Assembly: GCA_027604705.1 (NCBI GenBank) | Contig: JADHYV010000003.1 | Coordinates: 434,001 to 498,000, forward strand | Source: Allomyces arbusculus | Taxonomy: Eukaryota; Blastocladiomycota; Blastocladiomycetes; Blastocladiales; Blastocladiaceae | Reading direction: 5' to 3' | Length of the DNA stretch: 64,000 nucleotides | Position numbers and translations under genes: made by a program | The notes under the pieces: generated by a model | The model's input: the letters and a program-made list of their open reading frames with translations, nothing else | What the model was told of the DNA's origin: nothing | Databases searched by the model: none | Part shown: positions 1-64,000 of the stretch, in pieces | Numbering within the stretch: position 1 is the first letter of the stretch | Layout: every line of letters starts with the position of its first letter

Positions 1-210
1 GCGCAGGTAGGCCTGTCCGCCGAAAATCACGGCGACGTAGGTGACAGCCGTGACAGCGACAATTGTGCCGGACGAGAGCGGCACATGCTCAAAGTCGAAC
101 GAGTCGAGTGGAGCACCGACGACGGCCTCGTAGGCAGTGCGCAAAAACGGCGTGAAGATGGGCGCGGGCAGCGCGTCAAGAATCGTGTCGGACACGAGCT
201 TGGCCGACAT
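1..210 (-). CDS. ELO-family very-long-chain fatty acid elongase, N-terminal fragment
   Basis: This is the first 70 codons of a gene that runs off the left edge. The ATG is at 210. The frame stays open upstream of it, so a longer N-terminus cannot be excluded. The piece contains the segment that opens fungal ELO proteins: an FEH..PLSS stretch followed by a hydrophobic helix ending in VIFGGQ, comparable to the PLST...VIIFGG stretch of yeast Elo2/Elo3. Family members are ER multi-pass condensing enzymes that extend acyl-CoA with malonyl-CoA for sphingolipids. The catalytic HxxHH box would lie outside the window, so activity and substrate class cannot be judged. Assignment rests on one conserved block. 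Confidence 0.7.
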   Translation of the reverse strand, partial: MSAKLVSDTILDALPAPIFTPFLRTAYEAVVGAPLDSFDFEHVPLSSGTIVAVTAVTYVAVIFGGQAYLR

Positions 211-730
211 GGTCGAGATGCTCTTGGCAACAGGGACAGCGGGAGCGGACAGTCGTGGTGCAGTTGGTACAGTTGGTCCAAATGGGGTCGGCGTCGACGG
301 TGCAGCGGGGGGTCGCAGCGCGAGCGCGGGCACAGGAGAGGGAGAGCGCGTCGAGAGCGAGGTCCAAGATGCGGTGGACGGGAAGAGAGGGGGGGCGCGC
401 GGGGTGTGCAGCGATATTTATTGGCGGGGCGAGCCGGTCGTGGGTCGGGGTGGGGAGCGGTTGGTCGTGCGCAATCGTCGCACTCGCTTGCGCGCAGAAC
501 CGGTCAGGGAAGAACACAGGCACGGGGACAAGGCCGGCCTGGTCCGGGCGAGGTTCTTTCGTGGAAGGCCGGCGCGTGGTGGGAAGGATGCCAGGCGGCG
601 CGATGGGCGCGCTGGTGACGCTGGCTGTTGCCTGGCGGCCGGTCAAGAACGACTGTGCTGGCCCGGCGCGCGGTGGTTGCTGCTGGCCGCGCGGTGCGCC
701 TCTCTTCATGGCGGCGCGCTGATCAGCGTG
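211..730. other. Intergenic spacer between divergent ELO and four-TM genes
   Basis: The start codons of two divergent genes flank this stretch, so it should hold both promoters. Open frames cross it on both strands, but they are Arg/Pro/Gly-rich products of GC-rich DNA without recognisable domains. I see no clear TATA box or repeat. Confidence 0.5.
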
Positions 731-1821
731 ATGTCAGTGAAAATCAGGCTGCTGTCACAGGCATTCGAGCGCTGCTGCTGCACGGCGTGACCGTCCCTGC
801 CTCTCTCCACCGCAGCAGCATCTCGCCACCTCGCCGCCCCTCGGCCCCCCTGCCTCCAACGACGCGACGGCGAGCGTTGGCGCAGTAGACAGCGACAGCG
901 ACGACGGCGGTTACCCGCCCACCTCAACTCGCTGCAAGCCCGCAGTCGATCCCGGCACGACGAGCGCCACCTGCGAACGCGACGAGAAGCGGCTCACATC
1001 CTCGACAACCGACCAAATCCTCGCCGGCCACCATCACGTCCAAATGGAAAAGCCTGGCGCACCATCTCGCGCCGACCTGCTCGATGGCTTCCTGCCGCCG
1101 TACCTGTCGGCACCGCCAATGAAGCCGACACCCGTCCCAGCCGCGGCCCCGCTCGCACAGCCTCCACTCGGTCGTCCTGCCCCAGCGGGTCCCGCACCAG
1201 CTGCGACGCGGCCCAAATTGCCGATTCCGACCGTGCGGTCGCTCGTCTCCAAGTGTGTGCCTGAAGTGGGCCACGCTGCGATGCTGCGCGCATGCCTCAT
1301 CGCAGTGAGCGGGGCCGAGCTGTTCAACACCATCGCCTTCTCGGTCATTTGGTTCGTGCGCGTGCCCGGATTTGGCCTGACGTTTCTTTCGCTGTTGCGG
1401 AGCATTGTCCACCTGTGCACGATTGCCGTGGCTTACGTGACGTGGTTCAAGGCGGTGAGTTCGAGTGCAACTTTCTGATTGCTTGATGGTGTGGATACTT
1501 TCTCATCATCGTCTTGTTTCTGTCAAACAGGGCACACGCGTCGCAGCAACCGGTGGACCGCGAGGTGCGTCGTCGTTGCGGTTCGACAGCCACATCACGC
1601 TGCACGGCCTCTCGCTGCACTCGCTCTACTGCCTCTACATGGCCGCAGGCCTCCCGCAGACGGGGTCAGCCGGTGCTGTCTGGTGGCAGGCACACTTTGC
1701 CATGGCACGGCCCGGCACTTCACTCGTGTGCCTCGCATGCGCGCTCGTCTGGCTTGCGGCTGCAGCGTTCACGGGCATCGTCTACTTTCGGCTGCGGCGT
1801 TCGCCGGGTGGCGGGAGCTAG
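731..1821 (+). CDS. Four-transmembrane protein of unknown function
   Basis: Modelled exons are 731-736, 816-1454 and 1531-1821 (311 aa). The last two are well supported: the frame is open, and the GTGAGT...CAG intron removes a stop and joins two hydrophobic halves. The first exon (ATG TCA, then an intron ending CCGCAG) is tentative; the alternative is the in-frame ATG at 1044. The first ~130 residues are Ser/Asp/Pro-rich and probably disordered. Four hydrophobic segments follow: two before the intron (near codons 40-75 and 95-130 counted from the ATG at 1044) and two after it. I do not recognise the family. The layout resembles the 45.2-46.0 kb gene: low-complexity N-terminus, four TMs, and an intron just after TM2. 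Confidence 0.6.
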
Positions 1822-2493
1822 ATGCAGGGCTGCTGGAGAGCATGCGTTGCTTGGCATTACATGGTTAGACGGACGAGATTCGAGGTCGTGTCCTTGCTTG
1901 TACATATTTTAACGCTCGTGTTATTGACGTTCCTGTCGCCTCGCCATCGCCGTTGCTGTCACCGTCGCCGCGAATCGCGATTTGGCATGCAGAGCTCGGA
2001 CGCCTGTTTAGACGCCGCGATCATTGCAACAAAATGAAGCTGCCGAGCTCAGCACCACGTCCAAACCACTCACGATGCATGCTCGAGCGCATCTCCCAGA
2101 ACCGACAACGGCTGAGGCGCTCGACTTACTGCAATTCCTTGATTATGGCCATATTGTCGCGCCGCCCGCTCCTGCCGCCCTTGCTCGCGACGGCCTGCTG
2201 ATTCTCCTGCTCTCGGCACCCAGGTGATGGTGGGGACCTTGCCCTGCAACGGCCCTTGACGACTGCCCGTGCCCGCCCTCTCCAGTTCGCTCTCACGGGG
2301 ACATTGCCCCTGATCCCGCCCTGCCCACTCGAAACGCGTCCGACACGCTCTGTTCGCCACCGCCGTCCCGCGCCCACCGTCCCGCGCTTGCATCACCATC
2401 TTGCCCGCCAGCCTCCACTCCGGCATCGCGCCAAGGCCGTGCCAAGACTCTCAGGCTGTGCCATCGACCGTGGATCCGCCGTCTTGGGCCGTC
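1822..2493. other. Spacer upstream of the CaMKK-like kinase gene
   Basis: This holds the 3' end of the four-TM gene and the presumed promoter/5' UTR of the kinase. The kinase frame is open upstream of its first ATG at 2494, but without another ATG. No other feature is seen. Confidence 0.5.
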
Positions 2494-4474
2494 ATGCGGG
2501 ACTTCCACGCGTTGGCGCAGCGCGGCCTCGCGCGGCTCCGACGGACTCCCGGCGCGCAGACCGGCGCGTCGACCAGTACTTTACCCAGCAATCCCGCCGT
2601 TCAGGGAGCCGCGCCGCTCGCGTCGGGTGCCGAGACGCGTCGCGACCCGGTTGCTGCCCCCGCGGATGCTTCCACCGCTCCCGCTACTGCCGCGCCCACA
2701 ACCCCGGACCGGCGCACGACTCCACGCAAGAGCCGATGGACGCCAACGCTTTCCCTGTCGCTGCCCGGCAGCCGCCCGACCTCCCCCTCGCGTAGCGGCG
2801 ACGTCCACGACGTGGCGTGGCCGACGCGGTCGGTCCCCGCCGACGCGCTGCAGCTCGCGGCCAGCCCGCGGCGGGCCATTTTGCCATCGGCGGCGGCACG
2901 CGCCGTTTCCCCACCGCCGTCCCCCGTCAAGGAGACCTTCCACGTGCGCACATCCTCGGTCGAGTCGCCGATGGTCTGCCACGAGCACGATCCGGCGGGC
3001 GCACGGCTCACGCAAATCATCAACCAGTATCTGGTGCTGAAGGAGCTGGGGTCCGGCGGGTTCGGGGCCGTGTCGATGGTGCGCAACGTGGATACGATGC
3101 GCGATTATGCGTGTAAAGCCATTTCCAAGTCGCGGTTGCGGCGCAAATTCCGGTTCCGTGCGGTCGCGCTGGGCGAGGACGCGGCCGAGTGCACAGATAA
3201 GGTCAAAACGGAGATTGCCGTGCTGAAGAAGTTGTCGGCGCACCCAAATATCACGTCGTTGTATGAGGTGCTGGACGACGTGCAGGAGGATAACCTCTAC
3301 ATGAGTGCGTGTCGCGCACGGCTGCACGAGACGTTGGGAATGTTCGCTGACGTAGGCCGGTGGGATCTTGTCGTAGTCTTTGAGCTCTGTGCCGGGCCCA
3401 TCATGAAAGTCGACGTGGGCCACCGCGTCGCGCCGTTCTCGGAAGACCGGTGCCGCAAGTACTTTCGCGACATTGTGCTCGGGCTCGAGTTCTGTACGCG
3501 CCAGGTTTGCTCGGCGCCCTTTGCTCTTCCCGGCCTTTTCCCCTGACCCTCGCCTCCTCCTCCCCCATCTAGTGCACTCGAACCGCATCATCCACTGCGA
3601 CCTGAAACCCGACAACATCCTGCTCACGTTCGACGACCGCGCGCAAATCACCGATTTTGGGATCGCGCACATGTGCGCCGACGACGCCGACGACCAGATC
3701 CTGATCCGCAACGGGTCCCCGGCCTTTGCGCCCCCCGAAGCGTGCGACCCGACCGCCGAACGCGTCTGCGGGAAAGCGCTCGACATGTGGTGTCTCGGAA
3801 CCACACTCTACTGCCTGGCGCACGGCCGCGTGCCGTTTGAAGAGATGCACCATCTCGCGCTCTGGGCCAAAGTGCTCAACGAAGACCCGAAATTCGGCGA
3901 GCACTTGTCGACCGACCTGGTCGACTTGTTGGCGGGGTTGATGGCCAAGGTGCCCGCGGCGAGGATGGCGCTCGATGCGGTTAAGACCCATGCGTGGGTG
4001 ACGCGAGGTGGAACGGACCCGATGGTCCCGACGGAGCATAACTGCTACTTCCCGAAGATCACGCAGGAGGATGTCGAGAACGCCGTGGTCAAGGTGAGTT
4101 TCCTCGATCGGTTGCTCGGCCGGATATACCGCGCGTCGTCGCCGACTCCCGCAACGGCGGTCGTGGGTCCGCGCGCCACGTCGGCGCCGCCCACGATCGA
4201 GCCCGTGCTCGAAGTCTCGGAAAGTTTGTCGACGCTCCCGAGCGCGCACGACCGGGCGAGCCGCGCCGCGTCGGCCGTGTCGTTACCGAGCACGCACGAC
4301 TTGGGCGCCGCGGTAGGGAACAAGCGCGACGAGGGTGTCGTGGATTCCGGATGGAGTGTGCAGGTCGGGGTGGTTGCGAGTGATGCGCTGGATGGGGACG
4401 GTGAGGTGGACGCGATGCGGCGGGTCGATGGGAGCGAACCGGACGCGCATGGGGTCGAGGCGGCGACTGGATGA
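2494..4474 (+). CDS. CaMKK / SNF1-activating-type serine/threonine kinase
   Basis: Exons are 2494-3304, 3377-3493 and 3573-4474 (609 aa); both introns restore conserved kinase sequence. A Ser/Pro/Ala-rich N-terminus of ~170 aa precedes the kinase domain. The glycine loop (GSGGFGAV) is near residue 187, VAIK-type Lys in YACK near 208, the catalytic loop near 316, DFG near 335, and FAPPEA serves as the APE motif. The best family match is CaMKK2: the EVLDD..EDNLYM segment, the KTHAWVTR..T.P stretch and the following TQEDVENAV block all align. Known relatives (yeast Sak1/Elm1/Tos3, fission yeast Ssp1) phosphorylate AMPK/SNF1. The catalytic HRD motif reads HCD here, so it is a non-RD kinase, unusual for the family. 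The tail after ~500 is low complexity. Function as an AMPK kinase is inferred. Confidence 0.85.
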
Positions 4475-4775
4475 CACTAGCTGGCGCGGAGAATGGACTG
4501 GTGGAGCGGAGTTGCGAGGTTGGACGCGGTCGGTCGCGACGGGGCCGCGTTCTTTGGGCGTGTATCCGGGACACAACAATGGAAGTTTAGAGGCTAGATA
4601 AAAATTGGTCTTGCTGCTCGCCTGCTCAACCTCGGCGCCATGGCTCCTGTTCATCCTGGTGATGTGCTTCGTTGTTGATTTTGATCGCTCAAGCCGCGTT
4701 ATGAGTGCACGTTCAAACATGTCCACTAGATTCATCTCCCTCGTCCCCTTCCGCAGTCCCTAGAACATGCCAATT

Positions 4776-6177
4776 TCAGCACCACAGTCCACCCGGCGCC
4801 GCGGCCGTCATCCGCGCCATCTCGGCCGCGAGTTCCCCACGCCGCTGGTCGACGCGCGTCGCAATGTCGTTGAGTAGCGGGTGCGTCCACGGGACCACGG
4901 CCGTCTTCCACCAAGAAAAGCACACGGGGATGGGCGCCCACAAGTGCACGGCCTCGTCGACGGTCACGGCTTGGTCGGCCGCGATATGCGGGAAATGCAG
5001 CGGCTGGTCGTTCTTGAGAAGAGGAGGAACTGGCATGGTGGCCGTGTCAAGCAGGTCCAGGACGTTCAGCAGCTCGTGCAGCGCGTCGTCAACGTCCTCG
5101 CATTCCATTCGCTCGTCGCCCTCGCGTGTCTTGTTCTTCTCGTCGGTCGTCACGACGCCCGAGTCAGCCAGGTGCATCGCGCAACGGGGATCGAGCGCTG
5201 GCGGCGCCAAGGGCGTTGGCGCGGCAGGCGACGTCGGCTCGAGTTCGCCGAGCGCGGGTGAGCCCACGGGCGTAATTGCGGTAGACAACGACGGCTCGAG
5301 ATCGTCGAGCGCAGGCGGCGGCAGCAACGTGTCGGGGAGAGGCGACGGCCATTCCGAGTCGGCTGCGAGGTAAGCGAGCAGGAGGCCATCGGGGAGGGGG
5401 GACGAACCGCCCGGCGTGAGCAATGTTGCGCGAGGAGTGCCCTTGGTGGACGATTCGGCCGACGAATCATCGAGGACTGTGATAGGATTAGACAGAGGGT
5501 GAGAACGCGTCAAGCGAGGGGCCAAAACCGGGAGATCGGACACGGACGCGAGGGCAAGTCGCCGGTGGACGTCGACTGTGCTCGGAGGTGCGGTGATTCG
5601 GGCGGCGTTGCAAACTCGTCCAAGTTCTACGGCCCGAAATGCGTTGAGTTTGGACGCGATAACGGCGGTGGTCAGCGGCAACGGTCCCCAAGGGTACCTC
5701 GTGCGGCAAGTTCATCAGCGACCCTTGCCCACCGACACACTTGCTCGCCGTGATCGGGCACCGTTCCTCATCGTCATCGGCAGCCTGCACGCCGCGTAGT
5801 TTCCGGTTCTCGTCCTGTAGCACGCGGACCACACGCCTGAGCTCGCGAATCGTCATACACAGCCGCGCGTGCTGTTGCTCACGAGCGTGCGCCTTGATCT
5901 TGGCGCGCGCGAGCTGCGATTCCGAGAGTTGCAGCTGATCCTGCAGCTTCTCCACCTTGTGCGAGTAGTGGTTGACGAGGCCCGTCGTGGCCACGTCGAG
6001 CTGGTGCCGCAGGTCGTCAATCAGTTTGTGCGCCGAGTTGGATGGTTGCGGGGCGCGTGGCGCGTGACCGGGCTGAACCGAGCGAAAGTCGGGTCAGTGT
6101 GAGAGCACAAGACAGTGTCACAGGCGTTTCCAGGGAGAACAAACCATCGCGGCCGGCGAGGGCTGTTCCTCGAACAT
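4776..6177 (-). CDS. Coiled-coil protein of unknown function
   Basis: Modelled exons, in transcript order: 6177-6145, 6072-5698, 5626-5548, 5476-4776. The first exon codes only 11 residues (MFEEQPSPAAM). The next encodes a ~100-residue charged coiled coil (KVEKLQDQLQLSESQLAR... through VLQDENRKLR). The second half is Pro/Ser/Leu-rich with an acidic patch. It ends in a compact, Trp-containing C-terminal segment (WWKTAVVPWTHPLL and an Arg/Glu-rich helix), which looks like the conserved end of a family I cannot name. The donor of the third intron (GTCCGT) is weak and that junction is the least certain. The gene is convergent with the kinase and divergent from the DCAF4-like gene. Confidence 0.6.
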
Positions 6178-6662
6178 GGTTGCGTGAGGAAACAGTCGTC
6201 TAATTCTATGACGCAAAGATGCACACGGCTATCTCGCGATGTCCGAATCTGGATCAAACGATCGAAAAGGGAACTGGGATCGACAACGCCTCACCTTGGT
6301 GGCAGGGACACGGGCTGGGTGGGCACGATGGTTGGCGTGCAGGGGGTCTTGTTGGCGAGATCAGCGGAGCGAGGAAGGCAGATTGCGATCAATTGCAGAA
6401 AGTTGCAGCGAGTTGCGAGCGGAGAGGTGGCCAGCAATATTAGCGAGCTGTGCGCCATCTGCGGATCAAGCAGCATCAAGCTGAACGAACAGGTGAAATG
6501 AAATTTGACGTGCCTCACAACAAGTCATCTGACCGCGTAAGCAATGAGTCACACTCACAGCCCCGTTTTCCGCTCACACCGTCCTAGTCGAAAATTCCTG
6601 ATCACAAAGCCAACAGCCCAACATCATCAACGAGCAAGAGCGAACCGACCACTCGCATCGAC

Positions 6663-8411
6663 ATGTCGCAAGCGCCCCGAGAGATCCCCGGGTTTTACTG
6701 GGACCCCGAGACCAAGCGCTACTACCGCGTGACCAAGGACCATCCTGGACCGGCCACCAGCTCATCCTCCGTTTTGCGGCCAGAGTCAGGAACGAGCCCA
6801 GTGCAAAGGGAATCTGGGCCAAGTAGCAAGCGTGCTCGAGTCGCACCGCGATACCAATTTCCGTCAACGTCGCGGCGTGGTGGCCAACGCTCATCGCTTT
6901 GGGCCGGCTCGCAAGGCGATCGCGCCGCACCGGCAAGACTTTCGCTACCAAGGCTCGGTAGACTGCGAGAGCTGTTTGGCCATCAAGTCGGCGCGCAATG
7001 GGACCAATCGGTGTTCCGGTGTGCGCTGTTGCAGCGACCGCTGCGGCCCCAAGAAGCGACAGTCGTCGTGGACAGGGTGGAGAAGCGAGCGCACGGCCGC
7101 CGCCGCGTCCAAGAGCCAACGAGCGACGGAAATGGGGTGGAGAAGGGAGCTCACGACCGTCCCGTTTGGTCCGTGCCGTGCGCCGTGCAAGGTCGGTCCC
7201 CACGGGTGACGTTTGATCGGACCACGGGTTGCCTCTTCTTTTCGGACGCGGCCAATGTGAGGTGCGTTGCCTCCCCCTCGTCTCGCGGACACGTCTCTGA
7301 CTTCAGAATGTGGGGCCGTTGCTAGGGCGGCGCAACTACTCGACTTGGCGCACTCGCCGAACGTCGACCACACCATCGTGGGCCACTTCGACTCGGACAT
7401 TGTCGCACTAGAAACACTCCACGACGCTCGCATGCTGCTGTATGTCGCACTCGTCCCTCTCCACCAATACATGTCCATCCGTTTTGACCCCTCCCCGCTT
7501 TCCTGACCAGGGTCGGCCTCCTCGGCGGCCACCGCTCGTCGGGCCGCGTGCACCTCTGCGGTGTCAGCGCGCACGGCCAACTCGCATTGCACCATCCGAA
7601 ACCGTTTGCCACGATCACGCTCAAAAACATGTCCTGCTGGACCGCGACCGCGCGACCCACCTCAACCGCGACCGGCGTCGACGTCGCGATCGGATCCACG
7701 CGCACCGTGCATGTCTCGCACATCGACCCGACCGGCCGCCCCTTCCCGACCGCCGTCCTGACGACCCTCTCCGACCCGCTCGCGCTGCACTGGTCCCACG
7801 ACCACCGGGACCTCCTCTATGTCGGCCAGCGCGACGGATTCGTGCACCTCGTCGACGTGCGCGTCCCGTCCGTGCGCACGCACTTGGCGCTGGCTGCAGT
7901 CGCATCCATTCCGCCGTCCGTGCCCGTCGTGCCGGATACGGCGCGGACGCGAGGGTGGATCGCGCAGCCGACGGTCCCGGCATCGCCGATATCAGCGATC
8001 CAGAGTCACGGGGGCGATGTGTATGCGCTGCACCGTGACGGGTCTCTACGCGCGCTGCTCCCGGGTCATGGCGCGGTCGAGGTCGTGCGCCCGTGCCCCG
8101 GTGCGGACCGAGGGGAGACGTTACTGTACCCGCTCGGGATGGCGGCGACGCCGATGGGGGTCGTGGCGGTGCAGCCGACGGGCGAGTCGTGGGTGCGGGT
8201 CGCGGGGCAGAAGGTGGTGCAAGTGATTGGTGGTGGTGGTGGTGGTGGCGGCGGCGATGTCGCACCTTGTCCAGATCTGGTCGCGGTGCCCGCGGATGCA
8301 ATGTCGCGCCATGCGTTTGAGGCGGCGACGGCGAATTCTGACGATTTCATGGACGAGTTTTGTAATTCGGTGGTGGGGGTGCATTCCAATGGGTTTGTCT
8401 TTGCCCAATAG
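6663..8411 (+). CDS. DCAF4 (WDR21)-like WD-repeat protein
   Basis: Exons are 6663-7261, 7326-7439 and 7511-8411 (537 aa). The first acceptor (CTAG at 7325) was chosen because it alone keeps the frame. The N-terminus has the signature IPGFYWDPETKRYYR, matching the LPG(Y/F)Y(Y/F)DPEKKRYFR motif of DCAF4. The middle and C-terminus contain WD-type strands such as LLYVGQRDGFVHLVDVR, equivalent to the FNGCRSGEIFAIDLR strand of human DCAF4. DCAF4 proteins are substrate receptors of the CUL4-DDB1 ubiquitin ligase. A run of nine Gly codons made of GGT/GGC (from about 8227) lies in a loop of the last exon. Repeat-like blades are degenerate, so the blade count is unclear. Role in a CRL4 ligase is inferred from family only. 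Confidence 0.62.
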
Positions 8412-8771
8412 ACATCATATTTGGGGTAGGAGCGCAGTAGCGCCACGCCAGAGAAAACGTAGACATCGATCGCGTGAGCTAGCAAGATATATCAAACAAT
8501 CGAAACGCAATCACGGCACCGCGGACCCAATATCACCGTAGCCCTTGGCGCTGGCACCTGCACCCCCGCGCGCGGCGAGCGACCAGACTCCCGCAATGGG
8601 GCCGATGATCGTACCGACCGGGGTAGACAGGCGCGCAGTGCAAAAACGGGGAGCCGTCCCCCATGCTTCGTTTGGTCGAGCCCGCAAAACGAGCCGTCGA
8701 CCCACAAAACTGCTCCGCGCGTGCGCGAAACGTATGCGTGCAGAAGCCAACGCACATCAACGCTGCCTGCA
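8412..8771. other. Convergent 3' spacer
   Basis: This lies between the stop codons of the DCAF4-like gene (+) and UPF2 (-). No coding or structured feature was recognised. Confidence 0.5.
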
Positions 8772-11700
8772 TCATGTCCGTCCGCGCGACCCCGAATTCG
8801 ACCACAACACGCGCTTCCCGCCCTGCCGCCCACCCGCACCTGCGTTCGCCGCCGCCACTTCGGCCGCGCGCTCCTCCAACTCGCGGCGCTCGTACTTGAG
8901 CACGTAGCTCTTGAGCTCGAGCCGCTCGGCCTCTTCGCGGGCACGAATCTGCGCAACATGCTGCGCGAGCTCCGAGTCCTCGGGCACCGTGAACTCGCGC
9001 GTAACCACCTTGGCGCCGCGCTTGGTGAGCAGCGCGAGCGACGGTTCCGTGGACGACGACGTGTTGGCCGCGGCGCCGGGGACGGCGCGGGTCGCGGCCG
9101 CGTGCCGGTCCGGGATGGCGATGGCCGTGACGGCGACGGGCCGGCGGCGCGAGGACGGGTCGGGGCGTTCCGACATGAGCAGCTGTAACTCGCGGTCAAG
9201 CATGGCGGATTCGTCTTCTTCCTCGTCGTCGTCGTCGTCCTCATCGTCGTCCTCGTCATCGTCGAGGTCGTCGAGATCGCTCAAATCACTCAGGTCGTCG
9301 TCGAGGTCATCGTCGTCGTCGGATTCGGATACGTCCGACTCGTCGTCGTCCTCGTCGTCCTCGTCGTCGCTCTCCCCGGACCCGTGCGAGCCTGCGTCAC
9401 TCAGATCGGCCTCGCCGGCAACCTCGTCCGTCAGGTCCGGCTCGGCTCCCTCGATTTCGCCCGCGTCGGCGGAAGTCGGCGACGTGATGGTCTCCTGCTG
9501 CTTGGCCTGCTTGCCGACGAGCTCCTGCGCGGCCTCGACGGCCTCCTCGTACGACATGCGCTTCATTTTTGGGCGGAGCGTCTATACAAACGTGGTCGGC
9601 GTTAGCAGTTGCGCTGGTGTTGAACTTGCCGAGACGGCCAGCAAGCGTACCTCGAACAGGTCCTGCACGACAAATTCGACGTCCATGGGCAGCGGGTTCT
9701 TACAGACGATGTAGAGCTGCAAGGGTGGAAAGGCATCGTTGCGAGAAGTGTCAGCCACTGCTGCGGCAGCCAACTTCGCGCGTGACGATATCAACGAAAT
9801 GCAAGCGCACCTGGAACATGATGAGGAACCGGTCGAGCCGGACCTTGTTCAGCCGCGCGCCGCACACGTCGAGCAGTGCCGCAACGAGCCGGATGCGGAA
9901 AAACTCGGTCGGCCCGTCCTTGAACGGGAACGAAATGAGCAGTTCGAGCACGGCAAAGATGAGGTTGCCGTCGACCACAAAAGCATTGTAGAGGTGGCCC
10001 AGGAACGCCGTCTTCATCGTGCGCATCTGGTTCTCTTGGTAGTTGTTGCGCTGAAATCGCAGCGACGCGTCAGAATAAGAGCAAGCAGAGTGTGAACGAC
10101 GGCTGATCCGAATGCGTACCTCCATAGCTGACTTGATGTACTCGATCAAGTTGTCGACGACGTAAATGCCCAAATCCGGATGGTAGACGCACAGGCCGGC
10201 AAGCACCGCGGCGACATGCTCGAGCTGGTGAAACTTAACCCCCTTGAGCTTCGAGAACCGCTTGACCATCAGGTCCATGGTGGCCTCCTCGGCCCACGCA
10301 AACTTGCGTAGCTGCATGATCGTGTACTTGACGCGCGGCTTGGTCAGTTCCGTGAACAAGTACAAGATGTACTCTTCCTCGGGCGGCCGCTCCTTCTTCT
10401 TGATCGCGCTACTGCCCGGCGTCCGCGGCTGGCACGCAGCCTGCGCGCTCTCGACCATCAGCACGAGCCGCGTATCCGTGAGCCGCTTCTTGATGCGCGT
10501 CACCCACTCGAGAACCTCGACCATACGCGCATTCGTCGCTGGGTCGGCCAGCAAGAGCCGGCCACACCCTTCGAGGAAATGACTCAACGTCTCGACGTTC
10601 GACGGCGTCACGTTCTCTAGCAACAGTTTCAGGTTGAAAAACACGACAGGCGCCGGCGCCAGCCGGAACTTGACGAGTTCGCTCAAGTACCGCGCCGAAA
10701 CGAGTTTCGCGTTGAACGCGTCCATGGCCGCCGGACCCGCGAGCTGTCGAGTCGTGCGGATTTGCCGGCGGAACGTGCGGTCGAGCTCGTCAATCACGAG
10801 GTCAGCGATTTCGAACCGTTTCAGGATTGCGAGGAGCCGCGCGTAGAGCGCGACCATGTCGCCGCGCTGCCGCACGTCGACGAGAACGCGCGCGAGCCGG
10901 CGCTGCGCCTTGCGCGTATTGTAGTAGCAGAACTCGACGGCTGCTTGGTCGATCAGGGCCGGGTTGTCGCAGTGCGGGAGGCGGCTCAGGAGCGCGGCGA
11001 GTTGCGACGCGGAGCTCGAGTCTTCTTCTTCCTCGTCATCACCGTTCGCGTCGTCGTCTTCGGCGTCGAGCCGGCTCTTGCCTCGATCCGCATCCTCGTC
11101 ATCCTCCAGCGTCTCGAGCGAAGTGGGCGGCTTGTCGTCAATAGAGGCCGGAGCCGAAGCTGCCGCAGCCTCGTTGCCGGTCTGATCCGCCGTGTCCTCG
11201 TCCGGGGAACGCGTAGGCATCGAGAGCCCCGCCGCCGCAGCGGCCGCCGCGGCCGCCTTGAGCGTCTTGGCCGTCTGCAGCAATGCCGGCGGCAACATCA
11301 GTTCCAGTTCCGGCAGATCCTGGTAAAACGCGCGGTCCTCGTCGTCCTCCCACAATCCCGAATCCAACTTCCGCTCCATCTTGTGCAACGTGATCGACGT
11401 GCCTGACGCCTGTTCCGCGTCCTCGTCCCCCTTAGCATCAAACACAGGCAATTGCCGGTCGAGATACGTGGCCAAGATCTGCGCCTGCGTCGACAGCGTC
11501 TCAAACACGCGCTGGTCGCGGTCGAGCCGCTGCCGCATATCTTCGGGCGCCTCGGTCCCGCGCTCAAACGCCCACTCGCGCGCCTTGTGCTGCAGTTTCG
11601 CGAGCGCGCGCTGGTCGGACGTGAGTCGCTTAACGAGCTGGTCAAAGTACTTGTTCACGGCCTTGCTGAGCTTGGTCTGGATCACTGGCGGCGCGAGCGT

Positions 11701-12594
11701 CTCGGCCGGGTCCGGAACGTGGTCGGATGGCGGGTCGGCCGGTTCCGAGAAGAGGACTGGCGTGTAGAAGCGCACGAGTGTTGCGAGCAGCGGCAGGTTC
11801 GCGTGCGTGCGGTCCACGAGCAGTTCCTGGATCAGCGCGAGAAACTTGTCGTCAGCCACGTCCTGCGGCGCGCGCGTGTCGCGACCACGCGGTTTGGCAA
11901 CAATGGTCGCGGCAGCCGACGAGCCGTCGCCGAGCGAGTCTGGAATCGTGTTCCCGGCCATGGGCTGCAGGAGACCGACCAGGTACAGGTCGGTCAAAAC
12001 GCGCAGGAGCGGCTTGTTCTTGGCGAGCCGCTCGCGCTCGGCCTTTTCAAGCGTCGCGTCGCTCACGGCGGTCGCGGGTGCCGTCGTGGTCGGCGCAGAT
12101 GGGGTCGCGGCGCCAGGCTTGAGGGCACACGCGCCTATCAACGCGTCGACGAATCCGGGAGTGAACTGGGCCGTGAACCGGCGGTGCAGCTGGCACGTAA
12201 TCGCAAGGATCGCGTCGAGATCGGCGACGGGCAGTTTCCGGCCAGACGTGAAGTTCTCGAGCAGCGCCGACGTGATCTCGGCCAGGTACTTGTCGACCTT
12301 GAGTTTCGCGAGCTCGGCGAGCAGCGTGGCCACATTGTCGGCCGTGACGAGCCGCAGCTTCTTGAAGAAGGTCATGTTCTTTTTCATGTTCGCGTCGAGG
12401 TTCGCGCCGCGACCAGGTGCGGCGCGCTGCGTGAGCGCGGCGAGGTTGGCTCGGCGCGCTTCGCGCAAGGATGCGAGGCGCTGCTCGTCGGAGGTGGAGA
12501 CAGGTCCTGGCGCATTGGCTGACGGTGGAGAGGGCAATGCCGGATCGTCGGCCATGGTTGACAGGTCGGGTGGAGCGTCGTTGGTCGAATCCAT
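8772..12594 (-). CDS. UPF2: UPF2/NMD2, nonsense-mediated mRNA decay factor
   Basis: Exons, in transcript order: 12594-10120, 10050-9811, 9716-9651 and 9581-8772 (1,196 aa); donors are GTACGC, GTGCGC, GTACGC. The first MIF4G domain starts near residue 60 (KKNMTFFKKLRLVT..., like the KKN..F.KKL opening of UPF2). A second MIF4G lies at ~540-700 (RLPHCDNPALIDQAAVEFC). A third lies at ~740-920 (EEEYILYLFTELTKPR, FFRIRLVAALLDVCG). An acidic Asp/Glu/Ser run of roughly 80 residues lies in the last exon. After it comes the UPF1-binding region with the family's VTREFTVPEDSELA signature. UPF2 bridges UPF1 and UPF3 on exon-junction-marked messages. The order of all blocks and the overall length match the family. 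Confidence 0.93.
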
Positions 12595-13181
12595 CACGAG
12601 GGCCAATCACACCACCAAGCGCCGATCATGAGCGCGCAAACGGTGGACAAGATAGATGCGGCCAGTGTGCGCGAGCCGGATCGCGTTGCAGTCGGCTTGC
12701 AGCAGTCCTAGTCGATGGAGTGCGCCGAGTCGACGCTTCGCAATGGAGCTCGCTGTGATCGCCAGGAGCAATGACTGAAGAAAGCAAACTGCCGACAGCA
12801 AAGCAAAGCGCGGTCAGGCGCAAGTCACGGTCTTCACTGGACGACTCGCAACAGTCTTTGTAGCCACAACGCTCCACAACCATCGCCCGCGCCATCACAA
12901 TCAACCGAGCCGACCGCGCTTGACGCCGCTAGTTCCTCCGAGCCGGCGCCAACCAATGATACCAGACGCTTGCAACACGCGCGTGTGTGGCGATGAGTGC
13001 GCCGCAAGCTCGCGCGCATGTCCATCGCGCCCGCCCCAGCTCTTCGCCGATGTATAAGTCCGGCGCCCCGAGCTTCGAGTGCATCCATCCTCTCCATTGT
13101 GAAGTACCAGCAAGTCATACCCGCCCTCTTGCAGTCTCTCACTCGCCACGCACGTTTCCGAGTCAAGTTGCTACACCCACC
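12595..13181. other. Divergent promoter region, UPF2 / first GGT-like gene
   Basis: Two divergent start codons bound this stretch. A TATA-like element at 13053 faces the GGT-like gene. Nothing coding was recognised. Confidence 0.5.
13053..13058 (+). promoter_or_regulatory. TATA-like element upstream of first GGT-like gene
   Basis: TATAAG lies 124 bp upstream of the modelled start codon at 13182, in otherwise GC-rich DNA. Role is inferred from sequence and spacing. Confidence 0.4.
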
Positions 13182-15333
13182 ATGGTACTTGCCGGCCCAG
13201 CTGCTCCACGATATTGTGCGCTCCCAAGTTGATCAATTGGCCGTGCCACGGCGCTTGTTTATACCCCCGTAGCCGGCATCCGTGACAGCACCCGTGACGT
13301 TCCTGCCGGGCAACCAGGTCCCCGTCAATTTTTGGTCCCGCCGGTCGGCCGTTTTTGGGCGCCGGTACATGGTCGCGTCTTCGCAGCCGTTTGCGACGCA
13401 CGCGGGCGTCAAGATTCTCGAGCGTGGTGGGAATGCAGCCGATGCGGCTGTGGCCGTGGCTGCGACGTTGAACGTGACGGGTCCGTTGGTTGCTCTTCTG
13501 GGCTCTGATTGTGCGATGATGGGATAGGTGACTGTTGATTACCCACTTCAAACTAGAGCCCGGGTCGTGCGGGGTCGGCGGCGACATGTTCTGTCTCTTT
13601 TTCAATGCCAAGGATGGAACGGTACTGTTCTTGTGCGGTTATCGATCCGAAATGGGGTCAATGATCGCTGACCATCCTTCGCGCTTTGCAGGTCAAGGCC
13701 ATCAACGGGAGTGGCCACTCGCCACAGGCCCTGACGCTCGACCTGGTCCGCCAACGGTACCCAAACGCGACCGACCGCATCCCCGCCGATTCGCCGCTGG
13801 CCATCACCGTCCCTGGCGCTGTCGCCGGGTGGGCCGACACGGTGGCGCGGTTCGGGTCTGGCAAGTTCACGCTCGGCGACTTGCTGGCTCCAGCCATTGA
13901 CCTCGCCGAGAACGGCTACCCGGTCTCCCAGCTTATGGCGCGGCAGTGGGCCGGCAGTCAGGACCGGCTCTTGGCCGCGTCGCCGAACGGTGTTGAAATG
14001 CTGTTGCGCGATCCTGTCACGGGCGAGCCGCGTGCGCCGCGCGAGGGCGAGATCATGCGGTTGCCCAATTTGGCTCATACGCTGCGCATCATTGCCGCTC
14101 AAGGGCCCGCGGGGTTCTACACTGGTCCGGTCGCCGAGGCGATCGTCGAGGTCGTGCAGTCGCTCGGCGGCGTCATGACGCTCGGTGACCTCGCCATGCA
14201 CCGGTCGGCGTTCACGGACCCGATTTCGATTGATTATGCTGGACACCGACTGTGGGAGTGTGCGCCCAATGGCCAAGGTTCGCTTCTCCGCCAGTTCCCG
14301 TCTTGCTGGTGCCATTTCTGACCCTCATTTCTCCCGAACAGGCCTGGTCGCGCTCATTGCTCTCGGCATCCTCGACCGCGCGCACGCGCTGGGCCTCATG
14401 CCGGAACGCATGGAGGACCAACTCGCCGCGCAAATCAGCGCGCACCCGGACCAGCCCAACGTACCGACGCAGTACGCGAACTATCTGATCCAGGCTTTGC
14501 GGTTCGCGTTTGCTGATGCGCAGGCGTGGATCACCGACCCGGCCGTCCTGCCGCCGCAGGAAGCCGTCGCCACGCTTCTCTCCCCGGCCGTTCTTGACGT
14601 GCGCGCGCGGCAACTCGTTGCTGACACGCCCGACCTTGCCCCGACGCCGCTCGTGTACCCGCCCGGCGGCGCGCCGCGGTTCTCGTCCGACACGGTCTAC
14701 TTTTGCGTTGGGGACACCGAGGGCAACGCATGCTCGTTCATTTTCAGCAACTACCAAGGGTTTGGGAACGGAGCGGTGCCCAAAGGGTACGGGTTCACGC
14801 TGCAGAACCGAGGCGCCAACTTCGACTTGGACCCGAGGTCGATCAATGTGGTGGCCCCACACAAGCGGCCGTACCACACGATCATTCCGGCGATGCTCAC
14901 AACGCCGACGAGCCGGAACGCGCAGCTGATTTCGGCATACGGCGTGATGGGCGGGTTTAATCAGCCGCAGGGGCACGTGCAGGTGCTGCTGCAGTACTTG
15001 GCGGGGAAGAAGACGGGGCTCAAGGACCCGCAGGGCGCGATCGATTCGCCGCGGTTGAGCTTGCAACCCGAAGAGAGCGCCGAGGGGATTCTCGAGGAGG
15101 ACGGCGAGCAGAAGACGATCGCGCCCGTGGATGTGGAGGAGGGGATGTTAACGGCCGAGCAGTTTGCGGAATTGCGCGCCAAGGGGCACGTGCTGCGTGA
15201 AGTGACGGGTGCGGGGCGCGGCGTGTTTGGTCGTGGGCAGTGGGCGGGCCGGTTGCGCAACGAGAACGGTGGAGAGACGGGCTGGATCGGTGCGTCGGAT
15301 GGGCGCGCGGATGGGTGTGCGTTCGGGTGGTAA
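13182..15333 (+). CDS. YwrD-type gamma-glutamyltransferase-fold hydrolase, copy 1
   Basis: Exons are 13182-13184, 13273-13480, 13557-13621, 13692-14277 and 14342-15333 (617 aa). The first coding exon is just the ATG, in a good context (CACCATGG), followed by a GTACTT...CCGTAG intron. Without it the frame has no nearby ATG. Family marks are [26 protein letters not shown] and a [11 protein letters not shown] segment whose Thr (about 405) is the expected autocatalytic N-terminal nucleophile of the small subunit. These are followed by SFIFSNYQGFG and [11 protein letters not shown]. The pattern is closest to bacterial YwrD / oxamate amidohydrolase-like members, not to secreted glutathione GGT. No signal peptide is visible, so it is probably cytosolic. 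A paralogue with the same internal exon boundaries lies directly downstream. The substrate is unknown. Confidence 0.88.
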
Positions 15334-15913
15334 CGAGTGGTTGGCTGGTTAATTTTTGTTGTATGATACTTCAATCAGCTTTTGTTGGCTGGTGTACTCC
15401 TCTGTATTCCTCGTCCGTGCAAACTACCTTGGATCATTCACTTCGGGATCTTGCAAGCCCAAATACATCGCACGAAAACGAGTACATAACGAGCAGAAAA
15501 AGACACTGATGTTTTTGTGCTCTTGACGAGCTTTTGAAGCACGGAACGAAATGGCTTGGTCAACATGGTCACACTTCGCTCTGTGGATGTGAATCGTTGA
15601 TCACAGCATGCATTTGTGAAGGGTTGGTCAACCTGTTCCACAGAAGCTGGCGCTCGCTCTCTTTCCTCTTTTAGATCGAATGGAAGAGTGCGGGTCGCAT
15701 CATGGAATGCGTCGTCTAACCTCCTTGGAAGCTGACAGCTAACGCCGACCAAATGTCGACGGGAACGCGAGCGGGCACATGTCGCCCCACCTGTGCTTCC
15801 AGTGGTTTAGATATCGCACTGGCCCCTGCATGCGTTTTCTCTGCTGTGAGAGACGATACGGCCAACACGATCCATTTTTCATCCACACGCGGCGCTCCAC
15901 TTCAACATCAGCT
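15334..15913. other. Spacer between the tandem GGT-like genes
   Basis: This is AT-richer than the genes and holds the 3' end of copy 1 and presumed promoter of copy 2. No repeat matching the spacer before copy 1 is obvious by eye. Confidence 0.45.
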
Positions 15914-18076
15914 ATGGTCTGTAGTGCAGGAAAAGCATTGCCGCCGTTTGCTGCCCATGACGCTCGCGTCGCGCTAATCCCACCGGCACTATGCGCGGCT
16001 CTCGATGTGGTCATGTGTCGTTTGCTATTCTAGTCGTCAAGTGTGACGTCTCTCCCCGGCAACCAAGTTCCGCTCAACTTCTGGTCTCGCCGGTCAGCCG
16101 TTTTTGGACGCCGGTACATGGTCGCATCGTCGCAGCCGCTCGCAACGCACGCTGGCGTCAAGATCCTTGAGCATGGTGGGAATGCAGCTGACGCGGCCGT
16201 GGCAGTCGCGGCGGCGCTGAACGTGACGGGTACGTCCGGTGATGCGTATTGTGGATGTCCGACAAGAGCAACGGCTGACACGGATGTGCTTTTCCGCATG
16301 GGCAGAACCTGGATCGTGTGGTATCGGCGGCGACATGTTCTGCCTCTTCTTCAATGCCAAGGACGGCACGGTATGTGCAGCTGGACCTGGTCTGGCCATG
16401 ATCAGTGGGATATCACAGCTGTTCAAACGCGTTACCTGACTTCAATTCCGGTAGGTCAAGGCTATCAACGGCAGTGGCCGTTCGCCGCAGGCTCTGACGC
16501 TCGACCTCGTTCGGAAACGCCATCCGGATGGGCCGCACATGCCATACGACTCGCCGCTGGCCATCACCGTCCCTGGCGCCGTCGCTGGGTGGGCCGACAC
16601 GGTGGCGCGGTTCGGGTCTGGCAAGTTCACGCTCGGCGACTTGCTGGCTCCAGCCATTGACCTGGCCGAGAATGGGTACCCAGTCTCGGCGGTCATGGCG
16701 GACCAATGGGCCGATAGTCAGACAGATTTGTTGACTGCCTCGCCCAACGGTGCTGAAATGCTGCTACGTGATCCGGTGACAGGCCAGCCGCGTGCACCGC
16801 GCGAGGGCGAGATCATGCGACTGCCCAACCTGGCCAACACGCTCCGACTGATCGCGACGCGCGGAACTGCGGGGTTTTATATGGGCCCGGTCGCCGAGGC
16901 GATCGTCGAGGTCGTGCAGTTGCTTGGTGGCGTCATGACGCTCGGTGATCTCGCCATGCACCGATCGACTTTCACCGACCCAATTTCGATTGATTATGCC
17001 GGACACCGGCTGTGGGAGTGCGCGCCCAATGGTCAAGGTATGCTTCTCTACCCGTTTGCCAGCTTGACTGACCTGCTGGTAACCAAGTTGCTCGACCAGG
17101 TTTGGTCGCATTGATCGCCCTGAGCATCCTCGACCGCGCGCACGCGCTTGGCCTCATGCCCGAACGCATGGAGGACCAGCTCGCGGCTCATTTCCGCGCG
17201 CATCCGGACCAATCCAACGTGCCCACCAAGTACACGCACTATCTGATCCAGGCTTTGCGGTTCGCGTTTGCCGATGCGCAGGCGTGGATCACCGACCCGG
17301 CCGTCCTGCCGCCGCAGGAAACCGTCGCCACGCTCCTCTCCCCGGCCGTTCTTGACGTGCGCGCGCGGCAACTCGTTGCTGACACGCCCGACCTTGCCCC
17401 GACGCCGCTCGTGTACCCGCCCGGCGGCGCACCGCGGTTCTCGTCCGACACGGTCTACTTTTGCGTTGGGGACACCGAGGGCAACGCATGCTCGCTCATT
17501 TTCAGCAACTACCGCGGGTTCGGGACGGCGGTCGTGCCCAAGGGCGTGGGGTGCACGCTGCAGAACCGCGGCGTCAACTTTGATCTCGATGTGACCTCGA
17601 TCAATGTGGTGGCCCCGCACAAGCGGCCGTACCACACGATTATTCCTGCCATGATCACGTCCCCGGGCGACGGCGCACAGTTGATTGCCGCGTTTGGCGT
17701 GCAGGGCGGGTTCAATCAGCCGCAGGGTCAAGTGCAGGTGTTTCTCCAGTACTTGGCAGGGAAATTGACGGGGCTCAAGGACCCGCAGGGCGCGCTGGAT
17801 GCGCCGCGGTTGTGCTTGCAGCCCGAGGAAGTGGTCGAGGATGATGGCGGACAGAAGACGATTGCGCCGGTCGATGTTGAGGACGGGATGCTGACACCTG
17901 ATCAGCTGGCCGACTTGCGCGCGAAGGACCATGTGCTTCGCAAGGTGACGGGTCAGGCGCGCAGCGTCTTTGGCCGTGGGCAGTGGGTCGGCCGGTTGCG
18001 CGACGGGAATGGCGTCGAGGCCGGCTGGCTTGGCGCGTCAGATGGTCGCGCTGATGGCTGCGCGTTTGGTTGGTAA
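15914..18076 (+). CDS. YwrD-type gamma-glutamyltransferase-fold hydrolase, copy 2
   Basis: Exons are 15914-15916 (tentative), 16034-16229, 16306-16370, 16455-17037 and 17100-18076 (607 aa). The start was placed by analogy with copy 1: an ATG immediately followed by GT, spliced to the acceptor CTATTCTAG at 16033, gives [11 protein letters not shown]. Exons 2-5 are firm and share every splice phase with copy 1. The [10 protein letters not shown] motif, the [11 protein letters not shown] block and the nucleophile Thr (about 400, in [11 protein letters not shown]) are intact, so it should be active. Stretches at 16550-16665 and 17240-17515 are almost identical in DNA to copy 1 while their surroundings and introns have diverged, which suggests gene conversion. 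Confidence 0.86.
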
Positions 18077-18397
18077 ATCGCAGGACCGGCTTCACGCGGT
18101 CGATCACTTGTTTGGTTGGTTGATTTGGGTAGGCTTCAACAGTTGGCGTTCAGGAGCTGGTGCTGGCTATGGTGAACGCGAAGTTATGCGACCCGAATCT
18201 GTTCTTGTTGTCCAATTGAAATTCCTCAACATGACATTCGTCGTTCAAGGCCATTGGCCCATTCTTGCCGCTTGTCAAGGCCTTTCTTGACGCTTTACCA
18301 GGTCGTTCCAATACGACCCGAGTTGCCAGACACAAGCGAAACGGACAAAACTGAGTCGAAATTAAAAAGCCAAAAACGCTATCTCGGCAACGCCCGA
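18077..18397. other. Convergent 3' spacer
   Basis: This lies between the stop of GGT-like copy 2 (+) and the stop of prefoldin 4 (-). Nothing was recognised. Confidence 0.5.
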
Positions 18398-18866
18398 TCA
18401 CTCGCTGCGCTCCAGGTTGATCGAGTTGCCGAATCGCTTGTACAAGATGGCCTTGAGCTCGTCCATCTTCGCCATGACGCCGTCCATTTCGTCCTTGAGC
18501 TTTTCCACATCGGCCGTCGCCTCGTTCGAGTCGCGCTCGAGCCATTCTTGCACCTGCGAATATGGCGCATTTACAAAGGCGTCGCCCACCTGGTACTTAA
18601 CAATCTCGTCCTCGTCGCACAGCTCGAGCTCGGACGTGACGTCTTCGAGCAACTCGAGCCGCTTCTGCAAAACCACAATCGCGGGATCGTTGTCAACCAG
18701 ACAGAACAGAATACTGGACGCGCGCCAAGTTGGAGCGTCGGCGCACCTTCTTCTCGCCGTATTCTTCCTCGAGCGCGTAGAGCCGCGAGTTGAGCTTGGA
18801 GAACTTGTTGATGTTTTGCTGGTCCTCCCACGAGACGTTCGTGTCGGCCTCGTCACCGTCTTTCAT
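18398..18866 (-). CDS. PFD4: Prefoldin subunit 4
   Basis: Exons, in transcript order: 18866-18747 and 18664-18398 (128 aa), the usual prefoldin beta length. The GTGCGC...TTTTGCAG intron falls in the N-terminal helix. Conserved blocks are SWEDQQNINKF (family: TFEDQQKINKF), LLEDVTSELEL, VKYQVGDAFVNAP in the hairpin, and LYKRFGNSINLE at the C-terminus. Prefoldin is the six-subunit cytosolic chaperone that hands unfolded actin and tubulin to CCT. Charged coiled-coil helices flank the central hairpin as expected. It is transcribed divergently from the ING gene, with 345 bp between the start codons. Confidence 0.95.
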
Positions 18867-19211
18867 CTAGCAGCGCATTCGGCGACCGAATCGGTAATCG
18901 AACGCGATAGTGGTCTGGCGCCTTTAGTTTGTTGGCTCGTCTCCCCGCGGATTTTTGGGCACGCGCGGGGCAGGCTGCTGATACTTGATGCACACCATTC
19001 GCAGCGAAGACATGCTGGCAGATAATTCGAGAATGGTCGCGAATCAGTGGAATGCAGTGAGTGGGCGGGTCGCAACGATATGCTCCAGCAGCAACAAGAA
19101 GAACAGCCAGTGCCAGCCAAGGCACGGTCAGGCCACAGCGATAGGTGTGACGGCTCGCCTTCAGCTCGGCGGCAACAGACTGGCTCGGCTCCACCGTCCC
19201 CGCTGCGAACC

Positions 19212-20837
19212 ATGGCCCATCAAAGATCGTCGGCTGCCGCTCAACCCGCCGCGCTCACTGCCCATGTCGACCGGCACTCGTTGTTCCAGTTTGATGCCGT
19301 GATCCCCGAGTACCTGGATGGTAATGGTCGCGACAAGTCCGCCCAGGACCGACTATGACGCTGAATCGTTGCCCCTTGGCCAATTAGTACTCGAGGGTCT
19401 CCCCAACCACCTGCGATTCCTTTCTTCGAGCATCCGCCAAGTGGACGATGACCTGAACGGTGCTCTCCACCCGATTATTCGCCCATCGATGTCCAGAAAC
19501 GAATCCACTGACACCCGCGCCGTGAAATGCATGCTCTTAGCCAAGCTCGACCATATCCGCGGCCACACGACCCGTCTCGTCGCGGCCGTCCACGCGCAAG
19601 GCCGCAATGCGACCACGCCACTGGGCGTCGCCGACGCCAGTGCGGTCCTGGCGGCGGTCCCGCCATTGAACCGGCTCGGGAACCAAGTGCGCGAGTGCAT
19701 GCGCATGAGCGAGCAGAAAGTGGCCATGGCGACCAAGTCGTACGACCTGGTGCGTTTTTCCCCGTGTGGTGCTGGTCCCCTCCCCTTGCCGTCTCCCGCT
19801 AAGCGCGTGTCCGTTTCTAGGTTGAAAAGGCGATCCAGTTCATTGACCAGGAAATGAAGCGGCACGGCGCGTCGCTCGACAACTTGACGGCCGTCATCCC
19901 GGCACTCATGGCGCCGACACCTGACCCAGAGGAACTGTTCCGCCGCAGACGCGCGCGGAGACGCACCGCGTCGAGCTCGTTGCCTGCTGCCGCGGCGGCG
20001 GCGCCCGCCGAGGCCACGGGCAATGCCGTGCTCGAAGACGACGAGGACGAGCCCTTGGCAGACGCCGGCGCAAGTAGCGCATTGTCGGATGCGGAGGATC
20101 CGGACGAAGGGCTCGGTATGGCTCGCAATGGATTGCTTGCGAATGTGGAGAACGGTGCTGACCTTGGTCGTGGAATAATGGTAGCTGTTCACGCCGCATC
20201 GCGCCGGTCGTCACGGTCCGACACGTCGTCGACCAAGGCTCCAGCCAAGGCTGCACCGAAAGCTGCGGGCACGAAGAGGGACAAGAAACCAGCTGCAGCA
20301 ACGGCCGCACCGCGACGTCGCGGGTCCTCAGCGGAAAAGAGCACCAGAAAGGGTCAAAAGGAGGCTGCGCCGCCGGAACCGGCCCCCGCCGCGCCTCGTC
20401 GCAGCGAAAAGCGCAAGCGGTTCGTCCATTCGGCCCGTGAATTTACTTTACGACGAGCCCAACTGATGATTTGCGTTCCACGACACTAGGCCGCCGAGCA
20501 AGAAGAAAAAGCAGCCGGCAGGAACTGATACTGTTCTCGAGACGTTACCTGAGGGCGAGCTGCAGTTCAATACGCCCGTTGACCCAAACGAGAAGAGATA
20601 TTGCCTGTGCAACCAAGTCTCGTTTGGGACTATGGTCGAATGCAGCAATCCCGATGTACCGGTTTTCTTGTCGCCATGCTTGCGAAGAAGCCAGGTGAGA
20701 CTGACCCAGGTGGTCCCTGTGTGTAGTGCCCGATGGAGTGGTTCCATTTCCCCTGCGTCGGGCTCAAGGCGACCCCAAAGGGCGATTGGTTCTGCCCCGA
20801 CTGCACGGCCAAGCGCAAGCGGCAGCGGAAGAAGTGA
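19212..20837 (+). CDS. ING-family PHD-finger chromatin protein
   Basis: Exons are 19212-19320, 19388-19749, 19821-20419, 20490-20655 and 20727-20837 (448 aa). The N-terminal ING helix begins EYLDVLEGLPNHLRFL and continues as a coiled coil to residue ~190. A long Ala/Lys/Arg-rich linker follows. The PHD finger has the full C4HC3 set (YCLCNQ, ECSNPDC, WFHFPCV, WFCPDC) and ends in a basic tail like that of yeast Yng proteins. ING proteins bind H3K4me3 and recruit histone acetyltransferase or deacetylase complexes. The intron within the PHD (after PD, before CPMEWF) is clear. The one at 20420 uses a GTTCGT donor chosen because only it keeps phase. The stop lies 70 bp from the SPO11 stop. Confidence 0.92.
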
Positions 20838-20907
20838 AGTTGGGTCCGCGCGAACAGATTTCATTTCTTATTTTCGCGAGCATTGCGCTGCGTTGCTCGA
20901 CACATTT

Positions 20908-22145
20908 TTAAACCAGACCGAGACGGGTCTCGAGGTACTGCTCGAGCACGTCGAGGTCGAGCGCCTGGATCTCGGCCTTGACGTTCATGTGCAGCATCGC
21001 CTGCAGCAAACCCCTGCCAACGCACCGCGTCAGTATCAGGATCACTCTCCACCTCCCCACCCCGCCCATCGCCAAGCAACGTACCGAAACTGCCGCACTT
21101 CCATCTCACCCAGCCCCATCCGACGCAAGGCAGACAACAGCGTCACCGCCCGTACCCGATCCGCGCGCGTCATCTGCACCGTCCTCTCCAGCTCCACGTC
21201 CCGCAAATGCACCCCCACATGGACGACCTTTCCCACGTTAACATCCGCGACCTCCACAACACACCGCGACCCATCCACGCGCCGACCCGTCATGTACGTC
21301 AGCGCAATATGCAGGCCGTGCGGGTCCGCGTCGGCGACCACGTACACGGGCACGTGTTGCGTGTGCGCGCCGACGTGCACGAGATCGGTCAGGAACTGCC
21401 GCGTGGCCAGGTCTGGGAACCCGGATGCCGTCACGAGCAGGCCCGCGTGTCGCGCGGCGAATCCGCGGTGCGCGAGGGCGGTAAACGACGCGTTTTTTTC
21501 AATAAAGAGGATGAACCGCGGGACACGCAGGGCGAGCGCAATGGGAATCGGGATGGCACGCGGGGCGCGAGCGGGTTCGGGAGCAGCGACTATGGGGTGA
21601 GACGCGCCAGGGGTGGGTGCGACGACGTGGGCCGGGTCGAGTTCGAGCCGCGTGACGCGCCGGCCGGGCGGGACATGGCTCCCGTTGGCAAATGAGACAA
21701 GTGATGCCGCAGACCCCATACTCGATGCGAACCGCGCGAGACACGGCCCGTGCGCCTGCCCGCGCGGCGCGGCCACGATTCCCAACGCGTCGCGAGGCAC
21801 GCCGAGTGTCGACATGAGCATCTCGATCGCCGCGTCCGAGACACGCTGCGTGCCGAACAGCGCCGGGTCCTGGTAATAGACGTCACGCTTGGTCATAACG
21901 CGTGGCGACGGTGCGGCGAGGTTGGCGTGGACGAGGTCGGCGACGCGTAAAAACACGGCGAGCGACTTGTTGTGCCCGTGCTGGTCGAGTGGGCGGAAGG
22001 TGAATGCGGGCGACGCGCGCCCGGCGCCAGCGGTCGAGGGCGGGATCCCGCGCGCGGCGTCGTGGATCATGCGCACGACGAGGGTCTCGATCGCGGTGAG
22101 GACGTTGACGGGCGCATCTTGGTTCGCGGGCGTGGGCGGCGGCAT
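20908..22145 (-). CDS. SPO11: SPO11 meiotic double-strand-break endonuclease (Topo VI A-like)
   Basis: Exons, in transcript order: 22145-21085 and 21013-20908 (388 aa). The catalytic Tyr lies in TKRDVYYQD near residue 91. The Toprim domain shows FILFIEKNASF (metal-binding Glu, ~213) and VVADADPHGLHI (DxD, ~271). Family enzymes make the breaks that start meiotic recombination. The protein begins with a short Pro-rich stretch, then the usual VLTAIETLVV helix. A second ATG upstream at 22230 opens a different frame and was not used. Ala-rich loops (near 150-210) are longer than usual. The C-terminal exon was recovered by splicing CAG TTT CG to GGGTTTGCTG and gives LLQAMLHMNVKAEIQAL. All catalytic residues are present, which implies a sexual cycle. 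Confidence 0.9.
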
Positions 22146-22480
22146 GGTTGTGACTTGGGACGGGCGTGCGGAGTCTTGGAGTAGAACGAGCGCAGCGTTC
22201 AAGAGGCAGGGGACTCAGCAAGACGCTCATGGTGTCAGACCGTCCACGACCACCTCATGAAAGACTTTTCGCATGGTCAGTTCCATGTCCTGAACGAGCT
22301 CGATCTTGATTTCAGAACAAGCAAAAAGAATCAAAAGCGCACATACGATTCGGTATATTGGTCATGGAGTTGCACACGCGACGCATCCACAAGCAACTAC
22401 CAGCCCCCATAGAGCCGCGGCGGACCTGGGGAGAGTCCCGCTCGTCTAATTGTCGTCGGTGTCCCTCACGCCCACGCCGG

Positions 22481-23337
22481 TCACGACCCCATCTCCGCGC
22501 CATTTGAATCCCTCGGGAACGTGAGCTCGAGCAAAAACGCGTCGGGCGGCGTGAGCCGAAAGTAGTAGTTGCGTACGACGGTGACCGTGTCGAACCCGAG
22601 CCGGTGGTAGAATCGCTGCGCTTCCTCGTTGGATGTTTGCACATGCAGCCGAATGCCCGTACAAGCCGGGTCCATGCGTGCGTTGCGCAACACGTACTCG
22701 ATCAGAAGCGAGCCTACCATCCAGGCGCAGGTGTGTAAGCTGCGTATTCGATCTTGAGGACGGGAGAGAAGGGAAGAAAAGCGCACCGATACCGAGCCTC
22801 CGGTAGACCGACATGACGCCCAGCGTCATGACGTAGAGCGAGTAGGTGAGGCCACTGTCGGCAGGCTCGCGGCGGCAGCAAACGGCGCCGATCATGTGGC
22901 CGCGGTAGTAGGCTGTATGAGGGAGCGGGAGAGGCGCGTTAGACATCGCTTCTCACTTTCGCTCGGTGCATTCGTGGCCGTAAGACCGTACCGGCCTTGA
23001 CATACTGCCCGCCCATTTGGGCCACGTCGGTGTAAAACTTGTCATTGTATCGCACGGGGAAGATGACGGCGTTGAGCACGCGCAGGCTCTCGACGTTGTC
23101 GTGCGTAATGTCGCGCAGCTCGACCTTGGTCGACCAGTCTTGGTCGTGGCGCAGGACCTCGGGGGGCCACGACGGTGCGGCATGATCGGCAGCTGGCACT
23201 GAGGCCGGCGCTGCTGGTGCGGGAACCGTCGCTTTGGCACAGAGCCGGTCGGCAAGCTCTTGCGCTTGCTGTCGAGCCTGGGTGTCGTGATGCAGGCGAT
23301 CGAATGACCTCCTGGTCGAGGAGAGTGTCGAGTCCAT
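22481..23337 (-). CDS. NAA50: N-alpha-acetyltransferase 50 (NAA50/San)-like
   Basis: Exons, in transcript order: 23337-22992, 22912-22787 and 22713-22481 (234 aa). The GNAT core begins VELRDITHDNVESLRVLN and contains the peptide-binding FPVRYNDKFY motif of NAA50. It also has GAVCCR, YVMTLGVMSVYRRLGIG (acetyl-CoA P-loop), LHVQTSNEEAQRFYHRLGF and NYYFRLTPPDA. NAA50 acetylates N-terminal Met of proteins and supports sister-chromatid cohesion in animals. The ~80-residue Ala/Pro/Arg-rich N-terminal extension has no counterpart in human NAA50. Translation could also start internally, but no later ATG precedes the core. Confidence 0.9.
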
Positions 23338-24195
23338 GGTCCCGATGACGGTCGTTGATGCTGAAATTGGAGCGCGACACGTTGATGGTCGACAGCAGTC
23401 GTATGCACGGTCCGGCACGTCGTGGCCGTGACCGAGGCCGTGGCAGAGTTGGGCGCGTTGGGTTGCAGCGCGTTTCGCCGTCGATCGCCTCCGTCTGCTC
23501 TGGGTTGAAGCCTTGAAATGAAAATGCTGTTGGATCGGGTCGAGGCAAGCAACGGCAGCTGTGGTGGCAACGGCGTGGAGGGTCATGGATGGCAGGGGTG
23601 GTGACCGCGTCGGCGGGACACACAGCTGAGCTCACACGGACACAGGCCTGGCGTGATGTTGTCAATGACAGAAATGATGCCGAATTAGCCCGCAAATAAC
23701 ATAATGCGTATCGCAGAGATGCCACCCACGCCTCGGCACCAGCACAACGGCTCCACGACTCAGGGCAGCCAAAAATCGGCGCATGATCTGATTGATTTGA
23801 CAGGCAAGCGGGCCGCCGCCATGCCGCGCAACTGCGTGCATGGCCGTTGGCTCTTGGTTCCCCGTCGGCCGTTCGGCCGGCGATGTTGCCAACTTGCCCC
23901 CGACCAGCCCAACAACCAACGAGCAACAGCCGGCATCCAGCTCGCAAATGCTTTCTCTCTCGTTTCTCTGGGTCGATCTCTTGGCGACCGATCCACCGGC
24001 CCGTGACGATCTCCGACTGGACTACCTACGCGCGATCAACCGGCCTGACAACGCGAGCAGGCACCCCGTTCCTCGCGGAGCCCATTTGCAACCTCAACAC
24101 GCTCAACGTTTGCGCTCTCTGAGGCGGATTTTGTCGCTGCCTCAAGCTCAACTTGCCTGCCCGCTCTCCCGCGCACCACCTCCTCCCTCACGTCC
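23338..24195. other. Divergent promoter region, NAA50 / chorismate mutase
   Basis: 858 bp between divergent start codons. Open frames here are short or lack domains. Nothing specific was recognised. Confidence 0.45.
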
Positions 24196-25545
24196 ATGAC
24201 CGCCATGAACTTTTTGGCAAAGGACCAAAAGCTCTCGCTCGACAAGCTGCGCAATGTGCTCGTTCGGTACGGACACGCCCATACTTTCGCTGGCGCGTGC
24301 TTGCAACGGACCGGTGCAACAGCAGTTGACACGAACAACGCCATTTCTGTTCGCGTCATGGTTCTTAGTCTCGAGGACACGATCATCTTTGCGCTGATTG
24401 AGCGGTATGTGCTGATGATTTCAAGGCGACCTTCGACGTTGTTGCCGTCTCCTCACGCGTTCGTGCTCGCTCCAATTCGACCAGTGCGCAGTTCAAGCAA
24501 AACGAGATTATCTACGTCCAGGGAGCGTTCCCATTCGACAACGAGCCCGACTTCAACGGGAGCTTCCTCGACTACTTTTTGCTCGAGACGGAGAGGATCC
24601 ATGGTGCGTGTCGAGCCGCGATCTCTTCTCCTCGCGCCCTTTTTTGCATCTCGTTGACCGCTCGATTTTCCTTTCGGTGGGCAATGCAGCCCGGGTGCGC
24701 CGCTACACCTCTCCTGACGAATACCCCTTCAACGGTGAGCGGTCTGCCTCCCTTCCACCCGACAAATTGACCATGCGCTGACGATTGTGATCGGATTGCT
24801 GTAGACAACCTCCCGGCACCTGTCCTGCCCGCGCTCGACTTTGCGAGTCACTTGATCCCAAACAAGGTATGTTCCCCGCTTGACTCAAATCTTCTGAAGC
24901 CGATTTACCGCTCATTTTACGCGTTCGTGCCAACCAGATCAACGTCAACCACCACGTCAAGTCCATGTACCTGCTCAACATCTTACCGTCGCTGTGCGTT
25001 CCGGGCGACGACAGCAACCACGGCTCGTCGGCGACGCGCGACGTCGAGTGCCTGCAGGCACTGTCCAAGCGAATTCACTACGGCAAGTTCATTGCCGAGG
25101 CTAAGTTCCAGGCCGACCCGGAAAAGTACACGCCGCTGATCAAGGCGCGCGATACGACGGCGCTCATGGCGCTGCTCACCAACGAGCTCGTTGAGGAGAG
25201 GCTGCTACGCCGGTTGCGCCGCAAGGCCGAGATTTACGGTCAGGAATACGCCGACGAGTCCGGTACGTGAATGGCACGGCGTGGTACTGGCCATTTTGAG
25301 ATCAGTTGCTCATTCGTTGTTTCCTCGACCAACTAGACGCCGACGAACCTGCACCAGTACCCTCGACCGGCACCGCCGGCGCGGCGACCAACGGGACCAC
25401 CCCATCTCGAAAACGTCGGCGGGCGTCCACGTCGGACGGCACGAAGAGGCGCATCGACCTCGACATGGTCGTGCGGCTCTACAAGGACTTTGTTATCCCG
25501 CTCACCAAAAAAGTCGAAGTCGACTACCTGCTCCTTCGAGCGTGA
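24196..25545 (+). CDS. ARO7: Chorismate mutase (AroQ, eukaryotic)
   Basis: Exons are 24196-24266, 24369-24404, 24485-24603, 24690-24734, 24805-24866, 24938-25262 and 25337-25545 (288 aa). Seven exons, two of them 36 and 45 nt, all phase-consistent. It converts chorismate to prephenate for Phe and Tyr synthesis. Active-site segments equal to yeast Aro7 are present: KLRNVLVRLEDTI (Arg16 region), CLQALSKRIHYGKF.AEAKFQ (Arg157/Lys168 region) and YKDFVIPLTKKVEVDYLL (Thr242/Glu246 region). The allosteric region YGSTVVCDVD-like block reads NHGSSATRDVE. An insertion of ~40 low-complexity residues with a basic cluster (RKRRRAS..GTKRR) sits just before the last helix. That insertion is absent from the yeast enzyme and resembles a nuclear-localisation signal. 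Confidence 0.95.
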
Positions 25546-26122
25546 TCCACGGCTTCGAGTTGGGCCGAGGGTTTGATATTGTGGTTCGGGGCTGGCCGCG
25601 CTTGTTATTGCCCGGACTTCGCTGGATGGACGTCTGCATCGGACTCGGCTGATGTAGCCGAGTGGGGTTTTTGTTCGCCCAATCCGTTTTTGCATTACCC
25701 AATTTGTTCAATACGTTAATCAGCGATTGCTCAGCGCCATCATCAAAGTGAACAGAGAGTGGTGTGCCGCAAAAGGGCAACACGTCTCGTGAGGACAGGA
25801 ACTGCGCCACGATAGATAACATCAGTGTTGAGATCACAATCAACGATGTCCAGTTTTCAGCAGCGACGCGCCGAGTGACGATCATCGAAAGTCGACGTCG
25901 ACGTCGACAACAAATTGCTGCCAGATTGCCAGCGTCGAGAGTGCCTACTAGCTGCAACCCTTTGCCCGTCAACGAAACAGCTTGACGCCGTCGCCATCTT
26001 CTCCACCGTCGTGGACCTGCCGATTGTGCCTGCTTGCTGCTGCAACGACAACGCTCGTGAGGAACCAAGTCGCGAGAACAAGCGTTTGCAATTCAACGAC
26101 CCGACTTTTCTCACGCGACAAC
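25546..26122. other. Spacer / promoter of the TTD14-like gene
   Basis: The TTD14-like frame is open upstream of its ATG to about 25982, but without another ATG. Otherwise nothing was recognised. Confidence 0.45.
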
Positions 26123-27746
26123 ATGGGCTCGTCAATCAAGAGCCTGTCGCTCATGGAGGAGCCGTCGGGTGTCTTTGTCGTGGCGCTGACGGGCGGTCCA
26201 TCGGGCGGCAAGTCGACGGTGCAGACGATGCTCTCGGATGTGCTCGAAAACGCCGGGTACAAGGTCTACCGCGTGCCGGAGACGGCCACGATCTTGCTCG
26301 GCGGCGGCGTCACGTTTGCCGATCTCGACCCGGACCAGCAGGAAAACTTCCAAGAAAATTTGCTGCGCGTCATGATGCGACTCGAGCAGACGTTTATCGA
26401 CTTGGCGCACTTGAACTACAAGAAGCAGGGGAAGAAGACTGTCGTGCTGTGCGACCGTGGGACTATGGTGCGTGGAGGTGGCGGTTTGTCGTGCCTGCGC
26501 GATGGCGTGGGTCGGTTTGATCCCACATGGCTGACGATAATGGCGATCATCACAGGATCCGTCAGCCTGTACGTTCCTGAGCGGCGAGCGTTGCATTCCG
26601 ATGCGCTGCTCGAATGCGTCCATCCCTGGCTGATTTGCGATTCATGTTGGGTTGTGTTTGCTCCGTTGCTGCAGACATTGACCGCGACGGTTGGCTCAAG
26701 ATTCTCAACAAGCTCGACTTGCAGGAGGTCGATATCCGCGACAACCGCTACGATGTGGTGTACGGCCACCGTCTCAATCAATTTTGCGTTGAATCAGCAC
26801 GTTCTCATCTTTGCGCTTCCTTCTGTAGCGTTCATCTCGTCACGGCCGCCGACGGCGCCGAGGAATTCTACACGCTCGAAAACAACGCGACGCGATCCGA
26901 GGGCCTGGAACTCGCACGACATCTCGACAGCCTGGTCAAGCACGCATGGATTGGCCACCCACACTTTGTCGTGGTCGACAATGTCGCAACCGATTTTGAA
27001 AAGAAGTGCCATCGCGTCGTTGAAGCAGGTGCGGCATAGCGATTCACTCCCTCCTGTCCGAATTCGCGAACGCTGACTGACACTGCTCCACCCAGTGCTC
27101 ACGCGCATGGGCCTGCCGGACAAGCGCTGGGGCAAGGACATCAAGAAGCACAAGTTCCTCGTGCGCAACTTTGACGCCGAGGCCGCATTCCCGGTTCTGT
27201 TCCGGGACTTGTACGTTTCCCCACTCGCTCCTTCTCCTCGAACTTCCCAATCTCACCCCTCCCGCGGCTGTTCCTAGCAACGTCGAGCACCGGTACCTCG
27301 TCAACCTCAACGACGACGGCGTGCAAGTGCGCATGCGCAAGCGGTTCGATGAGTCGGGCACTTGCAACTACACGCTCACGACGCGGCAGGCGCCGCTAGC
27401 AGGACAGCGCGTCGAGGAGCGCCGCGCCCTGATTGCCCGTGAGTACGAGGCGCTCAAACACCAGACGGACCCGTCGCGGCACCCGATTGAGAAAGTGCGC
27501 CGGTGTTTCTTGTGGGAGAACCACTATTACCAGCTCGACATGTTCCTGTCGCCGTGCCCGGGCCTCGTGCTCATGGAGGCGTACCTGGCCGTGCCGAAGC
27601 GTGAAGCGGGCGTGGACGAGCTGGTGGATGGGGTTGCGGCGGTGTCGGTCAAGGACATGTTGCCGCCGTTTATTGAGATTGAGCGCGAGGTCACGGACGA
27701 GGCCGAGTTTTCGATGTTCAACTTGTCCAAGAAGGTGGATTCGTAA
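26123..27746 (+). CDS. TTD14-like P-loop NTPase with CYTH-like domain
   Basis: Exons are 26123-26467, 26556-26568, 26675-26759, 26829-27028, 27096-27210 and 27278-27746 (408 aa). The Walker A loop is GGPSGGKST near residues 24-32. CDRGTM, NRYDVV and VTAADGAEEFYTLENN match the AAA_28-type NTPase of Drosophila TTD14 (TRPL translocation defect 14), a GTP- and phosphoinositide-binding trafficking factor. The C-terminal part (VEHRYLV, RMRKRF, FLWENHYYQLDMFL) matches the CYTH-like half. Exon 2 is only 13 nt. It supplies DPSAY and restores the conserved DRGTMDPSAYIDRDGW segment; skipping it breaks the frame. The role in this organism is unknown. Confidence 0.8.
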
Positions 27747-28902
27747 TTGGTGCGTGCGATTTCCGGGTCGCTCGCTCTTTGCGCATTCTTGGGGGGCGGG
27801 GGGGGGGGGGGGGTGTTGAACTGATTTGACGATTCTTTCGACCGCGTTTTCTGTAGCCGTTGTAATTTTTTCGGCACGTTCTGCTCCCTCGTGCCGAACC
27901 AAACGGGGTGCTTCCTCTGCCAACCTGGGCGTTGAGTTGCAGGGTATGGTGGCCAGTGGGGCCGTGCAATATTTTGTTTTCCAGAGTGATGTGTTTTACT
28001 CGTTCCGCATGACGTCTCAAATGTGGCAAGTTAATACTCTGCTCAACCGTCGAGCACCTTGGATTTGTGGGGCGCTGGTCTCAGGACAGGCAGACTGGCG
28101 TTTTGACGTTACATCCATAGTACATGTCATTCACTCATCCTGAGCAAAAGCAACAGCATGACTCGGATCAGGCCACGCATTGTTGTACGAGCCGGAGCCT
28201 ATCAGCGACGAATGGACAGTGCATCTCACTGTTCGAAAGCAATTATTTGACGTGTACCAACGGAAAGTCAATGTGACGATCACAGGTGCCATTTCCATGC
28301 AATGGAGCCGTCTCAATTCATAATCGCGCTGCTCAAGTATCGCCCTTAGGCAAATAATGTGTTTCTCCATCGCCACACCGCCCCTCGCGCAGCAGCATTG
28401 TGGCCGTGTGGCAGAGCATCAAAATGCAAAAGGACCGCCCGATCCCGTGAACGAGAATTCGATGGAATTGGCTTGAGTCGCTTGCGCGGGAAGGATATGA
28501 GAGCCTTTCGACGAAAAACGCAAAAATGACGCGCCGCTACTCTGCTGATCAGAATCATCGTGTGGTCACCAGCAAAGCTGGCTGTTTTGAGATGACAGTG
28601 CCGCCGCAAGCTGGAATGATGGCGTCGAAGAAATAGAGCCGCGGCAAAAACAAAATGTCAACCAAATGCGATGGATTTCTTACTGCTCAGTTGAATGCTG
28701 GTTTTCGTGTGCTTTTCAGGACGATAGATGGTTGGGAACTTGGCGAGATGGAAGACGACTACAAAACTCGTAGAACAGCAACATCTGCTGGCGGTGTCTT
28801 CCACCCACAATTGGCGGACTCGACACGTGCGCTCTTTCTTGAAAAACGGGAAAAAAAAAATCCACCCTTCACCCTGCATCGGCGCCGGCCAGAGCAAATC
28901 GA
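27747..28902. other. AT-richer convergent spacer
   Basis: 1.15 kb between the stops of the TTD14-like (+) and REJ/GPS (-) genes. It contains the G homopolymer at 27791 and short domain-free open frames. No RNA gene or repeat was recognised. Confidence 0.5.
27791..27813 (+). repeat. Poly-G tract
   Basis: A 23-nt tract of G interrupted by one C (at 27797), 45 bp after the TTD14-like stop codon. It is likely slippage- and assembly-error-prone and could form a G-quadruplex-like structure in the 3' UTR. Confidence 0.8.
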
Positions 28903-31900
28903 TCACAGCTCCGCTGAGGGCGGAACAGTCTCCGACTTCTCCTCCTGCGGCTCCGGCTGCACGCGAGCGCGCGCGCTGGCCGCGCTACGCCTGCGCCACG
29001 CGAAGATCCCGAACCCAGCACCCACGAGCGCAAGGGCCCCGACAGCAGAGCCCCCAGCAATCGCGCCGGTCTGGTCGGGGGTGGGGGTGCCCGGCGGGTT
29101 CCCAGGCGCGCCGCCGCCAGGGGCACCGCCGCCAGGGGCGCCGCTGCCGGGCGAGTTGCTCGGCGTGCTGCTGGGCGGGGTGCTGGGGATCCAAGCAGCC
29201 CCGGGCTGCGCCTGGACGGAAAATTCCGAGTAAATCGGGCACTTGCAAGTTACTTGTGGGGTGGGCGCTGCATCAAGGGTCGTCGTGCATCCAGCGTTGG
29301 TCCAGGCCGTCCCCGACCAGTAGACGCACACGGGGCCATGGTTGGCGGGCATGCCGCCCGACGGGATTACTGTCGAGTACGTGATGTTGAACAACGTGGC
29401 GTCTTCCGGAACGTTGAGGCCGCACTGGAATGCATGCACCGACAGGACATGCGCGACCATGTTGGCCGCGGGCGCGCCAGACCCGTGCATCGTTGGCCAA
29501 TCGACCGTCACCAAGTCGAGGCATCCGGGACCAAACAATTGGACGATATTAAATGCAAAGGTGTTCACATTCCGCGGCGCGTCGCCCGATTCGGAGCTAG
29601 TGGCGCGGATCCGGCGACCCGATGCCGAGAATGAGGGCGTGGTGAAGTACGTCGGCACCGATGGGACAAGCGTCGACTCGCCCGCAAGCGACGCGAGAAC
29701 CAGTGCCCGAACCTGGCCAAAGATGCGCTGCTGCGTCGCTGTCGCGTTGATCGCCCCGGTCTGCCGCCGCCGCAGCAACCCGATGCTGCTCGACGCCAGC
29801 TGGGCTTGCAGAGCATTGTCGAGCGCGCGTGCAACCAACTGCGCATTTCGCACGTCCAGCGATTTGGGCACACCAGCAACGGTCACGCGCAGCCCAACGA
29901 GCGCTGTGTCGATGAGGGCCAAATACGCGTCATGGTCGCTTGCGCTGGCGCTGCGCAAGTCAATGGTGTTGATCACGCTTAGCGCGCGCAAGGCCGTCTC
30001 GGGCTGTGGGGTCAGGATGCTCATGGCGGCCGCAGTCGCGTTGAGCACCGATGCTGTCAGCGCGGCCACTTGCGTGCGGTCGGCGACCGACAGTGAGGAA
30101 GGCAGGTCGGCGGTCATGGCCGAAATGGCCGAGAGCGTTGCAAGCGCGGCCGTCGGGTTGATGGGAGAATCAGCGCGTGCCGCAGCGAGCATCGTCGTGG
30201 CCGTGTCAAGCACTGCTGTGTTGCTGGTGGCCATGGCGCCGACGCCGCGCACGAGCGTGACGGGTTGCACGGCCGTTGCCGATGCGCCGTTCGCGTCCGT
30301 GACGACCACGTACACGTTCCTGGCGGCCATGGGCAGGGTTATGGCATTGACGGTCGGAATCGTGGTCAGAGCCACATTGTTGGGGACGAGGTCTCCATTC
30401 CCAGGTCCTGCGACCGAGTAGCCAAACGCGTAGGTGAATGGCGACGTGCCATTCGTCCAGCCGCTCGTCGTGATGCAAAACGTGTCGGTGAACGCGACAC
30501 CCGACGCCGGGTTGTTGTTGACCATGTTGGCCGCGTTCGTGTTCACGACCGAAACAATCCCACCCGCGGGCGGCGCAGCGATGGGCACCGTAATCTCGCC
30601 CATGAACGTGATATCGGGCAACGTATCCGGCGACATGGTTCCCGTGACGCGGAACGTGAACTGCTGGCAAGCCTGGAGCACGTCGCGCCCAATTACGAGA
30701 GACGCAAATTCCTTTGTGACAGTCGCGCGCAAGTCGACTCCCTGCGCGAGACTGGGCGAAATCGACCACTCGACGGATTTGAGCCGAAACGGGGACCAAT
30801 AATCCGGGTGCCTGAATTCGGCAAGAACCGACACGCCTTGCGCGGGGTTGGCGGCGCTCAATGGCGGCTGCCACGACATGTCAAGGTACGGCGTGGGGTC
30901 ACTGGTCGTAATGAATCGGCCCTGGGCTTGAGCAAATCGCGGCGGGTTTGTTGAAGAGTCCGTGACCTGCACATACATATCAAACGTCTTGCCGGGCGTC
31001 AGCGAGTTGGCCGGGTACGGAAAACTTTGGCGGGTGCTGGCCTCATGGCACACGTTGTCTTCGCACTCGATCCACCGGTACGTGTAGGTCTTGGTGCCCG
31101 CGAGATTGTCGGCATCCCGGATCACAGCCGCAAACCCATTCGAGCGGCTCGTCGTGAGCATTTGGGTCGACCCGCGCATGATGAACGCAGCGAACGGCAC
31201 AGGAACGACCGAGAACGGCGCCGAAATCGTGTACACGGTACTATGTTGTTGACGGCACCCGTGACCGTGTAATTTCCGTACACGAGCTGTGAGAGCGGTA
31301 ATTTCAGGTTCCGCCCCGTCACGGTCCCGCCCACGGCCGAAATGTCGACAGCGTCTCCATTTGGGTCCGTCACGTTCCACGTCGAATTGAACGGCACGGC
31401 CGACGCATTGAGGCCCGAGCACGCTGCAAACGTGACGGCCATATACTGCGTGAGCGTGTCGGCCATGCGCCCTCGGAAGATCGAGTTTGAAAGCGCCAGC
31501 TGCGGGATCGTCGATGACGCCGACCGCGCCACGGTCACCAGCTGACGCGGTGAGTAGACGGTGCCGTTGGGCGCCGACGAGATTGCCACGCTCACGCCCA
31601 CCGTCAGTGGGTTACCGACCGTGACGGCCGATGCGGGCAGCGCCACGGAGCCCTGCGTGCCGTTGGCAGTAGCCAGTGCCGCCGTGACCGCGGCTGTTGT
31701 GCCGCTCCCTTGGTCAACGTAGTAGTAATAGCTCAGTGTCGAGCCGTCCGATGCAGCCGACTTGGAGAGATCAATCGTGATGCTGCTGTTGTCGCACGCC
31801 GCGAGGAGCGTGGGCGCCAGCACGACGAGTGTGGCTGTCGGGGCAGCCCGTGTAGGGGTCGGCACAATCAGCTCACTCGGGTTAACCGACGCACCCACCG

Positions 31901-34375
31901 ACCTGCGTCGGACATGGGCAAACGAGCTCGGCGCTGTGGTCGCGGCCGAGGTCGACGACAAATCGGCCGTTTCCGTGGTTTTGTGCGACTCCTGCGCCTG
32001 ACGACTCGCCAAGTGAGCGTCCTGCAGCGCGCGGCGCGACAAAGTGGTCATTTCCTGGTCGGACCGGCCAGCCATTCGGTCTTCGCGGGCGATAAACGCG
32101 TGCTCAGCATCAATGATGGCCACCGCCTCGGGCACGGCCTCGACGCGGGCACCGTGCATCTGCATCTTGGCGAGAAGCGCGCGGATATCCGACGAGAACC
32201 CGCCAGCGGCCGAGAGCATGGTCTTGCGAGCCATGAAGACGCCGCTCCACGCGGCACGGGACCGCCTTGTCGGGCTGGCCACACCAGGTGGGAGCGGAAG
32301 CGTGCGGCGGCGCGACACAGTCGAGTCGACGCCCGCAATCAGCGCGTCCACTTTCGTCGCGGAAGCGGCGCGCGCGAAGACCTCGAGCATTGCCTGCTTG
32401 GCGATCATGTGCGGCAGCATTGGGACCACGTATTCGGACTGGGCGACTTGGATCCCGGCGCGAATCAGCTCGTCGGCCGACTGTGCGATAGTCGGCGTTG
32501 CCGGTGCGTCTGCCATGATCAGTTTCCACCCGCGGCGCGTCCACTCTGCGCTGGCGAGGCCCTGCAGAACTTCGGCCGTGGCGGCATCTTCCGCGCCCGG
32601 GTCTGAAGTAACGACGACCTCGAGCGCCGGGTAATCCTGTTCCTCGAGCACCGCGACGGCTCGGCGCAGCCGTTCGATCGGGGTGCCGCGCGGGTGAGCG
32701 ACCACGACTGCGACCGACGGGTTCACGTGGTCGTGCAGCCTGCCATCACACGACACGGGCGCACCCTTGGCCAATCGGAGCACCGTCTCCACCCACATGT
32801 GCTGTGCGGCCTCGAGTTCTGCGACGGATTCGCCGGCAATACCAGCGTCAATAGCATGCGCCAGCTGGTCGGCCAGAGCCTCCACGGCATTCTCCCCCAT
32901 CACACCACGGATCACCGGTGTGCCAGACATGGCTAGTTCTTGCGCAATTTGGGCATGCCGCGTCACATCTGGAACCACAGCGACGCGTGTGTGCGCAGCG
33001 TCCGTCAGGTATGTGACGGCGTGGCTCGGTGTGAGCGGGGCGTCGCGCACCTCGACCGCGTACTTGGGCCAGCGTTCCGCGCTGGCACTTACTTGCGCGG
33101 CGGCCCCGGCAACAGGGCCGAAGATCGTAATTTGCAGCGACGGAGGAGAAATGCGGAGTCGGTCGATCGCGTCGAGGAACATGGCGAGCCCCTTGCCGCC
33201 GTCGCCGACGTAGACGAGCTCGCGTGCCGGGCGTGGGGGCCGGATAACAGCAAGAGGGGGCGTGCGAGACTTTTGCGCGCCCGACGTGAGCAGCGGCGCG
33301 ACTTCAGCGTCCTTGTGGTTTCCGGTCGCGGCGGCGGCGTTGCGCAGCTCCTCGCTCGCAAACACAACGTGGTCCGCGAGTGAAATCGTTCGGTCGCGCA
33401 AGTCATTCTCCACATCCGTCCCGGTCCCCGGGTGTGTGACGCCCACGACGAGGCGCGACGGGATGCACCGCGTGCCGAGCGCCGCGGCCGCGACCGTGTG
33501 GAAGGCGTCGTGCGAGTTGGCGTCAAAGTAGATGACGTCAAATGGGTGGTTGCGCGTCATGAGGTCGTGGTAGACGGCGACCGACGCGGCGGCAGTGCTC
33601 CCCGGCAGGCCGGGCACACGCTCGACCGTGATCCTGTTGTCGCCGTCGTCGTCGCCGAGCGCAAGCCGCGTCGTCGTGTAGACGGTCACGTCGATCCCAG
33701 CACGCGCGAGAGCCTGTGCGAGATACACATTGCTGTCACGCTCGGCCGAGCCAGAGACAGAGGCGACGGTGTCGACAAAGAGCGCGGCGGACAGGCGACG
33801 GGACGGGAGGTCTGTGCGGTTCATGAGAATAGATTCTGGGGCGCCATTTCAATGAATCAGAGCAGCGTGTACCGTTGAGCACGGCGACCGGCTGGCCGAC
33901 AGGCACCCGCAACGCGCAATCTGTGCCCGCGAACCCGGCATCACAGAAACACGCGCCATTGGCCGCGACCAACCCGTTACCCGAGCACTCGCGTAGGTTG
34001 AAGCCAAGGACGGCGCCTTCGTCGGCGAGGTGGCCGGCCTGGTTGGTTCGGGGGCCGATCGTAATGGTCAGCCTCTATTCACTCGTCGCTCCAACTTCGT
34101 TTGCCCGATTGGACGTACCAAACGATCCAACGGCGTTCGGAACACGAACAGGGACAGCGCAACCAAGAGCGGGATCGTGAAGAGCAGCACGAGCTTGTCG
34201 AGCTTAATCGCCTGTTTATCAACGTTTGAGCAGTGCGGCCCTGTATTTCTCGAGGCCGCGGCAGCGGCAAAAGCATTCGGACCTCATGTAGAGCCTTGGT
34301 CGGATGGCGATGCAAGCTGGCGACCGTGGGCAGCACGTTGCCCTCCACCTCGGTTGCGGCTTTCTCTGGAATCAT
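28903..34375 (-). CDS. Giant membrane protein: TM anchor, EGF-like, two glycosyltransferase-like folds, REJ-like, GPS-like, TM
   Basis: Modelled exons, in transcript order: 34375-34283, 34211-34119, 34074-33873, 33835-31282 and 31240-28903 (1,759 aa). Residues ~38-57 (LVLLFTIPLLVALSLFVF) look like a signal anchor. An EGF-like loop follows (ECSGNGLV...CFCDAGFAGTDC). Residues ~135-460 have a GT4-type double-Rossmann pattern (ERDSNVYLAQALARAG, YVGDGGKGLAMFLDAI, VVPDVTRHAQIAQELAMSG). Residues ~500-710 resemble a GT2 fold (PSVAVVVAHPRG, EEQDYPALEVVVTSD) but lack a clear DxD. From ~800 a Ser/Thr/Asn-rich REJ/PKD-like ectodomain leads to a GPS-like module (CVYWSGTAWTNAGC...CKCPIYSEF, ~1610-1650), a Gly/Pro stalk, a TM at ~1707-1731 and a short cytoplasmic tail. 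Three introns are only 44, 37 and 41 nt. The 41-nt one could instead be a frameshift near 31241. I know no named family with this order. Confidence 0.68.
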
Positions 34376-36156
34376 GGCCGGTATACTCGGTCGACGCTGC
34401 TGATGCTGCGAGGCCGGACGAAAATGATGGTTTCGGCGCAGAAAGTGTTAGGTTGGAGAATGAAATGAGGAGAACGGGGTCAGAGGAGAAGGGGTCAACC
34501 AGCTACCCTGTACGACTCCACAGTAGCGCCCTCCGACCGCACCATTTGCCAGCAGAATAACGTTGCAAAGCTGGTCAACATCAGTGGTGGCCCAGGCGTG
34601 CACCGGGACCAGGTCTCGGCCATAATAACCCCTGTCTAGGCCCCGACTTGCTTGCACCAGGCCCTGCGTGGGAACCGCCCACAAGCGTGCGAACAGCAGT
34701 CGTGCGTGCTTCCAGCCCACCCGGTGGCCAACAGGGCTAAAATATCCAGCGCCAAAATTCGCAGGCGCTCGATGGCCGAGGAATGCGCTGGGGCTAGGGC
34801 TCAGCATACGTGTTTCCAGATTACATGTGCCCGCCCGTGAGTCTCCCATGCGGTGTTCGCGACCAGTCGCAGCGTTGCCGCGACACGCTGCTGACGGCGC
34901 GCAGCAGCGTTGGCCACGACTGATCTGGATCGTACGGTGACCTAGGGCAGCAACCACAAGTCTGTCATTCAACTGTTCGCTCTGGCCTCGCCAGCCCCGC
35001 CACATCCCTTTCTGCACCAGAAGATCAAGGCATGTATCCAAGCAGCTGGCATGCTTTCTCGGCCTGTGCGGAGAGTTGCCGTGCGTGATTGGTGCGTGTC
35101 GAGCGGTCGCGCTTATGCTGCGGCTGTCGAACGTGGCTCACTCCAAGTGTTTGACCTCGCCAACAACTTCTTCCGACGACCCGTCGCAGCAGATATTAAC
35201 AGAGTATCAGTAGGGTGAAAAGAGTCAAGATTTGTTCAGTTTAAGAAGCATGGAACATGACAGTCGATTCTTTTCTCTTCCAACCATGCACTCAATGATC
35301 TTTATCAAGACTTTGCACCCCCTGAGTAATGGACCGAACCAGCAACATGGCCCAATCGCGGTGGCATGCGCAGTCGGATGAGATTGTGCATCGACAATCG
35401 GACAAAAATCCATTTCTACAATCATCTTCCATCGACCCACAATTACCAACATGAATCCAACGTGACAACGTGTGTGACGTGTGTGCTGTCAGCGCATCCG
35501 CGGCAGAAGACCCGCTTGCCCGCAGAAACCGAGAAATCCGTATACTCGTCCAAGTCGTGCAAAACAGCGAGAGCGGATGTGGGGACGCAAGGTCAGCATA
35601 CATCAAGCGCGCCCAGTCTGTCGACCCGTTGGATGTCACAGTGCCTTAGCTCGCAATCTGGCGACATCGACAGAATCGTGGCCATCTGTGGGATGAACAG
35701 ATCCAGTTGCAAGGAGGCTACAGGCCATGCAACAGCAACGACGATGTTTACACCTCAAGATTGATATTCCACCGCCTCGTCTCCCTGGCTTGGATTTATA
35801 ACACGCGCGCCAAACTCATCTCATCGTGGGAAAATTAGTGCGGCTGATCTGACTCTGGCGCACTTCTCTGCCCCCGGCAGTTGGCGACCTTGACCACACC
35901 TCATCGTGGTTGTTCGGCTTGTCCTCCTGAGCACCGCTTTGAGGCCTAGTTTTGTCGTTGTTTGAGAGCATGAGCGTCGCCGTGCATATTCAACAGCCGC
36001 TCAACTCGAACAGCTCCAATCAATTCCAAGAAGTGCAAAATCCCTTCTTTGTAATTAATCAGCATTTTTCAATCAATACTCCCAGGCCAGCGGGCACCAC
36101 ACCGTCGCCGCCACCGCATCTACGACCCCACCCTCTTTCTCTCACGCCATTCAGCA
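34376..36156. other. Gene-poor 1.8-kb spacer
   Basis: Upstream of the giant REJ/GPS gene and downstream of the ABCA gene. A minus-strand open frame at 34448-35041 lacks domains and an ATG start. The right part (35.2-36.1 kb) is AT-rich with many short T- and A-runs. Nothing else was recognised. Confidence 0.5.
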
Positions 36157-39100
36157 TCACGGCACCAAGGACCCCGTCGTGACGCGCAAAAACACGTCCT
36201 CGAGCGAACACGTGTCGACAGTCCACTCTGTGACCCCGACATCCCCCGCCTCGGCAGCAACCGCGCGCACAAGCGCGGCCAACGACGCTGCGGGCGACGC
36301 GCCCATGAGCGCGGCCCGCGGCATGCCCATCCCGGGGACTGGCGACTGCGGCGGTGCCGCGGCGCGCGGGAAAATAAACTCGAGCTTGACTTTATCGGCA
36401 AAGTAGGGCGTCACGTCCATCATCGTCGTTTCAATCACCTGCGGCGCCGAGAACGGGATCGGTGGCGAAGGCAGCTCGGCCTCGATATCGGCCGACGCGG
36501 CAGATGCCACAGCGGCACGTGCCGACGCGGCCTGCTGCATGCACGCTTGGAAGTACCCCGCGTAGACGACCGCGGGGAGAGACGCGACCCAGTCGCGCAC
36601 GCCGGGCGCCGCGTACCGGCCGCACTGCAGGACGACGCGCCACCCGTTGCCGTACTTGTGCTTCAATTCCGCGGCGGAACCGATGCACCGCACGCGACCA
36701 CGGGCCATGATCGCGATCCGGTGACACAGGTACTGCACTTCCGCCATGTCGTGCGAAACGAGAACAAGCGACACGTGCGACTCGTCGCGCAATTGCGCGA
36801 GAATCCGCCACAAGTTGTGCTGGTGGTGCACGTCGAGCGCCGTCGTCGGCTCGTCGCAGACGAGCGTCGTTGGGTCGCCGAGGAGCGCAATCGCCAGCGA
36901 CACGCGCCGCTTCATCCCGCCCGACAGTGTCCCGGCGCGCTGGTGCCGGAAGGCAACGAGGCCGACCAGACTCGCGACGTGCCGCGCGGCGCGCTGACTC
37001 GCAAAGACCGAGTACCCCTTCAAGTGCGCGTAGAACCGCAGATTCTCCTCAACCGACAGCTCGTCGAGTAGGTAATTGTCCTGCGGGCACAGCCCCAAAC
37101 GGCCCGTCGTCGTGACCGTACCCTCTGTCGGCCGCACTTGGCCCGTGATCATATTCACCGTATGCGTCTTGCCGCACCCGTTATGCCCAAGCAGCCCAAA
37201 ACACTCGCGCGCGTCGATTCCCAAACTCAAGTCCTCGACAATCGCGTGTGTCTGACCGCGGTACCGCTTGGTCACGCCCTGGAGACGCACGACGCACGGT
37301 GCGTCGGCGCGCGCCACGCGCTCGGCCTCGCGCGCGATCTGCGAATCCACCGTCAAGATACTCGTGAGCGACTCGCCGCGCATGTGCGCAATCGATGGCC
37401 GCGGGCCACCGGCCGCAGTGCGCGGCAACGACCCGGTATGGCCCGACAGCGACCGCACGTGGCCGTGCGCCTTAGATGTCGACCCATACCGCGTCTTCGG
37501 GTCTATTGTCGCCTCGGACGCGAGCGACTCGGGCGACGTCGGCGAGTCCGGCATATCGCTGGTCTTCATGATCGTCGGCGGTGTTTGCGGCAGCGGCGGC
37601 ACGAAAGTCGATTCCTTGGAGTCGGCACGCATCGCCTTCTTGGACTTGGGCTGCCGCGTGAGCGATCCGCCCTGGAACCGCGGCCCACGGGCGCAAATGG
37701 CGGAGCGCACTTGGTTCCAATTCACGAGCGAGAGCAGGGAGAGCGCGACACAGGCGAGATAGCACGCGAGTCCCATGGCCGCGAGCCAGATGAACGCCGG
37801 GATCAGGAGCTGGTGGTCGAAATCCTGCAGGACGATACGCAGTGCAAATGCGATGGCGACGCCCGGGAAGGCCAGCTTGGCGCGGGTCACGGTGATGGGC
37901 AGCGAAATCACGTCCGAGTAGACGACGAGCACACACGGCAGCGCCACGACAAGCGGCACGAGGTACGACAAAAACGAGGCCATCGTGCGTGACCCACCCA
38001 TGAGCGGGACCGCAATTGCCGCGTAGAGGAACGCCATACCAATGATCGCGTGCGTGCCGAGGAACAGCGTCAGCGCGAGCTCGGCGGCGCGAATGTGCGG
38101 GTAAATGGCGACGAGCGTGCCGCCGAGCACGACGAGGAACGGCAGAGCGTAGACGAGGCAGTAGAGGTAATGAGATGCCCAGTAGGCGAGCAGCGAAAGG
38201 CCATTGACGCGGTAATACGCCAAAAACTTACCGTGCTCAGCCATTGGGATCAGGATAAAAATCGTGAAAAATAGCCACAGCAGAACGCACACGAGTGCGT
38301 TCATGAGCAGCTCGTCGCGCGCCGAGTACTGCAAGTCGGGCACGCGCACCATCGACCCATAAATCCGCTCGTTCGGTCCGACCGCGTCGCGCACCAGCGT
38401 CGTCATGGCCGACGCGACCATGTGCCGCACGGGCCCATCGAGCAGCCACAGCCCTTCGAGCGTGTACCACCGCACATCGGCGCGCGTCAGCGGCCAACCC
38501 TCTTGGTTCGACAGCGTCTGCTCGGCGAGTTGCCGCTCGGCATCGTTTCTCGACAACTGCTGAATCACGGCCGCGGGCGCGCTCGGCAACTTGGACTCGA
38601 CCACGTTCAGGTTGTTCATGGTCGCCTGTACGCCGAGCTCGTGGCACCCGGACGACGCGTTGGTCCCGACCGGGTACAAGTATGACATCATCGGGTACGC
38701 CGCCGTCGTCCAGTACCGCAAATCGAGCGCGACCTTCCTCGTGTCGCCATTCGTCTCGTCGGCCTTAATCGCCAGCGCGAAATCCGGCACGCTCGCGGCC
38801 ATTTGCACGTCGGCGTCATTCAAGTCGCGCAACGGCGCCGGGAACCCGCCACGCGCGGCAATTGCAGCCCGACACGTTGCCGGATAATACCTTGCCGCCT
38901 GGTCGAGCGTCTGCGGCGTATCCGCATACAACGCGCGTTGGCGGTCAGCCATGGCCGTCGCCCACGCGTCGGGCGGTGCCGCTTGGAACCGCAAATCGCG
39001 CGGCCGCTGGAGCATGGCGACGGCGACCGCCGACGTCGGGCCCGAATAATCGATAAACTGCGCCATGGCGTTAAAGTCGAGCTGCCGGTTGACGCCCAAC

Positions 39101-42100
39101 AGCGCGACGGCCGACTGGCTCGTGATAATGCTCTGCATCCGCGACGGCGCGTTGACCCACAGCCGCGGTGCGACCGCCGACTGGTACCGCGTCTGCTTGA
39201 TGGCCGCGTAATCAGGGACCGTGCAGAGCGCCGCGGTCGCGGGCGCGCACGCGGTCGAGACTTTGGACACGTACGATTTCAGCACGCCGACATTGCACGA
39301 CCGGTTGCCCGTGAAGGGGTCGGCGACCTGGTAGAATCCCGTGGGCCCACCGTCCATGTCCGAGTGACACAGGTTGCGCGCCGAGAGCGAGACGAGCAGC
39401 GTCAAACCCACGACGACGCCGACAAACAAGACGAGAAACATGAGATTGTGCTTGACCTGCTTGAGCTGCAGCTGCAGATTCTTGCGCAGCATTCCGAACA
39501 ACTGGTTGAAGAGCGTGACGATGTGCCACTGGCGATCGAGAAATGACCCGTTCATGCGGCTTGCTCCTGGTCCGACGGCGCGTTCCGGATCGGCCAAGTT
39601 CGTGGTCGATGCGTTCATCGACTCGAGAGGCGAGACTGCCATAGCCGCCTCGGTCCCCGGCTGTGGCGGCAAAATCGATTCCATCGAGGAGTGCAGCTCC
39701 CAGTCCAAGATTGGCGGCGTTTCGAGATACGGCGCAATAGCCACAAACGCGTTGCGCGTCATGCGCAGCAGCGCCGTTGTCGCCGACATGACGCGCCACT
39801 CGACGATTGCGTCCGGGTTCGGGAACGCATGCAGGACGCGGCGCGGGTCGGCGACGGTCACCAACACCTCGAGCATGTTCTGCTCCTGGTGCAGCTCCAT
39901 CAAATTGCGATGCAGGACGACGCGCCCACCGGGGGCCGCGAGCACAACCACATCGTCGGCGAGCGCATGCACTTCCTGCGTCGAGTGCGACGTGAGCAGC
40001 ACGGCCGCGCCGCGCGACTTGAGCGACGAGACGAATTCCCAGACGTGCCGGCGGTGAATCGGATCCAGCCCGTTGCTGATCTCGTCCATGACGACCAGGT
40101 CCGGGTTGCCCACGCAGGCTCCGAGAATCGAGAGCCGTCGACGCATCCCGCCCGAGTACTCGCCCACGGCTTGGTCGGCCGTGGCCAAAAGCGAGACAGC
40201 CGCGAGCATCGACTCGACGTAGCTGCCGAGCTCGGCATTTGGCACGCCGCGGAACCGCGCCCACAGCCGCACGTGCTGCCGCGCCGTCAGCGACGCGTAG
40301 ACAATGTCGCTTTGCGGACACACGCCCATGGTCGCACGCGCCTGCCGTGAACCGAGCGGCGCGCCAAAGACGTGGCCCGTGCCGGCCGTGGGCTTGGCCG
40401 AGCCCATGAGCACGTCGAGGAGCGTGGACTAGAATTCGAAGATGTCGTCGAAAATGAGTTTTTGACCAATAAACGCGTGAACCAGCAACCGAAAAAAACC
40501 GTACCTTGCCCGACCCATTGTGACCAAGCAATGCCGTCACCACCCCTCGCTGAATTCTCAGCGACACGCCGTCAAGCACGAGCACCGTCTCGTTCCCGCA
40601 ACATGGCCCACACCCTCTCCTCCTCTGCTGCCGCTGTCGGCTCCGCACACTCCCCTCGTGCCCCGGCTGCGTCGCCCGCGTCTGCGACTGCGCCATCCTC
40701 GGCCGCTTGAACGCCTGCGAGATATGGTCGAGCTCGACGACATCGGCCACGTCGGCCCCATATTTTCTCGGCCCGTAAAACCCCCAGTACGTCGGCATCA
40801 GCGGGAAGTACCACGGCTGGCGCCAATGGTGCGACTTGCCCGTGAGTTGGTTCAGATACCAGCAGAGCACGAAAAACGCGCCAATACTCGCCGCTTGCCA
40901 AATGGCCATGCTCGTTGGGATCCGCGACGGGTCGGATTGCGCGGCGGCGAGCGTCAGGGCGTAGGGGTACGTGACGCCCGAGGTCGACGAGCTTGATGGC
41001 GCGGCCGCGGTTGCAGCGTCGGTCGGGACCCCCGCGAGGTTGCCGTGGCCCGTGGATGCTGCGACGCCGTGCCACGTGTAATCAATGGCGCCGCCAAGTG
41101 CGCGGCCGAGCTGGAAGAAAGGCAGGATGCCAAACACCCAGTAGAGCGCACCCTCGGCCGAGGTCCCGAGCGACGGCTGGTTGAACCGCAGCCACCAGGG
41201 CGTGATCGTGCTCGCCCAGTACAGCTGGTTGAGGTCGGTCAAGTTGAGCACAAACAGGAACAGCGCTGTGACGACCATGAGCATGACCGTGAGTACCGAC
41301 GTCGCGTACGGGCTCGTCGAGAGCGCGACGGCAACGACCGTGCCGAGCGCGCACAGGCTCATGATGAACAGGAACAGGATGCTGAACAGGTAGGTCGGCG
41401 CAATCTGGTTGAGCGCAGCGTAGGTCGCGAGCCGCGCCGGAATCAGCGCGAATCCTGCGGCAATCGCGGCAACGCCGGTCATGACGATATACACGCTCAG
41501 CCAGTAGACAGACTCGTACAGGTTCATTTGCCGCAACTGGTTGAGCACGCCGTCAAACTTGTCCTGGCTGAGCAGCGAGACGATCAGGAGCAATGCCGGG
41601 AAACTGCCCGCGGCCACGAAACACGTCGTGACGATATTGGCCGCGTAGTGCGTGAGCGTCTCCATACTGCGTTGCATCTGCAATGCCTGGTCGGAAATCA
41701 CAGTGCCGCCATCGGTCGTTGGTGCCGGCGGGACCAACTTGTCCGCCATCCCAGCAGCGGCGACATCGCCACCGGCTGCGGTCTCGGGCATCATGGTCGC
41801 GTTCAGGCCCCACGCGGGTACTTCACGCGGCACGATGCGCGGGAACGTGGCGAGCGACAAGTCGACAACGTGCCGCTTGCCGGATCGCACGTTCAAGATG
41901 GCGTTCTCGAGCAACAGCTTGACGCTCAGCATTGTACCCTTCGACACGCCGTAATCCCGCGCGAGCGCCGGGTCATAGTACATGCCGAGTGCGTTCGCGT
42001 CGCCTTCGCCGATTGTGTACCAGGTGCCCTGCAACGACGCGAGCCGTGCATCCGCGTCGGCGCGCGAAGCCGGACTATCCTGCCGCCACGTATCTGCGGC

Positions 42101-43813
42101 GACCGACCCGTTCGAGAACGTCGTAAAATGCACGAGGTAGTGTCGTGGCCGCCGCTGGTGCTGCCGATTGCGCCGGTAGTAGCTGTCGAGCATGGCAGCC
42201 TCGGAATCGAACCCGGTCACGTCCTCGCCGAGCTTGAGGTCCGCGAGCCGCGCGAAATCCGCCATGATCGCGGCATGGTACGCGTCTTGTGGCGCGTAGG
42301 AGACGGAAATCTTGCAGTAGAATGTGCCGTCGGCGCACGCCGGCAACGCGACTGCTGTGGGGGTCGTGCCGTTCAGGTTCACGGTTGTCGGGAACACCAC
42401 TTTCTGCAGCGTATCCGCGAGGGCGCCGTGTGCGGCCGTGGCGAGCAGAATCGCGAGCGCCGGCATGATCAGCGCCAAGACGAGCAACAGCGGCGTGCCG
42501 CGTGTCATGACCAGTAGATGTTTGCGCAACAGCGCCTCGAGCTGCATGAGCCAGGCCGCGACCGGGTGCGAGATCAGCGACGGCGGGCGGTATTGGAACA
42601 TGGACTGGCGCGCGGCCGACCGTTCGGGCCGGCGAATACTGCGCAGCGGGAACCGTCGCGTGAGCGACGTGATCGCGGCCATGGCGGCCGCCGCGGCGCT
42701 CGACGTGCGTCGGTGCAGCGCCGGAACCGGCCCTAGGGTCGCGGGATCCGTATTTGGGTCGGCGAGCGACGGGTCCGATCCCAATGGCATGGCCGGCATC
42801 GTGTCGATCCCGCGCGATTGCGGTGGCGGCGGCGCACCGGCCCACTGACTGCTCTGCGCGCGGCGCAGCGACGCGAACGGGGACAGCGCCATGGCGGCCC
42901 ACGACGACGGCGAGTTGGCCGACGTCGACTGGCCGCGGCGATGGCGTCTCGGATCGTCCGGGAACACTTGCCGGTGCGAGTTGCGGGGTCCCGCATTCGC
43001 ACTGCGCGACGCGTCACCGCGTCCTTCGACGTGCGCGTAGAGCGCAGGGCCCGATGACGGGTGCAGATGTTGCTGCTGCTGCACATAGGGCAGCTGCGGG
43101 TGAGGCGATGGCGGGCCGCCATAGTGCGCGGGGATCTGTGTCGGCGGCATCGTCGGCGGCGTGTGATGGCCGGCCGCGTTACGGAACGCGCGAAGCGCCG
43201 TGGACGATGGCGCCCAGGACCGCGAGTACGAGTGGGCCGACGCGCGGCGTGGATCGTTGGCGGACCGCGCGCGCGCCACGTTCGGGTTGCGCGGCAGCAG
43301 ACTCGGTTCGTCGATCAGCGGCGGCGGCGGGTCGGCCGCGGCGACGGTCCAGGGCGGGGGCGGGGCGTTGGTCGATCCGTTGAGCGTGTTGGTCGATGCC
43401 GGGTTCAGCGAGTTGCGCGGCGAGAGGTGCGACAGCGTGCTTGGCGGCGGCGGTGGGGAGAGTGCGGGCAGGACGGGCGGGAGGAGCGGCTCATTCGACC
43501 CGCGGCGCGCCAGGGCATGGACGGAGGGAAGATGCGGGCCCAAACTGGCCGCATCGGTGGCCCATATTGGCGGGACATTATCGCGACTGGGGCGCGGCGG
43601 CGGAGCGGATGCGCCAAGTGCAGGCGCGGCAGAGGTCGCGGCGGGCCCGATGGTGCTGCGCGAGCTGGTGTGATCATTGCCACTGCCCGGGTCGGGCAGC
43701 AGCTGGATGCGCATGGACGTCGTCGGGCTGGCGTCGCGCGGCGCACCGAGCGGGCCGCCCGGCCGCGACCCGGCGCTCGAGCGCGGCGTGGGCGCGGACG
43801 GAAGGTGCGCCAT
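36157..43813 (-). CDS. Full-size ABCA-type ABC transporter
   Basis: Exons, in transcript order: 43813-40505 and 40428-36157 (2,526 aa). The single intron (GTACGG...TTCTAG) splits the first Walker A between GHNGSGK and STLL. Order: Ser/Pro/Ala-rich cytoplasmic N-terminus of ~430 aa, TMD1 with a large lumenal loop, and NBD1 (signature YSGGMRRRLS, Walker B LVVMDEISNGLD, H-loop TSHS). TMD2 follows with another large loop, then NBD2 (GHNGCGKTHT near 2184, LSGGMKRRVS, LVCDEPTTALD). The large extracytoplasmic loops after the first helix of each TMD and the NBD2 motifs fit subfamily A lipid exporters. NBD2's Walker A has His where Thr is usual. ABCA proteins are missing from most Dikarya, consistent with an early-branching fungus. 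The start was taken at the first ATG; upstream exons are possible. Confidence 0.9.
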
Positions 43814-45186
43814 ACTGTCCGTGCGGTTGCGCGTGCGTGGACAGAGGGCCGGCGAGGAGGAGCGGGCGGGGGCAGCGTGCACGATGCGGCCGCGGGCGAT
43901 GACGGGTGCGGTGGGCGCGCGCGCCAGTCGGTCGGCTTGGTTGAGGGGGCGCTGCAGTTGCTGCGGAGGGCACGAACGGCGGGGGCGGGGGGGCGCGGGG
44001 GCGCCGTGCAGCAGCAAGTGGTGCACCGGCCGTGCGTCGGTGCGGTGGTGGGCGCAGAGGAGAACGTCGCGCAGCCGGTCAAGCGGCGGCGTGCCAAGCC
44101 GGCGGCAGTGCGCCCTTGTTCTGGTGCCGGCCGCCGTGGAGAATGGAACTGCGCTCTGGAGAAGAGGCGGCCACGAGCTGATCAAAGTCTCCGCACCGGT
44201 CAGTCAGCTGTCGGCTGCTGCTTCCGTCACGCCGCCGAACAAGGGCAAGGACGCGTCGCGCGTGGTCCGCGCACGCGTCTCGCACCCGGTCGCAGCCCGA
44301 GACATGACGGCCAATCGGCCGGCCAGCCGTCGGTCGGTCGGTCGGTCGGTCGGCCTGGCGCCGCGCCTTGTTCGCCGACGGTCCGCCGGCTTGGACCCGG
44401 GGTGCACCAGATCCCACGCAAGAAAGAATGCGACGCACCTCGGTCGTGCCGGGTCGCTGCGTGAATCACCACGAATCGGCGCCAGGATCGTGGCCAAGAT
44501 GAGTGCGGGGAGTGCCGCGGCCGAGGGTCCGCAGGGACGACGTTCGTGCAGGCAGGGATTCGTGACGCAGGGCGGGAATTGGTCGACGTGCGCCGCGATG
44601 CTCGCGATGCGGTGGGCGGTCGCGGGCAGGATGAACGGCCAGAACTGGGAGCACTCGGGCCGGCGAGCGCGCGTGCTGCTGTCGACGAGGATGACAGAGG
44701 CGGGTGAGGGAGCAACGAAGTAGCGATCAAGTGGAAGGATGCCGCGGGCGGAAGGAAGGAGAGAGAACCGCGGGCCCGTGATGTGCGTCAACAAGGCCAA
44801 TGCGAGACGCGCCGCGCCGCGAGAACCTTGGTGCAACAACCAAGCGACAATCGAACAACAACGGCTTCGGGCTTGGTCCTCAGGTCCTCCGGCCCTCCTG
44901 TCGCCCACGGCGTGTCCGTGCCCGATCGCCATCGCCAAACTGGCGGCTCGCTCCTCTGGCCCCCGTCTCGCAACACCAACCCGGGCCAAGTCAGTCGCAG
45001 CAGCAAGCAGGCAGCAGCAACGCTCCATCTATCGATTCAAAACTGTGGTCATAAAGCGACCCAAACATTCGCTCTCGCCTGCTGCTGCAACGCCGTCTCT
45101 GCAAGCTGCTCGCAAACGTGCTCGTCGCGCGCGAGCGACCAATAACCCTTCGTTTACACCGCATTCACCTTCCTCTCCATCGTCCT
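43814..45186. other. Spacer between ABCA and four-TM gene
   Basis: This is the presumed ABCA 5' region plus the 3' end of the next minus-strand gene. Long open frames here come from GC-rich composition and show no domain. It contains the CGGT microsatellite at 44331. Confidence 0.45.
44331..44353 (+). repeat. CGGT tetranucleotide microsatellite
   Basis: Almost six perfect copies of the 4-bp unit CGGT, upstream of the ABCA start codon. Confidence 0.85.
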
Positions 45187-45971
45187 CTACGCCGCGGGCG
45201 CTGACGCCTTGACCCCCAACGCAATTGGAATCTCGCCCGACGCGAGCTTGGTTTCCGTGTAAAACACCCAACTGAAGTACGCCGCAGCAACCCGTACCGC
45301 CGTCCACAGCACAAAGTCTGGCAGCAACACCGTCAAGAGCACGACCCATGCCGTCTTGGCGTCGGCAATATTGGCAGGCTTCGGGTCCGAGATAATGTGC
45401 GTGCCCGGGTACTCACGCGCCATCAACAGCAGCGTCACGACCATGACCACGGCCCAGACGGCCACGTGCAGCGCCGACCAGATAAAGTAGATGTAGCAGA
45501 GCGTCGTGTGCCGCTACATGGTTTGAAGAGATTCATTAGTCTGCATCTCTTCGTCGTCCATCAAATCCATCTCAAACGCACCTTCAAAAACGCAACAAAT
45601 CCAAACACCGACATGACGACGCCAATCACCGCCAGCGTCAGCGCCGCATACGACCAGCCGGACACCTGCTGCGTCATGAAATAAAACTGGTCCACAAACA
45701 GGTCCGACACGGACGTGCCCTCGGTCTCGTCGTCGTTCTTGGTCGGCAGCAAGTGCATGCCCATGTTCACGGCCGTCACAATGAAAAACACGGCGGCCAG
45801 GACCGTATACCCCATCAACCCATGCCGTAAGATGCCGAGCCACCGCTGCGTGACGCGGTCGGCTGTCGATGACGATGGCGCGGGCGCGCGCGACGCGCTC
45901 GCAGCGTGCTCTTGTTGCAGCTCGGCGACGGGCGCAGATTCGCGCGCCTTGGCGCTCGACGTGTCGGCCAT
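45187..45971 (-). CDS. Four-transmembrane protein of unknown function
   Basis: Exons, in transcript order: 45971-45582 and 45513-45187 (238 aa). The intron (GTGCGT...CCATGTAG) removes the stop that would end the first half and joins TM2 to TM3 in phase. The N-terminus is Ala/Ser-rich and soluble (~45 aa). Four helices follow: around MGYTVLAAVFFIVTAV, YAALTLAVIGVVMSVFGFVAFL, ALHVAVWAVVMVVTLLLMA and WVVLLTVLLPDFVLWTAV. No Cys pattern of tetraspanins and no known motif is visible. Its layout, including an intron after TM2, resembles the gene at 731-1821. Whether they are homologous cannot be told by eye. Confidence 0.72.
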
Positions 45972-46674
45972 GACGGGCGCGCGGGATCGAGATTGAATTC
46001 GGTCGGTTCCGGGGCAAGAAGCGGGCGCGTGGATGGCACCTGCGATCGTGTGCAAGGAGCGCGGGCGAGGTTGAGCGCGAACTGGTCGCGTCGCGCAATG
46101 AGCGGATCAAGCTGGTTCGAATTGCAGAGAGTCGCGACCAAATCTTGCGGGGAGCGCGAGCATTTTGTACGGGTGCGCACCGTCGTCGTGCACGTCCACC
46201 TTGGGGCGAGGTCTGGCGTGGGATGGGAGCACAGTGAAGGTCTCGACGAGCCAAATGGGCTCCATGCAGGACCAGCAACGGTTGGGCCTGTGGCGCCTTG
46301 GTGGCCCCAGGATCGCGTGAAAAAACGAAGGGTGAAAGGCAGGAGCACAGGCACTTTCCGCACCCTGCCACAAGAGAAAGGTGAAACGTTTGCACTTCAA
46401 TGTTCGGTGATGTCACTGATCCAGACTCCCGGCGAGAACTCATGTCGCAAAATGAAATCATCGCTGTCTCATTCTGTCGCTTTTTGGACTCAAACAAGCA
46501 GGGGTCACTGACACCAGCGCGGCTGGCTCCGCCGCCGATTCCTCTCGATCACAAATCGATCACCAGGACGCGCTCCCAACGGCAGCCGCACCAATCCAAA
46601 GCAATATCCAGCGCAAACCAAGCACGTTCTACGACTACCTACGACAAAACTCTTCGCCCAAACTTGCATCCTTC
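45972..46674. other. Spacer
   Basis: Upstream of the four-TM gene and downstream of the LPMO-like gene. No supported feature was seen. Confidence 0.5.
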
Positions 46675-48093
46675 TTAGTTCTTCTTCGTCAACCCCTCGG
46701 CCGCCGCGACGCCTTCGGCAATCTTCGCGTGGCACTTGTTGTTCTGCTCGTCGCACTGCCCGACCGTCGCGCCTGCGGGAGCCTGGCCGCGGTTGACCGC
46801 ATCGGCGCACTGGTTATGCTGCACGTCGCACGACCGGCCAATCGCCGACCAGGCATCCGGGAAATCGCCGTTCAGCTTGCCGTCCACGTACACCTGGAAG
46901 GGGCGCGACGACGACGCCACGTACGAGACGGCGGGCGCCGTGTGGCCGTGGAGCGCCTCGGTGAAGAGCTGCACGTTGGTGCCCGAACCGGGCGCGGGCG
47001 CGGCCGTGGGGGCCGGCGCGGGGGCCGAAGTCGGAGCGGGTGCAGGAGCGGCTGGGGAGGTGGTCGGAGCAGGGGCAGGATCGGCCTTTGAGGTCGTCGG
47101 AGCGGGTGCGGGCGCCTTGGTCGACGTCGGCGGCGCCGGGACCTTGGTCGTCGGCTTGGGCGCCGGGGTCGTGGGCGCGGGCGCGGGAACCTTGGTCGTC
47201 GTCGGCCCAACCGTCACGGTCGGCTTGGGTGCGGCGGTCGTCGGCTGGTTCGCGCCCTTGCTCGCGATGCACTGCAGGAGCGGCTGCGGCTTGCCGTCCT
47301 TGTAGGACCCCTGGCACCCGTCCGGGCGGCACTGCAGCGGCGAACCCGTGCCAAAGAACTTGCACCGCGACGTATCGGGCGACGTGGCGTCGCCGCCGAG
47401 CATCGCCGGGCACGCCGGCTTGGCATTGACGTCAACGGCGGCCCCACCGCGGACCGTAAAGTCGTGGCACCCATAGTAGTCGGTCTGTCCGCGGTTCAGG
47501 TCGCCAAAGAAGGAGGCGCCGCCAAACCACAGCCACTGCAAAGTGTATTGGCCGTCGGGCAGGTACGACGGGATCGTGAACTTGGTCGAGCAGTGGTTGC
47601 CGTCGACGGGCGTGCCCGGCGCATCACCCGCGTTCGGGTCGGCGAAGCCGGACTTGCACCCGGATTCGTGGCAGCTGAACTGGACCGTGCCCGCGGCAAA
47701 GTCATCAAACGTCTGCGCCGAGCTGAAGGGCACGACTGAGAGACGGATGAAGCCGCCCGGGTGGTTGTTGCTAAATTCACGGCCAACACCGAAAATTTTC
47801 AGCTATCAGTCTATCAATCGCGGTCAAAACAGGGTGGAGAGTGTAGCGTACCGCGGCCACACGACATCAATCGCCTGCCCGCGCTGGTAGGTCGCGGCGG
47901 CCGGGTTTGCCTGCGACTTGTCCTTGTTCCCGCACGGCGGGCACAGGCCCGTGTCGAACGCGCCGCAGTACCCGTTCGGGTCGCGCGCGGGCGGACTGAG
48001 CAGGCGCGCGTGCGCCTCGGCCGACCGGATCGGCGCGCCGATTGCGAGCAGCAGGAACACGGCCAGCGTGAGCGTTTGCAGGAGCGTCGGCAT
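46675..48093 (-). CDS. Secreted LPMO-like (chitin-binding type-4) protein with linker and C-terminal Cys module
   Basis: Exons, in transcript order: 48093-47852 and 47770-46675 (445 aa). A signal peptide (hydrophobic core LAVFLLLAIG) ends in AEA, leaving His28 of HARLLSPPARDP as the mature N-terminus. That is the hallmark copper-ligand His of lytic polysaccharide monooxygenases. The catalytic-type domain is Cys-rich (CHESGCKSGF, NHCSTKF) and ends in DYYGCHDFTVRGG. A short Cys-rich stretch (CKFFGTGSPLQCRPDGC) and a Pro/Ala/Thr/Lys linker of ~80 residues follow. The C-terminal module has the CDVQHNQCADAVN...CDEQNNKC pattern common in fungal cell-surface proteins. It probably acts outside the cell on chitin or cellulose. 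The AA family number and the second copper His cannot be fixed by eye. Confidence 0.75.
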
Positions 48094-49057
48094 CGTGGGT
48101 CTAGTCGTATTGCGGGCCGAGGAAGTCGTCGTGGAAAATAGGGCGCGAAACGAGTCGACAGCGGCCAGCGCAGTTGGTATGGGCCACAACAACGAGCGGG
48201 GATCGCGCGATTTTATACGTGAGCGAGGGCGAGCGGGTCGAAGAGCCGCTGATCTCGAAACGATATGATCGTCGAGGTCCACGGCGCCGCCGCCAATGGT
48301 TGCGATCCCCTTGCTCCCATGGAGCCACCCGTTTGGCTGGTTCGCCCCACACCGACGCTCGCACATGGAGTGGCGATCAAGTCGTTTGTGGGGAAGGATG
48401 GAGGTTATTAATTTGTCGTGCGTCTTCTTTTCCGCGTTACCGCGACTGGAGACGGGCTTTGCGCTCCAATCCGGCCTATTCATGAATTGTCAAGGCCTAG
48501 ACGACTGGCGACGCAAAATCGCTGATCATGAACGGGTGTCAAACGTTCACGCCGCGTAGTGCTGGTTCATGAACAACAGCGAAACAGCAACTTGCGTGAA
48601 ACACCAACGCATATGAAGACAACGACGAGGCGCGCATCGCCACCGCCCAAGGGTTTTTTCGGACCATGGCCTGTCCATGAACTGGTGCCAGAAAAATGTG
48701 GGGCTTTGCGTGCGGGGAGCTCCTCTAATTGCTCAATTATTCGTTGTACAGATTTTGCCGACAGTCAAATGAAAGGGCAATTTTCATTGTGGCCAGAAGA
48801 CGCCCAACGTGTTGGCTCCATGCCTTTCTGATAAACAATGTGATCCATTCCCCTTGCCAATGCATCGCGTTTCAGCCGCCCAACTCGCACGTTTCAAAAA
48901 TGGTGTCCAACGAAGAAAATAACAGCGTGCCGATGCCAAGTGGGGACCCAAAGAAGGAAGCGAAAGCAAAATGAAAAATATGGTATCGTGACGAGCAATC
49001 CCAAACCGAAGACGCACGGCGCGTCTTCTCCACCCAACAACGCCCGTCGCCAACGCT
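48094..49057. other. Spacer upstream of the LPMO-like gene
   Basis: This contains the TATA element at 48211 and a longer AT-richer stretch with no recognised coding sequence. Confidence 0.5.
48211..48217 (-). promoter_or_regulatory. TATA box of the LPMO-like gene
   Basis: TATAAAA on the minus strand, 118 bp upstream of the start codon at 48093. A strong TATA suits an inducible secreted enzyme; that is inference. Confidence 0.5.
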
Positions 49058-50249
49058 TCACCCCATATCCAGCGGCATCCCCACCTCCTCGTCACCCCCC
49101 GCCAATGGCAACAGCAAATCGTAATGCCCGCCGTGGTACCACAGGTGCACGACTCGAGCGTCGACGCCCATGGCGCCGAGCTCGGTACACTCGGTCGGGT
49201 CGATCACGGCCAGCTCGCCCTCAGTCTCATGCACATTGATCACGCACCGATGCACGCACGCAGCGGCCACGAGCTCGACGTGGTTGCCAAACGCGTCCGT
49301 GTTGACCTGGCCCGTGTCGTCAAGATGCAGGAGGCGTTTACGCGTGAGGTACGCGGGCACGGGCTCTGACAAGAATGGGGCAAAGTAGGCGGCGTGCTGC
49401 TCGATGAAAGCCATTGTCGCTTCGTGCACGGCTTCGGGGGTAATGCTGAGGCAGGTGGCTAACAGCGGGGAGGAAGGGGTGGTGAGCATTTGGTTCGGCG
49501 CATGCAGATAAATTCGGATGGAGAAAGTGCACACCAATGGCGCGGTACAGGCACGCGCCGTCTGACGGCATTTCGACAACGACAAGGCCGTTGGCTAGCA
49601 TGGAGTCTTGGAACTCAGCTTCTTTCAGCTACATGTCCAAGAACAGGAGCAAGCAGAGACTCAGACATGCGCCTATAGTGCGGACACCAATCATCGCAAA
49701 ATGGCTACTCACCTCGACATCTGGGTCAGCCCAGTACTCGACCGCGCGGTCGTGCGCATCCGTCACCGAATTCCCGCTCGCATGCGACCCAAACGACGAC
49801 GACGCAAACGGCGACGTTGCCGTTGCACGCAAATCGGTAATTCGGCGCCATGTGCCTGGCATCATGCTGGAACCAATACTGGATGGCGACCCGTGCATGG
49901 AAGAAAGACTTCCCAGTGTCGCACGCGACGAGTGCGCCGACGAGCGACCCAGTCCAACGGGGTATCGGATGAGCCGTGCGGCGACGGCGGGTGGAACAGC
50001 CACGCCGGAGCTGCTGGAGCTTGAGGCCATGTACGATGGAGTACGGGCCGGGCCGCTGGCATCAGTTGAGGTCGGTGCCCAAGTACTTGCAATGGCCCTC
50101 GACACGTCAGGCACTGCTTGGATGATGCGAGGCGACGTTGGGTTCGGTTCTTGCACGAGGGACCCGGCGGCCGAGCTTGCGGGGCCGAGCCCCATGGCCC
50201 GAGAGAGCAGCGACTCTCGGGCGGCAACAGGTGGGCGAGGTGTTGACAT
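49058..50249 (-). CDS. OTU-domain cysteine protease (deubiquitinase)
   Basis: Exons, in transcript order: 50249-49713, 49628-49535 and 49458-49058 (343 aa). The N-terminal ~170 residues are Ser/Ala/Pro-rich and likely disordered. The OTU core starts VVVEMPSDGACLYRAIG, with the catalytic Cys near 205 in the D-G-x-C-L-(Y/F)-R-A motif. It continues with FAPFLSEPVPAYL, NHVELVAAACVHRCVINVH and ends with WYHGGHYDLLLPL, where His is the expected catalytic base. The arrangement fits OTUD3/OTUD6-like enzymes that cleave ubiquitin chains. Both introns (GTGAGT and GTGTGC donors) were required to connect the catalytic motifs. Linkage preference is unknown. Confidence 0.88.
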
Positions 50250-50807
50250 TTGGTGGTGCAGAGAATGTGTCCGGAGAGCGAGAGTCCTGGGCGGTGCTAG
50301 AATGTGGAATGAGCTGCAGTCGCTAAGCCTTGCAATAATGCAGAAGTTATCCATTGGCGTGGCCTCATCGTGCAGAGGCGAGGAACCTGGACGACAGGGC
50401 AAGGTGTATCGCTGGGTGTACTGGTCTGAAGCCAGCCGGGCGATGTGCGAACGGGAGAGCTTTCGCTGATTTGTTGCTGTGTGATTTCCGCGTGATGAAC
50501 GCGAGACGCGTTGTGCGACGCGCCAGGCAACCAAGCGCTCATCGTCCCAGCGCAGGCATTCGGAGCTCATGCTGTCAATCAGTGCTGCAAGCCCACATCT
50601 TCCGGCACTCCACGAGATCACAGCAGAGATCGAAGATCAATACCAATTGCGTGCAGTTTCCAAGCCTGATCGTTGATGTTATTCAATTTTTATTTCTCGC
50701 ACACGGTATCCACGGTTAGGTCCGAAACGAACACAAAACCGACACCACGGTCCATCTCTCTTCATTCTCCAGGACTCGGCACGAGTCCCCTCCACCCCCC
50801 CCCCCCC
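50250..50807. other. Spacer between OTU and P450 genes, with poly-C tract
   Basis: This is the presumed OTU promoter and P450 3' flank. A run of 14 C lies at 50794-50807, directly before the minisatellite. Confidence 0.5.
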
Positions 50808-50867
50808 TTTCCTCGCACACCACTTCCTCGCACACCACTTCCTCGCACACTACTTCCTCACACACCA
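50808..50867 (+). repeat. 15-bp minisatellite, four copies
   Basis: Four tandem 15-bp units of the type CTTCCTCGCACACCA, with one or two substitutions each. They end 2 bp from the P450 stop codon, so they lie in that gene's 3' UTR. Confidence 0.85.
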
Positions 50868-50869
50868 CT

Positions 50870-52567
50870 TCACGCCGCGACCGGCGCCGGCGGCACGTAC
50901 CGGCGCACACGCACCTTGAGCCCATTCTTCATCAACAGCGTGAGCGCCGTGCGGTACGTGACCTCGTTCGGGTTGACGACCTCAAACTCAAACTTGGACA
51001 GCAACTTGACGAGACACGCGACCCCCTCCAAGTAGGCCATCTGCTGACCCAAACACGTGCGCGGCCCCGCATTGAACACCGGGTACTTGTAGGGTCCCGG
51101 TTGCGGCACGTTCTCGCCAATCCACCGCTCCGGCTTGAACTCGAGCGCGTCGTCGCCCCAGAGCTCCGTCAACCGGCCCATCGCGTAGGGCGACCAGATG
51201 ATCCCGTCGCCGGCGCGCACACGAGTCCCGTCGGGCAACGTGTCGGCGTGGATGGCAAACTTGATTTCTTGCGGCACCGACGGGTGAAGTCGGAGGGCTT
51301 CGGAGAAGACGGCGCGCACGTAGACGAGGTCGCGCGTCACGGCGTCGTAGTCGAGATTTTCGCCGTCGTCGGTGGTGCTGTCAAAAGCGGTGGGCACGAC
51401 GCGCGCAATTTCCTCGCGCATTGCGGCCACGACCTTGGGGTGCTGCGCGAGCTCAAAGATGGCCCACGACAGGGCCTGCGCGGTCGTGTCCCGCCCGGCG
51501 ATAATGCTGTCGCGTGGTGGTACTGAGAGTCAGCATACTGTCCCGAAGAGAGGGCCAGCAAGACAAGACAAAGTTAAAACGTACAAGTTGATGACCACGT
51601 CGCGCAATTCCTCGTCCGAGAAACCCTGGCTCGACCCGGGCTTCTTCATTGCCAAGAACCGCGCCAACAAGTCCTGCGCGTTGCCTGCATTCGGGTCGGC
51701 GCGACGCTGCGCAATCAAGCGGTAGGCGAAATCGTCGGTGACCTTGATACACTGTTGCAGCTGCTTGGCGTCACCGTTCCACCACTCGAGAATGCGGCGC
51801 TGCGCGGGCCCCATGATCATGCGCTTGCTCGTAATCGACTGCGCCTGGTCAAACGCCGTGGCAAACGGCAGGGGCGCGTCGGCTTGCAAAGAATCGACAG
51901 GCGTGCCAAACCCAATTTCCATGAACGCGTCGAGCGTGAACCGGTGGAACCAGTCGTGCAAGTCCACGACGGTCCCGCGCACGGCCACGGTGTCGAGCTT
52001 GTCGACGAGGACGCGCGCGTGCCGCGAGAAGACGTGCAGCATGTGGTCGCGGAAATTGCGCACGGAGAAGATCATCGACGAGGTCTTGCGTTGTGCGCGC
52101 CAGGCGTCGCCGTCGGTGTTGAAGATGCCGTGACCCAAGAGCTGCGTCTGGTGGTCGGCAAAGACGGGGCCCTTGACGTAATTGTCAAACTTGGTCTTGA
52201 GCACGTGCTCGACATTGGCCGGAGACGTCGTGAAGATGAGCGGCGGGGCAAACGGGGCCGTCAGGTGCGACGTGTGCCCTTGACCGAGGTCGAGATGATA
52301 CCGCGCGAGATAGAATGCCCAGTCGTTGCGCGTCTCGTGCGTCGTCAGGAACATGATGCCGTGGCCGACGATCCACGACCGCTCGGGCGCCTCGACGGCA
52401 CCGCGGTACTTGGGGCGCTTACGTGCCGTCTCGGCGGCCAGGATCGCAGCAAGCGCAGCGACGGCGCCCGCCAGGGCCATGGCGACACGCGTGCCGCGGC
52501 CGGTGCGGGCCAGGTAGATGCGGAGCCAGTTGGCGAGCGCCGCGAGTCGGGAGATGCTGGCGGCCAT
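50870..52567 (-). CDS. Cytochrome P450, fatty-acid hydroxylase type (CYP52/CYP86/CYP704-like)
   Basis: Exons, in transcript order: 52567-51585 and 51506-50870 (539 aa). The N-terminal membrane anchor lies at ~25-45 (VAMALAGAVAALAAILAA). The substrate-side motif WRAQRKTSSMIF, I-helix FIIAGRDTTA, K-helix EALR and heme loop FNAGPRTCLGQQ (Cys near 476) are all intact. The GDGIIWSPYAMGR block and the AGRDTT form resemble clan CYP86/CYP52 omega-hydroxylases of alkanes and fatty acids. The intron (GTACGT...GCGACAG) falls right before the I-helix. It is an ER enzyme and needs NADPH-P450 reductase, not seen here. Substrate is inferred from family resemblance only. Confidence 0.92.
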
Positions 52568-53260
52568 GGTGAACGTCTTCTGGTACTAGGGGTACTTGGC
52601 GTCGGCCAAGGTGCAGTTCTGGTCGACACAAGATTACGGCGCGGGGAAGGGCGGTGCGCCGTGACTATATATAGCTTGTGCTCGACGTTGGGCGGCGGAA
52701 GCGAATTCCGTCGGGAGCAATTCGCCGCGGCGCGTTGGTCGGTTCCTCTTGGGTGCGGTTGCATCGCATATCGCGTCGCTGCCGGCCGCGTTTGGTTCAT
52801 GGCCGACGTGGTTCGCAGCTGGGCGCGCGATCAAGCGCAGTCAATCCACGGCAGGAACGCGGCGCGCGGTCGCCCAGGCCGTCGACAGCATGCGCCGTGC
52901 GCGGGGTTGCATGGCGCGTGGGGCACGCCGGCCGTGAAAATTCAACGCGCTTGGGGGACGGGTTGGTCGTCGACGGCGCGCGACGGCAAGGTGAAAAGCG
53001 ATTCCGGTCCAGCTGAGACGCGTCGCGACGCCGACGGAGAGCGGTCCCTGCCGATCGCCGCATCGGGGGGACATGGCTGACGTCCTTGGCGGTCTGATCA
53101 CGCCACGCGCTCACCGCATGCCCCACCGCACAGCTGCTGCGCCACACCGAACCAGATCGACCACCTCTCGGCCGACCCGCTCGAATCTCCCTAATCGCTG
53201 CGGTGACCCTTTGTCGGTTTAAACATACTCAGCGAACGTCCCCTCTCTCAACCCAACAAC
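52568..53260. other. Divergent promoter region, P450 / ribosomal P1
   Basis: This contains the P450 TATA at 52666. On the P1 side a pyrimidine-rich leader (CCCTCTCTC) directly precedes the start codon, as is common for ribosomal-protein genes. Confidence 0.5.
52666..52673 (-). promoter_or_regulatory. TATA box of the P450 gene
   Basis: TATATATA, 99 bp upstream of the P450 start codon at 52567, in GC-rich surroundings. Confidence 0.6.
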
Positions 53261-53794
53261 ATGTCGCAGTCGGAGCTCGCCGTCACCTACGCCGCCCTGA
53301 TCCTGGCCGACGCCGACGTCGCCATCACCGTATGCATCCCAACACGACGCCGACCGGATGGACCGCCATGACCACCCCATGCCGTCCCTCCGTTTCGCCC
53401 GAAATTCGACCTTTGCAACCACCACGAACCCGCAATCTGACCGGATTGCTATTGCTAAATCAACAGGCCGACAACCTCTCGGCGCTGACGGCCGCCGCCG
53501 GCATCGAGGTCGAGGCCATCTGGGCCAAGATCTTCGCGCAGGCTCTGGCCTCGACCGACGTCATGGGTCTCCTCTCGAAGATCGGCTCGGGTACGAACAA
53601 TTCGAAAACCCGGCTTTTTGTTCCCTAAGGCGGAAACTAACATCTCAATTTTTTCTGGAAATGTAGGCGCTGGTGCCGCTGCTGGTGCTGCCCCCGCTGC
53701 CGGTGGTGCCGCCGCTGAGGCCGCCCCGGTCGTCGAGGAGGAGGAGGAGGAAGAGGAGGAGGACGACGACATGGGCTTTGGTCTCTTCGACTAA
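53261..53794 (+). CDS. RPP1: 60S acidic ribosomal protein P1
   Basis: Exons are 53261-53329, 53467-53590 and 53667-53794 (106 aa, the usual length). It starts [17 protein letters not shown], continues with the dimerisation helices ([20 protein letters not shown]), an Ala/Gly/Pro hinge and an acidic run. It ends in the invariant [10 protein letters not shown] tail that recruits elongation factors to the ribosomal stalk. The Gln/Ala-rich replacement of the usual ADKI segment comes from the exon 1/2 junction, which is in phase. Confidence 0.96.
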
Positions 53795-54087
53795 AAGCTC
53801 GGTCGGTTCGTTTTGGCCGTGTTCTCGGTGTTGCTGCCGGAATACAAGTACACAATTTTACCAACTTGCGATTGTTCATGGGGGTCCCCAAACTGCGGAT
53901 TTGAGCGTCTTGACAGAGCGATTGTGTTTGGCGGCCATGATTGCGGCCGAAAAGCTGGTGCTTTTGTTGTCCAACCATCAATTTCTGAATCAAGCGTGTA
54001 TCGACACTTCCACTTGCTGCAATCCGTTCCTTGGACCTGTGCGGCACCAAATTCGAGCTCAACCATCCAATCCGATCAATTCTTCGA

Positions 54088-54933
54088 ATGGGCCAAGGAT
54101 CCAGCAAACCGAAAGCGTCAGCGCACGATAAGGCCGTCTTTGAGCTCAAGAAGCAGCGCGACGTGTTGCGAAAGTACCAAAAGCAGGTCAACGTCACCAT
54201 TCGATTCGGCGGTTCGCTCTCCATCCTGCTCACGGCCTCAATTTCCCGCTCCAGCTCGCGACCGTCCTCGACCGCGAACATGCGATTGCCAAGCAGTGCC
54301 TCGCCGCGGGCGACAAGCGGCGCGCACTGCTGGCGCTGCGCAAGAAAAAGTACCAGGAACAATTGCTCGACAAGACCGACAAACAGCTCGTGACGCTCGA
54401 GGAAATGGTGCGAATTTCGCCCTTCGGTGTGCATACGTGCGGTTCGCAATGCATGTTGACGCGTCATGTGGGTGTTAGACATCAACCCTCGAGTACGCGG
54501 TCATCGAGAAGGAAGTCATGGCCGGATTGCAGCAGGGCAACGCCGTCCTGCAGGCGCTGCACCAGGAAATGTCGGTGGAGAAGGTCGAAGCCATCTTGGA
54601 CGAGACGGCCGAGGCGATTGCGTATCAGAAGGTGCGTTGTGTCGATGGGTGGGCCGATGACGCGCGGTTAAGCACACTGACGCGGATTGCCCGCAGGAAA
54701 TTGAGGAGTTGCTCGGGACCAAGCTCTCGGAGGAGGACGAGGCCGAAGTCGAGCGCGAGCTCGCATTGATCCAGGAGGAGGCTGCGCTCGCGTTGGAGAC
54801 CAAGATGCCGAGCGTGCCCGTCACGGCGCCGCCGATCGCCGAGGGCACCAGCGTCGAAGAGGAGGCGCCGGCTGTGGCGGCGACGGAGAGCAAGGAAAGA
54901 AAGCCGGCGTCGTACGCGCCGCTCCCAGCATAA
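54088..54933 (+). CDS. VPS20: ESCRT-III subunit VPS20/CHMP6
   Basis: Exons are 54088-54192, 54255-54407, 54479-54631 and 54697-54933 (215 aa); all introns are phase 0. It begins MGQGSSKPKASAHDKA, a typical N-myristoylation start (Gly2) as in CHMP6. Basic helix alpha-1 (FELKKQRDVLRKYQKQV), DREHAIAKQCLAAGDKRRALLALRKKKYQEQ and the alpha-3/4 region (LQQGNAVLQALHQEMSVEKVEAILDE) follow. The acidic C-terminal half carries ELLGTKLSEEDEAEVERELALI. VPS20 links ESCRT-II to Snf7 polymerisation at endosomes. The short second-exon junction (VN then LATVLD) is the only weak spot. Confidence 0.92.
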
Positions 54934-55268
54934 GTTGCGTTGATGCTGTTTTCGTTCAACACTGATCGCTTTTGTTGTATCGATTATGCGACGCGGCTCC
55001 CCACTCCACAAAACATCGACGACAATTCAGGTCGGCAGCGGCTTCAACCCCAATCCTCTCCACCAGCGTTTTCCACCCCATTGCAGTTCGTTCCCAGTAC
55101 GACTGCAGCGACAGGTGCTCGATCAAATAACAAAACAAATCGTTTTGTTGTCACAAACTGATGTTGCCACGACCATCACAAACGACATCCCCGAAAAAAG
55201 ACAACGCGGTACGTCCCACTCCCAACGTAACAGCACCTTCTCCACCCTCCCACTCTTCCTTCGCACCC
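54934..55268. other. Convergent 3' spacer
   Basis: Between the VPS20 (+) and AMP deaminase (-) stop codons. Nothing was recognised. Confidence 0.5.
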
Positions 55269-58200
55269 CTACTGCTGCGACGGCGGCGTCTGCCCCTGCT
55301 GCTGCTGCGCCTGCGCGGCGGCTGCGGCGGCCGCCGCCGCCGCGGCATTTTTGGCCAACACGACCGAGTGCCCCGGGAACGCAGCGACATGCGGCGCAGC
55401 CACCGTCTGTTCTGGCATCCCCGGCATCGCCGCGCGCAGCGCCGCCGCCATGGCCGAAAACCCGTCGGCGCTCGCCTGTGCGACCACCTGCGGCGACATT
55501 TCATCCAACACGACCTGCGCGTTCCCCATTGCGGCCATTGCGGCCGCAGGCAAGTGCAGCGTCGGCGGGACCCCCACCCCAGGCGGTTGCTGCGCCATGT
55601 ACTTGGCGGGCGACGCGACGTTGGACGCCCCGGCGTGCGCGAGCGCCGACGCGGCAGAGGTGCCGTACGCGGGCACCGACGCCGAGAGCACGAGTTGCAA
55701 CTCTTCGACGAGCGTCAGGTACCGGTACGTCATGCGAATCCCGGGCACATTGGTGCGGTGCATGTCGTTGCCCTCGGGCCCGGGGACGTGGTACCGCGCG
55801 CCGAGCCAGCGGCGCTTGAGTTCGGCTTCCCATCCGGATTGCAGGACCGAGTTGCGGGCCAGTTCACACATGTCGACAGCAGAGAGGCGGTAGATTTGCG
55901 ACGCGACCGAGTATTCCTCGATTAGCGGTTCGCGGCAGTAGTGGAATTGCAGCGGGTCGTCTGTCGAGAGCGAAATGTTGAGGCCGCGTTGGAAGAACTG
56001 GGCGGGGTCGAAGTACGTCAGCAAAAGGTGGAGAAGGAAGAGCGCGTCGCGACCAAATGCGTACCTGCGGGAATGGGTTCCGGTCGTAGGTAAGGAACAG
56101 CGCATTGTTGGACAGCGGCGACATGGCGATTCCAATCTGCATCAGGTAGTAGAGATACTGCAGCGCCGGGACCTTGCGCAGCAAGATACCGTGGTTGATC
56201 GCCTGCGACGTCAAGAACGACGACGTCAAGTGCTCGGTGTCACCGGCCTCGCCCGCATGCGGCCGCAGGACAAACGTGTTGAACCCGCGCTCCTTGCGCC
56301 ACTGGTTGAGGGTTGTCATGTTGGCGTACATGTAGTAGAGGTAGTACGAGTAGGGCGGCTGGATCGACCTGGGGTGGTGGAGAAGGAGGGCCTGGTCAGT
56401 TACTCGTTGAAGAGAAGGGAGCACACCCGGAGACGTACATGGTCCAGTACTTGGGGTACGGATACTTCTTGTGGATGCGGCGCTCGGCCTTAGACTCGTC
56501 GTCGACCGAATCGAAGCCAATGACGCGCTGCATGAAAACGTGCAGCTCCGGGTGCGTCGTCGGGTCCTTGGTCACCTCGAACAGCGGCTCGAAAATGTTG
56601 GCGAGATACTCTTGGAAGCAGTTGACGGCACCGGACGACTTGTAGACCGAGTAGAGCCGCGGCACCTGGATGAGCCACCGCACGTTGTTCGAGAATAGCT
56701 TGTTGTTCACGACCTATATGGTAGGGAGATGGTGAGAGAATAATTCGCAACAGTGTGATGGATAATTGCAACAGGAGACAGACCCACTTGGCGAGCTTGT
56801 CCCACTCGTCTTTGGACCGGCCGTAGATGGAGATGCGCCACTGTTGACGGGGAGGAACGGTGAGTTCCAAATGAACCACATGCGCGCATGGAAGATCAAC
56901 GGCAATGTGCGCACCTCGACATGCTGGTACTTGGACGCCTCGAGGTCAGAAATGACCTCTTGCGTAATCTCGGCAAGGTACCGACCGCCAATTAGATTGT
57001 CGGTTTTCATAAAGATCTCGCGCAATCGAGACTCGCCGATTGGCGAGTATTTAGAATTAAACCTTTCGACGTCAGGGAGCGATAAACCAGCGTCAAAGCA
57101 TCAAGACTGGCTTCTACATACCGATCGAAGCGGTGAAACGAGTCCCGGTGCGCGTGCATGTCGAGCGTGTCGATCGACAAGTCGTAGGCGGTCAACTTGA
57201 GCGACGCAAACACCTATAACGTCAAAAGAGCCGTGAATTTTGCGCTCACGCCGGGACATCAGCAAGAAATTAATGGACACGCACTTCGGCGAGCGTCAGA
57301 TACTTGCCGTCGCGGAAAATGACCACGTCATTGGGCGCCTTCTTCATCTTGCTCTTGATAAAGCGCAGCAAATGCTTTTGGTTCATACAGGCCGAGTGGT
57401 GAACGTGCGTGTCGACCTTGCGGCAGTTGTAGAAATCGCTATTGTGTTGACGGAAAACGCGGAAATCAGTCGGCGCGGCTGGGTGGAAAGGATCTACCAA
57501 AGCAAAAAGAACACTGTACCGATGGGGCACGCTCTTCGTCTCGGCCACTTCGCGCGTCTCGTTGAGCAGCCCATACAGCTGGAACTTGGACTCGAGGTAC
57601 TTGAGCCGGCGGTAGGCAAATGACTTGGCGGGCCCGTCGGAAATTACATTGACAATGAAATCAAGGTCCTGGAAGTACTTTTTCAGCGTCGGGACCGAGC
57701 TAAACTTCTTGTGCGCCGCGCGATCCTCGGCCGACCGGTAGACTTGGATCACGCCGTCCTCGCCCATCGCGTAGACAAACGCGTGCGTGCCGGGAATCTC
57801 GCAGTGCGCAAAATCAAACTCGGGCGGCGGGTCCTGCGGCGGTGGCGCCATGGCCGCGTAGACAGCGTCGGGCAACGACGTGGTCGACTCGCCGTTGGCC
57901 AAGGGCGCGGGAACCCAAGCGGGCGGCGGTGGGGGCGGGTAGATTTCCCACCCGTCCAAGTTTTTCGGGTTATCGAATTCCCGCTGCAGCGACGTCGTGA
58001 TATACTCGGTGCGCAGGTCCATGCACTGCTGGAACTGAATTAAGATGCCGCGCAGTTCCTCGGAGACCTCGTACTGCAAGTTGGCGGCGCCGTCAAACCA
58101 GGTAAACTCCGAGTAGTGGTGACCACCGATACCGGGCATCGGCACGGGCGTCGGCTCGGTGCCCCCGGGCGGGACACCGGCGTGCGCTGCTGCGGCAGCG

Positions 58201-58802
58201 TGCGCTGCGGCGTGAGCTGCAGCGTGGGCCGCATTGGCACGCGGCAGAGACGACGGCGACGCGGTACCGGCAGACGGGTGCGAGGTGGGCGGCAGATGAC
58301 CACCCGAGCCGCCGCGCTCGTCCTCGACGAGCATCTTGGCCGAGAGCGCGGGTGAGTGCAGGACACTGGCAGCCGCAGCCATGGAGACGATGCTCGAGCG
58401 CGCACCGACGCTGCGGCGCGACGACCGTGACGTCAGGCGACGGCGCACCGACGGGCGACCGTCCACGGGCGAGGCCGTGCGAACCGACGACGCAGCATCG
58501 TCGTCCGACGTTTCATCGTCGGTGAACTGCGCTTGGGTCCAATAGTGCGAGTCTTCTTGCTGCAGCGCCTTTTCGGCCTTGTAGGTGAAGAACGGGTCGC
58601 GATCTCTCTGCTCGAGCGGCGTGTCGAGCACGACGCCGTGCTTGTCGTCGGGTACTTGCAGCGAAAACCGCGAATCGTCCGAGTTGGATGCCGACGAGGC
58701 GTTCGATGCGGCAGATTCGGCGCGCGGCATCGACGAGTTGGTCGGGCCGCGCTCGGGCGACGAGGCGTGGCCGTCATGCGCGGGCACGGTCGGCGCCTGC
58801 AT
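55269..58802 (-). CDS. AMD1: AMP deaminase
   Basis: Exons, in transcript order: 58802-57520, 57438-57285, 57213-57122, 57062-56915, 56840-56784, 56713-56439, 56368-56065 and 55997-55269 (1,013 aa). It converts AMP to IMP. The first ~190 residues are disordered with Ala/His repeats. The metal-site segment [21 protein letters not shown] begins near 432. TFHRFD-type sequence ([27 protein letters not shown]), [33 protein letters not shown] and [11 protein letters not shown] follow in family order. Eight exons all close in phase. The C-terminal ~150 residues form an Ala/Gln/Pro-rich tail (ten consecutive Ala) not found in yeast Amd1. The first ATG after the upstream open frame was used as the start. 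Confidence 0.94.
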
Positions 58803-59610
58803 TCTGGTGCGGGCGTCTTGGGGATGCGGGCAGAATTGGTGCAGATCGATCAAGGTTGAGGGCGAGGAAGGGAGCACGGGCGATTACATGGACTTGATCT
58901 GGTGAGCAAGGCACGCGCGCTTGGAGCTGGTGAAGAGGAGAGAGAAAGAGAGCGTGGGTGGCGAGCGCGGCAGGCCAGGGACCGTGGGAGCGAGCGTCAT
59001 CGACCGTCGTCGTGGCCGACGACAAGAACACGAGGACGCGCGTCGTTTTCGCGGACAACGTGGGGAACGACGTGGGGGTGGGGCCGCCAGCCACGATGCG
59101 CGCTGGTCACCTGGTTTATCTCTTGATCAACCACGATCAGAAACAAGCAGGCTATTTATATTGATGGTATCTATCCGGCGCATCATCAGCCATGATCTGT
59201 GCCATCTGTGGTTCGAGTCAAATGCGTGCAGGGGATGTGCAGACATGATGTCAGCGTCACGCTGGGGCCCCACCACGCGATCGCAACGACGTTAAAACGC
59301 CAGCACAACGCTCTGCAAATGCACCCACGGGCTGGCTCTTGGCCGACCAACTGAACAATCCTCCTCCCCTCCCGCCGCGACAACCCCGACCTGCCCGCCC
59401 ACGTTTTGTCGTGCCCGCCGCGACCGTCTCGCCCGGTCTCGCTGGTCTTGTCCCAAGTCTGACACGGCCGACCTCCTGCAGCGCGGGACAACTTCATCGA
59501 CGCGACCAGCAAGCTCAACCTCTCGCTGCACCCACCGTTCCTACCTTCCTACCACGGTCGAGCACGACGCGCCGTGACCCAGAACCGAGCTGCTCGAACG
59601 AAAATCGACA
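58803..59610. other. Divergent promoter region, AMP deaminase / polyprenol reductase
   Basis: A TATAAATA element on the minus strand (59160-59153) lies 350 bp from the AMP deaminase start. It could serve that gene with a long 5' UTR. No coding feature was seen. Confidence 0.45.
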
Positions 59611-61287
59611 ATGGCCGACGCGATGGCCCCCGACTCGGCGCTCCTCAACGCTCCGCTTGCTGCAGCCGGCGATGCATTGGCCGACACGATGACCGATGCC
59701 ATGGCTGCCGCTGCCGCAGCCGACCCCGGCACTGTCGCAGCCATGGACCACGCTGCTGCCGCCGTAGCCGATGCCATCGCCGTGGACCCGGTGCTTATGG
59801 ACGCGCCAGTGGCAAGTGATGCGGCTGCCATTGCAGGGGCGGCCATCGATGCCGTGAAAGAAGCCGCTGCTGATGCCAACATTGTCCTCGATGCTGCTGA
59901 ACCGGCAGCCGCCGCGGGCCTCGATCACTTCGCGGCGTCGGTCGCATCCGACCTGCCGTGGTGGGCATGGCCTGCGTCGATCCGCACGCCGCTCGAGGCT
60001 GTCTGCATCGCCTACTACGCCGTCATTCTCGCCACACTGCTGCCGCTCTCGGCCTTCCCACCGCTGCGCGCATTGCTGCACCACGGCAAGCTGCTAGTGC
60101 CCGCCTCGACGCGCGCCACGTCTCCGCCCGCTGTGCGCCGTGTCGTGCGCCGTCGTCGCCCGCGTTCGCGTTCGCGCTTAACCACCGCGGAACGCCTTGC
60201 TGGCGATGCGACGGGCCATCTCACCACGACCACCGACACGGACGACGGCATTTCCGACTCGAGCGTCGCCTCCACCATTTCTCGCGCGCCCACAACCACG
60301 ATTGACGAAGTGGCCCCGCTCCTCCCGGCCTTGCCCGCGCAGCACGCCGGTACCGGCACCGCCACCGCCACCACCGCCACGCTGCCCGCCGCACGCGTCC
60401 TGCCGGGCCCTTCCGCATCGAGCGCATCAGCCTACATGTCGTCGCGCATTACCCCGCTCCCGCTTGGCCCAGAACACCCGCACGATCCGCCCTCGACCCC
60501 ACGCATCACGACACGCGACTGGTTCCACACGCTGATCAGTCTGCACGTGCCCAAGGCCTGGTTCACGCACTTTTATATTGTTGCCGTCTCCATGACCATC
60601 ACGCTCTGGCTCGTCACGAGCCCGTCGTGGCCGCTCGCGCTCTACGCCATGCACGCGTCGCGCCGATACTGGGAACAGAATGCGTTTTTCGCGTCAACCG
60701 AGTCTAAGATGCATACGGGTCACTATCTGCTGGGCCTCTCGTTCTACACGGTCACGCCCCTAGCGCTCGCGCTTGCCGTCATGGACGCGCGCCTCGATGG
60801 ATCCTACTCGGCACCCGGATGGCTGCTCACGTTTGCGTTTGCCGGATGCAACCTGAGCCAGCTCATGCACCACTATTTCCTGAGCGTCATGCCGAAACCC
60901 ACGCCGACCCCGCCCTCGCGCACGCCGTCCGTCTCGACTCCGGCCATTTCATCGCCGCTCGCGACGGCACCTAACACGCCGCGGATCTTGCGCCCCGTGC
61001 GTGTCGTGCCGAATGCGGGCGTGGCTGCTGCAAGCACACCGTCACACGGCCCTACGCCGTACCTGCTGCCCACCCGTGGTCTCTTCAAGAACGTGACGTG
61101 TCCACACTACTTTTTTGAGATTTGCATCTACGCGTGTTTGGCGCTCATGGTCCCAAACGCGACCACCATGTGGTGGTGCCTGCTGTGGGTCGCGGCCAAC
61201 TTGACCATTTCGGCCGCCGAGTCGCACGCGTATTACGTCAAGTACAAGTGCGCGCGCAAGTACCGGATTTTTATGTACATTTATTGA
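59611..61287 (+). CDS. Steroid 5-alpha-reductase family, polyprenal/polyprenol reductase-like (SRD5A3/DFG10)
   Basis: A single exon of 558 aa, longer than the ~300 aa usual for the family. The N-terminal ~115 residues are an Ala/Asp-rich amphipathic repeat (ADAM, AADP). The first TM lies at ~130-150, then a Ser/Thr-rich insertion. The conserved C-terminal reductase part contains HASRRYWEQN, STESKMHTGHYLLGLSFY, TRGLFKNVTCPHYFFEICIYA and NLTISAAESHAYYVKYKCARKY. These match the HxxRR, GLF..v.cPHYffEi and HxWY signatures of SRD5A3. Family members reduce polyprenol-derived intermediates to make dolichol for N-glycosylation at the ER. The usual final R.A..P residues are replaced by RIFMYIY. Assignment to the dolichol branch over steroid reductases is inferred. 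Confidence 0.82.
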   Translation: MADAMAPDSALLNAPLAAAGDALADTMTDAMAAAAAADPGTVAAMDHAAAAVADAIAVDPVLMDAPVASDAAAIAGAAIDAVKEAAADANIVLDAAEPAAAAGLDHFAASVASDLPWWAWPASIRTPLEAVCIAYYAVILATLLPLSAFPPLRALLHHGKLLVPASTRATSPPAVRRVVRRRRPRSRSRLTTAERLAGDATGHLTTTTDTDDGISDSSVASTISRAPTTTIDEVAPLLPALPAQHAGTGTATATTATLPAARVLPGPSASSASAYMSSRITPLPLGPEHPHDPPSTPRITTRDWFHTLISLHVPKAWFTHFYIVAVSMTITLWLVTSPSWPLALYAMHASRRYWEQNAFFASTESKMHTGHYLLGLSFYTVTPLALALAVMDARLDGSYSAPGWLLTFAFAGCNLSQLMHHYFLSVMPKPTPTPPSRTPSVSTPAISSPLATAPNTPRILRPVRVVPNAGVAAASTPSHGPTPYLLPTRGLFKNVTCPHYFFEICIYACLALMVPNATTMWWCLLWVAANLTISAAESHAYYVKYKCARKYRIFMYIY

Positions 61288-61567
61288 TTTAGTGTTTGGT
61301 TGTCGTCGTTGCTGCGCTTGAGCTGTGCGTGCGCGGCACCGTGTTGGTGCCGCTTGTTTTTTGGTTTGGAGGTTCGCGCGTTTTACCGGGCCCTTTCGTG
61401 TTTTTTAGTTTCACGATCAGACAGATACATGGTCCGTTTTTGTTGTCCACCCAGAATGGATTGGATGGGAGCGCTTCCTGGACGGGATGAGAGTGCTACG
61501 CCGTTCAACATCTGGTCGTCAAGGAACATCCAGCATGAAGTTCAGCTCGCAGCAATCGCCTTTTTAG
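61288..61567. other. 3' flank of the polyprenol reductase gene
   Basis: T-rich, without recognised features. Confidence 0.5.
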
Positions 61568-62276
61568 GGCTTTAGGCACCGCGCTTTACCCAAATTCGCA
61601 TCGTTTTCACCTACATCGACATGGACGACAGCGTATTTTCCTGATATTGCGCTCTCGAGCTCGCTGGTTGTCAGCCCTGAGGAAAGTGGTCCAACGGCGC
61701 ACATCACATGCCACGTTGAAGCACTTCTTGTCGGCCACACTTGGCAGTGCCGATGCCCACATCCCCAGCAACCGCTCGTTGTGCAAGTGGCGAGTGCCAC
61801 TTGGTTGGACTGGTCCGGTCTTTTATCTCCGCAGAACCCGGTTGTGGCGAAGGCCATGTTGCTCGCAACTCGCCCGGCATTCGGGTTTCTAGTGCGCATG
61901 GGGTTGGCCTGGACGCTTCCTGCCCTAATTGCGACCGAGGTCATGTTTCCAGTACGTTTGCTTGACTTACTCTGCTCGTTGTGCGCCATAGTCGACCGCT
62001 CATCGCCGGCGACTCGTGTCGCGCCGCTCTCGTTTCAGGAGAATTGAAGCAGGGTCAAGGTCTCGTCAAAATTTGGTTGAACACGGTGGTGAGTGTGTTT
62101 TGCGGCCTACCAAAGTCGAGGACATCCATCTGGTGGGGCACCGTGTCGTTTTCCCCATCCCATCGTCCCCTGTCTTTGAGTCACATGTGCTTCGTGCCTG
62201 CGAAAATACATGCTTGATGGTTTCACGTGGCCATCGCTATGCGCTTGCTCGTGCGTCTTCCGCTATGGAGACCTAA
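61568..62276 (+). other. Possible unrecognised two-exon coding region
   Basis: A stop-free frame runs from 61568 to a GTACGT donor at 61951. A 46-nt candidate intron ends in GCCATAG at 61996. Joining in phase 0 gives a second open stretch to a TAA at 62276. Translated pieces have ordinary composition (SGPTAHITCHVEALLVG, HTWQCRCPHPQQPLVV, VEDIHLVGHRVVFPIP) and contain Cys/His pairs. No ATG begins the frame and I recognise no family. A second frame through the same DNA carries SCPNCDRGHVSS, so frame choice is open. It could be a real gene with missing 5' exons, a decayed gene, or chance. Confidence 0.25.
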
Positions 62277-62720
62277 GTCGCGAAAAAATGAGGCGGTCAG
62301 GAGCTAAACATAGTTCCGGGCTTGAAACCCGCATCATGTGTCCTATCAACCGTGATTTGGCGAGACCAAGTGACTTGACTGCCAATCAAATATACATAAA
62401 ACATTGAAACAAAGTGTTGCTGTGTTGCTGCATCAACTTTGCCAACTGTGCCATCTCCTCTATTTCGCTCATACGAAATTTTGACTGTGAGACTAGCATT
62501 CGAGGCGATTCTCAGCACAATCACATGACAAAAGGCGACGGCGGTGGGAGGTTGTGAGCAGCTGCCGTTTGGAAATGCGCATGGATGTGTGACTGGACTC
62601 ACACAGGATGGCTGACATGCTCATCTTGCAGAAAAAGGAAGAATTGTAAGAATTAGAGATAACCGCTGTATATATTTTGACCATTGTCGTCGTCAGCAAT
62701 TGACTGTGTTGGCAACATAA
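62277..62720. other. Spacer without recognised features
   Basis: AT-richer DNA. Several short open frames lack domains. Confidence 0.5.
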
Positions 62721-63790
62721 CTACATGATGGCTCCGACGCTAATCTTGCTTCGTTTCCCAGTTTGGAACTCGCCAGCCTCCAGCAACACCTCGCCGGCCA
62801 CATGTCCTTCGCGACTGATCGCGGCCAGCGTCGACTTCAAGGGCGCCACCACCGCACCCGCATCCTTTCCGACAAACAGCTCCACGCGCATCGCTGGGTG
62901 TTTAGGATGGCATCCTTCAGGTCGCACCCAAACACGACCTTGACAACCACTTTCGTGGCGATCGGCTGGTCCTTGGGGCACCGGATGAGCGCCTGGACCA
63001 CAGGCCACTGGAACAAGCGGTGGTCAAAGATCAGCTCGAGAACGTCGACGGGCGTGTCGCGGTCGGCCTTGGCGAGCCAGACTCTTGGAAGATTGCGGCC
63101 GGACGTGAGCGGTATGCCCGTCATGTCGCCAAACACGCGGGGGTGCACGGCCTTGGCTGAGAACCGTTTCAGCGGGCGTGTCGATAAGTTCTGCAAGGCT
63201 TCATTGTTGTCGTTCCAGTACTTGCGCGCCAACACGATCTGGAGATCGACCATGCTTGGCAGCGCGTGCGGTTCCTGCGTGAGCGCATTGACGGTACTGG
63301 GGTCGGCGACGAGATGCGTCACGCCCTCGAGAAGCGGTAGCTGGTTGTCGATCCACTGCACGCGCCCAAGAAGGCTCAATGCCACGAGGTGTGAGAGGAC
63401 GTCGAATGCGTCGGCGTGCACAAGCAGGACCGCGTCATTGGGCGTGTGCTTGTTGGACACGGTCAGCGTCGTGATCGATGGCCAGAACTACATGTCGCAC
63501 ACGACCGTCGGGTCGTCGACCTCGATTTGAAGCTCGCCGAGCACTGGCACGCCAATTAATGCTGTCAGATCCTCGGGCACGACCGTGCGGTCAGGCGATG
63601 CGCTGATTGTCGGCAGCAATCTGATACTCGACGAGCTGCAGCGTGCGCAAGCGCGGCGCAGCCTCGACCACGTCACTTAGAAATTTGGCTTGAAGCAGCA
63701 GAAACTCGTTCAATGACAATTTCGTGAGCTCCAGGGGCGAGGCAAGGGGCCAGGCGCCGCCGCACCATGAAACTTGCCCGGACAAAGGCG
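62721..63790 (-). pseudogene. Leucine-rich-repeat-like gene, apparently broken
   Basis: Minus-strand reading gives LRR-like helices and strands: FLSDVVEAAPRLRTLQLVEYQ, LTALIGVPVLGELQIEV, FDVLSHLVALSLLGRVQWI, LPLLEGVTHLVADPS, LPSMVDLQIVLARKYW. They are spread over different frames. Continuity needs a frame change near 63600, crosses an in-frame TAG at 63490-63488, and needs a second frame change near 62910 before the C-terminus ending at 62721. No GT-AG introns of plausible size repair these points. The pattern resembles fungal F-box/LRR family members, which turn over quickly, but no F-box is seen. Its 5' end overlaps the PHD gene on the other strand. Sequencing error is the alternative. Confidence 0.45.
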
Positions 63791-64000
63791 CCGGGACGGC
63801 GTAAGATCGAGGACGACGAGGAGGAGCGCGAGACGCTTTATTGCATTTGCCGGACGTCAAAGTATGTGCGACACGAGCCGAGGAAGAGAGTCGGCTGCAG
63901 CGCATGCGATGATGGTGAGCAGACAAGACGCTCGCGCGAGCACAAGGAGTCCTCTTAACGCCACGTGCACGCCATCCACCATTGTCAACACGTCCCGGCC
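63767..64000 (+). CDS. PHD-finger protein, N-terminal fragment (SPP1/CXXC1-like)
   Basis: The ATG at 63767 starts a basic/acidic leader, then a PHD opening LYCICRTSK...GCSACDDG. The exon ends at a GTGAGC donor at 63915, just where W(F/Y)H should follow in the next exon beyond the window. The YCICR...GC.ACDDW form resembles the PHD of SPP1/CXXC1, the H3K4me3-reading subunit of the Set1/COMPASS methyltransferase. A smaller in-frame intron inside the exon (GTATGTGCG...CTGCAG) is possible. Only ~49 residues are visible, so the protein's full nature is open. Confidence 0.62.

Follow-up and report, generated by a model that had tools for sequence, protein, structure and literature searches.

The locus studied here raises the question of whether one gene can join an EGF-like loop, two glycosyltransferase-like folds and a REJ/GPS ectodomain in a single membrane protein and, if so, what such a protein might do. 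The sequence comes from Allomyces arbusculus (GCA_027604705.1, contig JADHYV010000003.1, positions 434,001 to 498,000 of the forward strand); positions below are those of this 64,000-nt stretch, called the window, in which the gene occupies 28903-34375 on the minus strand. It runs from an ATG at 34375 to a stop at 28903, in agreement with limits given beforehand by a sequence-only reading, through exons 34375-34283, 34211-34119, 34038-33873 and 33811 onward, and encodes, in order, a signal anchor, an EGF-like loop, GT4-like and GT2-like regions, REJ, a GPS-like motif and a C-terminal transmembrane segment (TM).

Domain order in the window gene and two paralogs

Two paralogs were found in the same genome, on G000:C47 and G000:C10, in each of which GT4, GT2, REJ, GPS and TM lie in one open frame (1682 and 2018 aa). 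The three 5′ introns have identical positions and phases in the window copy and both paralogs, and the break suspected at 33.8 kb proved to be an ordinary intron found in all three. The domain order (EGF, GT4, GT2, REJ, GPS, TM) is real: the arrangement claimed for the minus strand, from anchor to TM, is repeated by both paralogs, whose long open frames give good support to a single membrane-bound fusion protein, and the linked domains, which the sequence-only reading had proposed to look for elsewhere, are present in two further genes of the same genome. Adjacent separate genes were rejected because the paralogs are continuous, and a misjoining of two or more genes, to which the two frames of the window copy might point, is very improbable given one frame from GT4 to TM in both paralogs and 5′ introns that match in all three genes. 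Among the best candidates scored, every REJ match (three) and every GPS match (two) in the genome belonged to this GT-REJ-GPS family. NG86 estimates over six comparisons (dN 0.37-0.51 against dS 0.97-1.24) indicate that the family proteins are constrained.

Exon 1 (34283-34375) encodes a 31-residue N-terminal tail, predicted to be cytoplasmic, and has an alignable counterpart in exon 1 of each paralog. The signal anchor is encoded by exon 2 (34119-34211), with a hydrophobic stretch at 34140-34196 (Kyte-Doolittle mean 2.47; 2.66 and 2.37 in the paralogs). Exon 3 (33873-34038) carries a four-Cys EGF-like loop at 33916-33987, matched by Pfam EGF_Teneurin (1.6e-4) and EGF_2 (0.0076), each under its Pfam cut-off; all four Cys are kept in the three copies.

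State of the window copy

The claim of a continuous gene did not hold for the window copy itself, which is read in frame a (33848-31122) up to 31243-31244 and from there in frame b (31611-28903). Alignment of both frames with the paralogs showed two bases at this minus-strand position where each paralog has three. There is thus no intron that could restore a single frame; one at 31.2 kb was rejected, the window copy having no extra sequence relative to the paralogs. The one-base deficit reflects either an error in the assembly or a frameshift of recent origin. That this copy has recently become a pseudogene has a probability only somewhat short of even, and would be compatible with the family-level readings discussed below. 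Besides the frame change, this is favoured by an intron 1 donor of GTCCGA (GTACGA and GTACGG in the paralogs), by the loss downstream of the break of two Cys common to both paralogs, and by substitutions found only in the window copy, which are in excess beyond the break (Fisher p 0.026); this excess was, however, not significant against the REJ start alone (p 0.44). Also arguing against decay, frame b has 779 open codons past the break and is 49% and 45% identical to the paralogs there, and third-position GC is 0.77-0.78 in both halves of the copy.

Glycosyltransferase-like regions

The GT4-like region (32847-33788, minus strand) was matched by PF13439 at 30.0 bits (6.2e-7), over the cut-off of 28.5, and the paralogs scored 16.4 and 17.0 bits, under it. 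Profile-profile alignment with hhalign gave 96.1% (E 3.3e-9) over 299 columns that cover both Rossmann-like halves, which supports a whole two-domain GT-B fold. PF13439 matched six sites in the genome: the window gene, ORFs on C15 and C7 that we take to be glycogen synthase, one on C13 that is presumably ALG2, and two on C28. For the GT2-like GT-A fold (32112-32714, minus strand) the support is moderate, weaker than for GT4: PF00535 matched two of the three copies (0.0035 in the window), both under the cut-off, C10 gave no match, and hhalign reached 69.3% (E 4.3e-5) over 185 columns.

Because the single Pfam calls are partly under cut-off, and a whole-frame scan of C47 yielded no GT domain at E 0.01, the assignment of both folds rests mainly on the profile-profile result. 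Controls for this result were low throughout: three column shuffles against both GT profiles gave at most 0.2%, the profiles of five other families reached no more than 0.7%, and the REJ-GAIN half of the family no more than 0.2% with either GT profile. Templates made from single sequences (five glycosyltransferases and 11 other proteins) all scored at most 1.9% and so failed to discriminate, for which reason only family profiles were counted as evidence. Two single-sequence AlphaFold2 models were poor (mean pLDDT 40.6 and 43.1), so that the folds rest on profiles.

Other searches returned little. NCBIfam gave four weak matches, each in one of the three copies (best TuaG, 0.0026, and PgaC/IcaA, 0.0036) and none in the window copy. 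No glycosyltransferase was found among solved structures by sequence search with the GT and GT2 profiles, no relatives in viral contigs with the GT profile and two archaeal glycosyltransferases, and nothing useful in genome contigs. In plasmids, the window GT region retrieved one weak GT4 (24.5% identity, E 0.9) and the C47 GT2 segment no match; a phage match to the C47 GT region (E 5, under a capsid gene) was taken as chance.

Signature residues of the two folds

Although profile-profile alignment makes the overall folds like those of GT4 and, with moderate support, GT2 glycosyltransferases, signature catalytic residues are replaced in all three Allomyces copies. In the GT4-like E-x7-E motif the first Glu, at about 32958-32963, is replaced by Arg, Ala and Ala in the hhalign register (Thr, Leu and Val if counted ungapped), and the second Glu, at 32937-32939, is kept in every copy. 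The first-Glu column holds Glu in 13 and Asp in two of 15 aligned control GT4s, a contrast favoured by the omission of a sixteenth control, AArc_16140, for its absent E-x7-E. By plain pattern, E-x7-E is in place in 12/16 controls, the exceptions being wcaI, wcaC, AArc_16145 and AArc_16140. In the GT2-like region the DxD position reads Leu-Pro-His in the window copy (32409-32417), PPR and TPA in the paralogs; 2/5 control GT2s (wcaE and DL31_0599) also show no clean DxD in that column. The Asp of an SSDIR stretch, which we assume may be the GT2 catalytic base, is conserved in all three copies. Since some control GT4s and GT2s deviate as well, loss of signature is by itself no proof of inactivity.

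The sequence-only reading had proposed a 'glycan-binding or glycan-modifying' receptor. Because key catalytic residues of both folds are replaced in every copy, modification is disfavoured, and putative binding is the better half of that proposal. The roles it raised for such a receptor, in zoospore adhesion, gamete contact or wall sensing, are conjectural. An active if divergent membrane glycosyltransferase, in the Golgi or at the cell surface and with REJ-GAIN as a spacer, is unlikely. Golgi transferases usually have an N-terminal signal anchor, as these proteins do, and the retained second Glu and SSDIR Asp, together with the GT2 controls that also depart from DxD, would fit such an enzyme; against it stand the replaced first Glu and DxD, and the description of REJ and GPS as receptor modules in the available parts of the literature (PMC4700764, PMC1934368, PMC4810088).

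REJ-GAIN part and membrane segments

The REJ domain (30265-31385, minus strand, Pfam limits taken via the paralogs) spans the frame change, and the module may also include the preceding 31386-31841. PF02010 passed its cut-off of 25 in all copies, with 48.8 bits in the window copy, scored downstream of the frame change, and 85.2 and 78.7 in the paralogs. The GPS-like Cys/Trp motif (29215-29334, minus strand) scored 21.7 bits with PF01825 in the window copy, against a cut-off of 22.5 exceeded by the paralogs (24.7 and 27.8), and a match between the family profile and the ADGRF1 GPS had E 0.041-0.089. The HL(S/T) cleavage triad is absent from all three copies, which read Ile-Tyr-Ser (29227-29235 in the window), MYS and MYS. 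An AlphaFold2 model at the putative GAIN part (mean pLDDT 43.1) placed helices, then strands, then the TM helix.

The C-terminal hydrophobic segment (29005-29061, minus strand; Kyte-Doolittle 1.77, and 2.31 and 1.68 in the paralogs) is followed by a basic tail up to the stop at 28903-28905. Only the anchor and this one segment exceed 1.6 in all three copies, and the hydrophobic scan found neither the 11 TM nor the cation channel of the REJ/PKD1 family. After GPS there is one hydrophobic segment and then the stop, with no adhesion-GPCR 7TM. No PLAT/LH2 match appeared at E 1 or better in the window frames, or at 0.01 or better in the paralog frames. A few weaker hydrophobic segments also occur in the window copy and in C47 but are not shared.

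Comparison with known systems

For gamete and mechanosensory receptors of animals and brown algae, REJ and GPS modules are described in the available parts of three papers (PMC1934368, PMC4810088, PMC4700764). Polycystin-1 and PKDREJ, as far as the accessible text describes them, have REJ followed by GAIN/GPS (PMC4810088), as the Allomyces family has with its putative GAIN/GPS-type module; they have many TM, whereas the family has one C-terminal TM, no PLAT match and no HL(S/T) triad. Outside animals, the Ectocarpus male-gamete gene Esi0130_0068 combines REJ and GPS and differs in its six or seven predicted TM and channel domain, with no GT fold in the domain scan as excerpted (PMC4700764).

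The sea urchin protein SpREJ1 is another point of comparison. Its modules run EGF, C-type lectin domains, REJ, TM, and to our knowledge it has no N-terminal signal anchor. In the portion of the paper available, it is described as a receptor for egg jelly that carries C-type lectin domains beside an EGF domain, a REJ domain and one or two TM, and its ligand is an egg-jelly glycan, a fucose sulfate polymer (PMC1934368). On that description 11 TM are not universal in the REJ/PKD1 family, and SpREJ1 shares with the Allomyces proteins one EGF domain, REJ, one or two TM and sugar-binding modules, which are putative here; those modules are C-type lectin domains in SpREJ1, whereas the family has GT folds. 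Within the literature accessible to our search, neither a described family with this domain order nor a described link of REJ/GPS with glycosyltransferase folds was found.

Putative function of the family

The reading we prefer, at roughly even confidence, is that the family consists of cell-surface receptors in which two pseudo-glycosyltransferases bind but do not modify glycan and are carried on a REJ-GAIN stalk that stays uncleaved. The short tail and signal anchor would be followed by an ectodomain made up of EGF loop, GT4-like region, GT2-like region, linker, REJ and GAIN/GPS-type module, and the second TM would close the receptor, which ends in a short basic tail. Both GT folds, as presumed pseudo-enzymes, could hold a glycan or sugar-nucleotide-like ligand without turnover, filling the role of the SpREJ1 lectin modules with other parts, and the REJ-GAIN stalk may pass adhesion or force to the membrane. 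Reuse of GT folds without catalysis is known from pseudo-glycosyltransferases such as Cosmc and GtfB; these are chaperones or partner subunits, whereas the Allomyces folds would form a receptor ectodomain. The profile and residue data thus read suggest that what were once enzymes have become the sugar-sensing portion of a receptor at the cell surface.

A structural role, as an adhesin or a stalk linked to the wall, with the GT folds serving as scaffolds or protein-binding surfaces and no glycan bound, is rather doubtful. The glycan ligand is purely predicted for the family, and the C10 copy alone has a long, Ser/Thr-rich linker with repeats, as an adhesin might; the GT regions of the paralogs, however, are 53% and 46% identical to that of the window copy and include blocks conserved throughout, AGVDST and RTLPL among them.

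More tentatively, the glycan-binding receptor may be a REJ-type receptor of a zoosporic fungus in which a dead glycosyltransferase pair replaces lectin modules, a convergent form of sugar-sensing for gamete, host or wall recognition. If so, it would be a candidate recognition receptor in flagellated fungi. Ligand-binding pseudo-enzymes would offer an instance, open to testing, of enzyme folds recruited as the ectodomain of a receptor, and GT active-site clefts would be convertible into receptor pockets.

HAP2 was dropped as a gamete marker: it had no match in the genome, and the search was uninformative because no control matched either. A PKD2-type channel partner was also rejected, the single PF08016 match (19.3 bits, 24.8 with neighbours) falling in an ORF that we take to be of the voltage-gated channel class.

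Domain order of the window gene and its paralogs

The window gene lies on the minus strand between a start ATG at 34375 and a stop at 28903, with exons at 34375-34283, 34211-34119 and 34038-33873 and a fourth running from 33811 onward. Pfam searches placed a GT4 match in its 5′ frame (33848-31122), a REJ match and a near-threshold GPS match in its 3′ frame (31611-28903), and EGF-like matches below threshold in exon 3. The genome surveyed (25.9 Mb, 197 contigs) contains two further copies, one on contig C47 and one on C10. Both encode GT4, GT2, REJ, GPS and TM in a single open frame (1682 and 2018 aa, respectively), and their 5′ exons and three introns have the same positions and phases as those of the window gene. 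The sequence-only reading had proposed that these domains are linked in this order in one gene, and the one-frame paralogs bear this out; chance linkage or misjoining of the domains is ruled out by the two single frames and the matching 5′ introns. In all three copies two hydrophobic segments, an N-terminal anchor and one ahead of the C-terminal tail, exceeded a Kyte-Doolittle mean of 1.6 over 19 residues, and the window and C47 copies have a few weaker segments besides that are not common to the copies.

Among the best-scoring candidates in the genome, all three REJ matches and both GPS matches belong to this family, the window-copy GPS falling narrowly below threshold. Because these searches score the best candidates only, further weak REJ or GPS members may be present. 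The GT2-REJ linker of the C10 copy (locus L013) contains tandem Ser/Thr-rich repeats (GSSTTTDSASWL units) flanking a run of N, and is far shorter in the other two copies.

Glycosyltransferase folds

Pfam GT calls were uneven among the copies: PF13439 passed its cut-off (28.5 bits) in the window copy (30.0) and fell under it in the paralogs (16.4 and 17.0), while PF00535 was under cut-off in two copies and gave no match in the C10 copy. A domain scan across the whole C47 frame found no GT domain at E 0.01, and NCBIfam gave four weak matches, each in one of the three copies (best 0.0026) and none in the window copy. AlphaFold2 produced no usable model from single sequences. Single-sequence templates failed to discriminate in hhalign alignment. 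The GT regions of all three copies, combined into one profile, were aligned by hhalign with family profiles: the one built from 15 GT4 sequences matched across 299 columns (96.1%, E 3.3e-9), the one from 5 GT2 sequences across 185 columns (69.3%, E 4.3e-5). Neither the three column shuffles nor the REJ-GAIN half exceeded 0.2% against these GT4 and GT2 profiles, and control profiles of SDR, GT9, GT8, GT26 and O-antigen ligase gave at most 0.7%.

Catalytic and cleavage signatures

In the hhalign register, Arg (window copy) or Ala (both paralogs) takes the place of the first Glu of the GT4 signature E-x7-E (Thr, Leu and Val by ungapped count), and the second Glu is retained in all three. At the first position, the 15 aligned GT4 controls have Glu (13) or Asp (2); by plain pattern the signature is in place in 12 of 16 controls. 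The GT2 signature DxD reads LPH, PPR and TPA; in that column a clean DxD is missing from two of the five GT2 controls as well (wcaE and DL31_0599). The GPS cleavage triad is IYS, MYS and MYS, versus HLT in ADGRF1; in polycystin-1, the triad changes L3040H and Thr-to-Val stop cleavage (PMC4810088). On sequence grounds, we infer that the GT folds would lack catalysis and the GPS module cleavage.

The protein can be read as a putative receptor in which dead GT folds would bind glycan. A brown-algal male-gamete gene likewise bears REJ and GPS (PMC4700764), and no described family with the GT4-GT2-REJ-GPS-TM order was located among the papers listed by literature searches. A survey of fungal GPCRs lists two Adhesion-family members in Allomyces, and the term 'REJ' was not found in its main text (PMC3251606).

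Frame change in the window copy

The window gene had been proposed to be continuous, which did not hold: its two frames meet at 31243-31244, where it has two bases versus three in both paralogs, with no extra sequence relative to either that could hold an intron. Either the assembly is wrong here or the frame shifted recently. Decay is suggested by the intron 1 donor (GTCCGA, versus GTACGA and GTACGG in the paralogs), by replacement of two Cys common to both paralogs (29000-31240, minus strand), and, past the break, by an excess of window-only substitutions (Fisher p 0.026; p 0.44 with the REJ start alone as reference). Pointing away from decay, 779 codons remain open past the break, 49% and 45% identical to the paralogs, and third-position GC is unchanged. 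Unbroken copies are present on C47 and C10. Three Cys absent from the paralogs also occur past the frame change (29000-31240, minus strand).

Other genes in the window and genome

The sole PKD_channel match of the genome search lies inside an ORF (L028, contig C14) that we read as a voltage-gated cation channel; this search found no PKD2-type partner. A bacterial-type rhodopsin domain occurs in two genes (L029 on contig C7, L030 on C15) whose frames suggest introns, and one of them is read as continuing into a cyclase catalytic domain; the pair fits a zoosporic fungus. The paper on a rhodopsin-guanylyl cyclase fusion reportedly concerns Blastocladiella. Its title reports the gene fusion in a fungus (PMC4046227).

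Beside the window gene, a 1423-aa open frame with two ABC_tran matches (36157-40428, minus strand) corresponds to an ABC transporter. On the plus strand, the stretch at 25952-27076 contains an AAA_28 ATPase domain and is presumably TTD14-like.
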